Below, piece by piece: positions 1 to 41,625 of a stretch of DNA of 41,625 bases. The DNA comes from a virus. The stretch lies in IMG/VR virus record IMGVR_UViG_3300042295_000781, positions 1-41,625 of that record. One strand, written 5' to 3'. Every line of letters begins with the position of its first letter. The first letter of the stretch is position 1. The notes beneath the pieces are model-generated. The model searched no databases. It saw only the letters and a list, made by a program, of their open reading frames with translations, and was not told the DNA's origin. The position numbers and the translations under genes were made by a program.

Positions 1-111
1 CACCATGCACCCTATGTTCAAAGGTGCTTTCGTCATTGTCATCGGTCACTTCGAGAGATAAATACACCTCGTCTGTCGGCCTTAGTTCACCTTGCGCAAT
101 TGCTTTTTGAG
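1..111. repeat. Left copy of the 111-bp identical contig end
   Basis: These 111 bases are identical to the last 111 bases of the window. The repeat lies inside a coding region, and joining the two ends restores an intact reading frame. I therefore read it as the overlap of a circular (or circularly permuted) assembly rather than a functional direct terminal repeat. Confidence 0.95.
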
Positions 112-154
112 CTTTGTCTGCGATTTCGATGAGGTGTCTAACTGTAAATATCAT
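1..154 (-). CDS. Small early protein of 86 aa, N-terminal part (split by the contig join)
   Basis: The gene starts at the ATG at 154, preceded by a strong GGGGGTGAG ribosome site that overlaps the end of the upstream gene. It reads left to base 1 and continues at base 41514, ending at 41408. The joined product is 86 residues, begins MIFTVRHLIEIADKAQKAIA and is rich in acidic residues in the middle (EVTDDNDEST). I do not recognise the family. Its place in a chain of small, overlapping early phage genes suggests an accessory, possibly host-takeover, protein. That role is inferred from position only. Confidence 0.8.
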   Translation of the reverse strand, partial: MIFTVRHLIEIADKAQKAIAQGELRPTDEVYLSLEVTDDNDESTFEHRVHG

Positions 155-157
155 TTC

Positions 158-427
158 TCACCCCCTTGCTTTTGCAATAGCGGCACTGGCGCGCTCAAAC
201 ATGCAACCGTCGCCGTCGTCGTTAAAGTTTTCTTGACGTTGGCACATGGCTAACAATTCTTCTAGCGCTCCAAGCAAATCAGGCGCGGCGGCAAATAATT
301 GAGCAAGCGCCAAGGTTTTATTAAAATCGCCGTAATTAAGTACATAGGCCACCTGAATGTCGGGGTTATCTACTTCCTGTATATACATTTCACCGTTACT
401 GCATTCGCCGTAAGTAAGCGGTATCAT
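158..427 (-). CDS. Phage early protein of 89 aa, unknown function
   Basis: The product is 89 residues with the segment AQLFAAAPDLLGALEELL, a helix of the kind (AAAPxLLxAL) repeated in many small hypothetical proteins of proteobacterial phages. The start at 427 has a good ribosome site (AGGTGAGAG). The gene sits between a small membrane peptide (431-577) and the gene crossing the contig join, all read leftward with almost no spacing. I can name no activity. A soluble helical accessory protein of the early region is the most that can be supported. Confidence 0.75.
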   Translation of the reverse strand: MIPLTYGECSNGEMYIQEVDNPDIQVAYVLNYGDFNKTLALAQLFAAAPDLLGALEELLAMCQRQENFNDDGDGCMFERASAAIAKARG

Positions 428-430
428 CTC

Positions 431-577
431 TCACCTCACCAAACAATGCGCGCCACAATGCGCCTTAGCGCCCAGCAGACTGAATATACTTCCACCGTCT
501 TCGCTCATCTTTTTCGTGATAAATACAACAACGAAGCAAAACATGATGAGCACGGCTATCAGGATCGCGTGCTTCAT
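431..577 (-). CDS. Small single-span membrane peptide, 48 aa
   Basis: ATG at 577 overlaps the TGA of the upstream gene (ATGA) and has an AGGA ribosome site six bases upstream. The first 20 residues (MKHAILIAVLIMFCFVVVFI) form an N-terminal membrane span or uncleaved signal anchor. They are followed by TKK and a polar tail with two cysteines near the end. I recognise no family. Small membrane peptides in early phage operons often act on the host envelope or in exclusion, but that is inference. The start context and coupling make it a likely real gene. Confidence 0.65.
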   Translation of the reverse strand: MKHAILIAVLIMFCFVVVFITKKMSEDGGSIFSLLGAKAHCGAHCLVR

Positions 578-804
578 TTTATTTCCTGCATCTTGCGTGC
601 GCGCTCGAGGCGCAGAAAACTCAACTGTAGGCCGATGATCCTGCGCTGGCGTTCCAGGTCAGCAATGGTGTAGTCTAGCGCTTCCAGTTCGACCTTGGCG
701 TCTTCGGGCGCAAAAAAAGCAATGGCGTTTTGCCATGCGCGCTTGAATTTTGACGCTGGAAAATAGCATTCTATAAAGTCGCGCAAGTCTTGTTTGATGC
801 TCAT
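574..804 (-). CDS. Small helical protein, 76 aa, unknown function
   Basis: I place the start at the ATG at 804 (MSIKQDLRDFIECYF). It has GAGG five bases upstream and overlaps the stop of the 41-residue peptide upstream in an ATGA. A longer reading back to 906 would run over that peptide in another frame and lacks its own ribosome site. The product has a C-terminal helix rich in Glu, Arg and Leu (LDYTIADLERQRRIIGLQL), which looks like a short coiled coil. The next gene (431-577) again overlaps by four bases. No family recognised. Confidence 0.65.
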   Translation of the reverse strand: MSIKQDLRDFIECYFPASKFKRAWQNAIAFFAPEDAKVELEALDYTIADLERQRRIIGLQLSFLRLERARKMQEIK

Positions 805-926
805 AAGTACCTCACGCACTGAAATATCGCTTGCGCCTGCTCGGGCGACATCACGAATGTCATATACATCAGCAGGCCGAACTGGCTTGCTGCAATCGTC
901 CACCACATCAATTCTTTCATGTTCAT
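801..926 (-). CDS. Very small membrane peptide, 41 aa
   Basis: The frame from the ATG at 926 encodes 41 residues, starting MNMKELMWWTIAASQFGLLM, with a hydrophobic stretch from about residue 6 to 26. A ribosome site AAGGA lies upstream, and the TGA overlaps the ATG of the following gene in an ATGA. These linked signals, more than its length, support it. No homologue is known to me. It would sit in the inner membrane. Confidence 0.55.
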   Translation of the reverse strand: MNMKELMWWTIAASQFGLLMYMTFVMSPEQAQAIFQCVRYL

Positions 927-936
927 TTCATTCCTT

Positions 937-1146
937 TCAAGCGGGCGGCTCTAGGCGAGCATCCCAATTATTTGCAAAACTGAATGGCAAGCGTCCGTAA
1001 ATTTTGGCCAGCTTGCGCTCTGTTTGGCTCAGCTCGCACTGGACTGGCTGAATCCTGGCTTTCGGTGCCGCCTTGGAAACTACTGGCACGACTACTGGCG
1101 CGGCCGGTTTGGCTGTCTTAACGGGCTTGCCCATCATGTAAATCAT
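937..1146 (-). CDS. Small proline/alanine-rich protein, 69 aa
   Basis: The start is taken at the ATG at 1146 (MIYMMGKPVKTAKPA), which has GGGGTG four bases upstream. The earlier possible start at 1179 lies inside the upstream gene. Residues 6-30 form a Lys/Pro/Ala/Val-rich low-complexity segment, and the C-terminal half (QTERKLAKIYGRLPFSFANN) is more ordered. The gene overlaps the end of the 48-residue gene upstream by 29 bases in another frame. Family unknown. Confidence 0.55.
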   Translation of the reverse strand: MIYMMGKPVKTAKPAAPVVVPVVSKAAPKARIQPVQCELSQTERKLAKIYGRLPFSFANNWDARLEPPA

Positions 1147-1264
1147 AGTCACCCCATCCAGCAGCATTAACAAAATCATCGAATGTAATATCGACGGGCT
1201 TGTCTTCTAGAATGATCAATTGTGCTGTTTGATGGGCACTATTGACGAGTAATAATTCACTCAT
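1118..1264 (-). CDS. Small acidic protein, 48 aa
   Basis: A reading frame from the ATG at 1264 gives 48 residues: MSELLLVNSAHQTAQLIILE, then a short acidic domain containing ITFDDFVNAAGWGDYDLHDG. The ribosome site (GAGACAAG) is weak. Hydrophobic and polar residues alternate in the first half, as expected for a folded beta/alpha fragment. It fills an otherwise empty interval in the operon and its 3' end is overlapped by the next gene. Function unknown; moderate confidence that it is translated. Confidence 0.45.
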   Translation of the reverse strand: MSELLLVNSAHQTAQLIILEDKPVDITFDDFVNAAGWGDYDLHDGQAR

Positions 1265-1284
1265 ACTTGTCTCAATTCTTGAAT

Positions 1285-1464
1285 TTATAAATAGCCAAGA
1301 CCAGAGGCTATAGGGCTCAACGTTGGTATCGCTCCAATTTTGGCCAGCTCACGCAGCTTTGGCGTGGCCTTGATACGCTTACCGGGTGGAGTGTAATTCG
1401 CGCCATTTTCCCGAACGGCAACAAAACCAAAACTATGTTTAGTCGTTTCGTAGTATGTATTCAT
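1285..1464 (-). CDS. Small basic protein, 59 aa
   Basis: ATG at 1464 with a near-ideal ribosome site (CAGGAGAATAAA). The product begins MNTYYETTKHSFGFVAVREN and continues with a basic PPGKRIKATPKLRELAK segment. It is the first of the very small genes after the gene at 1513-1854. No family recognised. The strong start context makes expression likely. Confidence 0.6.
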   Translation of the reverse strand: MNTYYETTKHSFGFVAVRENGANYTPPGKRIKATPKLRELAKIGAIPTLSPIASGLGYL

Positions 1465-1512
1465 TTTATTCTCCTGTAGGGGCTTGCGCCCCTGTTTTCT
1501 ATTTACCGCTAA

Positions 1513-1854
1513 TCATTCCGCTTCGTCTGCCACTTCAATAAGTGACATCTGGCAATACATGCGATCCCCAAATTCATCGACATAGCAATCTGACATGCCA
1601 TCAAAATAATCAAGTCCAGCGTTTTTTAGTATCTGATTGCCGCCGAATTTTTCCAAAATGTAGCTCGAATCTTTTATGTCAGCGTGAGGGCTTGGAAAGG
1701 CAAGGTTTTGTAATTCGACCGTGTACACCAAGCCGACAGCCGCTCTATTGCTATTGGCGCTTTCTTCTACAGACCACTTGCCCGGTCCAGTTTCGCCGCT
1801 GTAAGACTTGATTGCTTCGGATAATGCTTTTACTGCTTCGGCTCTTGTCATCAT
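1513..1854 (-). CDS. Early protein of 113 aa, unknown function
   Basis: The start is chosen at the ATG at 1854 (MTRAEAVKALSEAIKSY) because AAGGAG lies seven bases upstream. The frame is open to 1896, where an ATG would sit exactly at the expected transcription start of the promoter at 1904-1932. A longer, leaderless form is therefore possible. The protein starts with a helical segment, and the rest alternates beta-like and acidic segments (YVDEFGDRMYCQMSLIEVAD). It has its own promoter and an overlapping palindromic operator, unlike its neighbours. Family not recognised. Confidence 0.7.
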   Translation of the reverse strand: MMTRAEAVKALSEAIKSYSGETGPGKWSVEESANSNRAAVGLVYTVELQNLAFPSPHADIKDSSYILEKFGGNQILKNAGLDYFDGMSDCYVDEFGDRMYCQMSLIEVADEAE

Positions 1855-1903
1855 TTTCATTCTCCTTGGTGTAGGATTAGCTTTATTGCTATCCATGTAG
1901 ATA

Positions 1904-1932
1904 ACTATACGCCTATTTATTTACGTTGTAAA
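1904..1932 (-). promoter_or_regulatory. Leftward sigma70-type promoter overlapped by a TTACGTTGTAA palindrome
   Basis: On the minus strand the -35 is TTTACA (1927-1932), the spacer is 17 bp and the -10 is TATAGT (1904-1909). The -35 lies within a perfect palindrome TTAC-GTT-GTAA (1921-1931), so a protein bound there would block RNA polymerase. The promoter drives the gene at 1513-1854 and the small genes after it. Confidence 0.65.
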
Positions 1933-1954
1933 TAGTATTTTATAGGGGTTTACC

Positions 1955-2191
1955 CTAGTTATTCTTCCAAACAACGGAAACCACTCGCGCAAGCTCTAAA
2001 TAAGCGGCCTGGCCGCGCCTTTTCTGCACCTCCACCATGTAGGCTCTTCTTTGCTCCAGTGTAGGCATGGCGGCAACCTGCCTAGCTTCGCACTCAAGCC
2101 GCCAGTCTGGGCAATAGCTGCACACCTTCCTGCCGTTGATCAGGGTCACCATGGGGTCGGTCTCGCACCGCTGGCAGCCGAGGCAGGTCAT
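1955..2191 (-). CDS. Small cysteine-cluster (zinc-binding) protein, 78 aa
   Basis: The N-terminal part carries CLGCQRC (residues 3-9) and CSYC (residues 24-27), a spacing that fits one zinc ribbon or knuckle. The C-terminal half is helical and basic. The ATG at 2191 overlaps the stop of the helicase gene by four bases, so it is probably translated with the helicase and may assist it. No enzyme motif is visible. Confidence 0.7.
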   Translation of the reverse strand: MTCLGCQRCETDPMVTLINGRKVCSYCPDWRLECEARQVAAMPTLEQRRAYMVEVQKRRGQAAYLELARVVSVVWKNN

Positions 2192-3660
2192 GCCCGCGCC
2201 CCATACTTCGCCATCCGCGCACGCAACACGTGGCGCGCCCAGGCTTCGGGCTGTTTCATCCCGCGCGAGCGGCCTACGGCGATCAGGTCATCGAGCGTCT
2301 TTGCGCCACCCTGCTCGGCGCGTTTCTGGCGGCGCAGTGCTTCTAGCTGATCGCCAGTGATCTCGATCAGGTTGCCTTCGGTGCTCTCAACCACGCGCTC
2401 TTTGACTGGATACACGTGATCGCAAGTCGGGCACCGTGGCGCGGGTAGGTGCACCGTGAAACACTTCGGGCAGGTGGCCACGCGGTCGACGCCAGGCTCA
2501 TCATTGTCGTTGGCCGCGCGGCGGCGGCGCTGCACACCATCGAGTGACCAGTCGCGGTCTTCGTCCGGAAGACCATGCCGTACCACTGCGCCAACGTGGT
2601 CGAGAATGATCGCGCATTCTTTGCCGGGGAATGTGCGAAGCGCTCTGCCGACTTGCTGTAGATACAGGCTCAGGCTCTCGGTAGGGCGCAGTAAGATAGC
2701 GACTTCAATCGCTGGCAGATCGAAGCCTTCGCTCACTATGTCGCATGACGACAACACCAGCGTTTCGCCGGATTCAAACCTGGCGATGGTTTTCTCGCGC
2801 TCGGCTGCGTCCATCTTCCCATCGAGAAATTCAGACGCTATTCCAGCTTGGCGAAACTCGGCTGCAACGTGCTCGGCGTGGCTGACCGATACGCAGAAAG
2901 CGACAGCTCGCTTGCCGGTCGCCAAGCGTTTGTAATGCGCCACGGCGTCACCCGTGATGGTCGGCTTATCGACAGCGACGGCCAGTTGATCCTTGGCGTA
3001 ATCGCCTGCCCTGGTGCGCACCCCAGACAGGTCAAGCGCATTCGGCGGCGCAAATATCCGGTACGGCGACAGGAAGCCGCTGTCGATTAGCTCGCGCATC
3101 GATGGACCCGTCACGATCTCATCGGCGAAGCCTCCGGCTCCCAGCCCCAAGCCTTTGCCGTCCAGGCGGCATGGGGTGGCTGTGACAGGTAGCAGCTTGG
3201 CCGCCGGGTAGGCGCTCACCACGCGACCCCACGTGCTGTCCATCGTCAGGTGGTGGGCTTCATCGACTACGATCAGGTCAGGCGGCGGCAGGTCGTCTAG
3301 GCGTTTGACTAAGGTCTGGACGCTGGCGACATAAACCCTCGCATTCCGGTGCGTGTAGGTTTTCCCGTGCGCCTTGAACTGGGCAACCTGCGCCTGCCTG
3401 ACTACTGAACCGGGCGCGACGATCTGGTGCTGAGTACCGAATCTGGCCAGCGTAGCGGCGATCTGCTTCACCAGCTCGGCGCGATGCGCCACCAGGTAAA
3501 CGCACCTGCCCTTGGCAGCAGCGCCATGGGTGACGTAGCCGAATATCGTTGTTTTTCCGCCACCAGTTGGCAACACCAGCAATGGCGTTCTGCGCCCGGA
3601 AGCATAGGCAGCCCGAAGCTCATCGACGGCGGTCGATTGATATGGTCGTAGTTCGATCAT
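2188..3660 (-). CDS. SF2 (DEAH-type) DNA helicase, 490 aa
   Basis: ATP-dependent superfamily 2 helicase/translocase of the type I restriction (Res/UvrB-like) subgroup common in phages. Visible motifs: a Q-motif-like start (LRPYQ), Walker A PTGGGKT at residues 31-37, DEAH at 133-136, motif III TATP at 160-163, and motif VI QQVGRALR in the second RecA-like domain. A C-terminal zinc finger follows, with two CPxC pairs around residues 395-415. The gene abuts the stop of the DUF4406 gene and overlaps the small cysteine-rich gene downstream. It most likely remodels DNA during replication or recombination; which one cannot be told from sequence. Confidence 0.93.
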   Translation of the reverse strand: MIELRPYQSTAVDELRAAYASGRRTPLLVLPTGGGKTTIFGYVTHGAAAKGRCVYLVAHRAELVKQIAATLARFGTQHQIVAPGSVVRQAQVAQFKAHGKTYTHRNARVYVASVQTLVKRLDDLPPPDLIVVDEAHHLTMDSTWGRVVSAYPAAKLLPVTATPCRLDGKGLGLGAGGFADEIVTGPSMRELIDSGFLSPYRIFAPPNALDLSGVRTRAGDYAKDQLAVAVDKPTITGDAVAHYKRLATGKRAVAFCVSVSHAEHVAAEFRQAGIASEFLDGKMDAAEREKTIARFESGETLVLSSCDIVSEGFDLPAIEVAILLRPTESLSLYLQQVGRALRTFPGKECAIILDHVGAVVRHGLPDEDRDWSLDGVQRRRRAANDNDEPGVDRVATCPKCFTVHLPAPRCPTCDHVYPVKERVVESTEGNLIEITGDQLEALRRQKRAEQGGAKTLDDLIAVGRSRGMKQPEAWARHVLRARMAKYGARA

Positions 3661-3957
3661 TTATTCAGAGGCTTCATAGATCACGTCAAAGCCCAGCTCG
3701 ACGGCGATCTTCCACTCCAGCATCGCACCGCGAGACTTTGACCAGCCAGGCAGCATCAGTATTGCGTCACACGTCAACAGCATCGCGATGTCACGGCGCA
3801 TGTGATGCTCCCAAGGCGCATCTGCGCGAAGCCCGTTTTCGGTCGGGTTGGTGACGTTATAGCCCTGCGCCCGAAGTCGGGCGGCGGTGTCGTTGAATAG
3901 CGGCCAGTTATACGCTGGCAGACCGGACATAGGTCCAGCGATATAGACTCGTCTCAT
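3661..3957 (-). CDS. DUF4406 / nucleoside 2-deoxyribosyltransferase-like protein, 98 aa
   Basis: The start MRRVYIAGPMSGLPAYNWPL, with its IAGPM(S/T)G signature, is characteristic of DUF4406, which shares the fold of nucleoside 2-deoxyribosyltransferases. A later segment (AILMLPGWSKSRGAMLEWKI) matches the conserved ligand-binding part of that fold. In phages these proteins are thought to act on nucleotides, but a reaction has not been shown for this group as far as I know. It lies between the ribbon-helix-helix regulator (one-base overlap, TAATG) and the helicase (directly adjacent). Confidence 0.88.
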   Translation of the reverse strand: MRRVYIAGPMSGLPAYNWPLFNDTAARLRAQGYNVTNPTENGLRADAPWEHHMRRDIAMLLTCDAILMLPGWSKSRGAMLEWKIAVELGFDVIYEASE

Positions 3958-4109
3958 TATTTTCCTTCCAGTGCTTTGATAATGAATTGCCGAATGACTT
4001 GGCTGCGATCCACGCGCAGGCTCAACCGCTTCGACTGCTCAGCGGCAATGGCGTCAATCTTTTTGACAAGATCGGCAGGCATTCGCAAAGTGATGCTTCG
4101 GTTAGTCAT
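3957..4109 (-). CDS. Ribbon-helix-helix (CopG/Arc-type) transcriptional regulator, 50 aa
   Basis: The start is at the ATG at 4109, which has AAAGGA five bases upstream. The product starts MTNRSITLRMPADLVKKIDA: a short beta strand with alternating Thr/Leu/Met residues followed by a helix. A second helix (VDRSQVIRQFIIKAL) completes the CopG/Arc ribbon-helix-helix fold. Such dimers bind repeated operator half-sites through the strand. Directly upstream lie three CACAATGT-like repeats at exactly 10-bp spacing across two divergent promoters, the likely operator. It probably represses its own operon and the rightward recombination operon. Confidence 0.85.
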   Translation of the reverse strand: MTNRSITLRMPADLVKKIDAIAAEQSKRLSLRVDRSQVIRQFIIKALEGK

Positions 4110-4133
4110 GTAAATCCTTTCCCAATAGACAAG

Positions 4134-4188
4134 ATAATACAATGTGCCACAATGTACCACAATGTAAGAATATATGCTATATTGTCAA
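4134..4188. promoter_or_regulatory. Divergent early promoters with three 10-bp-spaced ACAATGT operator repeats
   Basis: ACAATGT occurs at 4139-4145, 4149-4155 and 4159-4165, one helical turn apart. Leftward: TTGTGG (4157-4162), 17 bp, TATTAT (4134-4139); a second option is TTGACA (4183-4188), 16 bp, TACATT (4161-4166). Rightward: an extended -10, TGC-TATATT, ending at 4183. The repeats cover or flank all of these, as expected for an operator of the adjacent ribbon-helix-helix protein. Confidence 0.6.
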
Positions 4189-4226
4189 AGCGCTGTACTG
4201 AAGCGCATCAACCAACAAGGAGCTCT

Positions 4227-5078
4227 ATGATTAAAGATCTACCTAATGCTGAATACCACGATCATCCGGCAATCGGCTCTAGCGGCCTCAAGCTGCTACA
4301 ACGTTCACCCCTGCACTACTGGTCTCGGTATCTCGACCCAGACCGTGAGCGCGAGCAACCCACGCCAGCCAAGAAGCAGGGCACGGCCTGGCATTGCGCC
4401 ATATTTGAACCTGACCAATTCACCGAGCGATATGTTCAGGTGCCGGAAGGCCTTGATCGGCGCACCAAGGAAGGAAAAGCCCTCTGGGCAGAATTGGAAG
4501 CGAGCGGACTGGAACCGCTCAGCGCGTCCACCTGGGAACAGCTCAGGCGTATGCGCGAAGCATCGCGCAGCAACCCGATCAGCCGGGTGCTATTCGGCGA
4601 TGGCGTAAGCGCAGTCTGCGAAGCCTCGATGTTCTGGGTGGATTCAGACACTGGCGCAAACTGCAAGATGCGCCCGGACTTTATGGTCGCACCATGCGAG
4701 ATGTTTCCGCATGGGCTAATCGCTGACGGCAAGACCTGCCTCGATGCCAGCCCGGAAGGTTTTGCCAAGTTCGTCTGGAACTATGACGCGCACCTGCAAT
4801 CGGCCTGGTACTGCGACGGCTTCCAAAAAGTGCACGGCACAAGCCAGCCGCCCACGTTTATCTGGCTGGCGCAGGAAAAAGATGCACCGTTTGCGAGCGC
4901 GTATTACAGCGCTAGTGAAGACTTACTCGCATACGGTCGCAAGACCTACAAGAGTTTGCTTGCGATTTACAAGAATTGCGTAGCGAGCAACACTTGGCCT
5001 GGGTATCCGTCCGAAGTCAAACCGCTGACACTGCCGACTTGGGCAGAAAAGCAGGTTTCCGAAGCAATTGATAATTAA
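4227..5078 (+). CDS. RecE-like 5'-3' exonuclease (PD-(D/E)XK, DUF3799 type), 283 aa
   Basis: Predicted double-strand-specific exonuclease that resects DNA ends for single-strand annealing. The N-terminal part (YHDHPAIGSSGLKLL...SPLHYW) and the later MRPDFM, ADGKT and YDAHLQSAWY segments match the RecE/exonuclease VIII C-terminal nuclease family. The Asp of RPDF and the Asp and Lys of DGK give the PD-(D/E)XK active site, and QSAWY is the trailing Q-x3-Y motif. The start is the ATG at 4227 with AAGGAG five bases upstream. It is first in the rightward recombination operon, followed by an ATPase and an SSB. Confidence 0.88.
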   Translation: MIKDLPNAEYHDHPAIGSSGLKLLQRSPLHYWSRYLDPDREREQPTPAKKQGTAWHCAIFEPDQFTERYVQVPEGLDRRTKEGKALWAELEASGLEPLSASTWEQLRRMREASRSNPISRVLFGDGVSAVCEASMFWVDSDTGANCKMRPDFMVAPCEMFPHGLIADGKTCLDASPEGFAKFVWNYDAHLQSAWYCDGFQKVHGTSQPPTFIWLAQEKDAPFASAYYSASEDLLAYGRKTYKSLLAIYKNCVASNTWPGYPSEVKPLTLPTWAEKQVSEAIDN

Positions 5079-5087
5079 GGGGTGATT

Positions 5088-6050
5088 ATGTTTGAGATTA
5101 AGACCGCAGAGCGCCAAGGCGCTCGATTACTGATTCAACTCTCTGGCGTGTCCGGTTCTGGCAAGACCTATACAGCCCTCCAGCTCGCGTATGGCTTGGC
5201 CAACAATGACGCCAGCAAGATCGTGCTCATTGACACTGAAAACCGCCGGGGAAGCCTTTACGCAAATGCACTTCCCCAGCCGTTCCGTGTGATCGACTTC
5301 TACGCACCATTCAGCCCTGAGCGCTACATCGCCGCGATTGATGCGGCCTGCAAGGCTGGCGCCGAGGTGATCGTCATCGACTCGGTGACGCATGAATGGG
5401 AATCGGAAGGTGGCTGCGAGTGGATCGCCACCAATACCAGTGGCCGCATCGCAGATTGGAAAACCGCCAAGCGCGAGCATAAGCGATTCATGACGCACAT
5501 GCTGCAATCGCCTGCGCACGTGATCGCCTGCACCCGTGCCCGTGAGAAGGTGGATTTTTCCGATCCGAAGAATCCGCGCCCCCTGGGTATCCAGCCGATT
5601 CAAGAGAAAAACTTCTCATTCGAGGCCACGGTCTCGCTAATGATGCACGATCAAGGGCGCAGGCAGGACGTGCTGAAATGCCCAGCCGAACTGCATGACG
5701 TGCTCGGTCGTGGTGCGGATTATGTGACTTCAGAGGATGGCGTATCGCTTCGGCGCTGGGTAGATGGCGGCAAGGCGATCAATCCGAAGGTCGAGCACGC
5801 CAGAGGGATGCTTCTCAATGCCGCAGAAGGTGGCGTCGATGCCCTACGCTCAGCCTGGGAAGCGACGCCGAAGGCGATTCAGAAAGCGCTCGGCAAAGCG
5901 TTTATCGAATCCGCCAAGGCCAGTGCGGCCAGCTTCGACAAGCTCAAGCAAGGCGCACAGCAGCAGCAGCAAGACCCGGCACTGTCTGCACTCAACGCAG
6001 CCGCAGCAGCAACACCGCCGGCGCAAGACAACACCGATGACGTTTTTTAA
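5088..6050 (+). CDS. Sak4/RecA-like AAA ATPase, probable single-strand annealing recombinase, 320 aa
   Basis: The Walker A motif GVSGSGKT lies near residue 20 and Walker B is VIVIDS near residue 95, in a RecA-like core of the AAA_24/Sak4 kind found next to phage exonucleases and SSBs. The C-terminal part is a Gln/Ala-rich linker that includes five Gln residues in a row and ends in NTDDVF. That tail resembles the acidic-aromatic tip of SSB proteins. The start is taken at the ATG at 5088, with AAGGGG upstream; a GTG at 5082 is less likely. Likely role: pairing or annealing DNA together with the exonuclease upstream. Confidence 0.85.
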   Translation: MFEIKTAERQGARLLIQLSGVSGSGKTYTALQLAYGLANNDASKIVLIDTENRRGSLYANALPQPFRVIDFYAPFSPERYIAAIDAACKAGAEVIVIDSVTHEWESEGGCEWIATNTSGRIADWKTAKREHKRFMTHMLQSPAHVIACTRAREKVDFSDPKNPRPLGIQPIQEKNFSFEATVSLMMHDQGRRQDVLKCPAELHDVLGRGADYVTSEDGVSLRRWVDGGKAINPKVEHARGMLLNAAEGGVDALRSAWEATPKAIQKALGKAFIESAKASAASFDKLKQGAQQQQQDPALSALNAAAAATPPAQDNTDDVF

Positions 6051-6070
6051 CAACACTTTGAAAGGTAATC

Positions 6071-6367
6071 ATGGCTTCCAAGAAACTTTATGACCTCGCC
6101 GTCAAAACCGGCGAATATCAAGACCGCGCATCAGGCCAGACCAAAGGCCGGTGGCAGAATGTCGGCGCAGTGATGCAGTCTGATGACGGCAACAAATTCA
6201 TAATGCTGGCGCGCTGGTTCAATCCGGCGGGCGTTCCAGACCTGAGCGGGAAGGGTGGGGAATCTATCCTGGTGTCGATGTTCAAGCCGCAAGACCAGCA
6301 GCAGGCGGCTGCACCAGTCGCCCCGGTGGCCAAGCCCCAAGCCATCGATGACGACATACCGTTTTAA
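6071..6367 (+). CDS. Single-stranded DNA-binding protein, phage type, 98 aa
   Basis: A short OB-fold-like protein (KKLYDLAVKTGEY...GRWQNVGAVM...KFIMLARWFNPAGV) with a Gln/Ala/Pro linker and the terminal sequence AIDDDIPF. That ending is the acidic-hydrophobic tip by which SSBs recruit partner enzymes. AAAGG lies seven bases before the ATG. It is shorter than bacterial SSB (about 170 aa), as is usual in phages. It follows the Sak4-like ATPase and probably protects and presents single strands made by the exonuclease. Confidence 0.85.
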   Translation: MASKKLYDLAVKTGEYQDRASGQTKGRWQNVGAVMQSDDGNKFIMLARWFNPAGVPDLSGKGGESILVSMFKPQDQQQAAAPVAPVAKPQAIDDDIPF

Positions 6368-6387
6368 TACGTTGAAAATCTTACTGG

Positions 6388-6427
6388 CAGTTTTCAGACG
6401 GTTAAAACCTTTACGTCTTGAAAACTG
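6388..6427. repeat. Imperfect inverted repeat after the SSB gene
   Basis: CAGTTTTCAGACG (6388-6400) pairs with CGTCTTGAAAACTG (6414-6427) with one bulged base and a 13-base loop. Only TTTG follows on the plus strand, so it would be a weak terminator. It could also be an operator or an mRNA-stabilising stem. Confidence 0.5.
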
Positions 6428-6444
6428 TTTGTAAGCGCACCAGT

Positions 6445-6456
6445 CTGCCCGGGCAG
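6445..6456. repeat. 12-bp perfect palindrome CTGCCCGGGCAG
   Basis: A perfect palindrome 21 bp upstream of the GTG start of the small HTH gene at 6478. Its position suggests an operator or a short stem in the leader. There is no direct evidence for either. Confidence 0.4.
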
Positions 6457-6477
6457 CTCATAAACAGGGAGGTATAA

Positions 6478-6609
6478 GTGACTGCACCGGAGCTGTTAGA
6501 CCTACAGCGAAGGCTCGGATTGTCTGACAACAAGATGGCCGACGCTTTAGGTATCACAAGGCAGACGTGGCGACAAATACGCCGACTGGAAAAAAAAGAC
6601 CCCGGCTGA
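6478..6609 (+). CDS. Mini helix-turn-helix peptide, 43 aa
   Basis: GTG start at 6478 with an excellent ribosome site (AGGGAGG). The product is 43 residues, and the stretch GLSDNKMADALGITRQTWRQ is a typical Cro/XRE helix-turn-helix with a conserved Ala and the Gly-Ile turn. It is little more than the DNA-binding unit. Its stop codon is the first base triplet of the loop of the terminator hairpin for the opposite strand. It may be a Cro-like regulator of the rightward operon or bind the palindrome just upstream; both are inference. Confidence 0.65.
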   Translation: MTAPELLDLQRRLGLSDNKMADALGITRQTWRQIRRLEKKDPG

Positions 6610-6620
6610 TTAGGCCGGGG
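6590..6620 (-). terminator. Rho-independent terminator ending the late leftward operon
   Basis: On the minus strand the stem GCCGGGG/CCCCGGC forms, using 6614-6620 and 6600-6606 with a 7-base loop, and is followed by GT/C and eight T residues (6590-6597). It lies just past the Rz gene and inside the 3' end of the convergent HTH gene. Confidence 0.85.
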
Positions 6621-6677
6621 CAAAAGGGGTGATTGCGTACTGCAACCGCCAAGGAGACATTCAAATAAGATTCTACA

Positions 6678-7157
6678 CTATTTCGGCCATGCTTCGGTCA
6701 TGGTTCGCAAGTCGTTGACGTGCCGGTCACAACGTTCCGCCAGCACTTGATAGCGGGTTGAGCACTGCGCGAGTACGGCTGCGATGGCAGAGGCTCGCTC
6801 AGCTCGGGCATCGCTGGAAGCTGTGGCGAGTTGCTGACGTAGGGTATTGAGGTCGTTGCGCAGGCTGTCAGACTCAGACTGAGCGCCAGCAGCAGCGGCG
6901 CGCAGATCGTTCTCGCGTTTCTTGGCTTCATTTTGGGCTTTCGTGACGAAGGATTGAAGGGCGGCTGTCTTGTTGGCCGCTTCGGTATTGGCGACGGCAA
7001 TGGCTGTGCGCATATCGGCAATCTGGCGTTCGGCGGTGAGCAGGTCAGACCGCGCCGATGCAAGTTTGACTGTCTGCCAGGCCGCGCCAGCGAGTGCGGC
7101 CACCAGCGCGGCCAGCAGCGCCCAGCGCGGTATCAGATTTATGAAGCCGACAATCAT
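6678..7157 (-). CDS. Rz: i-spanin Rz (inner-membrane spanin), 159 aa
   Basis: Inner-membrane half of the spanin complex that fuses the two membranes in the last step of lysis. One N-terminal membrane span (about residues 9-28, ALLAALVAALAGAAWQ) is followed by a long periplasmic coiled coil rich in Ala, Glu, Arg and Gln. The C-terminus carries two Cys that could form disulfides. The start is the ATG at 7157, overlapping the endolysin stop in an ATGA. A second gene, Rz1, is nested in the +1 frame (6698-6931), the classic Rz/Rz1 arrangement. Confidence 0.88.
   Translation of the reverse strand: MIVGFINLIPRWALLAALVAALAGAAWQTVKLASARSDLLTAERQIADMRTAIAVANTEAANKTAALQSFVTKAQNEAKKRENDLRAAAAGAQSESDSLRNDLNTLRQQLATASSDARAERASAIAAVLAQCSTRYQVLAERCDRHVNDLRTMTEAWPK
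6698..6931 (-). CDS. Rz1: o-spanin Rz1 lipoprotein nested inside Rz, 77 aa
   Basis: In another frame within Rz, the ATG at 6931 opens a 77-residue protein. It has a basic N-terminus (MKPRNARTICAP), a hydrophobic core (LLLALSLSL) and a lipobox, LTAC, with the lipidated Cys near residue 24. The mature part is Pro-rich (SPQLPAMPELSEPLPSQP), typical of Rz1 outer-membrane lipoproteins that pair with Rz across the periplasm. The ribosome site is weak, and full nesting is as in lambda. Confidence 0.82.
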   Translation of the reverse strand: MKPRNARTICAPLLLALSLSLTACATTSIPYVSNSPQLPAMPELSEPLPSQPYSRSAQPAIKCWRNVVTGTSTTCEP

Positions 7158-7741
7158 GCGCACGCGCCAATCGCTTGCGCGGTGACGAATTTGCGCTCAT
7201 CGAGGCCATTGGTGCCGCCATTGACGACCCGGGTAATTTTCTCAACATCCCCGATGTAATGGGCAGGCACGTTGATTGACCACCAAGCCAGACTGGCGCG
7301 CAGGGCAATGTCTGGTTTCAGCAACTGGTCTGGATCGGCCACCAGATCAAGGCCGATGGCCTTACCCACTGCATCGTAATTCGCCCGGCCAGTCACTTGA
7401 ATCAGGCCGCGCCCACGATAGCGCCAGCCGTCACCGGGTTCGGTGTTTCCCATTCGTTTGGCGTAGACCAGGTTGGCCAGCTTTTCTGCGTTGCCAACAT
7501 AAGGCAAAGCCGACGCAACCGTAGGGAACCTGCTCTGCCAGACGGCGCGCAGCCGCTGCGGATCTCGATAATTAAGAGATTCCACCAGCCGTGTGAGATT
7601 GGCACTCTCGTGCAACACTTGGCCGAGGAAGTAAGGGATTGCCCTAGGATGCAGGGCTAGATGCGAATTGAATACAGGTGCCCATTGCTGGGCTACGTCT
7701 GACTTGACGCCGCATTTCGTGAGTATCGTGAGCCATTTCAT
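7154..7741 (-). CDS. Endolysin, glycoside hydrolase family 19 (chitinase-like lysozyme), 195 aa
   Basis: Peptidoglycan-degrading endolysin of the GH19 family, common in phages of Gram-negative hosts. The catalytic glutamates are probably Glu45 (in LHESANLT) and Glu54 (VESLNY). The family signature YRGRGLIQVTGRANY follows at about residues 108-122, and the C-terminal WWSINV and NGG segments complete the domain. There is no secretion signal, so release depends on the holin. The ATG at 7741 has AGGA upstream. Length is normal for single-domain phage GH19 enzymes. Confidence 0.93.
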   Translation of the reverse strand: MKWLTILTKCGVKSDVAQQWAPVFNSHLALHPRAIPYFLGQVLHESANLTRLVESLNYRDPQRLRAVWQSRFPTVASALPYVGNAEKLANLVYAKRMGNTEPGDGWRYRGRGLIQVTGRANYDAVGKAIGLDLVADPDQLLKPDIALRASLAWWSINVPAHYIGDVEKITRVVNGGTNGLDERKFVTAQAIGACA

Positions 7742-7786
7742 TCCTGTATTCTATTCTCAAAATCCAATTTAGGGTAGAGTAAACGA

Positions 7787-8380
7787 ATGAACATTCAGAG
7801 CAACATCAAGCAGGCCGTGGCAAAGCTGCAAAGAATTACCGATGCCAAGCAATTACCGTTTGCCATCGCTCGGGCGCTGACTGTCACCGCGCGCGATGTC
7901 CAGGACGAGGTGCGCAACAATCTGGCGCAGCGATTTACGCTCAGGAATAACTGGGTGCGCCAAGGGATTCAGATACAGCGCGCTACTAAGCAGAATCTGG
8001 AGGCGATGGTTTTCAGCCGTGATGCTTTCATGGGGCTGCAAGAGGTTGGTGGCGCGAAAAGTCCGCTAGGCAATTATCTGGCCGTGCCCACCAGCCTGGT
8101 CAGGCGAACGCCAAAGGACATGATACGCAAAGCCGACCGCCCGAAATCTTTGGGCAACAAAGCTGAGGTTATCGAATTCATGGGCAGGAAATGGCTTGCA
8201 CTCAAGCGAAGCAGAAAAGGCAGGAACAAGACCGAATTGCGCCTGATGTACCTGCTAGTACCGCGCGCAGATATTGAGCCCAGATTGAAGCTGAGAGACG
8301 ACGGCCTGCGCGTCAGTCAGGCAGTGTTTGAGCGCAGGCTGCAAGAATCGCTAGAGCTTGCGCTCAGGACTGCTCGGTAG
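7787..8380 (+). CDS. Lone rightward gene in the lysis region: basic protein of 197 aa, possibly a minor tail protein Z relative
   Basis: The product is 197 residues and rich in Lys and Arg. It opens with an amphipathic helix and the segment PFAIARALTVTARDVQDEV, then RFTLRNNWVRQGIQIQRA. This order (an AxNxxA-type helix, an R-rich strand, then a basic core) recalls the lambda gpZ/tail-completion group, and no Z gene is found at its usual place after FII. It is the only rightward gene within the late leftward cluster, and its last 17 bases overlap the end of the convergent gene. It could equally be an unrelated moron; family assignment is weak. Confidence 0.6.
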   Translation: MNIQSNIKQAVAKLQRITDAKQLPFAIARALTVTARDVQDEVRNNLAQRFTLRNNWVRQGIQIQRATKQNLEAMVFSRDAFMGLQEVGGAKSPLGNYLAVPTSLVRRTPKDMIRKADRPKSLGNKAEVIEFMGRKWLALKRSRKGRNKTELRLMYLLVPRADIEPRLKLRDDGLRVSQAVFERRLQESLELALRTAR

Positions 8381-8657
8381 TCCTGCAAAAATCATTCGGG
8401 ACACCGTTCCGCCATTGAACCGAAAATATCGACTGGCTGATGACGACTGTGGCCAGCAAAGCTGTGGTGTACCAGTTCGGCGTCCAGTACCAGACAATCG
8501 GTGCAGCCATACCTAGGCAGGCAACTGCGCCCAGAGCGCAGATAGCCAGGCGCACGGATAGCTTCGTGGTTTCTTCGTTCGTGTGAACCGCTCGACAAAA
8601 CACGGTATAAAACAAAGCCGCGCATAGCATCTCATGAATTACGAGCGAAATAATCAT
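8364..8657 (-). CDS. Small membrane protein, 97 aa, probable holin or antiholin partner
   Basis: Three hydrophobic stretches are visible (about residues 3-21, 34-56 and 62-78), giving a three-span inner-membrane protein ending in a polar tail. The ATG at 8657 overlaps the stop of the preceding putative holin (ATGA) and has a strong GGGGG ribosome site. Its place between another holin-like gene and the endolysin suggests a second holin, an antiholin or a lysis regulator. No specific holin family motif is clear. Confidence 0.65.
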   Translation of the reverse strand: MIISLVIHEMLCAALFYTVFCRAVHTNEETTKLSVRLAICALGAVACLGMAAPIVWYWTPNWYTTALLATVVISQSIFSVQWRNGVPNDFCRTTEQS

Positions 8658-9034
8658 GTGCCCCCACCGATTCGTCTGATTGTGATCTTGATAGCATCCA
8701 AGATTGCACTCATTACCGAGCGCCAGCCGTTGCCTAGCGCGCCAACAACAAACGCCAGTGGCGCAAGCAATTCAACCGCCGGGATATTATAAAACCGTTC
8801 GATCACCGCAGCCGCTGAGCCGACTAGGACAACAGCCATCAGCACACAGCGCAGCAACAGCCACGCGCCAGCAGCCCTACTTTCAGTCTTGATTGTAGCC
8901 GACAACGGCCACAGCGAACCAGCCAGCGCAGAAAATACGATCAGCGCATACGGTCCCGCGAAAGGCCCCATAAGTGCAACGGCCAGCGCCGATATGCTGA
9001 TGCTGGTCGTGGATGTAGGTTCGGCCATATTCAT
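8654..9034 (-). CDS. Putative holin, 126 aa
   Basis: A membrane protein with a short polar N-terminus (MNMAEPTSTTSIS) and three predicted spans: SALAVALMGPFAGPYALIV, AAGAWLLLRCVLMAVVLVG, and ELLAPLAFVVGALGNGW. A basic tail (IKITIRRIGGG) follows. The topology is that of a class I holin or HP1/LydA-like protein that forms lesions in the inner membrane. The ATG at 9034 overlaps the stop of the upstream gene. It is three genes upstream of the endolysin in transcription order. Confidence 0.65.
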   Translation of the reverse strand: MNMAEPTSTTSISISALAVALMGPFAGPYALIVFSALAGSLWPLSATIKTESRAAGAWLLLRCVLMAVVLVGSAAAVIERFYNIPAVELLAPLAFVVGALGNGWRSVMSAILDAIKITIRRIGGGT

Positions 9035-9480
9035 CGCTTCCAAAGTGTCCAGCGCAGCTCGATGCCAGCAGCATCGTAAGCATTGCGATCTCTGCCAAGC
9101 ACGCAACTGTGGTGCGTGTATTTGAAATTGACTTGGACATTCTGATACTGCCAGGCATTGACCCAGAAGCCCATGTTGCTGGTGCCTCTGTCGTCAATCG
9201 TATTGGCCGAGCACTGCGGGGATTGTTTGAATGTCTGGTCAAGGCCAACGAAAACGCCAGCGTCTTTGAACCAGCGGCCTTGCGCGTGTGCCTGATTGAA
9301 AATGCTGAGAACCAAGGCAATGAGCAGAATGACTATCGGGGCAAGTATGATGCCTTTGAGAATACCTCTGCCCTCACTGGTTGAAAAGTATTCGCGCCAC
9401 TTCGAAGGCGGCAGGCGGTAGGCAATATAGCCAAGAACCACGGCGAGCAATAAACCAACGAAAACGGCGCTTTCTTTCAT
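9031..9480 (-). CDS. Two-span membrane protein with a C-terminal beta-rich domain, 149 aa
   Basis: The first half holds two membrane spans (residues 5-21 and about 43-62, IILAPIVILLIALVLSIF). The sequence NQAHAQG just after the second could be a signal-peptidase site (AHA-QG). The second half (about 80 residues) alternates strand-forming residues, and contains three Cys and an FKYTHHSC...RDRNAYDAAGIEL segment. That last segment loosely recalls the His-x-Ser motif of outer-membrane lipid A deacylases, but the domain is too short for a full barrel. The gene sits in the lysis/accessory end of the late operon. Confidence 0.6.
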   Translation of the reverse strand: MKESAVFVGLLLAVVLGYIAYRLPPSKWREYFSTSEGRGILKGIILAPIVILLIALVLSIFNQAHAQGRWFKDAGVFVGLDQTFKQSPQCSANTIDDRGTSNMGFWVNAWQYQNVQVNFKYTHHSCVLGRDRNAYDAAGIELRWTLWKR

Positions 9481-9929
9481 AAATACCCTCGAATGAGTTC
9501 CTTTCTTCCGCCAATCGTTAACTCCAGATCGGCAGGGCTAGGCACCTGATGAAAATGCACCCCCCAGCCGTGTGCATTCAGGTCATTGGCAACCATTTCA
9601 GAACAGATGACGCCACCAGCATTGATGGTGCTCTTGCCCATAATATGAAACAGTGGGCGCATTCCAAACAGAATATAGTCGAGCACGCCGTACCTGGAAT
9701 CGTCTGTGTCCAACTTCCAATCCAGATAATCGGCAGTAATTGGCACTGGCGTGTCGATCAGCACCGTCTGCTTGTGTGCATAGGTTGACCACAATCTACG
9801 GCGACGAATCAGGTTCATATCCCAGAAATGCACCTCATTCGTAAAGCCAACGTGGTAGCACGTTGACCCAGTGAATATCTTGGTCAGGGTGCTACTCGGT
9901 TGCTTGCCGTAGATGAAAGCGAGTTTCAT
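9477..9929 (-). CDS. Papain-fold (permuted NlpC/P60-like, YiiX type) protein, 150 aa
   Basis: A histidine early in the protein (STCYHVGF) and a later cysteine in a helix ([13 protein letters not shown]) are arranged as in permuted NlpC/P60 or YiiX-like cysteine hydrolases. In those the order of catalytic Cys and His is swapped relative to the usual enzymes. A substrate, perhaps a peptide or lipid amide of the envelope, is not known. The gene overlaps both neighbours by four bases and lies between the tail fibre chaperone and the lysis genes. Confidence 0.65.
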
Positions 9930-10315
9930 AGTGTCGCTGCAAGTGTGAATAAGTCATCGAGTTGTTGAGGGGTCAGCCCAAGTGACGCGGCTAAAGCCTG
10001 CACAAGCGGTCTGTTTCGCTCAACAGTGCTAGAAAATTCCCATTCAATACGCACTGCTTCGCCCTGAGCGCCCGGCATTGAAGCGACTGCGTTATTGATC
10101 TGCGTTAGTAATCCTTGTTGAAGTAGCGCCAGACGTGCCTGTCGCATTGTGACGCTGGTAATGACAGGAACGGGTGGAGCATCAGCCGGTTCCGGCGTAT
10201 TTCCTTCGGCAAGCCATTGCTGGTACTGAATGAAGTCGGAGTTTGCCGGGTCTGCCGGAATGCAGGCTCCGTCTGTTAATCTGATGACGCTTGGTGTGTT
10301 AGTTAGTTTGTACAT
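9926..10315 (-). CDS. Tail fibre assembly-like protein, 129 aa
   Basis: It has the usual pattern of small proteins encoded after tail fibres. A short N-terminal beta segment ([19 protein letters not shown]) leads into a [12 protein letters not shown] linker, and a helical C-terminal domain ([20 protein letters not shown]) follows. Such proteins assist folding or attachment of the fibre, or stay at its tip. It directly follows the fibre gene, with AAGGG before its ATG. Confidence 0.7.
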
Positions 10316-10324
10316 AACTTGCCC

Positions 10325-11791
10325 TTAGAGTTCAATGGCAGCGACCCATTGCGCGGAATAGTTTGCAGCATTTCCAGCAGCGCTATTTGTTATATGAGCG
10401 CCAGACGTTGAAACGTATTGAACAGTAGCAGTTCTATCCGCGCCTGATCCATCTCGAATTTGACCAGATGCGCCTGACTGCGTGCTATAAGAAGTTACTG
10501 TTGGCGTTGCTCTTTTTTGCACTTTGAATATAACTTGCAGTGCCGCTGTATTGGTGGCTCCTGATGCGTTGTAATTTTGAAGGGCACCGACACTTGTTGC
10601 AGTACCAACCGCACCGGGTTCATAACTCTGTTCATAATACCGCTGACACATCGCCAGCTCGGCGCTAAATGGGCGGTGGTCGAATTCCGTTGCGAATGAG
10701 CCGACTTCTAACTGCACACCGGTGATGGCGAAAATGTTGCCGACGGTGTCGAGGCAGTTGACTTGGTTGGAAGTGGCGAGGAAATTGCCGGTCTGCCATG
10801 CGCCTGCGGTGGTTTGGAAGGTGGTGCCTGCGGCGAGTGCCCACGACGCAATCAGACCAGTTCCGTTAGTCCAGTCCCAGGTACCTGCGGTGATAAGTCC
10901 GCTCGGAAGGGAGATAGATTTTTGTTCCCACGTATTTGTCGCGCTTATGGTGTACTCGACAACGTAACTGCGGTTAGTGCCGCTGTTTCGAAATGCTACG
11001 CAATGCGTACCTGTCTTGCTGCTACGAACCCAGAATGAAACCGTAAATGTTTTGCCAATTAGGTCTCTGGCATTAAATCCCTCAATGCGTTGCTGAATGG
11101 CTAAAGCGTCACCAGCAGCAATACTTGTGTCTGCCGTGGTAACTGCGTAGCGATAACTGTATCGGAATTCATTGTTACTGGGCGCGTCCGCTTGCTGAGT
11201 CACCGTGGCAACAGCGGACGAGGTGTTGGTTAGCTCCCACCTGTCAAGCGTGTATGCAGACGCCGCCGCAAAACTCGTCCCCCGCTGGGCAATGTCCATC
11301 TTGCCGTTGATGATCTTATTTTTTAGCCCAGACGCAATTCTCGGTGGCATTTCTTCGACAAACGCCTGCGATGTCGATAGCAACGTCACCCGGCTGCGAT
11401 AGTTGGCCGGAATATCACCAGCCCCGATGTTGACGTAACTACCACTAGCCGCCTGGCGCACCAGCGTAGGCGGTGAAGCCACGCCACTGACCTGGAGTGT
11501 CGGATTCGCACCGCTGGCGGCATGGAATGTTACCCAAAACGTCTGACCCGCTGCGTAGGATGTAATAGCCTGCGCCGGGGCGAGCGTGTATGCAGTGCTG
11601 GTGCCTGCGGTCGTGGCACTGTTGGCAGTCTGAGCGAGTACGTTCGCCGGGGTTGTCCAGACTGACGGGATTGCAACATCGGGTGTACCACCGATGACGC
11701 CGCGCAACTGCTGCAAGTCATTGGTGATCTTGCTAATGTCTGCGGCTGGCGTTGTCGTTGCCGGGTTGATTGTCGAGGATTGCCAGGCCAT
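10325..11791 (-). CDS. Tail fibre / receptor-binding protein, 488 aa
   Basis: The N-terminal part (MAWQSSTINPATTTPAADIS...NDLQQLRGVIGG) is the attachment region seen in many siphovirus fibres. A repetitive beta-rich middle follows. The segment KNKIINGKMDIAQRGTSF and the jelly-roll-like region (FTVSFWVRSSKTGTHCVAF) are found in fibres with a carbohydrate-binding-type domain. ITGVQLEVGSFATEFDHRPF is a conserved end of this domain. A Ser/Thr/Ala-rich tip closes the protein. It follows J and probably decides host range together with it. Confidence 0.85.
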   Translation of the reverse strand: MAWQSSTINPATTTPAADISKITNDLQQLRGVIGGTPDVAIPSVWTTPANVLAQTANSATTAGTSTAYTLAPAQAITSYAAGQTFWVTFHAASGANPTLQVSGVASPPTLVRQAASGSYVNIGAGDIPANYRSRVTLLSTSQAFVEEMPPRIASGLKNKIINGKMDIAQRGTSFAAASAYTLDRWELTNTSSAVATVTQQADAPSNNEFRYSYRYAVTTADTSIAAGDALAIQQRIEGFNARDLIGKTFTVSFWVRSSKTGTHCVAFRNSGTNRSYVVEYTISATNTWEQKSISLPSGLITAGTWDWTNGTGLIASWALAAGTTFQTTAGAWQTGNFLATSNQVNCLDTVGNIFAITGVQLEVGSFATEFDHRPFSAELAMCQRYYEQSYEPGAVGTATSVGALQNYNASGATNTAALQVIFKVQKRATPTVTSYSTQSGASGQIRDGSGADRTATVQYVSTSGAHITNSAAGNAANYSAQWVAAIEL

Positions 11792-11793
11792 GC

Positions 11794-14700
11794 TTAGAAC
11801 CTTTCTCCGTAACCGAACACGTCCACATCGACGGTTCCGGCTTTGGCGCTACCAGCGCCGTCAAATACATTGACTGTTACTTGTGAATTGCTTTTTCCAG
11901 TGACAGTAAAGCGATCACCGCTAGTCGCTGATTGTAATGTGACCTGCACGGTCTGGACACCGACGAAGGCCGGTGAAAATGTCAATGTCGCACCAGCAAT
12001 AGGAATTGAGACATTGCCGAAATGCAGTACCCGGTCGGGCACATCAATGCGCACGATCAGGCTGGTCAGGTACGGGATGATCACCAAGTCGTCAGTTGCC
12101 AGAGTAGCGCGAATACGGACGTACCGGAACGTATAAGCGCCCGGTGTGAACTGCTGCCATGCGCTCCAGGTGATGTTATCGTTGCTGGTACTGATATCGA
12201 AAGACGCCGAAATACCGCTAATCCTGCCCTGCCAAGACCATTCTGGAGCTGAATAGTAGCTCCACGGCTCGGTGAAGTCATTCCACACGCCTACCTGCTG
12301 GATCGTCTGGACTATATTTTCAAGATGCACGGTCGAGGTGGCAACGAAGCCAATATCAATAGGCTGCGTCGTATAGGTGCCTGAGCTGACCGGATCGAGG
12401 AACATCCACGCACTGGTGTAGCTGTTCCACGGCTGTGTGTAGGCACTCCAAGGCTGCGTGCCGTTAATGACGACACCGCCGGGGGTGGCATAGGCGTTGT
12501 TGGTCGTTCCGTTCCAGCCGTTTGTTGTCTCATCCGAAGCCAGGACAACGTTGATGCCGCTAATGTCTGGCACACTGACTAGCGACTCTACCGCGCTAAA
12601 GTTGCCGGATGTGTCAACCGCCTTGATCATGAACGTACCACCGCGCGGCGCAGACCATGAGAAAGCGTTGCTCGATGTCGAACCGATGGGGATGCCGGTA
12701 TTCCAGCTCAGGCCTTGGCGCAGTTCGTAGTGGTCAAAGTCCACATCACCGACAGGCCGCCAAGTGAAATTCAGAATGGTGCCGTTCCTTGCCACCACGA
12801 AATTCTGAACATTCTCAGGTGGTGATGTTTTGCCTACTACCTGATAAGTGGCGGTAGCTGCATTGGTGCTTCGCTTACCGATTGCATTGATCGCCACCAC
12901 GCGAACCGTGTAAAGCCCCTCGGTCACATCTACATCGACGCTCGGCGTAGTAGAAATAATCTCAGGCTCAGAATTGCCGCCTTGGCGCTGCAATACAACA
13001 GCGTAGGACGTGGCAGTGACTACCGGGCTCCATGACACGGACATGCGCACCAGCACCCCGGAGCTCGACCGGTACAGGCTATCCGTGACGGTCAGGTTTT
13101 CCGGTGTTGCCGGGGTTGCCGTCAGAATGCTGATGCTTCGCTGCTCCAGCGCAAAGCCGTTCTCAATGGCGCCGTACTTGCTCGGCTCATGCGCCAGCGC
13201 GGTGACTTCGAACTCGTTGCGATCATTCTCAACAACGGCGATGACCCGGAATGTCTGCGGATTCACCGCCGTGCTGGTCAGCATCCACACGCTGCTCACG
13301 GCTGGAGCTTCCGAAAGCGCAGGGGATAGGCTCAACGTGCTCAGCGTGCCGCCAGAATGCGACACGGTGGTTTCCATGACGGTGCCATCAGCCTTGAGTG
13401 CCGATAGCGTGTACGACTGCCCGGCCACCAGCGTTATCGGCGAGTCGATCTGCACCGAGCTGGTGGTGGCTGATACGATCCGGCCACCGTACCGGAGCCC
13501 TGCGCGTGCTGGATCGGCGACTTTGATGATCTGGCCGGGACGGCAAATCATGCCCTCGATGCCGGTCTTAAACGTGACGGTCTCTGTCTCTAGCCGTTCG
13601 CTGAAAAGTAGCCAGCGCCCAGCCCGGTGTGCTTGTCCACGACTGGTGCAGCCTATTGCAGCGATATTTGTAGTGATCACACCATACCTGGCGATGCCTT
13701 CCGCATCCTCGACGTATTCGACTTTCTGGCGGTACATATCGGCTGGATCATTCCACGCCACCAGTGCAACCGTGTGCCGCGCCTTCGCTGAGCTGCCTGA
13801 ATACGTGAATACGCCATCAATGACGTTGGCGGCTGTGTACAGATAGGCCGCCGTTGCTGGCGAATCCTGCACGGCTGTGATGCTGCCCGATGACCAGAAA
13901 GCCATACCCCGGAATATCGAGGCCATGTCCTGAATGACTTGGTACGCTTCCTGCTGGCTTTGCAGGTACAGATTGCAGGTGAACCGTGGTTCTTGGCTGC
14001 CAAAACCGTTGGGCACCATCTGGTCGCAGTACCGGCCAATGGCGTAAAGCGCCCACTTATCAACCTGGGTGGTGTTGATGAATGCGCCCAAGCCGTAGCG
14101 CTCAGTCGTCAGTAGATCGTACAGGCACCATGCCGGATTATCCGTCCAGGCTGTTTTGAATGTGCCGTCCCAGCTTCCAGTGTATGCCCGTGTGAGCGGG
14201 TTGTAGTTGACTGGCACCCTGACTTTCAGGCCGCGAATATCGTAGGCGCGCCTAGGAATGCTGTTGAACTGACTGGCATCGCATTGCAACCCAATAAGTG
14301 CGCTGTTCGGATAGCGCAGCTTCGTGTCGATGACCTCGGTGGCCGCATCCCAAAATGTCTTATTCTGGAGTGTCTGGCTGGTGCTGTCATCGGTCAGTCG
14401 CACCACACGTACATCCCACGGACCTGTACCGCTGACCGGAATGGTGTAGGTGCGCTGGTATCGGCTGGTGGTTTTGCCGCTGATGGTGTCAAAATTGGCT
14501 AAGATGACCGCTTCCGCCGAAGTCATCTGCACAGATCCGGTATTGGCTCCGCTGGTGACGGTGGCGCGCAGCTCGATGTTTTGCTGGCTAGATAGCGATG
14601 GCGTTTCGTAGGTGACGGTAGTCGAATTGCTGAATATACTATTTGCCCAAGCGCCGCCCTCGACTGTCTCTGATATTGTCGTCCAGGCACCGCCATTCAA

Positions 14701-15363
14701 ACGATATTCAGCCCTGACGGTAGGCCAGACGTTCCTTAGGGAAGGATTATAGTCACTGTTCGGGTCATTAAAATATTCGACGCCAGCCGTGACGGTAAGA
14801 TTTGCGCGCAGCTTAAACGCTGTTGCTGCTGCCGTATTGCCCGAAACGGATGCTGCAACGGTTTGCTGGCTAAGCGTTTGACTAACAAAGCCGCCGCCAT
14901 TGCTCTGCACATCAATTCTGATCGACACCGATGTGCCCGATGTGTCGCCATTGCTGGGGTTTTGGGACACCAGACCGGGGAAGCCAAGCGTGACCCGGAC
15001 ATAATTGATGTTCGGATTAGTAAACTGGCGCGTCACCGATGTGTTCTTGAGCACCTCCACACCCACCGATGTGGTATTTTCTACGGCTGAGAAGCCCGGA
15101 ATGTACCCTTGGCTCTGCGTGCCGTTGCGTGTTGACCACGTTGCACCAGTGAAGTTGTAGCTGCCGTCTCTGTTTTGGAGTGGCGTATCGTCCAGGTAGA
15201 TCGACTTTGCGCCATCGACCAGACCCTCGATCTCGCCTTCACTGATAAGATCGAGCACTTTAGCGAATGCTTTGCTTCTCAGGCTATCTGGCGCTTCCTG
15301 AGCGACGCGACCGCTTCCACCGCCACCTTTACCGCCTCCACCTCCAGAGCCGATGATGCTCAT
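11794..15363 (-). CDS. Tip attachment protein J (host specificity, central tail fibre), 1189 aa
   Basis: Lambda gpJ-type protein forming the tail tip and receptor contact. The start is at the ATG at 15363 (MSIIGSGGGGGKGGGG), overlapping the stop of tail protein I in an ATGA; the Gly-rich leader followed by APDSLRSKAFAKVLDLISEG is characteristic. The central part matches the conserved hub domains (PNSALIGLQCDAS, FKTAWTDNPAWCLYDLLTTERYG, ending at about residue 560). Fibronectin III-like repeats follow, and a distal part with repeated PW/AW tryptophan motifs completes it. Length is close to lambda J (1132). Confidence 0.95.
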   Translation of the reverse strand: MSIIGSGGGGGKGGGGSGRVAQEAPDSLRSKAFAKVLDLISEGEIEGLVDGAKSIYLDDTPLQNRDGSYNFTGATWSTRNGTQSQGYIPGFSAVENTTSVGVEVLKNTSVTRQFTNPNINYVRVTLGFPGLVSQNPSNGDTSGTSVSIRIDVQSNGGGFVSQTLSQQTVAASVSGNTAAATAFKLRANLTVTAGVEYFNDPNSDYNPSLRNVWPTVRAEYRLNGGAWTTISETVEGGAWANSIFSNSTTVTYETPSLSSQQNIELRATVTSGANTGSVQMTSAEAVILANFDTISGKTTSRYQRTYTIPVSGTGPWDVRVVRLTDDSTSQTLQNKTFWDAATEVIDTKLRYPNSALIGLQCDASQFNSIPRRAYDIRGLKVRVPVNYNPLTRAYTGSWDGTFKTAWTDNPAWCLYDLLTTERYGLGAFINTTQVDKWALYAIGRYCDQMVPNGFGSQEPRFTCNLYLQSQQEAYQVIQDMASIFRGMAFWSSGSITAVQDSPATAAYLYTAANVIDGVFTYSGSSAKARHTVALVAWNDPADMYRQKVEYVEDAEGIARYGVITTNIAAIGCTSRGQAHRAGRWLLFSERLETETVTFKTGIEGMICRPGQIIKVADPARAGLRYGGRIVSATTSSVQIDSPITLVAGQSYTLSALKADGTVMETTVSHSGGTLSTLSLSPALSEAPAVSSVWMLTSTAVNPQTFRVIAVVENDRNEFEVTALAHEPSKYGAIENGFALEQRSISILTATPATPENLTVTDSLYRSSSGVLVRMSVSWSPVVTATSYAVVLQRQGGNSEPEIISTTPSVDVDVTEGLYTVRVVAINAIGKRSTNAATATYQVVGKTSPPENVQNFVVARNGTILNFTWRPVGDVDFDHYELRQGLSWNTGIPIGSTSSNAFSWSAPRGGTFMIKAVDTSGNFSAVESLVSVPDISGINVVLASDETTNGWNGTTNNAYATPGGVVINGTQPWSAYTQPWNSYTSAWMFLDPVSSGTYTTQPIDIGFVATSTVHLENIVQTIQQVGVWNDFTEPWSYYSAPEWSWQGRISGISASFDISTSNDNITWSAWQQFTPGAYTFRYVRIRATLATDDLVIIPYLTSLIVRIDVPDRVLHFGNVSIPIAGATLTFSPAFVGVQTVQVTLQSATSGDRFTVTGKSNSQVTVNVFDGAGSAKAGTVDVDVFGYGERF

Positions 15364-15962
15364 ACGGGTATATCCTGTGTAGTGATGCCTGCGCTGATAA
15401 CGGCGCTGCCGACAATCAAGCGGCCATAGCAAATGGGCACCGGTTGGCCTTGCGCGGTGGTGTTAATTGCCCCGTTGAATACATAGCTCGGTTTATTTTC
15501 TGGGCGCTCGCCCGGCTCGTTGACTTTGGGCGCAGGGCTTAGCATCTGAGCAATACCGCCAAGAACAAGCGATATACCTATGCCGCCAATGACCGACCCC
15601 ACTGTAGCCGTGCCGAACAGGCTGATGCCAGCAATACTTGGCGGCATCAATACGGCAGCAACCACCAGGGCAAATCCGATCAATATTTGACCCAAACCCC
15701 TACCGCCAGACCCGGCAATGGCTGGAGCAATGCGGATAATATCCTTTGATCCGGCTGGGTTGTGTATCTCTTCAACATCAGCCAACCGGCTCGATCCAAC
15801 CCAAACCTTGTAAGCGGCTGAATCCTGAACGAATTCCCGCTCAAAATCCTTGTAATTCGCCATCAGGGCGCGCAGGGCTTCGCCGACTGTTTCCACGGCC
15901 AGGTGATGAACCCGTCCGAAGCGTTCGCCCAGCTTGCCGTACAGTCTAATCTCTCGCAGCAT
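15360..15962 (-). CDS. Tail assembly protein I, 200 aa
   Basis: Lambda gpI-type protein needed to start the tail tip. The start is taken at the ATG at 15962 (MLREIRLYGKLGERFGRVHH), a hallmark opening for the family with its ubiquitin-like domain. A Gly/Ile/Val-rich hydrophobic stretch occurs in the middle, and the conserved C-terminal segment NTTAQGQPVPICYGRLIVGS follows. It overlaps the end of gene K by 17 bases and the start of J by four. Confidence 0.92.
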   Translation of the reverse strand: MLREIRLYGKLGERFGRVHHLAVETVGEALRALMANYKDFEREFVQDSAAYKVWVGSSRLADVEEIHNPAGSKDIIRIAPAIAGSGGRGLGQILIGFALVVAAVLMPPSIAGISLFGTATVGSVIGGIGISLVLGGIAQMLSPAPKVNEPGERPENKPSYVFNGAINTTAQGQPVPICYGRLIVGSAVISAGITTQDIPV

Positions 15963-16641
15963 ATCGCAATACCATCGCAGTGTTTTTCCGGTAATACTCG
16001 CCATATACATCTTTGCTCGATAATCTGCCGTGTATATGATGCAAAATCATATCGCCATCGAGCCAGATCGCGGCATGGTTAGGCACTGGCGATGCTATCT
16101 GCATCAGCAAAGCATCACCGTGACGTGGTGATTCTACCTGCTGGAAGCCGACTTTGGCGAAGTTGTCGATGTATAAATTCTCACCCCGCAGCCACCAGTT
16201 ATCATTTCGCTCAAAATCTGGCAGGTATATGCTGAACATTTCGGCGTAGGCGTCTTTGACCAGTGAATAGCAATCCAACACGCCATGCTGCCATTGGCGG
16301 CCTACTAGCGGGGCGCGGTATCCGGTAGGCGTAAATCGGCACCAGTTATCAGCCGGGGTGGCGTAGATGTACCAAGCCAAGCCGGTTTTCTCGCACGACA
16401 CCAAGTCAGCTTCGCTCGGCTCTGCCCCGATGCCGCAATGGCTATGCCAGACCGCGACAATCTCGCCAGCGTCTTCGGCTGCTGCGTAGTCGTCAGGCTT
16501 GAGCACGAAATGGTCATCGCCGATGGCTATATTCTGGCAAGGAAAAAACCGTTCGCGGCCTTTTACGATGACAATCAGGCCGCAAGCCTCTCTAGGATAT
16601 TCGCTTTTTGCATAATCTTCGGCTTCTTGCTTCCAGTCCAT
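15946..16641 (-). CDS. Tail tip protein K: JAMM metallopeptidase plus NlpC/P60 domain, 231 aa
   Basis: Two-domain lambda gpK-type protein. The N-terminal JAB/MPN domain has a full JAMM metal site (His66, His68, Ser76 and Asp79 in HSHCGIGAEPSEAD). The C-terminal NlpC/P60 domain has Cys124 (LDCYSLV) and His189 (PNHAAIWL). The start is the ATG at 16641; the frame is open further upstream but overlaps gene L there. In lambda-like tails K is needed for tip assembly, and its hydrolase activities may help cell-wall passage or process tail proteins. Confidence 0.93.
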   Translation of the reverse strand: MDWKQEAEDYAKSEYPREACGLIVIVKGRERFFPCQNIAIGDDHFVLKPDDYAAAEDAGEIVAVWHSHCGIGAEPSEADLVSCEKTGLAWYIYATPADNWCRFTPTGYRAPLVGRQWQHGVLDCYSLVKDAYAEMFSIYLPDFERNDNWWLRGENLYIDNFAKVGFQQVESPRHGDALLMQIASPVPNHAAIWLDGDMILHHIHGRLSSKDVYGEYYRKNTAMVLRYAARD

Positions 16642-16646
16642 GCGGG

Positions 16647-17342
16647 CTACCTGACAAGACCGGCTGCTGGAAATGAGCCGAACGGCAATTCGGCAAACTG
16701 CCCGAATCGAGCCTTGCAACTGCTCAGGCGCTTGCCGCACACGTCTTGCGAGAGACTGGGCACGGATTGATCGTTGACGTTGAAATATGCAGTGCCAGTG
16801 TAGCCACACTCACCGCCGCGATACCGCCATTGGCAAACATTCTGCACAATGAACCGGCGCGGAAGCCTCACGCCAGACACATCGAATGCAGATGCCAGCT
16901 CGAATTCGATGAGAATTTTGTTTTCAGTCGATTTTCTGTCGATGAAATAGACATCATCAGGAAGTTCGGCTGCTGGATCGGCTGTCGGATTCGTTGCGCC
17001 AGTGAAGTTGACCGCATCGAGGTACTTGAGCAGCGTGCGCTTGCGCGTCAGCTTGCAGCCAATCAAGTCCTGATAAGTGCGCACCAGCGCGCCCAGAATG
17101 CCGGTCACGTTCGCTACGCGCAGTGTCGGCCTGGGCAATTGCCCCTTGCCGTTAAATTCGAAGCCGGATGCTTCAATCGGGAAAGCTGTATAGGTATTGC
17201 CCTGCCATACGACATTCGCGCCAAGTGCGTTATTGCCGTTGTGGAATCGCAACAAATCGCCACCCACCGATGTGCAGTCCAGCACAAACAACTCGACAAT
17301 GCTATTCGGCTGGAGTTGCTGGAGGTCTTGCTGGATGGGCAT
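16647..17342 (-). CDS. Minor tail protein L with iron-sulfur cysteine set, 231 aa
   Basis: Lambda gpL-type tail tip protein. Four cysteines at 170, 179, 202 and 209 have spacings of 9, 23 and 7. To my knowledge this is the same spacing as the four cysteines that hold a 4Fe-4S cluster in lambda gpL. The surrounding segments RRFIVQNVCQWRYRGGECGY and DVCGKRLSSCKARFG are typical. It lies between M and K in the canonical order, overlapping M by one base. Confidence 0.93.
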   Translation of the reverse strand: MPIQQDLQQLQPNSIVELFVLDCTSVGGDLLRFHNGNNALGANVVWQGNTYTAFPIEASGFEFNGKGQLPRPTLRVANVTGILGALVRTYQDLIGCKLTRKRTLLKYLDAVNFTGATNPTADPAAELPDDVYFIDRKSTENKILIEFELASAFDVSGVRLPRRFIVQNVCQWRYRGGECGYTGTAYFNVNDQSVPSLSQDVCGKRLSSCKARFGQFAELPFGSFPAAGLVR

Positions 17343-17674
17343 TATTCAAATACCTCATCGAAAATCGCGGTCAGGTTGTTGATACCGAACCTTACCACCT
17401 GGTGCTGCCATTCCGAGCATACCCACTTGCCAGTCGCGCCGTAGGGTGGAACCCAGTCAAATGATGAAATGCCGTTTTGAGCCTCCAGAAACGACACAAT
17501 AGACGCTATCTCTGCGTTAGTTCTGCTATTGAATGAGAGTGACCACTTACGTTTACGGATATTGATGCCGTCGCCTACGCGCTGGCTGTAACCGTCGCCA
17601 AACTTCGATTCAAGCACCCTGGGCTTGACCGATAACTGAGCGCCATTATCGGCTGCGAAAGTGAATGTCGGCAT
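17342..17674 (-). CDS. Minor tail protein M, 110 aa
   Basis: Lambda gpM family: FGDGYSQRVGDGINIRKRKW, the later FLEAQNGISSFDWVPPYG and the KWVCSEWQHQV segment are diagnostic. The protein forms part of the tail tip ring between the tape measure and L. Its stop shares one base with the L start (TAATG), and the ATG at 17674 follows the tape measure stop after three bases. Length (about 110) is as in the family. Confidence 0.92.
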   Translation of the reverse strand: MPTFTFAADNGAQLSVKPRVLESKFGDGYSQRVGDGINIRKRKWSLSFNSRTNAEIASIVSFLEAQNGISSFDWVPPYGATGKWVCSEWQHQVVRFGINNLTAIFDEVFE

Positions 17675-17677
17675 AGA

Positions 17678-19843
17678 TTATGCTGCTGCGAGCAGACCCC
17701 CTGGGCGTTTCTGGTTGATAATTTCTTGGCGCACAGCTGCGCCAATCGCTGCACCAAGCCTGCCGAATGTGCCCTGATCGTTGCTGTCCGTCTGGCCGGT
17801 CTGGGCGTTGACGACCACGTTCACGTTGACTGGCGCGCCACCAGAGCCGCCATTCATGGTGACCGGTATCGAGCGCCCGTCAGGCAGTGGAACGTAAGCC
17901 TCGGGCATCCGGCCTTCACCGAACAATGCAAGCTGTGGGCTGTTGGCGATACCGCCAGAGCTGTAGGCCTTGAGCGGCATGGAACCGCTGCTAGTCATGA
18001 CGCCACCGTTCGCAAAGCCGAAAAAGCCTTTGATAGAGCCGAAGATGTTCCCAGACCCGCCAAATCCGCCTTTGATCGACTCGAACAACGGTTTCATAAC
18101 CTGCATCTGAATCACCAGTCGCGCCAAGTCTTTGAGCACACTGGTGATCAGGTCTTTGAAACTGGCTTTGCCACCGAAAACAAAATCAACAAATGTATTG
18201 GTGGCTTCTTCGCCGAACCGGCGAATGGCAGACTCCAGCTCTGAAAAGGTGTCTTTCCCGGTCTCTTTCAGCCTGCCCAGCTCGTCAATCTTCTCGCGCA
18301 CCTTGTTTTCAGCACTTGCTGCCTGCTCTGGGCTGAGCAAGCCCCGATCTTCCAAGTCTCGGATTTCCCAAAGCTCGCGGCGATATTTCTCAACCGGGTC
18401 GATCAGGTCTATCCATTTCTGACGCGTAGCATCGAGCCTACGCTCACGGGCTTCGGCGTCTGACGCTTCCTGCCTGGCTGTTTTTTCGCGCAAGGAAGCG
18501 GCTTCTCTTTCCTGTTCGTGCGCGGTTTTTTTCTGGTCAAGTTCCTTCGCCAGTCGTACTAGCTCATCCCGCTGCTGCGCGGATAGATCTTTGTAGCGCC
18601 CAAGCTGGATCATTTTCAGCAATTCTTCGGCTGCGCTCAGGTCGCCTACCTTGGCGATCTGGTCTTCGTAACCGGTCTTGAGCCGATCAAATTCACTGAT
18701 TGTCTTGCGGCGTTCCTCGCCTGCTTTTTTCTCGGCCTCGACGGCTTTGCGGTTTTCGGCAGCTCGGGTAGATGCCATTGATACCGAGCGGTTTTCCAGG
18801 CGCACGACTTCGTTTAAGTTGTCGATCTGGTCTTTCAGATTCTGGATTGTCTTGGTGTAGAATGAATTGCGTAGGTGGTCTTGCGGGTTTCGCTTCGCGC
18901 GCTCAGCGGATGCTTCGACACGCGCCAGTTCTTCCTGGAGCGCTGCCATTTTCTGCTGTGGCGTTTCATCGCGCCCCAGACCCATCATCGAGTTCCAAGC
19001 GCTGGAAGCGGCTACTTTTACTTTGTTCCAAGCGGTTTCAATGTAACCGAGCTGAACCGTGCGCTGCTGCAAGGCTGCATCGAGCATCCTGGCAGCTTCG
19101 GCCATAGCCATTTCTTTCTGGCCTTGATCTTCTAGGCTTCGCAGGTAACGGTACTGCGCAGCATCGAGGAAGTTGTAGCTCTTGTTAGCTTCGGCTGCCC
19201 AATTCGCCACGCCTCTCGACATGCCGCTGAATACCTTCAAGATTTCCTCTGACGACTGCCCACTTAGCTTTTGGAGCCGCGCCATAGCGTTCGTCACGGC
19301 GTCAATGGATTGTGGCCCGAATTGCCCCGAACCAACCGCCGACATCATGAGCTCTCTGGCCGCGCCTATAGTCGAACCACTCGCGGCTTGAATGCGTTTT
19401 GCTGCGCTGTCGAATTGATCGGCAGTAATCCCAGCGTAGTTGCCGGTCAGGGCTATAGCGCGCTGGAGCGCAATGCTTTCCTGATAGCCTTGAATTGCCG
19501 CAAATGAAAATGCCCCGACTGCTGCCGCCAGGCCACCGAAGGCAACGGCTGCGGGTGTTATCAGCGAACCGATGCCGCGCAGGGCGTTGCCGACGCCACC
19601 GAACTGGTCTTTGATCTGACCGCCCTGCTGCAACAGGATCATGAACGGCGACTGACCACCAGCAAGCTGTGTGGCTATGTCGGTAAACTGCGCCGGCAGT
19701 GAGCGCATGGCCGACTTGATCTGCCCGGCGCTGACATCGCCGTTCTTGCCGACATTCTGGAGGGAGGTATTCAGCCGGTCGAGCTGTGCCTGCCCATCGA
19801 CCGAAGCGCTGATCTTGAAGGCCGCGCCGACATTAAGCGCCAT
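17678..19843 (-). CDS. Tail tape measure protein, 721 aa
   Basis: Lambda gpH-like tape measure setting tail length. The N-terminal region (VDGQAQLDRLNTSLQNVGKN), the conserved SLPAQFTDIATQLAGGQSPF segment and the Gly/Ala-rich hydrophobic stretch (GIGSLITPAAVAFGGLAAAV) are typical. A long charged coiled-coil region (about 290-540) follows. The C-terminal lambda-H motif (FGGKASFKDLITSVLKDLAR) precedes a Gly-rich end with LFGEGRMPEAYVPLPDGR. The ATG overlaps the end of the GT frame by 11 bases. At about 1.5 angstrom per residue, 721 residues suggest a tail near 110 nm. Confidence 0.95.
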   Translation of the reverse strand: MALNVGAAFKISASVDGQAQLDRLNTSLQNVGKNGDVSAGQIKSAMRSLPAQFTDIATQLAGGQSPFMILLQQGGQIKDQFGGVGNALRGIGSLITPAAVAFGGLAAAVGAFSFAAIQGYQESIALQRAIALTGNYAGITADQFDSAAKRIQAASGSTIGAARELMMSAVGSGQFGPQSIDAVTNAMARLQKLSGQSSEEILKVFSGMSRGVANWAAEANKSYNFLDAAQYRYLRSLEDQGQKEMAMAEAARMLDAALQQRTVQLGYIETAWNKVKVAASSAWNSMMGLGRDETPQQKMAALQEELARVEASAERAKRNPQDHLRNSFYTKTIQNLKDQIDNLNEVVRLENRSVSMASTRAAENRKAVEAEKKAGEERRKTISEFDRLKTGYEDQIAKVGDLSAAEELLKMIQLGRYKDLSAQQRDELVRLAKELDQKKTAHEQEREAASLREKTARQEASDAEARERRLDATRQKWIDLIDPVEKYRRELWEIRDLEDRGLLSPEQAASAENKVREKIDELGRLKETGKDTFSELESAIRRFGEEATNTFVDFVFGGKASFKDLITSVLKDLARLVIQMQVMKPLFESIKGGFGGSGNIFGSIKGFFGFANGGVMTSSGSMPLKAYSSGGIANSPQLALFGEGRMPEAYVPLPDGRSIPVTMNGGSGGAPVNVNVVVNAQTGQTDSNDQGTFGRLGAAIGAAVRQEIINQKRPGGLLAAA

Positions 19844-20518
19844 TCTCGCGCCCTTCTGCCATTATGCGTAGCGCTGCGGTTTCCATCGCTTGCAGGTCGT
19901 CAAACCAGCCTTTGGGCAGCGTTAATGCCAGCATGGCAATAGCCGCCTGTACGCCAGCGTAGTCCAGGCCGGTGATGCCGTTGACGCCCGACCGCCACTG
20001 CGTCTGAATACGCATGAACAGGTTTAGCATTTCAACGTTATCCGGCCAGACTTCAAACATTTCCGCATCCTCGACTGCTTGTATAAATTCAGGCGGCGGC
20101 GCCCCCAGTGTTGCAAAATCCTGCTCTAGCTCTGACGTACTGCCGCTGCGGAACAGGTGCGCAACGGCATCCGTCAGTTTTTTCTTCGCGCTACCTCGCC
20201 GGTGGCTTCCTTGTAGGCGTTCAGGATCGCAATTCCGGCTGTGGGTATGTCCAGCACCATCTTGAGCGCGGACTCGCTGAACGGTATTTCGCCTTTGTCA
20301 TCAACCACACCAGACCAGCCCTTGACCAGATCGCGGAAAGCGTCGAATTCGGTCAGCTCGCCGGTTGCAATCTTCGCCACCATCAGCTCGACATCGCTGG
20401 TGCTCTTGCGAGCAAACTCGACATCGAACGTGTGCGAATCGTGACGGCCACCATCGACCGGAATCATGATCTTGACAGGCCACCGGAAGGTGGCCGACTG
20501 AGCAATTTTAAGCGCCAT
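19833..20518 (-). CDS. GT tail assembly chaperone made by -1 frameshift, about 228 aa
   Basis: The frame that ends at 19833 (containing MFEVWPDNVEMLNLFMRIQT) is open back to the end of G without a good start of its own. A slip of -1 at A AAA AAC (20177-20183) joins 114 residues of G to LTDAVAHLFRSGS and then to this frame, giving about 228 residues. The T part resembles DUF1799-type phage chaperones. In lambda GT recruits tail tube subunits to the tape measure. The coordinates span both frames; the coding sequence is read 20518-20177, then 20177-19833. Confidence 0.85.
20142..20183 (-). promoter_or_regulatory. Programmed -1 frameshift signal: slippery heptamer plus stem-loop
   Basis: A AAA AAC (20183-20177) is in the right phase with the zero frame (AGA AAA AAC TGA). 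After an 8-nt spacer, GCCGTTGCG (20168-20160) pairs with CGCAGCGGC (20150-20142) around a 9-base loop. The nine base pairs include one G-U. Heptamer, spacer and stem together match a standard bacterial -1 frameshift cassette. Confidence 0.85.
20174..20518 (-). CDS. Tail assembly chaperone G (unshifted product), 114 aa
   Basis: A small protein directly upstream of the tape measure, corresponding to lambda gpG. It opens MALKIAQSATFRWPVKIMIP and ends in the basic sequence GEVARRKN followed by TGA. The last codons form the slippery heptamer A AAA AAC, from which a -1 shift leads into the T frame. The ATG has AAGGA upstream and follows the tail tube gene after ten bases. It binds the tape measure during tail assembly in the lambda model. 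Confidence 0.85.
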   Translation of the reverse strand: MALKIAQSATFRWPVKIMIPVDGGRHDSHTFDVEFARKSTSDVELMVAKIATGELTEFDAFRDLVKGWSGVVDDKGEIPFSESALKMVLDIPTAGIAILNAYKEATGEVARRKN

Positions 20519-20528
20519 CGAATAGTCC

Positions 20529-21695
20529 TTAGTAAACGGCTATCGCCAGCTCGTCGTTGCCGACTGTGCTAGGCACGAATTGCAGACCCATCTGCAACAT
20601 CTGGATACCGTCCTGCTCATTATAGGCTGGTTTCGTGAGCTGCACACGCGGCGAGCTTAAAACGACACGCTGGCCGGATGTTGCGGTGCCGTGGATAATC
20701 TGCATCGCGCCAAGCGTTGCGTTCTGGGTGAGCGTCCACCAGTTGCGGAATGCAACGGTCTCGGCTTCGATAGTGACCTGGCCTTGAGGCTCGCGGTCTG
20801 TGACCAGCACGGATTCTGCGCCGTTCACCAGCGTACGGTGAATAGTGCTTACCTGGGCATCAATTGAAAGCTCTGACAGCACTGCTGCCGTACCGTGCAA
20901 ACGGAATGCCGTGGTGTTCGTGTTCGTTACCGGCACGGGCGTCTGGAATGCGGTGTAGGTAGGCGCGGGCGCTGCGGTATCAGTCACGGCGTTATAAATG
21001 CCGGTAAAGCTGAATTTCAGCACCGGAATCTGCTTAACGGTCAGTGTGGCTTGAACACTGCCACGGCAGCCGGTAAGGCGGTGCAGCACGCCATCGACGT
21101 TGAAATAGATCGTCACGGATTCGAAGCTGCCGCTTACCGGGCGATAAACGGCGTTCGGGTCGATGCTGTACTGGCTCGTTGCGTCCGGGTTCGTTGTCCA
21201 GGATGTTGCAACCGTGGCGGTGCGGGTCGAGCCAGCATAGCCGATGATAATGCGGCTCTGGTCGTTACCGGTGCCGGTAGTGATACGCACCGGCATGCCG
21301 TTGTAGAAACCATCGACCGCAGATGCGCCAGTAGCCAGCACGATTGTCGTGGCCGTGCTTCCTGCCTGCGCGGTGCCAACAACAGCGGCAGCGGTTAGCG
21401 TCTGTGAGAATGCGCAAGCGCGCATCAGCGAACCCCAGCTAGGCGCTTGGCCTGCCGTGGCTACGCCAGCGATCTCGACTTCGAAGTCCACCATGGCGCG
21501 AATGCCAGCGGGTAGCTGCTCAGAGCGTCCGATGTAGGGTCTTACCAGGTCGCGATCCACCAGATCGGCTTCCTGGGGGGTGACGCTCATATTGCGAACT
21601 AGGATAGCGTCTGCCGCACCAGTAGGGTTCGGGTCGGTGCCGTAGGTGGTTTCAATTCTTGCGAGCAATACTCGCTTGCGTGCTAACAATGGCAT
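20529..21695 (-). CDS. Major tail tube protein, 388 aa
   Basis: A Thr/Ala-rich beta protein opening MPLLARKRVLLARIETTYGT with the segment ADLVDRDLVRPYIG, as in a large group of phage tail tube (gpV-like) proteins. It lies where lambda V lies, between the tail terminator and G. It would form the hexameric rings of the non-contractile tube. The ribosome site AAGGAG lies in the preceding small gene's end, next to a double stop (TAATAA). Longer than lambda V (246 aa), so extra surface domains are likely. Confidence 0.88.
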   Translation of the reverse strand: MPLLARKRVLLARIETTYGTDPNPTGAADAILVRNMSVTPQEADLVDRDLVRPYIGRSEQLPAGIRAMVDFEVEIAGVATAGQAPSWGSLMRACAFSQTLTAAAVVGTAQAGSTATTIVLATGASAVDGFYNGMPVRITTGTGNDQSRIIIGYAGSTRTATVATSWTTNPDATSQYSIDPNAVYRPVSGSFESVTIYFNVDGVLHRLTGCRGSVQATLTVKQIPVLKFSFTGIYNAVTDTAAPAPTYTAFQTPVPVTNTNTTAFRLHGTAAVLSELSIDAQVSTIHRTLVNGAESVLVTDREPQGQVTIEAETVAFRNWWTLTQNATLGAMQIIHGTATSGQRVVLSSPRVQLTKPAYNEQDGIQMLQMGLQFVPSTVGNDELAIAVY

Positions 21696-21698
21696 TTA

Positions 21699-21863
21699 TT
21701 ACTCCTTATCGGCCTTTGCGGCCTCGCTGTCTGAATTAACCGGCTCGGGCGCAGTATCGCGGAGCGCGTCTTCGGTGCGCTCCAAGAGTTTCAGCATTCC
21801 CGTTTTTGGGTCAGTGACATAACTGCCGCCCTGACCCATGTTTTGATCTGTCTTAGTGTTCAT
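21699..21863 (-). CDS. Small virion-region protein, 54 aa
   Basis: The ATG at 21863 overlaps the stop of the tail terminator gene (ATGA), and the frame ends in a TAATAA that contains part of the ribosome site for the tail tube gene. The 54 residues (MNTKTDQNMGQGGSYVTDPK, then a charged helix LKLLERTEDALRD and an acidic/Ala tail) fit small conserved proteins found just before tail tube genes in many phages. Exact function is unknown. Confidence 0.7.
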   Translation of the reverse strand: MNTKTDQNMGQGGSYVTDPKTGMLKLLERTEDALRDTAPEPVNSDSEAAKADKE

Positions 21864-22279
21864 AGTGCTAGGTTCCCGCGTTGATGCCTGTACCAGACAA
21901 TATAGCGCATGGTCAGCCAGCCAGCCGTAAGATCGGCTTCGTCAAAATCCCAACTGGCTGCGCCTTCTTCAATATCAATCGCCAGGCCACCAAGGGTTGG
22001 CGAAGCCATGATTTTACTGTGTACCGAGTCTGCGGTCGCATCCGCCAATTGATCGGGTATTGCGCCCCTGGTGTAGATGCCCACCGTTACGGTCAGTTTC
22101 TTTTCCGTGATCCCGACGATGTCGGTCTGCGGTTCGTCGGATTCAGGCCGGATCACCAGAGCAGGCGCTTCGTCGCGCTCCAGTGCGTCTTCACGGCTTC
22201 GGAATATCCGAGTACCTACGCCAGTCGTTCCCGCTAGGGCGGTAACAATGGCTGAAACTATTTGCTCGCGCTTGCTCAT
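21860..22279 (-). CDS. Tail terminator protein (lambda gpU-like), 139 aa
   Basis: It occupies the U position between the head-tail joining gene and the tail tube. The N-terminal helix MSKREQIVSAIVTALAGTTG is followed by strand-rich segments (TEKKLTVTVGIYTRG) and a closing WLTMRYIVWYRHQRG, a pattern seen in gpU/minor tail U relatives that cap the finished tail. It overlaps FII upstream and the small gene downstream by four bases each. Confidence 0.82.
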   Translation of the reverse strand: MSKREQIVSAIVTALAGTTGVGTRIFRSREDALERDEAPALVIRPESDEPQTDIVGITEKKLTVTVGIYTRGAIPDQLADATADSVHSKIMASPTLGGLAIDIEEGAASWDFDEADLTAGWLTMRYIVWYRHQRGNLAL

Positions 22280-22560
22280 GACTTGGACAGCGAGAGCGAT
22301 TTAATGGCACCGTCATCGAGTAGCTTTACCTCGCGCACGGCGTATGTGGTCGAAGCAATTACAACAGTGTCCCCGCGCTTGATGCCCGGAAACTGAGCGG
22401 AAGGTAACATCGCTTCGTATTCGATGGATTGGGCACGCCCACCAAGAACATCCTCAGTGGGCGTATCCAGTATGACGTTCGCCGTGAACGCTCCCCACGT
22501 TGCCTGGCTGGCAAACTCATCAGCATTGAAGAACGTGGAAATTACCTCGGCGAACGGCAT
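22276..22560 (-). CDS. Head-tail joining protein (lambda FII-like), 94 aa
   Basis: Small beta protein with MPFAEVISTFFNADEFASQA at the start and RGDTVVIASTTYAVREVKLL near the end, the pattern of FII/head-tail joining proteins. These complete the capsid-tail interface. In the lambda order a gpZ gene should follow, but here the next gene is U. It has a GGA-type ribosome site and sits just after a 53-residue gene. Confidence 0.82.
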   Translation of the reverse strand: MPFAEVISTFFNADEFASQATWGAFTANVILDTPTEDVLGGRAQSIEYEAMLPSAQFPGIKRGDTVVIASTTYAVREVKLLDDGAIKSLSLSKS

Positions 22561-22563
22561 GGA

Positions 22564-22725
22564 TCATTCCTCCGTAGAAGCCTTTGCCTTGGCCTTGTCT
22601 TGCTTGGCTTCGGCTGCACCGGACTCGATAAGAGCGTCGGCTACTTCTTTCGGAAGATCGACCTCGGCGCCAACCTCCAAGAGTTTGGCGTCGTGCTCGA
22701 CTTGGGAAATGATCACGACCTTCAT
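22564..22725 (-). CDS. Small protein after the capsid gene, 53 aa
   Basis: The ATG at 22725 shares a base with the major capsid stop (TAATG). The product begins MKVVIISQVEHDAKLLEVGA, continues with VDLPKEVADALIESGAAE and ends in a Lys/Ala/Glu-rich tail. Small proteins with this strand-then-helix make-up, often annotated only as DUFs, commonly follow phage capsid genes. The role is unknown; it may be a minor head component. Confidence 0.7.
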   Translation of the reverse strand: MKVVIISQVEHDAKLLEVGAEVDLPKEVADALIESGAAEAKQDKAKAKASTEE

Positions 22726-23678
22726 TATGCCACCGCGTTCTGGATGAAGTAACCAGCGCTGGAACCAGCAATAACCGGGGCTTCCGCGCGAGTAATCGGG
22801 AAGTACCAAGTTTTGTGGTTGCGGTCATAGTAAGGTTCTTCCACCAACGGATAGCCACCTAGGTTATACGTGTAACCGAAGGTGGGTGCTCCCATGTTGG
22901 CTAGCGTATCGCTCTCGGTGTGGGCCAGAATGGCGTGCTTGCCCCAGACATCAGATAGCACACCGGCATCAGTCGCCTGGACACCATCAGCAACGATAAC
23001 CTGGCTGACACCAAAGAACTCGGCCAGAATGGCAGCGGTGGCTACTTCACGGTTGGAGTACTTGATGTAATCACGAATCTGCGGGTGCTGGCGCAAGCGA
23101 GCAAATACAACAGGACCGAGAACCATGACGTTCGGGCGTTTGCCAGTGCTGGCGCGAATCTGCTCTTTAGCTGTTTCAACAACACCGGCTGGGTTAGAAA
23201 CGCCAGAATAATCCGACCACTGCGCAGTACCGGACAGCGTAACGCGGTTGTTGGCAGGATAGTTCGCCAGCGTGGTAGCCAGGGTGGCCTGAGCGATCTC
23301 AAGGCGCAAATTCATGATGCCGATGGTCTTTCTCAGCGTCACGGTTGCCATGTCAATACTGAAACCGTTGGCACTGGCTTCGGCTTCCTGCAAGTTTTCA
23401 ATAGGCAGAGAACCCTCAAGCGAGTAGTCGATCAGCGAAAAAGGGCTGCTGCCGTAGCCGACCTGCACTCGTTTGGTGGCACCACCAGGGGCGCGAACGA
23501 GGCCAGAATACTGCATGAAGTCTTCGCGACCGAAGGTGATGATGTTACCAGCGCGCTGGCCAACATTAACCACCGGGAAAAGAACCGAACCGACCAAGGT
23601 ATTCTGACTGACGCCCTGAGCGATGGAAGTAAGGACAGGATTGATTACCCGTGCCTGAGCTAGAGTGAGTTGAGGCAT
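22725..23678 (-). CDS. Major capsid protein, 317 aa
   Basis: Capsid subunit of HK97-like fold by position and content. It follows a decoration protein and a protease/scaffold gene and precedes head-tail joining. Segments such as GNIITFGREDFMQYSGLVRA, the spine-helix region with alternating Ala/Glu, and VMVLGPVVFARLRQHPQIRD are shared with a group of siphovirus capsid proteins. GGAG lies before the ATG. Length is in the usual 300-350 range. Confidence 0.9.
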   Translation of the reverse strand: MPQLTLAQARVINPVLTSIAQGVSQNTLVGSVLFPVVNVGQRAGNIITFGREDFMQYSGLVRAPGGATKRVQVGYGSSPFSLIDYSLEGSLPIENLQEAEASANGFSIDMATVTLRKTIGIMNLRLEIAQATLATTLANYPANNRVTLSGTAQWSDYSGVSNPAGVVETAKEQIRASTGKRPNVMVLGPVVFARLRQHPQIRDYIKYSNREVATAAILAEFFGVSQVIVADGVQATDAGVLSDVWGKHAILAHTESDTLANMGAPTFGYTYNLGGYPLVEEPYYDRNHKTWYFPITRAEAPVIAGSSAGYFIQNAVA

Positions 23679-23693
23679 GTTTTGCTCCTAAAA

Positions 23694-24032
23694 TTAGTTC
23701 GGGATAATCAAAAATTCGATCTGGTCACCGGCTGCACCTGCGGCAGTCAGCGCACGGCCAACAATTGCACCGGCTGAGCGGGTGATGTACTGGCCGCTGG
23801 CGTTGGTTTCCAGCAATGCACCGGCAGTAATGGCTGCACCGGCTTCACCGATGGCCGTGCCCAGCGCAACAACAGGAACAGCATCGCCAGAGGCCGCGCC
23901 ATTCATGGCGGGACCGATAGAGTGAGCTGCTGCTGCTGGCACTGCGCCTGCTGCGTTCACCGCTCGAAACTGAGTAATAGCGGCAGATGCCACAATGCTC
24001 AGGACTAGGGTATTGGTACTCGAAGCTGCCAT
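23694..24032 (-). CDS. Capsid decoration (DUF2190-like) protein, 112 aa
   Basis: A small Ala/Gly/Val-rich beta protein. Segments such as GDAVPVVALGTAIGEAGAAI and ALLETNASGQYITRSAGAIV are typical of DUF2190-like or gpD-position head proteins that trim or stabilise the capsid. It lies between protease/scaffold and major capsid, as D does in lambda. Sequence is not close to lambda D itself. Confidence 0.82.
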   Translation of the reverse strand: MAASSTNTLVLSIVASAAITQFRAVNAAGAVPAAAAHSIGPAMNGAASGDAVPVVALGTAIGEAGAAITAGALLETNASGQYITRSAGAIVGRALTAAGAAGDQIEFLIIPN

Positions 24033-24034
24033 GA

Positions 24035-24478
24035 TTAGGCTCCTTTCTGAACGGCTTTAACGGCGTCCAGGTAGGACGTGCCGGGATGGTTAGACTGATA
24101 ATTTCTTGCGGCTGCATCGAGCGCTGCTGAATCGACACCAGGTCCGATTATGCCGTTGTTGCCGATATTGCTCACGGGCTTGTCTTCGGATTCAGGCGCT
24201 GCTGCATGAGCAACGGGCGGGGGTGCGTCGTTGGTTCGTGTAGAAGCGAATGCGCCCAGGCGCGCTTTTTCGGCGGCCAGTACCTGCACAGCGGCTTCGG
24301 GCGCAGTAGTGCGACCGTCAAACGCCAGTGCGTCGATCAACTTCTCATGCCCAGGCATGGCCTGCTCGCGTACCGCCTGGATGCGGGCGCGCTCAGCGTC
24401 GGCTCCTTCGGCACGGATCAGCGCATAAGCCTCGGGGCTTTCTGCCGCGAATTTTGCGGCTAGCTCTTGAGGGTTCAT
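24035..24478 (-). CDS. Scaffolding protein (Nu3-like) from an internal in-frame start, 147 aa
   Basis: An ATG at 24478 in the frame of the protease gene has AAAGGA six bases upstream, a far better site than that of the long gene itself. The product starts MNPQELAAKFAAESPEAYAL and is mostly helical, with a Pro/Ala-rich hinge (DAPPPVAHAAAPESEDKPV) and a short C-terminal helical piece that could bind the capsid protein. This reproduces the lambda C/Nu3 nested arrangement. Confidence 0.75.
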   Translation of the reverse strand: MNPQELAAKFAAESPEAYALIRAEGADAERARIQAVREQAMPGHEKLIDALAFDGRTTAPEAAVQVLAAEKARLGAFASTRTNDAPPPVAHAAAPESEDKPVSNIGNNGIIGPGVDSAALDAAARNYQSNHPGTSYLDAVKAVQKGA

Positions 24479-25450
24479 TGCTTTTCCTTTCGGTGTGGTT
24501 TCGGATTCGACGGGCAGCACCGGCTCGTCAACAATTGTTGGGCGGGTTTCGTCATCAGCAGCACCGGCTGATTCAGTAATCCCTCCCAGCGCGAATACAG
24601 CCTTGCGGCGGCTCGCGTACTTCGTCGGGTCGGACGCTAGGCGTTCGACCATCGTTTCAACGGTTGCAAAACCATCGGCCAGACCGGCGTCGATGGCTTG
24701 TTGGCCAATGAAGATGCGACCATCGGCCATGCGCTCCAGAACCTGATCTGGTTTCACGCGGCGATTGGTGGCTACAGCATCGACAAAGGCCGAATAAATC
24801 TGATCAACCTGGCCTTGCAGGTAGGCTCGGCCTTCATCGCTCAGCGGCTCGTTGTCGGTGGCAATCCGCTTGTACCGGCCTGCCGTAATCTCGGTGGTGA
24901 CTGACTTGTCTCTCGGCTGATAATTGTGCGTAGCGACTACACCAATCGAGCCCATGTAATCGGTCTCACCAGACAGGTACACGGCATTCGCTGCGCTTCC
25001 AGTCCAGTACCCGGCTGATGCCATCATGCCAGTGCTAACGCTTACGGTAGGCTTCTCGCTGGCTAAGGCGCGTATCTCTGAGGCCATGGCCGGAATGCCG
25101 AACACCGAACCGCCAGGGGTGTCGAAATCGAGAACGACAGACTTCACGCGCGGATCAGCGCGCATGCTCGCAAGCTGTTGCGTCAACAACTGCGCTGATG
25201 CGCCGTCCGATATGCGGGTGAACATATTGGCTTTGTTCGAAATGACGCCAGAAATGGGCAGGACAGCTACCCCACCGTCGCGCACCGTGTATTCTTGCTG
25301 ATCGTTGGCTAGTGGCCGGCCTAGGCGCGCTTCGATGGCTGCGATGTCTATCTTTTCGCCGCGCAAATGAGTGGAATAGATCGCCTGTATTTCAAGCAGT
25401 CGATCAGGCAAGATAGCCCAGGGCGCGGTTAGAAAGTCAACAAGTGTCAT
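24035..25450 (-). CDS. Prohead protease C (S49 family) with C-terminal scaffold, 471 aa
   Basis: Lambda gpC-type protein: an S49 (SppA/ClpP-fold) serine protease with the oxyanion segment VLDFDTPGGSVFG (about 107-118), nucleophile Ser145 in MMASAGYW and a conserved Lys194 in GRYKRIATDNEPL. After a Pro/Thr linker the C-terminal 150 residues are helical and charged, the scaffolding part. An in-frame internal start (24478) can make the scaffold alone, as Nu3 in lambda. It lies between the 155-residue virion gene and the decoration gene. Confidence 0.92.
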   Translation of the reverse strand: MTLVDFLTAPWAILPDRLLEIQAIYSTHLRGEKIDIAAIEARLGRPLANDQQEYTVRDGGVAVLPISGVISNKANMFTRISDGASAQLLTQQLASMRADPRVKSVVLDFDTPGGSVFGIPAMASEIRALASEKPTVSVSTGMMASAGYWTGSAANAVYLSGETDYMGSIGVVATHNYQPRDKSVTTEITAGRYKRIATDNEPLSDEGRAYLQGQVDQIYSAFVDAVATNRRVKPDQVLERMADGRIFIGQQAIDAGLADGFATVETMVERLASDPTKYASRRKAVFALGGITESAGAADDETRPTIVDEPVLPVESETTPKGKAMNPQELAAKFAAESPEAYALIRAEGADAERARIQAVREQAMPGHEKLIDALAFDGRTTAPEAAVQVLAAEKARLGAFASTRTNDAPPPVAHAAAPESEDKPVSNIGNNGIIGPGVDSAALDAAARNYQSNHPGTSYLDAVKAVQKGA

Positions 25451-25505
25451 AGGTTAGATTCTAGGCGGTGAAGTGTTTCAAAACCACACGCAAGCGCGAC
25501 TTTCA

Positions 25506-25973
25506 TCAAGAGGGATAAGCCGCAATAGTAACCCGAGCGTTCGCATCTTGTGCGTTTGTCGCATCAGCGTTAGTTAAAGCAACAAACAAATAGCGCCCCA
25601 CCGGCCTAACATTGACTTGATGCGCGCCCTCGGAGGTTGTTACCGTTGCATTAAGTGGGTTGATACCCGCTTGCGATATATCTTTGAGTCTGCGCGCCGG
25701 ATTGATTGTTGATGTGTCTGAGCTCGATACACGAACAGCATTAAAGCCGGTGGAAGTACCAGACGACAATATGCCAATGGCTACCGCTACAAACTGGTGC
25801 CAGTCTTGCCCTAAGTCGAATATACAAGTGACACTAGCCGACGCCGCCAAACTTGCCGGGTTGCCGGAAACCCAGCCACCGCCAGGTGTACCGGCTGACA
25901 CAGCGTTGACGCCGGTTTCAAATATCCTGACTGGGAATTTGTCGGGAAGGCCAGTTTGAATGAAATTAGACAT
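25506..25973 (-). CDS. Putative virion protein, 155 aa
   Basis: A Ser/Thr/Ala-rich, strand-forming protein (MSNFIQTGLPDKFPVRIF, SLAASASVTCIFDLGQDWHQ, RYLFVALTNADATNAQDANA) lying between the portal and protease genes with good spacing and a GAGG ribosome site. The make-up suggests a small jelly-roll or immunoglobulin-like capsid accessory, such as a head fibre or decoration subunit. I do not recognise the family. Confidence 0.65.
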   Translation of the reverse strand: MSNFIQTGLPDKFPVRIFETGVNAVSAGTPGGGWVSGNPASLAASASVTCIFDLGQDWHQFVAVAIGILSSGTSTGFNAVRVSSSDTSTINPARRLKDISQAGINPLNATVTTSEGAHQVNVRPVGRYLFVALTNADATNAQDANARVTIAAYPS

Positions 25974-25974
25974 A

Positions 25975-27579
25975 TCAATCCTCGCTATCTGAGCTTTCGT
26001 TAGTATCGTTGTCGTATTGCGTCATGATCGGTGCGGCTGCACCCGGTAGCGGCATGGTCACAGGCGCAATTAGCCCACCTTCGATGCGCGCTTCTTTTTC
26101 CTCAACCTGCTGGCGATGTTTCGTTTCCCAGTCGCCGCCATCGTAGGCCACGATTTCCTCGGCCAGCGTAGTCAGGCCAATATCCATGCGCTCGCGCGCT
26201 GCTCTGGCTTCCTTCTCTGGGTCAATCGAGCCTGGACCGTCGCCGTTCCACTTCGCGCCTGACCATGCCTTACGGATCATCGGGTCGGCGAAAAAGCCAG
26301 GCGCTGCAACCAGACCGGTCGCAACAGCATCAGCCAGCCATTCTTCATACACCGGCTGGCATAGCTTGGCGGCAAGCCATTCGCGGCGAACGCGGAACGT
26401 GCGCCAGGCATCAAGCAAGGCTGCTCTGGCTGCGCTGTAGCTGCTCTGGAAATGCTTGCTCAGCACTTCATAAGGAATGTTCAAACCGATGCCGATCTGG
26501 CGCATTACGGCGCTCACGAACGGATCGAAGTTCGGATTCGGCCTATTCTGCACCGGGCTTTCGATGCTCTCGCCGGGCAGCAGGTTTACTACAGCCCCGC
26601 TTTTGATCGTGCCGTCCCAGCGCTTTGCTGAGTCGAGCACTGCTTGCTGAGCAGTATCATCGAATACGTCCGTGAACGTATCTGGGTCCATCTTGGCAAA
26701 CAGCGCGAACACGGCGCTATTGACGGCTGCATCGACTTCGGCCTCGCTGTAGCGGGATAGCTGCTTGAGCTGCTCGATAATCGGCGCCAGTTCTGGCACA
26801 CCACGGGTCTGGCCTGGGCGCAGCTTGCGCATCAGGTGAATGACGTTTCTGCGGCCACTGTTGCCGTAAATGGCAATTCGCTGCCACTTCATTTTGCTCG
26901 TCGGAATGCCTCGGCCTGGGTGACGGTCGGCGATGTGAACAGCAATAGGCTGGCCGCTTGCGTTCTTCTCAATTCCGGCGGTCATCTGGTCGGTGTCACC
27001 CGCCAAATTAGGGTTGGATATGCGATCCGCTTCGATGATCTGCAATGCGATAGTAAACGGCCAGTCCGGGCGATTCACGCCAGCCAAAACGACAAAACTA
27101 TCGCCAGACTCTAGTCGGCTGCGAAATGCCAAGTCTTGCAGCTCGTAGAAATTCTGCTGGTCAAATGCGTCCGCAAACTCGGACTCTGCCCACATGGTAA
27201 ACAGGCGCTCGGTATTACTTTGCCATTCGCTGGCTTCCTCGTCTTCCATGCCCAAGCGTTCAGCGTCTATCCTGGACTGGAGGGATAGACCGGAGCCGAC
27301 TACGTGAGTGACCTGCGTCTCGATAGCGCCCGATGCAATCGGCGAGTTACGCACCAGATCACGGCTGCGAGCCCTGAGCTCTTTCAGGTCGCGGATCGTG
27401 TCCCAGTCACTGTCGCCAGTACCGGGCTGCCAGTACGTCATGCGCTCATGGTATCCAGCGCCTGAGTATCCGCCAGTGAGCGCCATCGCTGTACGCGCCT
27501 GGTGACGTTTTAATGCCCATTGGGGTGAAATCTGAGCGATAGCTCGCTCAATAATGCTCTGCTTTAGCTGTTTTTTCAT
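25975..27579 (-). CDS. Portal protein (lambda gpB family), 534 aa
   Basis: Forms the dodecameric DNA channel at one capsid vertex. Lambda-portal signatures are present: RARSRDLVRNSPIASGAIET, VVGSGLSLQSRID, FVVLAGVNRPDWPFTIALQI, RGVPELAPIIEQLKQLSRYS, IGIGLNIPYEVLSKHF and SSYSAARAALLDAWRTF. The start is chosen at the ATG at 27579 (MKKQLKQSIIERAIAQ), just after the preceding stop; the frame is open for 14 more codons upstream. An acidic tail closes the protein. Confidence 0.93.
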   Translation of the reverse strand: MKKQLKQSIIERAIAQISPQWALKRHQARTAMALTGGYSGAGYHERMTYWQPGTGDSDWDTIRDLKELRARSRDLVRNSPIASGAIETQVTHVVGSGLSLQSRIDAERLGMEDEEASEWQSNTERLFTMWAESEFADAFDQQNFYELQDLAFRSRLESGDSFVVLAGVNRPDWPFTIALQIIEADRISNPNLAGDTDQMTAGIEKNASGQPIAVHIADRHPGRGIPTSKMKWQRIAIYGNSGRRNVIHLMRKLRPGQTRGVPELAPIIEQLKQLSRYSEAEVDAAVNSAVFALFAKMDPDTFTDVFDDTAQQAVLDSAKRWDGTIKSGAVVNLLPGESIESPVQNRPNPNFDPFVSAVMRQIGIGLNIPYEVLSKHFQSSYSAARAALLDAWRTFRVRREWLAAKLCQPVYEEWLADAVATGLVAAPGFFADPMIRKAWSGAKWNGDGPGSIDPEKEARAARERMDIGLTTLAEEIVAYDGGDWETKHRQQVEEKEARIEGGLIAPVTMPLPGAAAPIMTQYDNDTNESSDSED

Positions 27580-27580
27580 G

Positions 27581-27808
27581 CTACCAGCCCGGTCGCGCAA
27601 CGATAGCGCGGCGGCTGCCACTGGCTCGCGCTGCCAGCGCTTCTACACGCTGGTTCCATAGTTCTATACCGGCCTGAATCTGCGCAAGATCGGCGCGTTG
27701 CAGCACACGGCCTGCAATTTCGTATTTTTGACCGGCTAAAACGGCTGTTTCTGCCGCCAGATAGGCGTCGAGCTGCGTTTGGGCTTGGGCGAGTGTTATT
27801 CCGGGCAT
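27581..27808 (-). CDS. gpW-like (DUF6148 type) head-tail connector, 75 aa
   Basis: A small helical protein between the terminase region and the portal, where W lies in lambda. It has ITLAQAQTQLDAYLAAETAV followed by LAGQKYEIAGRVLQRADLAQ, the pattern of DUF6148 proteins, which replace gpW in many phages. Such proteins plug the portal and prepare it for tail joining. The stop is directly followed by the portal start. Confidence 0.82.
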   Translation of the reverse strand: MPGITLAQAQTQLDAYLAAETAVLAGQKYEIAGRVLQRADLAQIQAGIELWNQRVEALAARASGSRRAIVARPGW

Positions 27809-27837
27809 GATTTTCAGATTCTAGTCTTTGTTGCGTC

Positions 27838-28116
27838 TCAGGGCGCGTCACTCTGCGACTTTTTCGGCTTCAAATAGCGGTAAATTGTTGCCCTGCTTAC
27901 GCCAGATTCAGCGGCAATCACAGCAACAGGCTTGCGGTTTCGTAATTCTGCGTTGATACGATCTAGTGTGAGTGCAGGCCTGGGAAAAATTCGGGCAGTT
28001 TCACCTCCAAACCGCTCGCGCAGCGCCTTTTCGAACCTTTGCGCCTGATCTTGACCTATTCCAGCGACTTCTTTGGCAAGACAGGCAAATTCTTGAGCAT
28101 AATCCCTGCGACTCAT
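27838..28116 (-). CDS. Helix-turn-helix protein after the large terminase, 92 aa
   Basis: The ATG at 28116 overlaps the terminase stop (ATGA) and has GGAGG five bases upstream. The C-terminal part, RKPVAVIAAESGVSRATIYR, is a resolvase/Mor-type helix-turn-helix (IAAESGVSRATIYRYL). The N-terminal half is helical and contains ERFGGETARIFPRPALTLDR, as in Mor/C-like small regulators. It may control late genes or take part in packaging. Position inside the packaging module is unusual for a regulator. Confidence 0.75.
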   Translation of the reverse strand: MSRRDYAQEFACLAKEVAGIGQDQAQRFEKALRERFGGETARIFPRPALTLDRINAELRNRKPVAVIAAESGVSRATIYRYLKPKKSQSDAP

Positions 28117-30035
28117 CCGCGCCTCCATCCGTTGAGCGAGATTTTACCCGGCGCAACCGGTATTTCTGGTGCGGCGGGCGCTTCCAGCGCATTATTCTGT
28201 ACTATTTCGGCTTTTTTTTCCAGTCTTGACAACATTTGCTGCCAAAAACTTGAGCGATTGTGTCTCGAATAACAATAATGCAGTGCCGCATAAGCGTAAA
28301 CAAGGGTATCCAATGCCTCGTTTCGGTCGCTGTCCTTCTTCGTCCAGAATCGCTTCGGCATTCCGTTGACAAATTTTGTCGCCTGTTTTTCCGATGTGAG
28401 CTGATCGAAGTATTCCTCTGGCAAGCCCAGCGGGAAATGAAACACCCCCGCGCCAGTTTCCTCGGGGCGTTTCAGCCTGCCGTAGATCGTGGACTTGATG
28501 CTATCCACGCCAATCGGGTAGAGATGCGCCCCGCTCTTGATTTTCTGCCCGCGTATGTTGATGTCCTGCTTCGTCGGTGCGCCTATCGGCGGCCTGCTGC
28601 CAGACATACCCTTGCCAGCCAGGATGTGGCGGTTTCTATGCTGGCGCGTGAAACTATAGACCTCGTTGGTCTTGTTACCGTCGCCTGAGTCCACCACGGC
28701 AGCATAGACGTGCATGTCCGCGCCCGATGCGTGGCGTATCGGCGTATTGATGACATCGAGCACCTGTTGCCATATTTCAAAGCGGGACGGGTCGCCGAAA
28801 ATCACGGCATAGTTCACGATCCAGGCTTCTTCGGAAATGCCCCAAGCGACTGTCTGGATCTCGATGCGGTTCTCTTGAACGTCCACGCCAGCCGTCAATA
28901 CTAGCCCACCCGCCGGTGCGGTCAGCAGGTCAAACGGCTCGGCTCGCTTCGATAGGCTGTCCGCGTCGAGTTTCGAGCTGTAGGCTTCCTCCCATGTCTC
29001 GGCCAGCACGTTGTTGACGAACGCTTGCAGCTTTTTCGGGCTGCCCTGAGCTTCTACCCACTGGCGCGCGATCTTTGCCCACGATTTCCAGCCGACTGGC
29101 GAGTACAGCGCGCTGATGTGATAGCCGCGCCTTGCCGGGTCTGCCTTTTCCGCGCAAGTGGGCACCCACTCCCCACCGTTGAGCATGTCGGTCTTGTGCC
29201 GTTCCTCGATCACACCGCCACATTCCGGGCACGTCATGTATGCCTTGCGGAATTGGTGCCTACCTTCCTCGTCTTTCGGTATGACGAAGTTCTTCCATTG
29301 CAGCGTGTGCATGTGCGAGCAATGCGGACACGGCACGAAATACCGGCGCTGGTCGGTTTTCAGGTATTCGGCCTCGATCCGGCATATATCCTTCACGCCC
29401 GGTGTGCTGGTCTTGAATATCTTGCGCTTGCGCCCGAACGTATTCGTCCGTTCCTCTGCCAGCCCAAGCGGGTCGCCTTCGCCGTCAACATCGAGCGGCC
29501 AGTTGCTGATCTCGTCAGCGAAAAGATACCTAATCGGCATCGAGCGCAGGCCAGCGGCTGAGTTCGCCCCGCCCATGAGCAGGATCCCGCCAGGAAATTC
29601 CTTCTCAAGCATGTTGTTACCGCCATCCCGGCTGCGATTCTGGGGCACCTTGTCGCGCAGGCTCGGTGTTTCCAGAATCATCGGGCTGATACGCTGCTTG
29701 GAGTAGCGCTTGGCGTTGTCCACGGTCGGCTGCACCAGCAGCATCGGACCTGGTGCCTCGTCGATCACATACCCAACCCAGTTATTCCCAGATTCCGATT
29801 TTCCGGTCTGGGCTGCGGCCATCAGCACGACTTCCTCGATGGGGCTGCTCGTACTCAGGCAGTCCATCGGTTCGCGCATGTAGGGCGTCCGGGCGCTTCG
29901 GTACTTACCCGGCTCTGCCGCACCCTTGCTGGGTAGCATCCGCTTGTCGTCTGCCCACTGCGTCACCGTGCGCCGGGTGGGCACGTTGAACACCTCGAAA
30001 AACCCACGGATTAACGGGTTCCTAGTGTCAAGCAT
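28113..30035 (-). CDS. terL: Terminase large subunit (lambda gpA family), 640 aa
   Basis: ATP-driven packaging motor and genome-cutting nuclease. Walker A-like AAQTGKS at 74-80, with the conserved lead YMREPMDCLSTSSPIEEVVL and NNWVGYVIDEAPGPMLLVQP, is typical of the gpA/GpA-ATPase family. A zinc-binding pair of CPxC motifs (CPHC, CPEC) follows around residues 230-265. The nuclease domain includes GVDVQENRIEI and AAVVDSGDG. It overlaps the small subunit by eight bases. A gpA-type motor suggests cos packaging, although no cos site is evident. Confidence 0.96.
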   Translation of the reverse strand: MLDTRNPLIRGFFEVFNVPTRRTVTQWADDKRMLPSKGAAEPGKYRSARTPYMREPMDCLSTSSPIEEVVLMAAAQTGKSESGNNWVGYVIDEAPGPMLLVQPTVDNAKRYSKQRISPMILETPSLRDKVPQNRSRDGGNNMLEKEFPGGILLMGGANSAAGLRSMPIRYLFADEISNWPLDVDGEGDPLGLAEERTNTFGRKRKIFKTSTPGVKDICRIEAEYLKTDQRRYFVPCPHCSHMHTLQWKNFVIPKDEEGRHQFRKAYMTCPECGGVIEERHKTDMLNGGEWVPTCAEKADPARRGYHISALYSPVGWKSWAKIARQWVEAQGSPKKLQAFVNNVLAETWEEAYSSKLDADSLSKRAEPFDLLTAPAGGLVLTAGVDVQENRIEIQTVAWGISEEAWIVNYAVIFGDPSRFEIWQQVLDVINTPIRHASGADMHVYAAVVDSGDGNKTNEVYSFTRQHRNRHILAGKGMSGSRPPIGAPTKQDINIRGQKIKSGAHLYPIGVDSIKSTIYGRLKRPEETGAGVFHFPLGLPEEYFDQLTSEKQATKFVNGMPKRFWTKKDSDRNEALDTLVYAYAALHYCYSRHNRSSFWQQMLSRLEKKAEIVQNNALEAPAAPEIPVAPGKISLNGWRRG

Positions 30036-30597
30036 ACGTTTTCCGTAATTCTTGAACCGCCCGGTCTATTTCCTCGAGTAGCAGCCGGTGGATGTCGTGC
30101 GGTTCGCTCATTCCCGCCAGTTCGTCACTAATCCGGTCGGGGATGTTGTACATCGAGCTGATAATCACCGATGCAAGCTGCCTGCCCTGCTTTTCGACAT
30201 CGGTTGCAGCAACCAGGTCACCTTGGGCCTCTTTCAGCTTGACGTTATCGAGCTGGAGTTTCACCAACTCACGCGCGCGCTGAATCTCGGCCAGCGGCAT
30301 GCCTGACCGTGGCGACGGCGAGTCGTCTGGCTGCCTGAGTTGGGTGCGATTTTCTGGCGCTGCCGGTGGCCTGCCGTCTTCTCGCGGCCTACCGCCAGCG
30401 ATGTTATGCGGGCGTTTCTGCGGGTGCATTGCGTTGGCCACCCAGGCCTCCGCCTGAGTATCGTAATCAATGCCACTGATGCGCCCTGTTTTGGGGTCTT
30501 TGTCGGCATAAATTCTGCCGTTTTGAACTCCTTTTTGTACTGCCGTGAGGCTTACGCCCACACGGCGAGCAAATTCGCGCAGTGTGACAATTTCCAT
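30028..30597 (-). CDS. terS: Terminase small subunit (Nu1-like), 189 aa
   Basis: DNA-recognition part of terminase. The N-terminal winged helix (MEIVTLREFARRVGVSLTAV, then GRISGIDYDTQAEAWV) is like lambda Nu1. A Pro/Arg/Glu linker and a C-terminal helical part that would bind the large subunit follow (LAEIQRARELVKLQLDNVKL). It follows the ParB-like gene after one base and precedes terL with an eight-base overlap. Confidence 0.9.
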   Translation of the reverse strand: MEIVTLREFARRVGVSLTAVQKGVQNGRIYADKDPKTGRISGIDYDTQAEAWVANAMHPQKRPHNIAGGRPREDGRPPAAPENRTQLRQPDDSPSPRSGMPLAEIQRARELVKLQLDNVKLKEAQGDLVAATDVEKQGRQLASVIISSMYNIPDRISDELAGMSEPHDIHRLLLEEIDRAVQELRKTYA

Positions 30598-30598
30598 A

Positions 30599-31111
30599 TC
30601 ATCCTTCGCGGCCTGGCACCCACGCCCTGCCGAAACCCGATGCGCGCGCCGAACCGCGCACCGTCATACCGGAACGATCCAACAGGCGCTCCAGCTCTTC
30701 ATCTTCCATGCCCAGCCTGCGGCATATCTCGGCGCTATTCATTCCGGCTTTGACCATGCCGCGCACGATCTCAGCCATTTTCAGGACAGCATGCGTACCC
30801 CTGGCGCGATTGTGCCGTATCGTGCTCATCATGCGATGCACCGGGTCGGCCTGAATCGTCACTACCGGCACCATGCCGCCAGTCATGGCGCGGATGGCAG
30901 GCGTAGCGCTGACCGTCCAGCGGTGAAACCCGTCCACGATGGTGTTGTCGGGCAGGATGCAGATAGGGGAAGTCCAGCCGTCCTCGATAATGCTGGTTCT
31001 CAGCAGGTCGAGCTCAGGCGGCGCTACCGCGTTCGGGTTGTAATTATTCGCCCTCAGTTTCCCCCGAGCGATCCAGCGGACACGGCTGACTGGCTGATTT
31101 TCGGTGCTCAC
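30599..31111 (-). CDS. ParB/IbrB-like protein, 170 aa
   Basis: A single ParB/sulfiredoxin-fold domain: RGKLRANNYNPN (the N-terminal R-x-N-Y/N-P motif), IIEDGWTSPICI and VDGFHRW, the position of the GERR/GEHR motif of ParB. A C-terminal helix-turn-helix-like segment follows (NSAEICRRLGMEDEELERLL). The nearest described relatives are IbrB proteins, which pair with the PAPS-reductase-like IbrA. The GTG start overlaps the stop of the IbrA-like gene (GTGA), so the two are translationally coupled. No ParA partner exists here, so plasmid partition is unlikely. Confidence 0.85.
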   Translation of the reverse strand: MSTENQPVSRVRWIARGKLRANNYNPNAVAPPELDLLRTSIIEDGWTSPICILPDNTIVDGFHRWTVSATPAIRAMTGGMVPVVTIQADPVHRMMSTIRHNRARGTHAVLKMAEIVRGMVKAGMNSAEICRRLGMEDEELERLLDRSGMTVRGSARASGFGRAWVPGREG

Positions 31112-32280
31112 CGGCCTACCTCCGCGAGTGCCTGCTCAAGCGTCTGCCCGGTTTTCTTGCGGGTCAGATCGCCCTTGATCTGCATATTCCCGCTGCGCCT
31201 GCCTTTCAGGTCGCCCCTAAGCGCCAGAATGCAGAAAAACTGCCAGCTTGCCCCGCTTACCGGGTCGGCTTCCTCGGCGGGGATGTCTCTGCCCAGCGTC
31301 TTGCGATTGTGCAGGTCAATCAGTTCGGCAACGTTGGCGCGAATCTCGCCCTGCTCGGTTTTCGGCCAGAGCGCCACCAGATCATCGAACCACGTCCGCC
31401 AGGTCTTGCCTTCCGGCAGTTCGATGGTTCCGTAGCCGTACAGCTCGGTCTTGGCGTACCGGGCAGCGGTTGCAGCGCCGGGCACGCGCGCAATCATCTT
31501 GTGCCAGAGATGCGGCCAGCACTGCGCGTACTGATGCAACCCGCCGAGCGGTTCCTCGCCGTAGGGTGGGCACACGCGCTGGGCGCTGTGCGACACGCCA
31601 GCTTTGTCGAATACGTCATACGTCCGGTTGTAGTCCCAGCCGAACAGCTTGGGCGCCAGCCAGACATCCTCGGTCGTCCAGTCGTAGATCGGGCTGGCCG
31701 CGCAGTTATGCCCGTTTCTCGGCGACGTGATCCAGTTATCCTCAATCTTCATCGACACCATGCGCAGCCGTCGCAGGCTTTCCTGTGCCCGGATACCGCG
31801 AACATCGGCCACCATGCCGTGCTCTGCCCCATACACCAGCGGTGCGCAGTCGGGCATCGACATGCCCAGGCTGAAACCGGGCAGCTTCGTGATCGCGGTC
31901 TTTGGCAGTTCGCGCACCCAGATGCCACGCTCTGCCGGGTTCCATGGATACCAGTAGGGCGATTTTCGGCTGCATGCGTTCCTGTGCTGAACCGGGATGC
32001 AGTACCAGCGGAAGCGAATATCCGGGCGCGCTGCTACCCGGTGCAGGTATTCGACGGTTTCCGGGTGAATCGCTTCCTCATCGAACGTGTACACGTCCAG
32101 CGGTAGCCGTCCACGTTCACTGGCAACCATCAGCGCCAGATTCAGGCATACGGTGGAATCCTTGCCACCGGAAAACGACACGCACACCTTGTCGAAGCGG
32201 TCGAACAGCAGATTCATGCGCTCAAGCGCTTTGTCGAACACGTTGGCACGAAGAATCTTGCGGCGAAATAGCTTAGCCAT
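31108..32280 (-). CDS. IbrA-like PAPS reductase-family protein (DUF3440), 390 aa
   Basis: A PP-loop ATP pyrophosphatase of the phosphoadenosine-phosphosulfate reductase superfamily. The loop SFSGGKDST is at residues 35-43, and the later GIRAQESLRR at about 162-171 is the second conserved motif. It has the extra C-terminal region of DUF3440/IbrA. IbrA with IbrB was described as an activator of immunoglobulin-binding eib genes in E. coli. DndC, a relative, works in DNA phosphorothioation. A reductase with the usual ECGxH-type tail is not seen, so sulfate reduction is unlikely. Coupled on both sides. Confidence 0.9.
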   Translation of the reverse strand: MAKLFRRKILRANVFDKALERMNLLFDRFDKVCVSFSGGKDSTVCLNLALMVASERGRLPLDVYTFDEEAIHPETVEYLHRVAARPDIRFRWYCIPVQHRNACSRKSPYWYPWNPAERGIWVRELPKTAITKLPGFSLGMSMPDCAPLVYGAEHGMVADVRGIRAQESLRRLRMVSMKIEDNWITSPRNGHNCAASPIYDWTTEDVWLAPKLFGWDYNRTYDVFDKAGVSHSAQRVCPPYGEEPLGGLHQYAQCWPHLWHKMIARVPGAATAARYAKTELYGYGTIELPEGKTWRTWFDDLVALWPKTEQGEIRANVAELIDLHNRKTLGRDIPAEEADPVSGASWQFFCILALRGDLKGRRSGNMQIKGDLTRKKTGQTLEQALAEVGR

Positions 32281-32978
32281 CAGAGCGTCCTGATCGTTTC
32301 AATTTCGGATGCGCGGACACCATCCACAAACGTCCTGCCGATCATCGGGTGGCTCTCGTCTGTAGGTCCGACATCGCTGTCCGGGTGCCAGGCGATCACG
32401 TCCAGGTGCTTGTCGGTCGTCCTGAAACGGTGCGGCGCGTTGGCCGGAATCCGCCAGAGTACGCCGGGCGCCAGTTCCGTTACTCCGTCCGGGGTCACAC
32501 ACTGCCCCCGGCCACGGTGCACCACACCGATGCGGTCGCTCGGGTGCGTGTGCATGATCTGCTCGACACCAGGCGGGATGTGCAGGTGATTCAGGCAGGC
32601 CTCGCCCTTACGCCACGGCTGGATCAGTACGCTGTCGGTGCAGCCGTTGATGTACTTGAGCCGCCCCTGGCTCTCGACCGGTCCACCGGTCATGAACGGG
32701 AAATCGCCTCCAGGCTGGTAGATCAACAGAATCCGACCGCCCGGGTTGGTCAGATCGCCAGCGCCCGACTGGATCACGAAGTAACATCCGCTGCCGATGC
32801 TGTGCGCCCTGCCACGGTGCCGCAGGGTGGCGTTCTCGCCGTCCACGACAAACCCGAATACCGCGCCAGGCTTGCCGAATCGGTAAAGCGCATCCCAGGC
32901 GGGATTGTGCGCTGCAATAACCGATGCAGTGGCCGAGCTGAATACCGGTCCACCAGTCCACGGAAACGTTTCAAGCAT
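32280..32978 (-). CDS. Two-part cupin-fold protein in the ParB/PAPS cassette, 232 aa
   Basis: The product looks like a tandem cupin. The second unit has the metal motif MHTHPSDRIGVVHRGRGQ and a later GVLWRIPANAPHRFRT with the third His. The first unit (about 20-105, FGFVVDGENATLRHRGRAHS) has the barrel pattern but a degenerate metal site. The start is at the ATG at 32978, with GAGGAAG seven bases upstream. Its stop shares a base with the IbrA-like start (TGATG). Cupins include oxygenases, isomerases and sensors; the substrate here is unknown. Confidence 0.8.
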   Translation of the reverse strand: MLETFPWTGGPVFSSATASVIAAHNPAWDALYRFGKPGAVFGFVVDGENATLRHRGRAHSIGSGCYFVIQSGAGDLTNPGGRILLIYQPGGDFPFMTGGPVESQGRLKYINGCTDSVLIQPWRKGEACLNHLHIPPGVEQIMHTHPSDRIGVVHRGRGQCVTPDGVTELAPGVLWRIPANAPHRFRTTDKHLDVIAWHPDSDVGPTDESHPMIGRTFVDGVRASEIETIRTL

Positions 32979-33642
32979 CGAGATACTTCCTCGCAATCAC
33001 AAGCATGGCGTCTGCGGTCTGTTCCAGTCCGTGCTGTTTCTTCGCGGCTGCCACCGCGTCATAGACCACCTGACGGGCTTCGAAGGTCATGAGCACGTTG
33101 AACGGCACCATATCGGCCAGCGGCGGCGGTTCGTCCTGGCTGGGCGCAGGCTCGTCACTAGCTGGTGCTGGTTCTTCGTCGGGTTCTTCGTCGGCCTGTG
33201 CTGGTGCCGGGTTGTTGACCTGCTCCAGCTTGGACAGCTCGGCCAGCGCGCTCATTTCTAGCGCGTCGAATTCGGACTGGCTGAAACCGGTCGAGGTGAT
33301 GTCGCCCAGGCCTTCCATGATCGCCGAGAGTTCGTCCGCCAGCTTGGCATCGTCCCAGTCGGCGAATGTCGCGGTCTTGTTGTCGGCGATCCTGAGCGCC
33401 CTGACCTGATCGGGGCTCAGGTCTTTGGCTACATGCACCGGCACGGTCTTGAGTTTCAGCAACTGCGCGGCAGCGTGTCGGCTGTGACCGGCAACGATTA
33501 CCCCATCAGAGTCCACGACAATCGGCTGACGCCAGCCGAATGACTTGATCGACTCGGCCACCTTCTCTGCGGCGTTCCTGAGCACTCGCGGATTGTTCGG
33601 GTAAGGCCTAATTTTTGACAGCGGCCAGTCTTCGATCAGCAT
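32971..33642 (-). CDS. ParB-domain protein with acidic linker, first gene of the late operon, 223 aa
   Basis: A ParB/Srx domain at the N-terminus (WPLSKIRPYPNNPRVL, SFGWRQPIVVDSDGVIVAGH, then SRHAAAQLL), of the kind usually fused to phage DNA methyltransferases. A helical part (VRALRIADNKTATFADWDDA) and an acidic Pro/Glu/Asp linker (about 140-175) follow. A last helical segment of about 45 residues has no methylase motifs. It overlaps the cupin gene by eight bases. It differs from the second ParB protein (30599-31111) in linker and tail. Confidence 0.87.
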   Translation of the reverse strand: MLIEDWPLSKIRPYPNNPRVLRNAAEKVAESIKSFGWRQPIVVDSDGVIVAGHSRHAAAQLLKLKTVPVHVAKDLSPDQVRALRIADNKTATFADWDDAKLADELSAIMEGLGDITSTGFSQSEFDALEMSALAELSKLEQVNNPAPAQADEEPDEEPAPASDEPAPSQDEPPPLADMVPFNVLMTFEARQVVYDAVAAAKKQHGLEQTADAMLVIARKYLDA

Positions 33643-33660
33643 ACGGGCTTCGGCTCCAGT

Positions 33661-33677
33661 GACAACTCAAGGTTGTC
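33661..33677 (-). promoter_or_regulatory. Short hairpin in the leader of the late operon
   Basis: GACAAC and GTTGTC pair around a 5-base loop directly upstream of the first gene's ribosome site (TGGAG), just downstream of the promoter -10. It could be an operator or a translational control element. Confidence 0.4.
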
Positions 33678-33679
33678 GC

Positions 33680-33708
33680 ATTGTATGCTGGTTTATTACG
33701 TTGTACAA
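33680..33708 (-). promoter_or_regulatory. Late-operon promoter overlapped by the TTACGTTGTA motif
   Basis: Minus strand: TTGTAC (33703-33708), 17-bp spacer, TACAAT (33680-33685). The motif TTACGTTGTAC (33696-33706, one arm mismatch from TTAC-GTT-GTAA) covers the -35. This is the best promoter in front of the ParB-cassette, terminase and virion genes. Confidence 0.6.
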
Positions 33709-33744
33709 CTTGGCAATATGTTGTCGTTTTCTGGCAACGATTTG

Positions 33745-33785
33745 CCTATATTCCAAATAGGAATATAGGAAGCGTTCTATATTCC
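33745..33785. repeat. Perfect 10-bp inverted repeat with a third half-copy
   Basis: CCTATATTCC (33745-33754) and GGAATATAGG (33760-33769) form a perfect inverted repeat with a 5-base centre. A third CTATATTCC lies at 33777-33785. Being upstream of the late promoter and away from any gene, it could bind an activator of late transcription. Confidence 0.6.
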
Positions 33786-33900
33786 AAAACCGTGCAATAG
33801 CCTGTGCCTATCCAAAACAGACTTTCAATAGCTCCCACTAGTTTTTGATCGGGGTCGCGCGTCACCCGCGCGGCTGGGTTTCTGGAGGTACCTACAACAC

Positions 33901-34680
33901 TCAAACCAAAAACATTAGCTCTGCGCCTTTGGATACATTATCTTTTGCCCACAATGGCCTTAGATTGCTCATGCACCAGCATTTGCGCCACTGCTCAAAA
34001 TCACTAAGGTCAAATGCCGCTTTTGGGATAATGTGGTCAATGTGTATATCCCCTTGATTGAATGCATCCCACGTCATTCCATCAACAAACTGTCGTTCAA
34101 TATGCTGTCTTAGCTGAGCCGCTGTGTATCCAAGATTACGAAACGACGCCCTTGAACCGGATTTCATTTTTATTGCCGCCCTTAAATCTGCGGATAGCTG
34201 GCGACATTGGTTTTTTATGCGACTGGCTGCAGCATAATCCATATCAAGTTTTTTTCTTACATGATGCCTTTGCAATTCAGTAAGACCTGGCTTTTGCCAT
34301 AACCAGCAAACAGCCACTCCAAGTTCAATGCGTTTTTTTGTTTTTTGAACAATTGATCTAAGGCGCTGATTTTCTGCAAACTGCTGGTCGAGACTATAGC
34401 GCTTTGCAAATTTTTCTGCCGCACTTAAGCCCGGCCTTTCCCATAACCAGCAAACACCATCATGCCCGGTTACTCGTTTCTTTGGTAATTGCTTCGGCTT
34501 TTTTGTTTGCGCCTTAAATGCCTGATATTCGTCCCATGATGCAAAGCCTTTGGACAATGCTGATTTGTGACGCTTGGCTTCGCGTTCTTTGGCTAAGTCG
34601 CGTTTGTTTTGTTCGCCTTTAGCCTTGAGTCGCTCACGATAACGGCGAGTTCGCAGAGTTGAGGATTTAAGAATATCCAT
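33901..34680 (-). CDS. HNH endonuclease with a duplicated VCWLW module, 259 aa
   Basis: The C-terminal HNH nuclease has IHIDHIIPK (His213, Asp215, His216), MSNLRPLWAKDN (Asn239) and a Cys pair before it (CWC). Ahead of it two units, at about 75-113 and 123-161, each open with VCWLW(E/Q)(R/K)PGL and continue as a basic helix: an internal duplication with a 48-residue period. The N-terminal 60 residues are highly basic. The start is the ATG at 34680 with AAAGGA upstream, inside a small hairpin. It stands alone between operons, as free-standing homing-type endonucleases often do. Confidence 0.88.
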   Translation of the reverse strand: MDILKSSTLRTRRYRERLKAKGEQNKRDLAKEREAKRHKSALSKGFASWDEYQAFKAQTKKPKQLPKKRVTGHDGVCWLWERPGLSAAEKFAKRYSLDQQFAENQRLRSIVQKTKKRIELGVAVCWLWQKPGLTELQRHHVRKKLDMDYAAASRIKNQCRQLSADLRAAIKMKSGSRASFRNLGYTAAQLRQHIERQFVDGMTWDAFNQGDIHIDHIIPKAAFDLSDFEQWRKCWCMSNLRPLWAKDNVSKGAELMFLV

Positions 34681-35085
34681 CGAAGTCCTTTCGATAGCCC
34701 GAGAAAATATCGGGAAGGCAGTGGACTTTGCTGCTTTTCGGATGGCCGTCCTATCCCGATGAATTGAATTATACACGATACCGCTTGAATACAGCCCCGT
34801 GGCTGGGCTTTCGCGGTCGTGTTGGTGTCTGGATATGTCCGCGCATTTCGGCGCGCTGTAGCGCCCTGTTTCCACCAGGCCGGATTGGGCAGGACAGTGC
34901 AACAGTGCATCGAGTGCATCAGGTCGCCTATATTACCCCCCACCCCCCTCCTGATACCTCTACCTATACCCTTTCCCTATACCCCCCTTATTTATTACTA
35001 CATACATACACTGGTTTACCTTTAGGTATAAGTATATGATTATTAAGGAAAAAATCAGTGCATCAACCTCAGTGCAACGTGCAAC
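34681..35085. other. 405-bp gene-poor stretch with iteron-like repeats; candidate replication origin
   Basis: No credible gene is found here. AGTGCA(T/A)C occurs at 34896-34903, 34904-34911, 34913-34920, 35056-35063 and 35070-35077, with a related GTGCAAC to 35084. Between the two clusters lies a C-run tract (34935-34951, 34982-34987; G-rich on the other strand), followed by about 60 bp of AT-rich DNA (34988-35052). Iterons beside an AT-rich segment and next to the primase operon would fit an origin. The HNH promoter also lies in this stretch. Confidence 0.45.
34768..34773 (-). promoter_or_regulatory. Consensus -10 hexamer for the HNH gene
   Basis: The minus strand reads TATAAT about 90 bases upstream of the HNH start. 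No convincing -35 is present at 16-18 bp, so the promoter is weak or needs an activator. Confidence 0.4.
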
Positions 35086-35433
35086 CTATGGTTGCCCTAT
35101 CTGGGGTGGAAGCAAATGAATTACCTTACCATTGCTGCGATACCCAGGTTTTCCGGTGCATTTTGGAAGTGCATGCCCAACCAAAGTTAGATCGCCCATT
35201 GTTGCCTGTCCTGAATCAATTGCTGCCCATACCTGACTTGCTGTCATGCGCTTGCTTAAGGGTTGGGTGAAATCGAAATGCTGGCGTATCCGATTTGCCA
35301 TAGCCTCAATTGCAGTTGAGTGCGTTGGCTTTGTATTGGCAAGGCGTTGAAAAGATGAGACGACTTTTTCTGCTGTAACTTCGTCTATTCCTTGAGCAAT
35401 GCAGGCTAAAAAAACGGCTTTAGAGGGTAACAT
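35086..35433 (-). CDS. Unknown protein beside the candidate origin, 115 aa
   Basis: The product is 115 residues and helical in its first half (CIAQGIDEVTAEKVVSSFQR, IEAMANRIRQHF). A central MTASQVWAAIDSGQ and a more beta-like end (LVGHALPKCTGKPGYRSNGK) follow. The ATG has AAGGA five bases upstream. The gene starts after the terminator of the primase operon, so it must have its own promoter; none is clear. The iteron-like repeats begin at its stop codon. A role in replication, for example origin binding, is only suggested by position. Confidence 0.65.
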   Translation of the reverse strand: MLPSKAVFLACIAQGIDEVTAEKVVSSFQRLANTKPTHSTAIEAMANRIRQHFDFTQPLSKRMTASQVWAAIDSGQATMGDLTLVGHALPKCTGKPGYRSNGKVIHLLPPQIGQP

Positions 35434-35474
35434 GGTATTCCTTAGTGTAGTTAATCGTGCACTGAGGATAACAT

Positions 35475-35500
35475 AAAAAAAGCCCGCTCGCGGCGGGCTT
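35475..35500 (-). terminator. Rho-independent terminator after the primase-helicase gene
   Basis: Minus strand: AAGCCCGC, 5-base loop, GCGGGCTT, then T5, with seven T in all. It lies three bases after the primase stop and ends the early leftward transcript. Confidence 0.9.
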
Positions 35501-35502
35501 GG

Positions 35503-37758
35503 TCAAAAATGCTGGGAAATTGGAGGCGGCACCCTGGCCTGAGATTTGCCGTTACTTCGCCTATGTTGCCCTCCATTCAGTTCCTGCACGATCTGCCCGG
35601 CTTGGGTCACATCCGATCTGGTGGGGCGGTCGAAGCCCAGCTCGTTCATGATGTCGGTGGCCGTCATCCAACGCCACATAGACTCATGCGCCTCCCAATC
35701 CAGCCGTGTTTGCAAGCGCTCACGTATGGGGTCTAGCACCTCATGCGTCTTATTATGATCATTGAGCATGGCCATCTCGACGGGCGATAAAAACCACGTC
35801 TCGCCCTTGAGGTACAGGGCTTCATAGACTTCAGCCCAGATTTGCTGCATATCCAGCGAATGATCGTGGTCGATGGATTTACACGATATTGTCCAATATC
35901 TGCGGTTGCCGGTCGGGTCATGCAGGAACTGGCGAGGGTTCACACTGGCGAAGAATACCGTCCGCCTGGCGTATTCGCTCTCTAGCTTCGCATACGGCCT
36001 GCGCAGGCTGTCGCGGTCACGGGTCAGGAATGATTTGAGCTGGGCGATGTCGGATTTGCGGAACGTTGCATCCAGCTCGCCTAGCTCCACAATCCAGTTA
36101 GAAAGCACGGTTTTTACGCTGTCCTTGTCGTCTGGTCGCAGAGTCAGGCCATCGGCGATCACGCCCAAGTCAGCCGGTGCTAGGGATTTGAACCACTTCG
36201 TCTTGCCCAGATATTGATCGCCCTGGAGTACCAGCACGCCATGCGCTGATACGCCGGTCGGTCGGAATACGGCAGCGACTGCGCTGATCATCCAGCGCTG
36301 CATCATGGCGATCTTGAGCTCAAGGATGCGCTCGTCGTGAGTCTCGCCATCGGCATGGATGGTGTTGTAAAAATCCCGAAGCCTGCTGGTGCCGTCCCAT
36401 GGCTTGCTCTGGATCCAGACGGCCACCGGGTTGTATTGGTTTTGATCGCCAAGATAGCCCAGAAAGCCCTGCAACGAACCGACTGGAATCTGGAAGCGGT
36501 TGCAGGCGCTCTCGAACCACGCCAGCGAAGCGTTGGCCTTGTTGTCGATGCTGAACGATGCGTTCGGGATAAGCAATTCGAGGTCTTTGCGGATCACGTT
36601 GTATCGCACCACCACGCCCAACCGGCGGCGCGCTTCCTCGATGTTCTCGATGGTCGCAATAGGCTTGCCTTTGCCGTTGATGTCCGGGAACGGGCTGAAC
36701 CAGTCAATGGCGGCGGGGGGTGTCGCAGGGCGCTCAGCCGGTACGTTGTCGTTCGCTGGCTGGGGTGACAAAAACTGTCGCACCGCTTCGATGCCCTCCA
36801 GATTGTGGAGGTCGTTGAAATCGGTCGGCTTGCTGTCGAGGTTTTTGAAGTCCGGTATCACCAAGGCAGCGCCGATTTCACGCGCGGCGCGTGTGGCGTA
36901 GTGAACGCCAGGGTTCTCGATTGTGTTGGGCTTGTCGGGTGTGGGTACAGTCCAGCGGTCGTTGTCGGCAGCGATGACGATCTTGGCGGTCGGGAATTTG
37001 GCGCGAATGCGCTCGGCGACTGATGGCAGGTTGCCTGCATCGAACGCCACGATGGCCGGGCAGCCGGTGGCTTCGTGGATACTGGCGCAGGTGGCATACC
37101 CTTCGCCGATGTAGATAGTAGGCTGCTGATCGTCCTCGGCGGGTTTGCCGATAGGGTAGAAACAGCCGCGCTTTTTGCCACCGGGCAGAAAATCCTTGTC
37201 GCGGTCTAGGGCAGGCTCACGTGATGGCAGGATCGCTTGCAGACTGACAATTTTCCTGCCGTCACGCACGGGCACCAGCAAGGCATTCTCAACGACTACC
37301 TCGCCGTTGGGGGTCGTCTTGCGCCACGTGGCGGTGCGCAGGCCGTGCGACTGAATGCCCTTGCGGGTCAGGTACGGGTGAGTGGTGCAGGGCTCGGCAG
37401 CGTCCCACATGATACCTGCCAACTCGGCGGCGGCTTTGTGCGCTTCGTCCTGAATTGCCCTGCGGTATTCCTCATTTTTGCGCCTGCGCTGCTCGATAGC
37501 TTCGCGCTCGGCGGGTGTGATCTCGGCAGGCGACTTCGCGCACCACGTTAACTGAATGCCGCGCTTCCAGCATCCGAATTCGCCAGCGGGGATGCCATCG
37601 GTGTAGAGAATGTACCAGCCGGTGAGTGCGCTTCGGCGGTCTTCATCTACGCTGAATCGCTGGATTTTTTGCGCGTCCGGTTTGATCTCGCCAGTGAATT
37701 TAAGACCGGCCTGCGCCATGGCGGCGCGGAATTGTTCGATGATGTCGTGGATATGCAT
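35503..37758 (-). CDS. Primase-helicase: Toprim domain plus VapE-type P-loop helicase, 751 aa
   Basis: Replicative protein with two activities. The N-terminal third has a Toprim primase domain: TIYIGEGYATCASIHEATGC with Glu219, AIVAFDAGNL with Asp240, and IVIAADND with Asp265/Asp267. The C-terminal half is a VapE/D5-like P-loop helicase with GDQYLGKT at 513-520, followed by the conserved VELGELDATFRKSDIAQLKS, RDSLRRPYAKLESEYARRTV and NRRYWTI segments. No CHC2 zinc finger is obvious at the N-terminus. It ends the early operon. It would unwind and prime the phage DNA, largely replacing host DnaG and DnaB. Confidence 0.93.
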   Translation of the reverse strand: MHIHDIIEQFRAAMAQAGLKFTGEIKPDAQKIQRFSVDEDRRSALTGWYILYTDGIPAGEFGCWKRGIQLTWCAKSPAEITPAEREAIEQRRRKNEEYRRAIQDEAHKAAAELAGIMWDAAEPCTTHPYLTRKGIQSHGLRTATWRKTTPNGEVVVENALLVPVRDGRKIVSLQAILPSREPALDRDKDFLPGGKKRGCFYPIGKPAEDDQQPTIYIGEGYATCASIHEATGCPAIVAFDAGNLPSVAERIRAKFPTAKIVIAADNDRWTVPTPDKPNTIENPGVHYATRAAREIGAALVIPDFKNLDSKPTDFNDLHNLEGIEAVRQFLSPQPANDNVPAERPATPPAAIDWFSPFPDINGKGKPIATIENIEEARRRLGVVVRYNVIRKDLELLIPNASFSIDNKANASLAWFESACNRFQIPVGSLQGFLGYLGDQNQYNPVAVWIQSKPWDGTSRLRDFYNTIHADGETHDERILELKIAMMQRWMISAVAAVFRPTGVSAHGVLVLQGDQYLGKTKWFKSLAPADLGVIADGLTLRPDDKDSVKTVLSNWIVELGELDATFRKSDIAQLKSFLTRDRDSLRRPYAKLESEYARRTVFFASVNPRQFLHDPTGNRRYWTISCKSIDHDHSLDMQQIWAEVYEALYLKGETWFLSPVEMAMLNDHNKTHEVLDPIRERLQTRLDWEAHESMWRWMTATDIMNELGFDRPTRSDVTQAGQIVQELNGGQHRRSNGKSQARVPPPISQHF

Positions 37759-37764
37759 ACGCCC

Positions 37765-38013
37765 TCACGCAAGGACGTGGTGAATTGCATTGCCGGCATG
37801 TTCCCCGCAAAGCTCCCATGCGACAGACCAGGCACGGACTTGCGCGTCGGTGGTCGGATGATTCCAGACCACCACCAGCTTGCCGCTCCGGTCATCGGTT
37901 GAATTGACCAGCGCGTGCATCTGCGCTGCATCGAGGTGCAGGATCGAGCACACGATCCTAAAGGCTTTTTCCAGGCGCTCGATGCGCCACTGCTCCCTAG
38001 CTCTGATTTCCAT
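37765..38013 (-). CDS. Small protein upstream of the primase, 82 aa
   Basis: The start is chosen at the ATG at 38013 (MEIRAREQWRIERLEKAFRI) because GGAGAGG lies just upstream; the frame is open nine codons further. The first half is a charged helix. A central segment DDRSGKLVVVWNHPTTDAQV and a C-terminal AWELCGEHAGNAIHHVLA follow. It lies six bases before the primase start and may assist it. Family not recognised. Confidence 0.65.
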   Translation of the reverse strand: MEIRAREQWRIERLEKAFRIVCSILHLDAAQMHALVNSTDDRSGKLVVVWNHPTTDAQVRAWSVAWELCGEHAGNAIHHVLA

Positions 38014-38085
38014 ATAAAACCCTCTCCGAGCGCTACACATGAAAACACCCCAGCCGCGCCCAGTAAGCAGGGGTGAATAGATTGG

Positions 38086-38295
38086 TCAGGACTTCTTACG
38101 CAGTGCGTCCTTGAGCATCCCCAACTGCCTGGCCGGGATGTGCCGGTGTGGGTCTTTGAGAAGCCAGCCGCGCACCGTTCCCTCGCGGATGTGCAGTATC
38201 TCAGCGATCCTGCGCATCCTGGCGATGTTCGTAGGCTCAGGTAATCCGCTAAGGATTTGCCTGAGTTCGTCCTGTCGTTGTTTAGAATCAGTCAT
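38086..38295 (-). CDS. Small Cro-like helix-turn-helix protein, 69 aa
   Basis: The product (from the ATG at 38295) has IARMRRIAEILHIREGTVRG, a helix-turn-helix with the second helix starting at REGTVRGW, and a basic end (DALRKKS). A GTG at 38319 overlaps the methyltransferase stop (GTGA) and would add eight residues. The ATG lies seven bases after a TATAAT, so a leaderless message is also possible. The palindrome ATAC-GTT-GTAA overlaps this point. That makes the protein a good candidate for the repressor acting on all four copies of that motif. Confidence 0.75.
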   Translation of the reverse strand: MTDSKQRQDELRQILSGLPEPTNIARMRRIAEILHIREGTVRGWLLKDPHRHIPARQLGMLKDALRKKS

Positions 38296-38301
38296 GAAGT
38301 A

Positions 38302-38315
38302 ATTATACGTTGTAA
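38302..38315 (-). promoter_or_regulatory. TATAAT -10 and ATACGTTGTAA motif in front of the HTH gene
   Basis: The minus strand carries TATAAT (38302-38307) overlapped by the motif copy at 38305-38315, inside the join between the methyltransferase and HTH genes. No good -35 is visible. It fits an autoregulated, weak internal promoter. Confidence 0.45.
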
Positions 38316-39890
38316 TCACTGGCCTATGGGGCTGTAATTATTTTGCGCCACCAGAATGACCACGGATACACCTGTGCCTTGGAATTCCTTATCGTAGGGA
38401 CCATGCCAGGCCAGGTTCATGCCGGGCAGTTCCAGAATAAGGCTCCGATTCTTGGCGCCAGATGGCAGGATCGCTACCAGCCGCCCACCAGGCTTGACCA
38501 GACTGGCAGCGCGTTCCAAGTGCGCCTGCCACCGGCCTTGGTCGAACGGTGGGTTCATCACTATACGGTCGAAGCGCTCGGCAAACTGGTGTGCTAGAAA
38601 ATCAGCTTCGATGCAGGTCTTGCCCTTGGCTTGAAGCACCTTGCAGTGCAGCTTGCTCAGCTCCACGCATACGGTGTGACCGGGCAGAATGTCCGCTAGG
38701 CCGCCTTGGCCTGCGCTGGGCTCCAGCACGGTGTGGGTATCGCCGATCTCGGCCAGCTCTACAGCGATCTTGGCCAGGCTTGGTGGGGTAGGGTAATACT
38801 GGTGCGATTTGTGGTCGGGTACGCATCCGCTGTTGATGATCTCATCGAGCACATCGGTGGGGTCGTAGTCGAAGTGGTAGCAGTCATTATCCCGGACACC
38901 GCCCATGCTCTCGATGACCTGGCGCGCTTGCTGCTCGACGTGTTTGTCAACCTCCGCGCGCCAGAATGACCACTTGTTGTTGTATTTGTCGCGCTTGAAC
39001 TCATACAACCGGTTGATCACGGCGAACGGCAACGGGCGCATGATCGCGGCCACGGCCTTGGCCTTGCGCTCCGGGCGCTTCCTGAATTGGCTGGGAATGG
39101 CGAGCGGGTAAAGCTGGGCGAGCACACAATTCAGACGCCAGGCCATGTCTGGGTGTACTTCAAGGTGCGCGGTGCCTTTCTTGTACAAGCGCATCCGTAG
39201 CGCGCCACCGTCAACCGTTACCCATTGCCCCCAGTTACGTTTCAGGGTGTCTATCAGGCTCGATGTGGCTGTCCACTTCGGTTCGTCGCGTCCCATGAAT
39301 TTGGCGATCACCGCGCGCAGGTCGTTGATGTATCCAGCGCGGCCATGGTTCGTGCTGTAGTAGCTGTTGAGCACGAAGCCGATGATCATACGCCTGCCGA
39401 AGCCCTCCGGGGCGTTAGTCACGTGCTCACCGGACAGGTTGCGAAAAATGCCATCGACACGCTCGGCCAGAAACTGGCTGCGCTTGCTCAGCAAGTCCGT
39501 GAGCGTTGCCCGGACAGTCTCGGCGGTAAATTCCGGCGCTTTGTGTTCGCTGATGGTTTTGTGCCACTCGTCACGGCGCGCCTGGGGCATGTAATCGAGC
39601 ACATCGGTGAGCTGGAGCGCCTTGCTCCAGTAACCGGAATTGAGTGCGGCGACGGCGCGTTGTGCGTTGAATAGCTCGCTGACCGATGGCGCGCTGTGAT
39701 GTCGGTCACGCACCTTGGCCGCCTCCAGAAAGTAGTGAACGGTCTCAGCGACTTCGCCCGTTACCGTTTCGGACAGCGACAGGATGCGGGCTTTGGTGGC
39801 GTCGTATTGACCGATCAGTGAGTCCAAAACGCTGGTAGATACCGGTGCAAAAAATGTGGATTCATCGTCCACGAGTTCGAATTGATTCAT
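38316..39890 (-). CDS. DUF4942 protein with N6-adenine-type DNA methyltransferase domain, 524 aa
   Basis: The C-terminal domain is a gamma-like amino-methyltransferase. Motif I is EPSAGQGG at 390-397, motif IV is NPPF at 446-449, and ASLVKPGGRLVAILPSG follows, pointing to N6-adenine (or N4-cytosine) methylation. The N-terminal 350 residues match DUF4942, found fused to such domains in phages and conjugative elements, and are mostly helical with basic patches. AAGGA lies six bases before the ATG. No partner restriction enzyme is seen. It may protect phage DNA or mark it for replication or packaging. Confidence 0.9.
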   Translation of the reverse strand: MNQFELVDDESTFFAPVSTSVLDSLIGQYDATKARILSLSETVTGEVAETVHYFLEAAKVRDRHHSAPSVSELFNAQRAVAALNSGYWSKALQLTDVLDYMPQARRDEWHKTISEHKAPEFTAETVRATLTDLLSKRSQFLAERVDGIFRNLSGEHVTNAPEGFGRRMIIGFVLNSYYSTNHGRAGYINDLRAVIAKFMGRDEPKWTATSSLIDTLKRNWGQWVTVDGGALRMRLYKKGTAHLEVHPDMAWRLNCVLAQLYPLAIPSQFRKRPERKAKAVAAIMRPLPFAVINRLYEFKRDKYNNKWSFWRAEVDKHVEQQARQVIESMGGVRDNDCYHFDYDPTDVLDEIINSGCVPDHKSHQYYPTPPSLAKIAVELAEIGDTHTVLEPSAGQGGLADILPGHTVCVELSKLHCKVLQAKGKTCIEADFLAHQFAERFDRIVMNPPFDQGRWQAHLERAASLVKPGGRLVAILPSGAKNRSLILELPGMNLAWHGPYDKEFQGTGVSVVILVAQNNYSPIGQ

Positions 39891-40057
39891 TATTTTCCTT
39901 GGTGGTGCCCCGGAACCGCCGGGGCGGCGGTACAGCTCTCCTTAGTAGTTACAGCCTATTTGTCCTTTCTCTAATTTGCTGGCAGGCTCCAGAATGGACT
40001 AACCGGCCTGGTCCTGAACTGCACAACGTCACATCGGCTGATTGTGACGCTCCATAG
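39891..40057 (-). promoter_or_regulatory. Long structured leader of the methyltransferase gene
   Basis: About 170 bases separate the promoter at 40071-40098 from the start codon. Two stems are visible: GCCCCGG/CCGGGGC with a 5-base loop a few bases before the ribosome site, and CGTCAC/GTGACG with an 11-base loop near 40027-40049. Neither is followed by a T run. Post-transcriptional control is possible but not shown. Confidence 0.4.
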
Positions 40058-40098
40058 TTACAACGTAAACAGTATAGCAAATGCACAAAGCAGTGCAA
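40058..40098 (-). promoter_or_regulatory. Leftward promoter with TTACGTTGTAA palindrome, before the methyltransferase
   Basis: Minus strand: TTGCAC (40093-40098), 16 bp, TATACT (40071-40076), followed by the perfect palindrome TTAC-GTT-GTAA (40058-40068) at the expected transcription start. It lies just after the VRR-NUC stop codon and drives the methyltransferase-HTH-primase block. Confidence 0.65.
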
Positions 40099-40101
40099 GT
40101 G

Positions 40102-40479
40102 CTACCAGTCCCCGCGTTGTACTCGCGCCACAAGGTCGATCATGTCTTGGGAATTGCGCACGATCTGGTAAATACCGCCACGTTGAGTGACGGCGTGTTG
40201 CCAGCTTCTCTGCGCTTCGCTTTGCTGGCCGCGAGTGGTTTTGAATTCGGGCTGAACTGCTACGCCGATGGTCTTGCCAACCATGTCCGTGGTGATGGTG
40301 ACGGCCACGATAGCACCGGCATCGGCCATGCCTGGCTGGCCTACGCGGACTACCCGGCTGGGGTCATCGTAGGCGCGAAACAACCCCGCTTGCTGGCGCC
40401 AGATGAGAACATCCGGCCTGGCACCGACTGCGAGTAGTGCGGGGTTTTGTACTGACCGGGTTTCACGATTGGCTGCCAC
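40102..40479 (-). CDS. VRR-NUC domain nuclease, 125 aa
   Basis: Stand-alone virus-type replication-repair nuclease of the PD-(D/E)XK superfamily. GARPDVLIWRQQAGLFRAYD gives the first strand and Asp. IGVAVQPEFKTTRGQQSEAQ holds the E-x-K catalytic pair with the following Gln, and RGGIYQIVRNSQD closes the fold. The start is the GTG at 40479; an in-frame stop lies four codons upstream, so no earlier start exists. Related proteins cut branched DNA such as Holliday junctions. Confidence 0.88.
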   Translation of the reverse strand: MAANRETRSVQNPALLAVGARPDVLIWRQQAGLFRAYDDPSRVVRVGQPGMADAGAIVAVTITTDMVGKTIGVAVQPEFKTTRGQQSEAQRSWQHAVTQRGGIYQIVRNSQDMIDLVARVQRGDW

Positions 40480-40519
40480 CCGGCGATTCTACACGCCGGA
40501 TAGTCACGCTGCAACGATT

Positions 40520-40696
40520 TCAAATATCGGTGTCGTTCGCTGCGCTGGGGTCGAGCAAGTCGGTAAGCAGTTTCTCGGCTGCGATGATGGTGGATGCCAG
40601 AAGCATCACCGCCGGTTCTTTCCTGCCTGTTTCGAGTAAATCAGGCAAGCGCTTTGCCGCTTCCTGTATTTTCAATAAGTGTTCTGCGTGGTTCAT
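40520..40696 (-). CDS. Small helical protein, 58 aa
   Basis: The ATG at 40696 follows the stop of a 21-residue basic frame after four bases. The product (MNHAEHLLKIQEAAKRLPDL, then KEPAVMLLASTIIAAEKLLT) is helical and ends in an acidic tail. A GTG at 40729 would add 11 residues over the basic frame. No ribosome site is clear, so translation may depend on coupling. Function unknown. Confidence 0.55.
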   Translation of the reverse strand: MNHAEHLLKIQEAAKRLPDLLETGRKEPAVMLLASTIIAAEKLLTDLLDPSAANDTDI

Positions 40697-40700
40697 AAAA

Positions 40701-40766
40701 TTATCTGGTCGGGTATCGTTTGTTTTCACGGGCTTTGCGGCGGTCGTTGCGTTTGGGTTTAGTCAT
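40701..40766 (-). CDS. Very small basic peptide, 21 aa
   Basis: An ATG at 40766 with an excellent ribosome site (AGAGGA, five bases upstream) opens 21 codons. They encode MTKPKRNDRRKARENKR followed by YPTR, with ten Lys/Arg residues. It lies between two early genes and just before another start. It could be a nucleic-acid-binding peptide or a leader that couples translation of the next gene. Confidence 0.4.
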   Translation of the reverse strand: MTKPKRNDRRKARENKRYPTR

Positions 40767-40779
40767 TTCATTCCTCTGA

Positions 40780-41112
40780 TCATTTTCGCGGCGTCACGAA
40801 AATGGTTTTAACGGTGCGACCGCATCCGGGGCAGAATCGGAAGTTGTTTTCTTCCGGTGTTCCTTCCGTTATCGACCAGCGCTCGCCACACTCAGCGTCC
40901 CAGCTTCCTTCGTCGTCGTCGTGTGTCCAGGTGCAGGTGGTGGGGTTAATTAGCGGATCAGGCTCTGGCTGCGCTAGTCGCTCACGTAAAGTTGACATTG
41001 CTGGACGCATTTTTGCAAGCTCGTAGTCATGCAATGGCGTATCGTCGTAATCTCGACGAGAGATGTAATCTAGCGCTTCCAGCGCTTGCTGCATAATCTC
41101 ACGGTCAGTCAT
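40780..41112 (-). CDS. Early protein with C-terminal zinc ribbon, 110 aa
   Basis: The N-terminal half is helical (MTDREIMQQALEALDYISRR). The C-terminal half has four cysteines (CTWTH, ECGERW and FCPGCG), with GCGR near the end. This fits a zinc ribbon like those of Lar/restriction-alleviation or related early phage proteins. It overlaps the upstream gene by four bases. A role in countering host defence is possible, but the family is not certain. Confidence 0.7.
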   Translation of the reverse strand: MTDREIMQQALEALDYISRRDYDDTPLHDYELAKMRPAMSTLRERLAQPEPDPLINPTTCTWTHDDDEGSWDAECGERWSITEGTPEENNFRFCPGCGRTVKTIFVTPRK

Positions 41113-41411
41113 TTCATACCCCTCCCAATCTCAACCGCGGCGAGAAAAATTGCCTCTCTGGCAGCGGCTTCTATGTCAGTGTTTTCTACATGAACCGCCG
41201 GTTTCCCGAACTCATAGGCTGATGCCTCGTAGTCAGTGAAAGTACCGAAAGCGACTTGCAGTTTCAGTCTGGCAGCCAATTGAAACGAATCGTTATTGTC
41301 GTCGAGCGGGTTCCAAGACATCTTACCTTCGTAACAGTTATACGTGTAATTCCAATACCCCGCAGCCTTCGCGGCCAGTTCCAGGTTTTCACGGTCAGTC
41401 GTGTCAGTCAT
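41109..41411 (-). CDS. Phage DUF2591/NinX-like early protein, 100 aa
   Basis: Starts MTDTTDRENLELAAKAAGYW, with a central GKMSWNPLDDNNDSFQLAAR and an end AAREAIFLAAVEIGRGM. Small early phage proteins with W-x-P-xx-D-x-(D/N) segments and a C-terminal alanine-rich helix include the DUF2591/NinX group. The assignment is by pattern only. It overlaps both neighbours by four bases (ATGA) and is part of the early leftward chain. Confidence 0.7.
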   Translation of the reverse strand: MTDTTDRENLELAAKAAGYWNYTYNCYEGKMSWNPLDDNNDSFQLAARLKLQVAFGTFTDYEASAYEFGKPAVHVENTDIEAAAREAIFLAAVEIGRGMK

Positions 41412-41625
41412 TTCTCACCCCTTGCTAAAATGTTGAAATTAGGCTCGCCCATGATTTGAATATGCACATACTGACCATCTAGTGTGCTAACAAGACCAGC
41501 TTGTATCAGCTCCCCACCATGCACCCTATGTTCAAAGGTGCTTTCGTCATTGTCATCGGTCACTTCGAGAGATAAATACACCTCGTCTGTCGGCCTTAGT
41601 TCACCTTGCGCAATTGCTTTTTGAG
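41408..41625 (-). CDS. Small early protein of 86 aa, C-terminal part (continues from base 154 across the join)
   Basis: C-terminal part of the gene that starts at 154. Bases 41515-41625 duplicate 1-111. The unique part encodes a tail ending in NFNILARGEK. Its TGA stop overlaps the ATG of the next gene (41411) in an ATGA, the usual arrangement for translational coupling in this operon. Function unknown. The intact frame across the join is the best evidence that the molecule is circular or permuted. Confidence 0.8.
   Translation of the reverse strand, partial: QKAIAQGELRPTDEVYLSLEVTDDNDESTFEHRVHGGELIQAGLVSTLDGQYVHIQIMGEPNFNILARGEK
41515..41625. repeat. Right copy of the 111-bp identical contig end
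   Basis: Exact copy of bases 1-111. Removing one copy gives a circle of about 41,514 bp. A circular map is expected for genomes that are headful-packaged and permuted, or cos-ended and ligated or present as concatemers. The sequence alone does not say which applies. Confidence 0.95.

Follow-up and report, generated by a model that had tools for sequence, protein, structure and literature searches.

What function could unite two ParB-type proteins, a tandem cupin and an IbrA-like PP-loop ATPase that are encoded side by side, just ahead of the DNA-packaging genes of a virus? We took up this question in a 41,625-base IMG/VR virus record (the window, that is, the whole stretch of DNA analysed), where the four genes lie on the minus strand in the order ParB1–cupin–IbrA–ParB2.

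The four genes and their surroundings

The features of the locus are listed from its upstream end.

33680–33707, minus strand: weak promoter-like site upstream of ParB1 (sigma-70-like match)
32971–33642, minus strand: ParB1, 223 aa from an ATG; ParB_N/Srx-fold domain, acidic linker and a C-terminal domain conserved in orthologues
32280–32978, minus strand: tandem cupin (bicupin), predicted metal enzyme; 232 aa from the ATG implied by the earlier sequence-only reading
32544–32552, minus strand: HxH motif of the cupin, His143-Thr-His145, from sequence and conservation
31108–32280, minus strand: IbrA-like PP-loop ATPase with PAPS_reduct and DUF3440 domains, 390 aa
32155–32172, minus strand: PP-loop SGGKDS of IbrA, residues 37–42, from sequence and conservation
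30599–31111, minus strand: ParB2 (IbrB-like), ParB N-domain and helix-turn-helix domain; 170 aa from a GTG; PHROG 2159
30920–30934, minus strand: DGFHR motif of ParB2, residues 60–64; D60, G61, H63 and R64 invariant in 47 of 47 sequences
30028–30597, minus strand: terminase small subunit (context), PHROG 57
28113–30035, minus strand: terminase large subunit, GpA type, by family match (context)

The sequence-only reading of this DNA had described four genes with overlaps of 8, 1 and 4 bases and a single base between their end and terS; the coordinates agree on both counts, ParB2 ending at 30599 and terS beginning at 30597. The promoter of their own that it gave them stands less firmly, with two sigma-70-like matches found on the minus strand between 33400 and 34100 versus 0.7 expected by shuffling. 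An alternative upstream TTG start, at 32996, is possible for the cupin gene. The part of the window's ORFs that was scanned showed no parA, dnd or restriction gene close to the cassette, as had also been claimed; the same ORFs held no nucleotide-pool modification gene, and no RNA families were found in the cassette region. ParABS partition was rejected as a role, since no parA adjoins the cassette, whose immediate neighbours are an endonuclease-like or unknown ORF and the terminase genes. The ORF upstream (33901–34902, minus strand) is weakly like endonuclease VII (PHROG 1035) and has, by eye, an HNH-like C-terminal end. Further away, at 38316–39890 on the minus strand, lies a phage DNA methyltransferase that combines DUF4942 with a small methyltransferase domain (MTS).

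Recurrence of the set in diverse phages

We queried uncultured viral contigs with the cupin and with IbrA, and added five cultured phages. The four-part unit recurs in about a hundred diverse environmental phages. IbrA-bearing loci numbered 248; 118 were distinct at 90% identity, 113 of them uncultured, and a tandem cupin lay near IbrA in 84 of these 113, other cupins in 17 more. Since some loci had been fetched via the cupin, a fairer count uses the clusters reached through IbrA queries, which were built from cassette IbrA proteins and sample that branch rather than all IbrA proteins. Among 81 such clusters, ParB2 was found beside IbrA in 80, ParB1 in 74, a cupin of any kind in 69 and all four parts in 65; where the cluster was reached through IbrA only, a cupin was present in 53 of 65. 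Conversely, IbrA was present at 76 of the 80 viral loci kept from the cupin search, three of the four remaining loci being cut contigs that begin at the cupin and one (L138) a true exception. At cellular tandem-cupin loci IbrA was found in 4 of 80, so that the cupin usually stands there without IbrA.

Complete tandem-cupin cassettes (n = 80) follow the order ParB1–cupin–IbrA–ParB2 in 71 cases and ParB1–IbrA–ParB2–cupin in 9. TerL starts no more than 3.5 kb downstream in 82 of the 99 loci that extend far enough to show it, at a median distance of 586 bases, and the TerL genes behind the cassettes are of the GpA, Terminase_6 and TerL_ATPase/nuclease families; phages whose packaging genes differ thus share the cassette. 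Between the four proteins, pairwise distance matrices are correlated (Mantel r 0.63–0.71, shared phage descent not being separated out). The occurrence of the same four parts in scores of divergent viruses puts the set far beyond chance. Random placement of the cupin and second ParB, which the sequence-only reading had named as speaking against its four-gene set, is clearly not seen, given the 65 of 81 clusters that hold all four; the set is one unit recurring across diverse phages, in two gene orders and usually near the terminase.

Two loci carry an extra gene within the cassette. In L003 (2798–3430) a gene of HNH/NUMOD type, by eye, is inserted between IbrA and ParB2 in an otherwise intact cassette; in L299 (6283–6996) a 237-aa gene with no Pfam match, by eye like phage-annotated DNA methyltransferases, lies between cupin and IbrA.

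Properties of the four proteins

Firstly, we considered the cupin. The Pfam Cupin_2 match (1e-12) covers its C-terminal half only, and an AlphaFold2 model (pLDDT 82) has a double cupin fold; model and PDB matches agree with the tandem cupin first read from the letters. The model resembles salicylate, gentisate and quercetin dioxygenases and oxalate decarboxylase, at identities so low that no specific reaction can be assigned. H143, H145 and H183 are invariant in 36 of 36 viral and cellular homologues, as are E102, R106, C113, Q140, R149, H198, D202 and H210. By its fold and its conserved metal-type histidines, the protein is predicted to be a metal-dependent tandem cupin enzyme. The core without the tandem cupin is already present in cultured phages, whereas two different queries for the tandem cupin found nothing in 50,697 deposited phage records; a small-cupin query of the deposited records gave one weak, unannotated match. 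Next to cellular tandem cupins (L023–L102) stand asparagine-synthase-like genes (20 loci) and a gene for a zinc-ribbon/toprim-like protein (18 loci) or, in Maricaulis, NeuB-like, cytidylyltransferase-like and sulfotransferase-like genes; two of all these were checked with Pfam. The substrate was not revealed by these cellular neighbourhoods, with their asparagine-synthase-, NeuB-, cytidylyltransferase- and NRPS-like genes assigned by eye and partly Pfam-checked.

Secondly, IbrA matches DUF3440 (PF11922, 7e-14) and PAPS_reduct (PF01507, 4e-11), and adjoins a ParB-like protein, ParB2, in keeping with the IbrA/IbrB-like pair that had been proposed. Its SGGKDS PP-loop is essentially invariant across homologues; among solved structures, none was close by sequence beyond a weak match to sulfate adenylyltransferase.

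Thirdly, ParB1 matches Pfam ParB_N (7e-8), and its ParB_N/Srx-fold domain is followed by the acidic linker described earlier. DNA methyltransferases are frequent among its phage relatives, with alignments covering roughly the N-terminal 130 residues; others are ParB-like proteins. ParB2 gave no Pfam match above cut-off and matches the ParB-like PHROG 2159 at 7e-62, while its model (47 sequences, pLDDT 80, the last 22 residues unreliable) matches Noc, ParB and KorB structures.

An exchangeable slot

ParB1, IbrA and ParB2 form a core that is inherited along with one small-molecule part out of several, in most cases immediately before the terminase genes. At loci without the tandem cupin, other genes occupy its place or sit just after ParB2: single-domain cupins, an actinophage-type cupin, a TctC-type binding protein (PF03401) or sodium:solute symporters (PF00474). 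One small cupin comes with an aldehyde dehydrogenase. A second PP-loop protein was counted in 25 of 113 loci and class II glutamine amidotransferases in 12 of 113, both approximate figures from home-made profiles; several amidotransferases begin MCGI, an intact N-terminal cysteine by sequence.

The symporter query alone retrieved 61 viral loci, with IbrA in 52, ParB only in three and no core profile in six, some of these on short or cut contigs. Viral sodium:solute symporters (L339–L399) are almost confined to IbrA/ParB cassettes, and a distant group of them shows the order symporter, second PP-loop protein, ParB1, IbrA, ParB2. By sequence, the solved structures closest to the symporter are those of urea and choline transporters; NCBIfam places it in the general family, pantothenate and proline matches falling below cut-off. 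A quick IbrA tree of 138 rows, some of them loci chosen because they carry the symporter, requires 8 changes of the symporter label, and well-supported branches force at least 7 of these; the window's own IbrA group has a symporter group as its sister, with 92% support, which falls short of the starred level. Two features that the sequence-only reading had missed point to a small-molecule co-substrate: the replacement of the cupin by a symporter or TctC protein, and the optional pair of second PP-loop protein and amidotransferase. With one part repeatedly swapped between cupins and a membrane transporter, the cassette resembles a DNA-targeting kit that uses a small molecule.

A proposed role in DNA modification

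We tentatively favour, at somewhat less than an even chance, DNA modification using a small molecule that is made by the cupin or imported. The small molecule would be the substrate, IbrA a ligase-like PP-loop ATPase, and ParB1 and ParB2 would direct IbrA to DNA. The cupin would make or mature a small polar metabolite, which symporter- or TctC-bearing lineages would import rather than make; IbrA would spend ATP via its PP-loop, activating the metabolite or the nucleobase, and would then join both, acting as an adenylating ligase and not as a sulfur transferase. ParB2, with its ParB N-domain and helix-turn-helix, and ParB1, with a domain of the methyltransferase-fused type, would place the reaction on phage DNA before packaging, and the likely benefit would be escape from restriction or other DNA-recognising defences.

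Several lines of evidence favour DNA modification: the four-part conservation, the linkage of cupin and IbrA, the correlated protein distances and the place before three TerL families; the methyltransferase kinship of ParB1 and the likeness of the ParB2 model to DNA-binding ParB, Noc and KorB; the invariant PP-loop and cupin metal-type residues and the N-terminal cysteine of the amidotransferases; and the symporter, found with IbrA at 52 of 61 viral loci and changing at least seven times on the IbrA tree. Against it count the presence of a symporter or periplasmic binding protein, which one would not usually expect among DNA-modification genes; a general moron or auxiliary-gene hot spot, which could also collect such genes; the best-described E. 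coli relatives of IbrA, which act as regulators; and the lack of a nucleotide-pool modification gene among the ORFs scanned. A DNA-modifying role is still the best of the options offered by the sequence-only reading, ParB1 being kin to methyltransferase-fused ParB domains; its sulfur version is weakened.

If the cassette modifies DNA, it would bring new chemistry with exchangeable substrates and a devoted phage-borne transporter. A bolder form of the proposal, which we put forward as a doubtful possibility, is an unrecognised class of phage DNA hypermodification: an unchanging PP-loop/ParB core would attach small molecules that can be exchanged for one another, so that the DNA decorations differ between phages; these molecules would come from cupins, amidotransferases or a phage-encoded sodium symporter.

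Alternative explanations

A metabolite-sensing regulator, with ParB1 and ParB2 binding DNA and activating late or host genes together with IbrA, in the way reported for IbrA/IbrB, while an effector would be supplied or detected by the cupin, symporter or TctC protein, is unlikely but deserves serious consideration: the cassette heads the late operon, the ParB2 model has a helix-turn-helix, and IbrA/IbrB are annotated as co-activators of prophage gene expression. A pure regulator, however, need not keep an invariant PP-loop and cupin metal-type site, and ParB1 is kin to methyltransferases.

We consider it improbable that the four proteins form a host-directed enzyme set, which would modify a host protein, a nucleotide or tRNA in order to take over the cell or counter defences. 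tRNA is a frequent target of PP-loop ATPases, and the ParB fold includes free serine kinase, to which ParB1 has a weak profile match, but two ParB-type proteins, one with a DNA-binding domain, fit DNA better. Less credible again is that the place next to the terminase is a hot spot for auxiliary metabolic genes or morons that have no joint function: varied metabolic genes do share one slot, yet the core stays ParB1–IbrA–ParB2, a cupin occurs in 69 of the 81 IbrA-fetched clusters and viral symporter homologues hardly occur outside the cassette.

The sulfur chemistry that had been suggested from DndC relatives is weakened. IbrA has the PAPS_reduct fold and weak DndC, SspD and BrxP profile matches (marginal for DndC), and its cysteines 94, 103, 236/237 and 254 co-occur in 71 of 119 sequences. 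None of its cysteines is invariant among these 119, however, which speaks against a common function in sulfur chemistry like that of DndC or CysH; IbrA of loci L131 and L148 is without all four, yet stands in a full cassette, and no dndA, dndD, dndE, sspA–D or cysteine desulfurase was seen among the part of the window's ORFs that was scanned. The main sulfur hint left comes from E. coli K-12, where deletion of ybdO raises ybdN, the IbrA homologue, by 5.5 log2 and many cys genes by about 2–2.8 log2 (PMC9068703, Table 1), a correlation in a strain with many changes that could reflect sulfur drain by YbdNM or be unrelated. A phosphorothioate-like, DndC-type modification of DNA is very improbable.

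Comparison with known systems

No paper describing the triple or quadruple set was found in the open-access literature searched, subscription papers and preprints falling outside this scope. Where viruses carry PAPS-reductase-like genes, these are commonly catalogued as auxiliary metabolic genes of the cysH type, serving sulfate assimilation. One phage PAPS-reductase-fold protein, for instance, was read in this way (PMC10434257). We rejected CysH PAPS reductase as an identity for IbrA, which scores 21 bits on NF002537 against a cut-off of 154. IbrA-type genes belong to a conserved set that also holds two ParB proteins and a small-molecule part, and they score far under the CysH model; the cysH label is therefore probably wrong for this group.

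IbrA/IbrB of E. coli and YbdN/YbdM share with the cassette adjacent DUF3440 PP-loop and ParB-like proteins and an association with phages or prophages, but form a pair only in the region seen, with no cupin, symporter or second ParB beside them. Phosphorothioation by Dnd, Ssp and type 4 BREX likewise combines a PAPS-reductase-fold protein with a ParB-superfamily member, DndB (PMC12839542), but involves desulfurase, ATPase and nuclease partners, none of which was seen here among the ORFs scanned, and the DndC matches are marginal. ParB-domain phage DNA methyltransferases (PHROG 498) have a ParB N-domain as in ParB1, which differs in being without the methyltransferase domain.

Among cultured phages, Pseudoalteromonas phage XCL1123 encodes, in this order, an IbrA-like protein, an ectoine-synthase-family cupin and a ParB near the portal gene, but its cupin is a different, single one and its IbrA is distant on the tree. 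Genes 1–6 of the cultured Mycobacterium phage LestyG (L337; Bclasvirinae) encode, in this sequence, a ParB, two small proteins, a PAPS reductase-like protein, a ParB and a terminase; unlike the window, LestyG has no annotated cupin or symporter, its two slot genes being small and unannotated in function. With the cassette core at the left end of its genome, LestyG offers a cultured model for the core, and since phages with related core genes are in culture, the question of function is testable.
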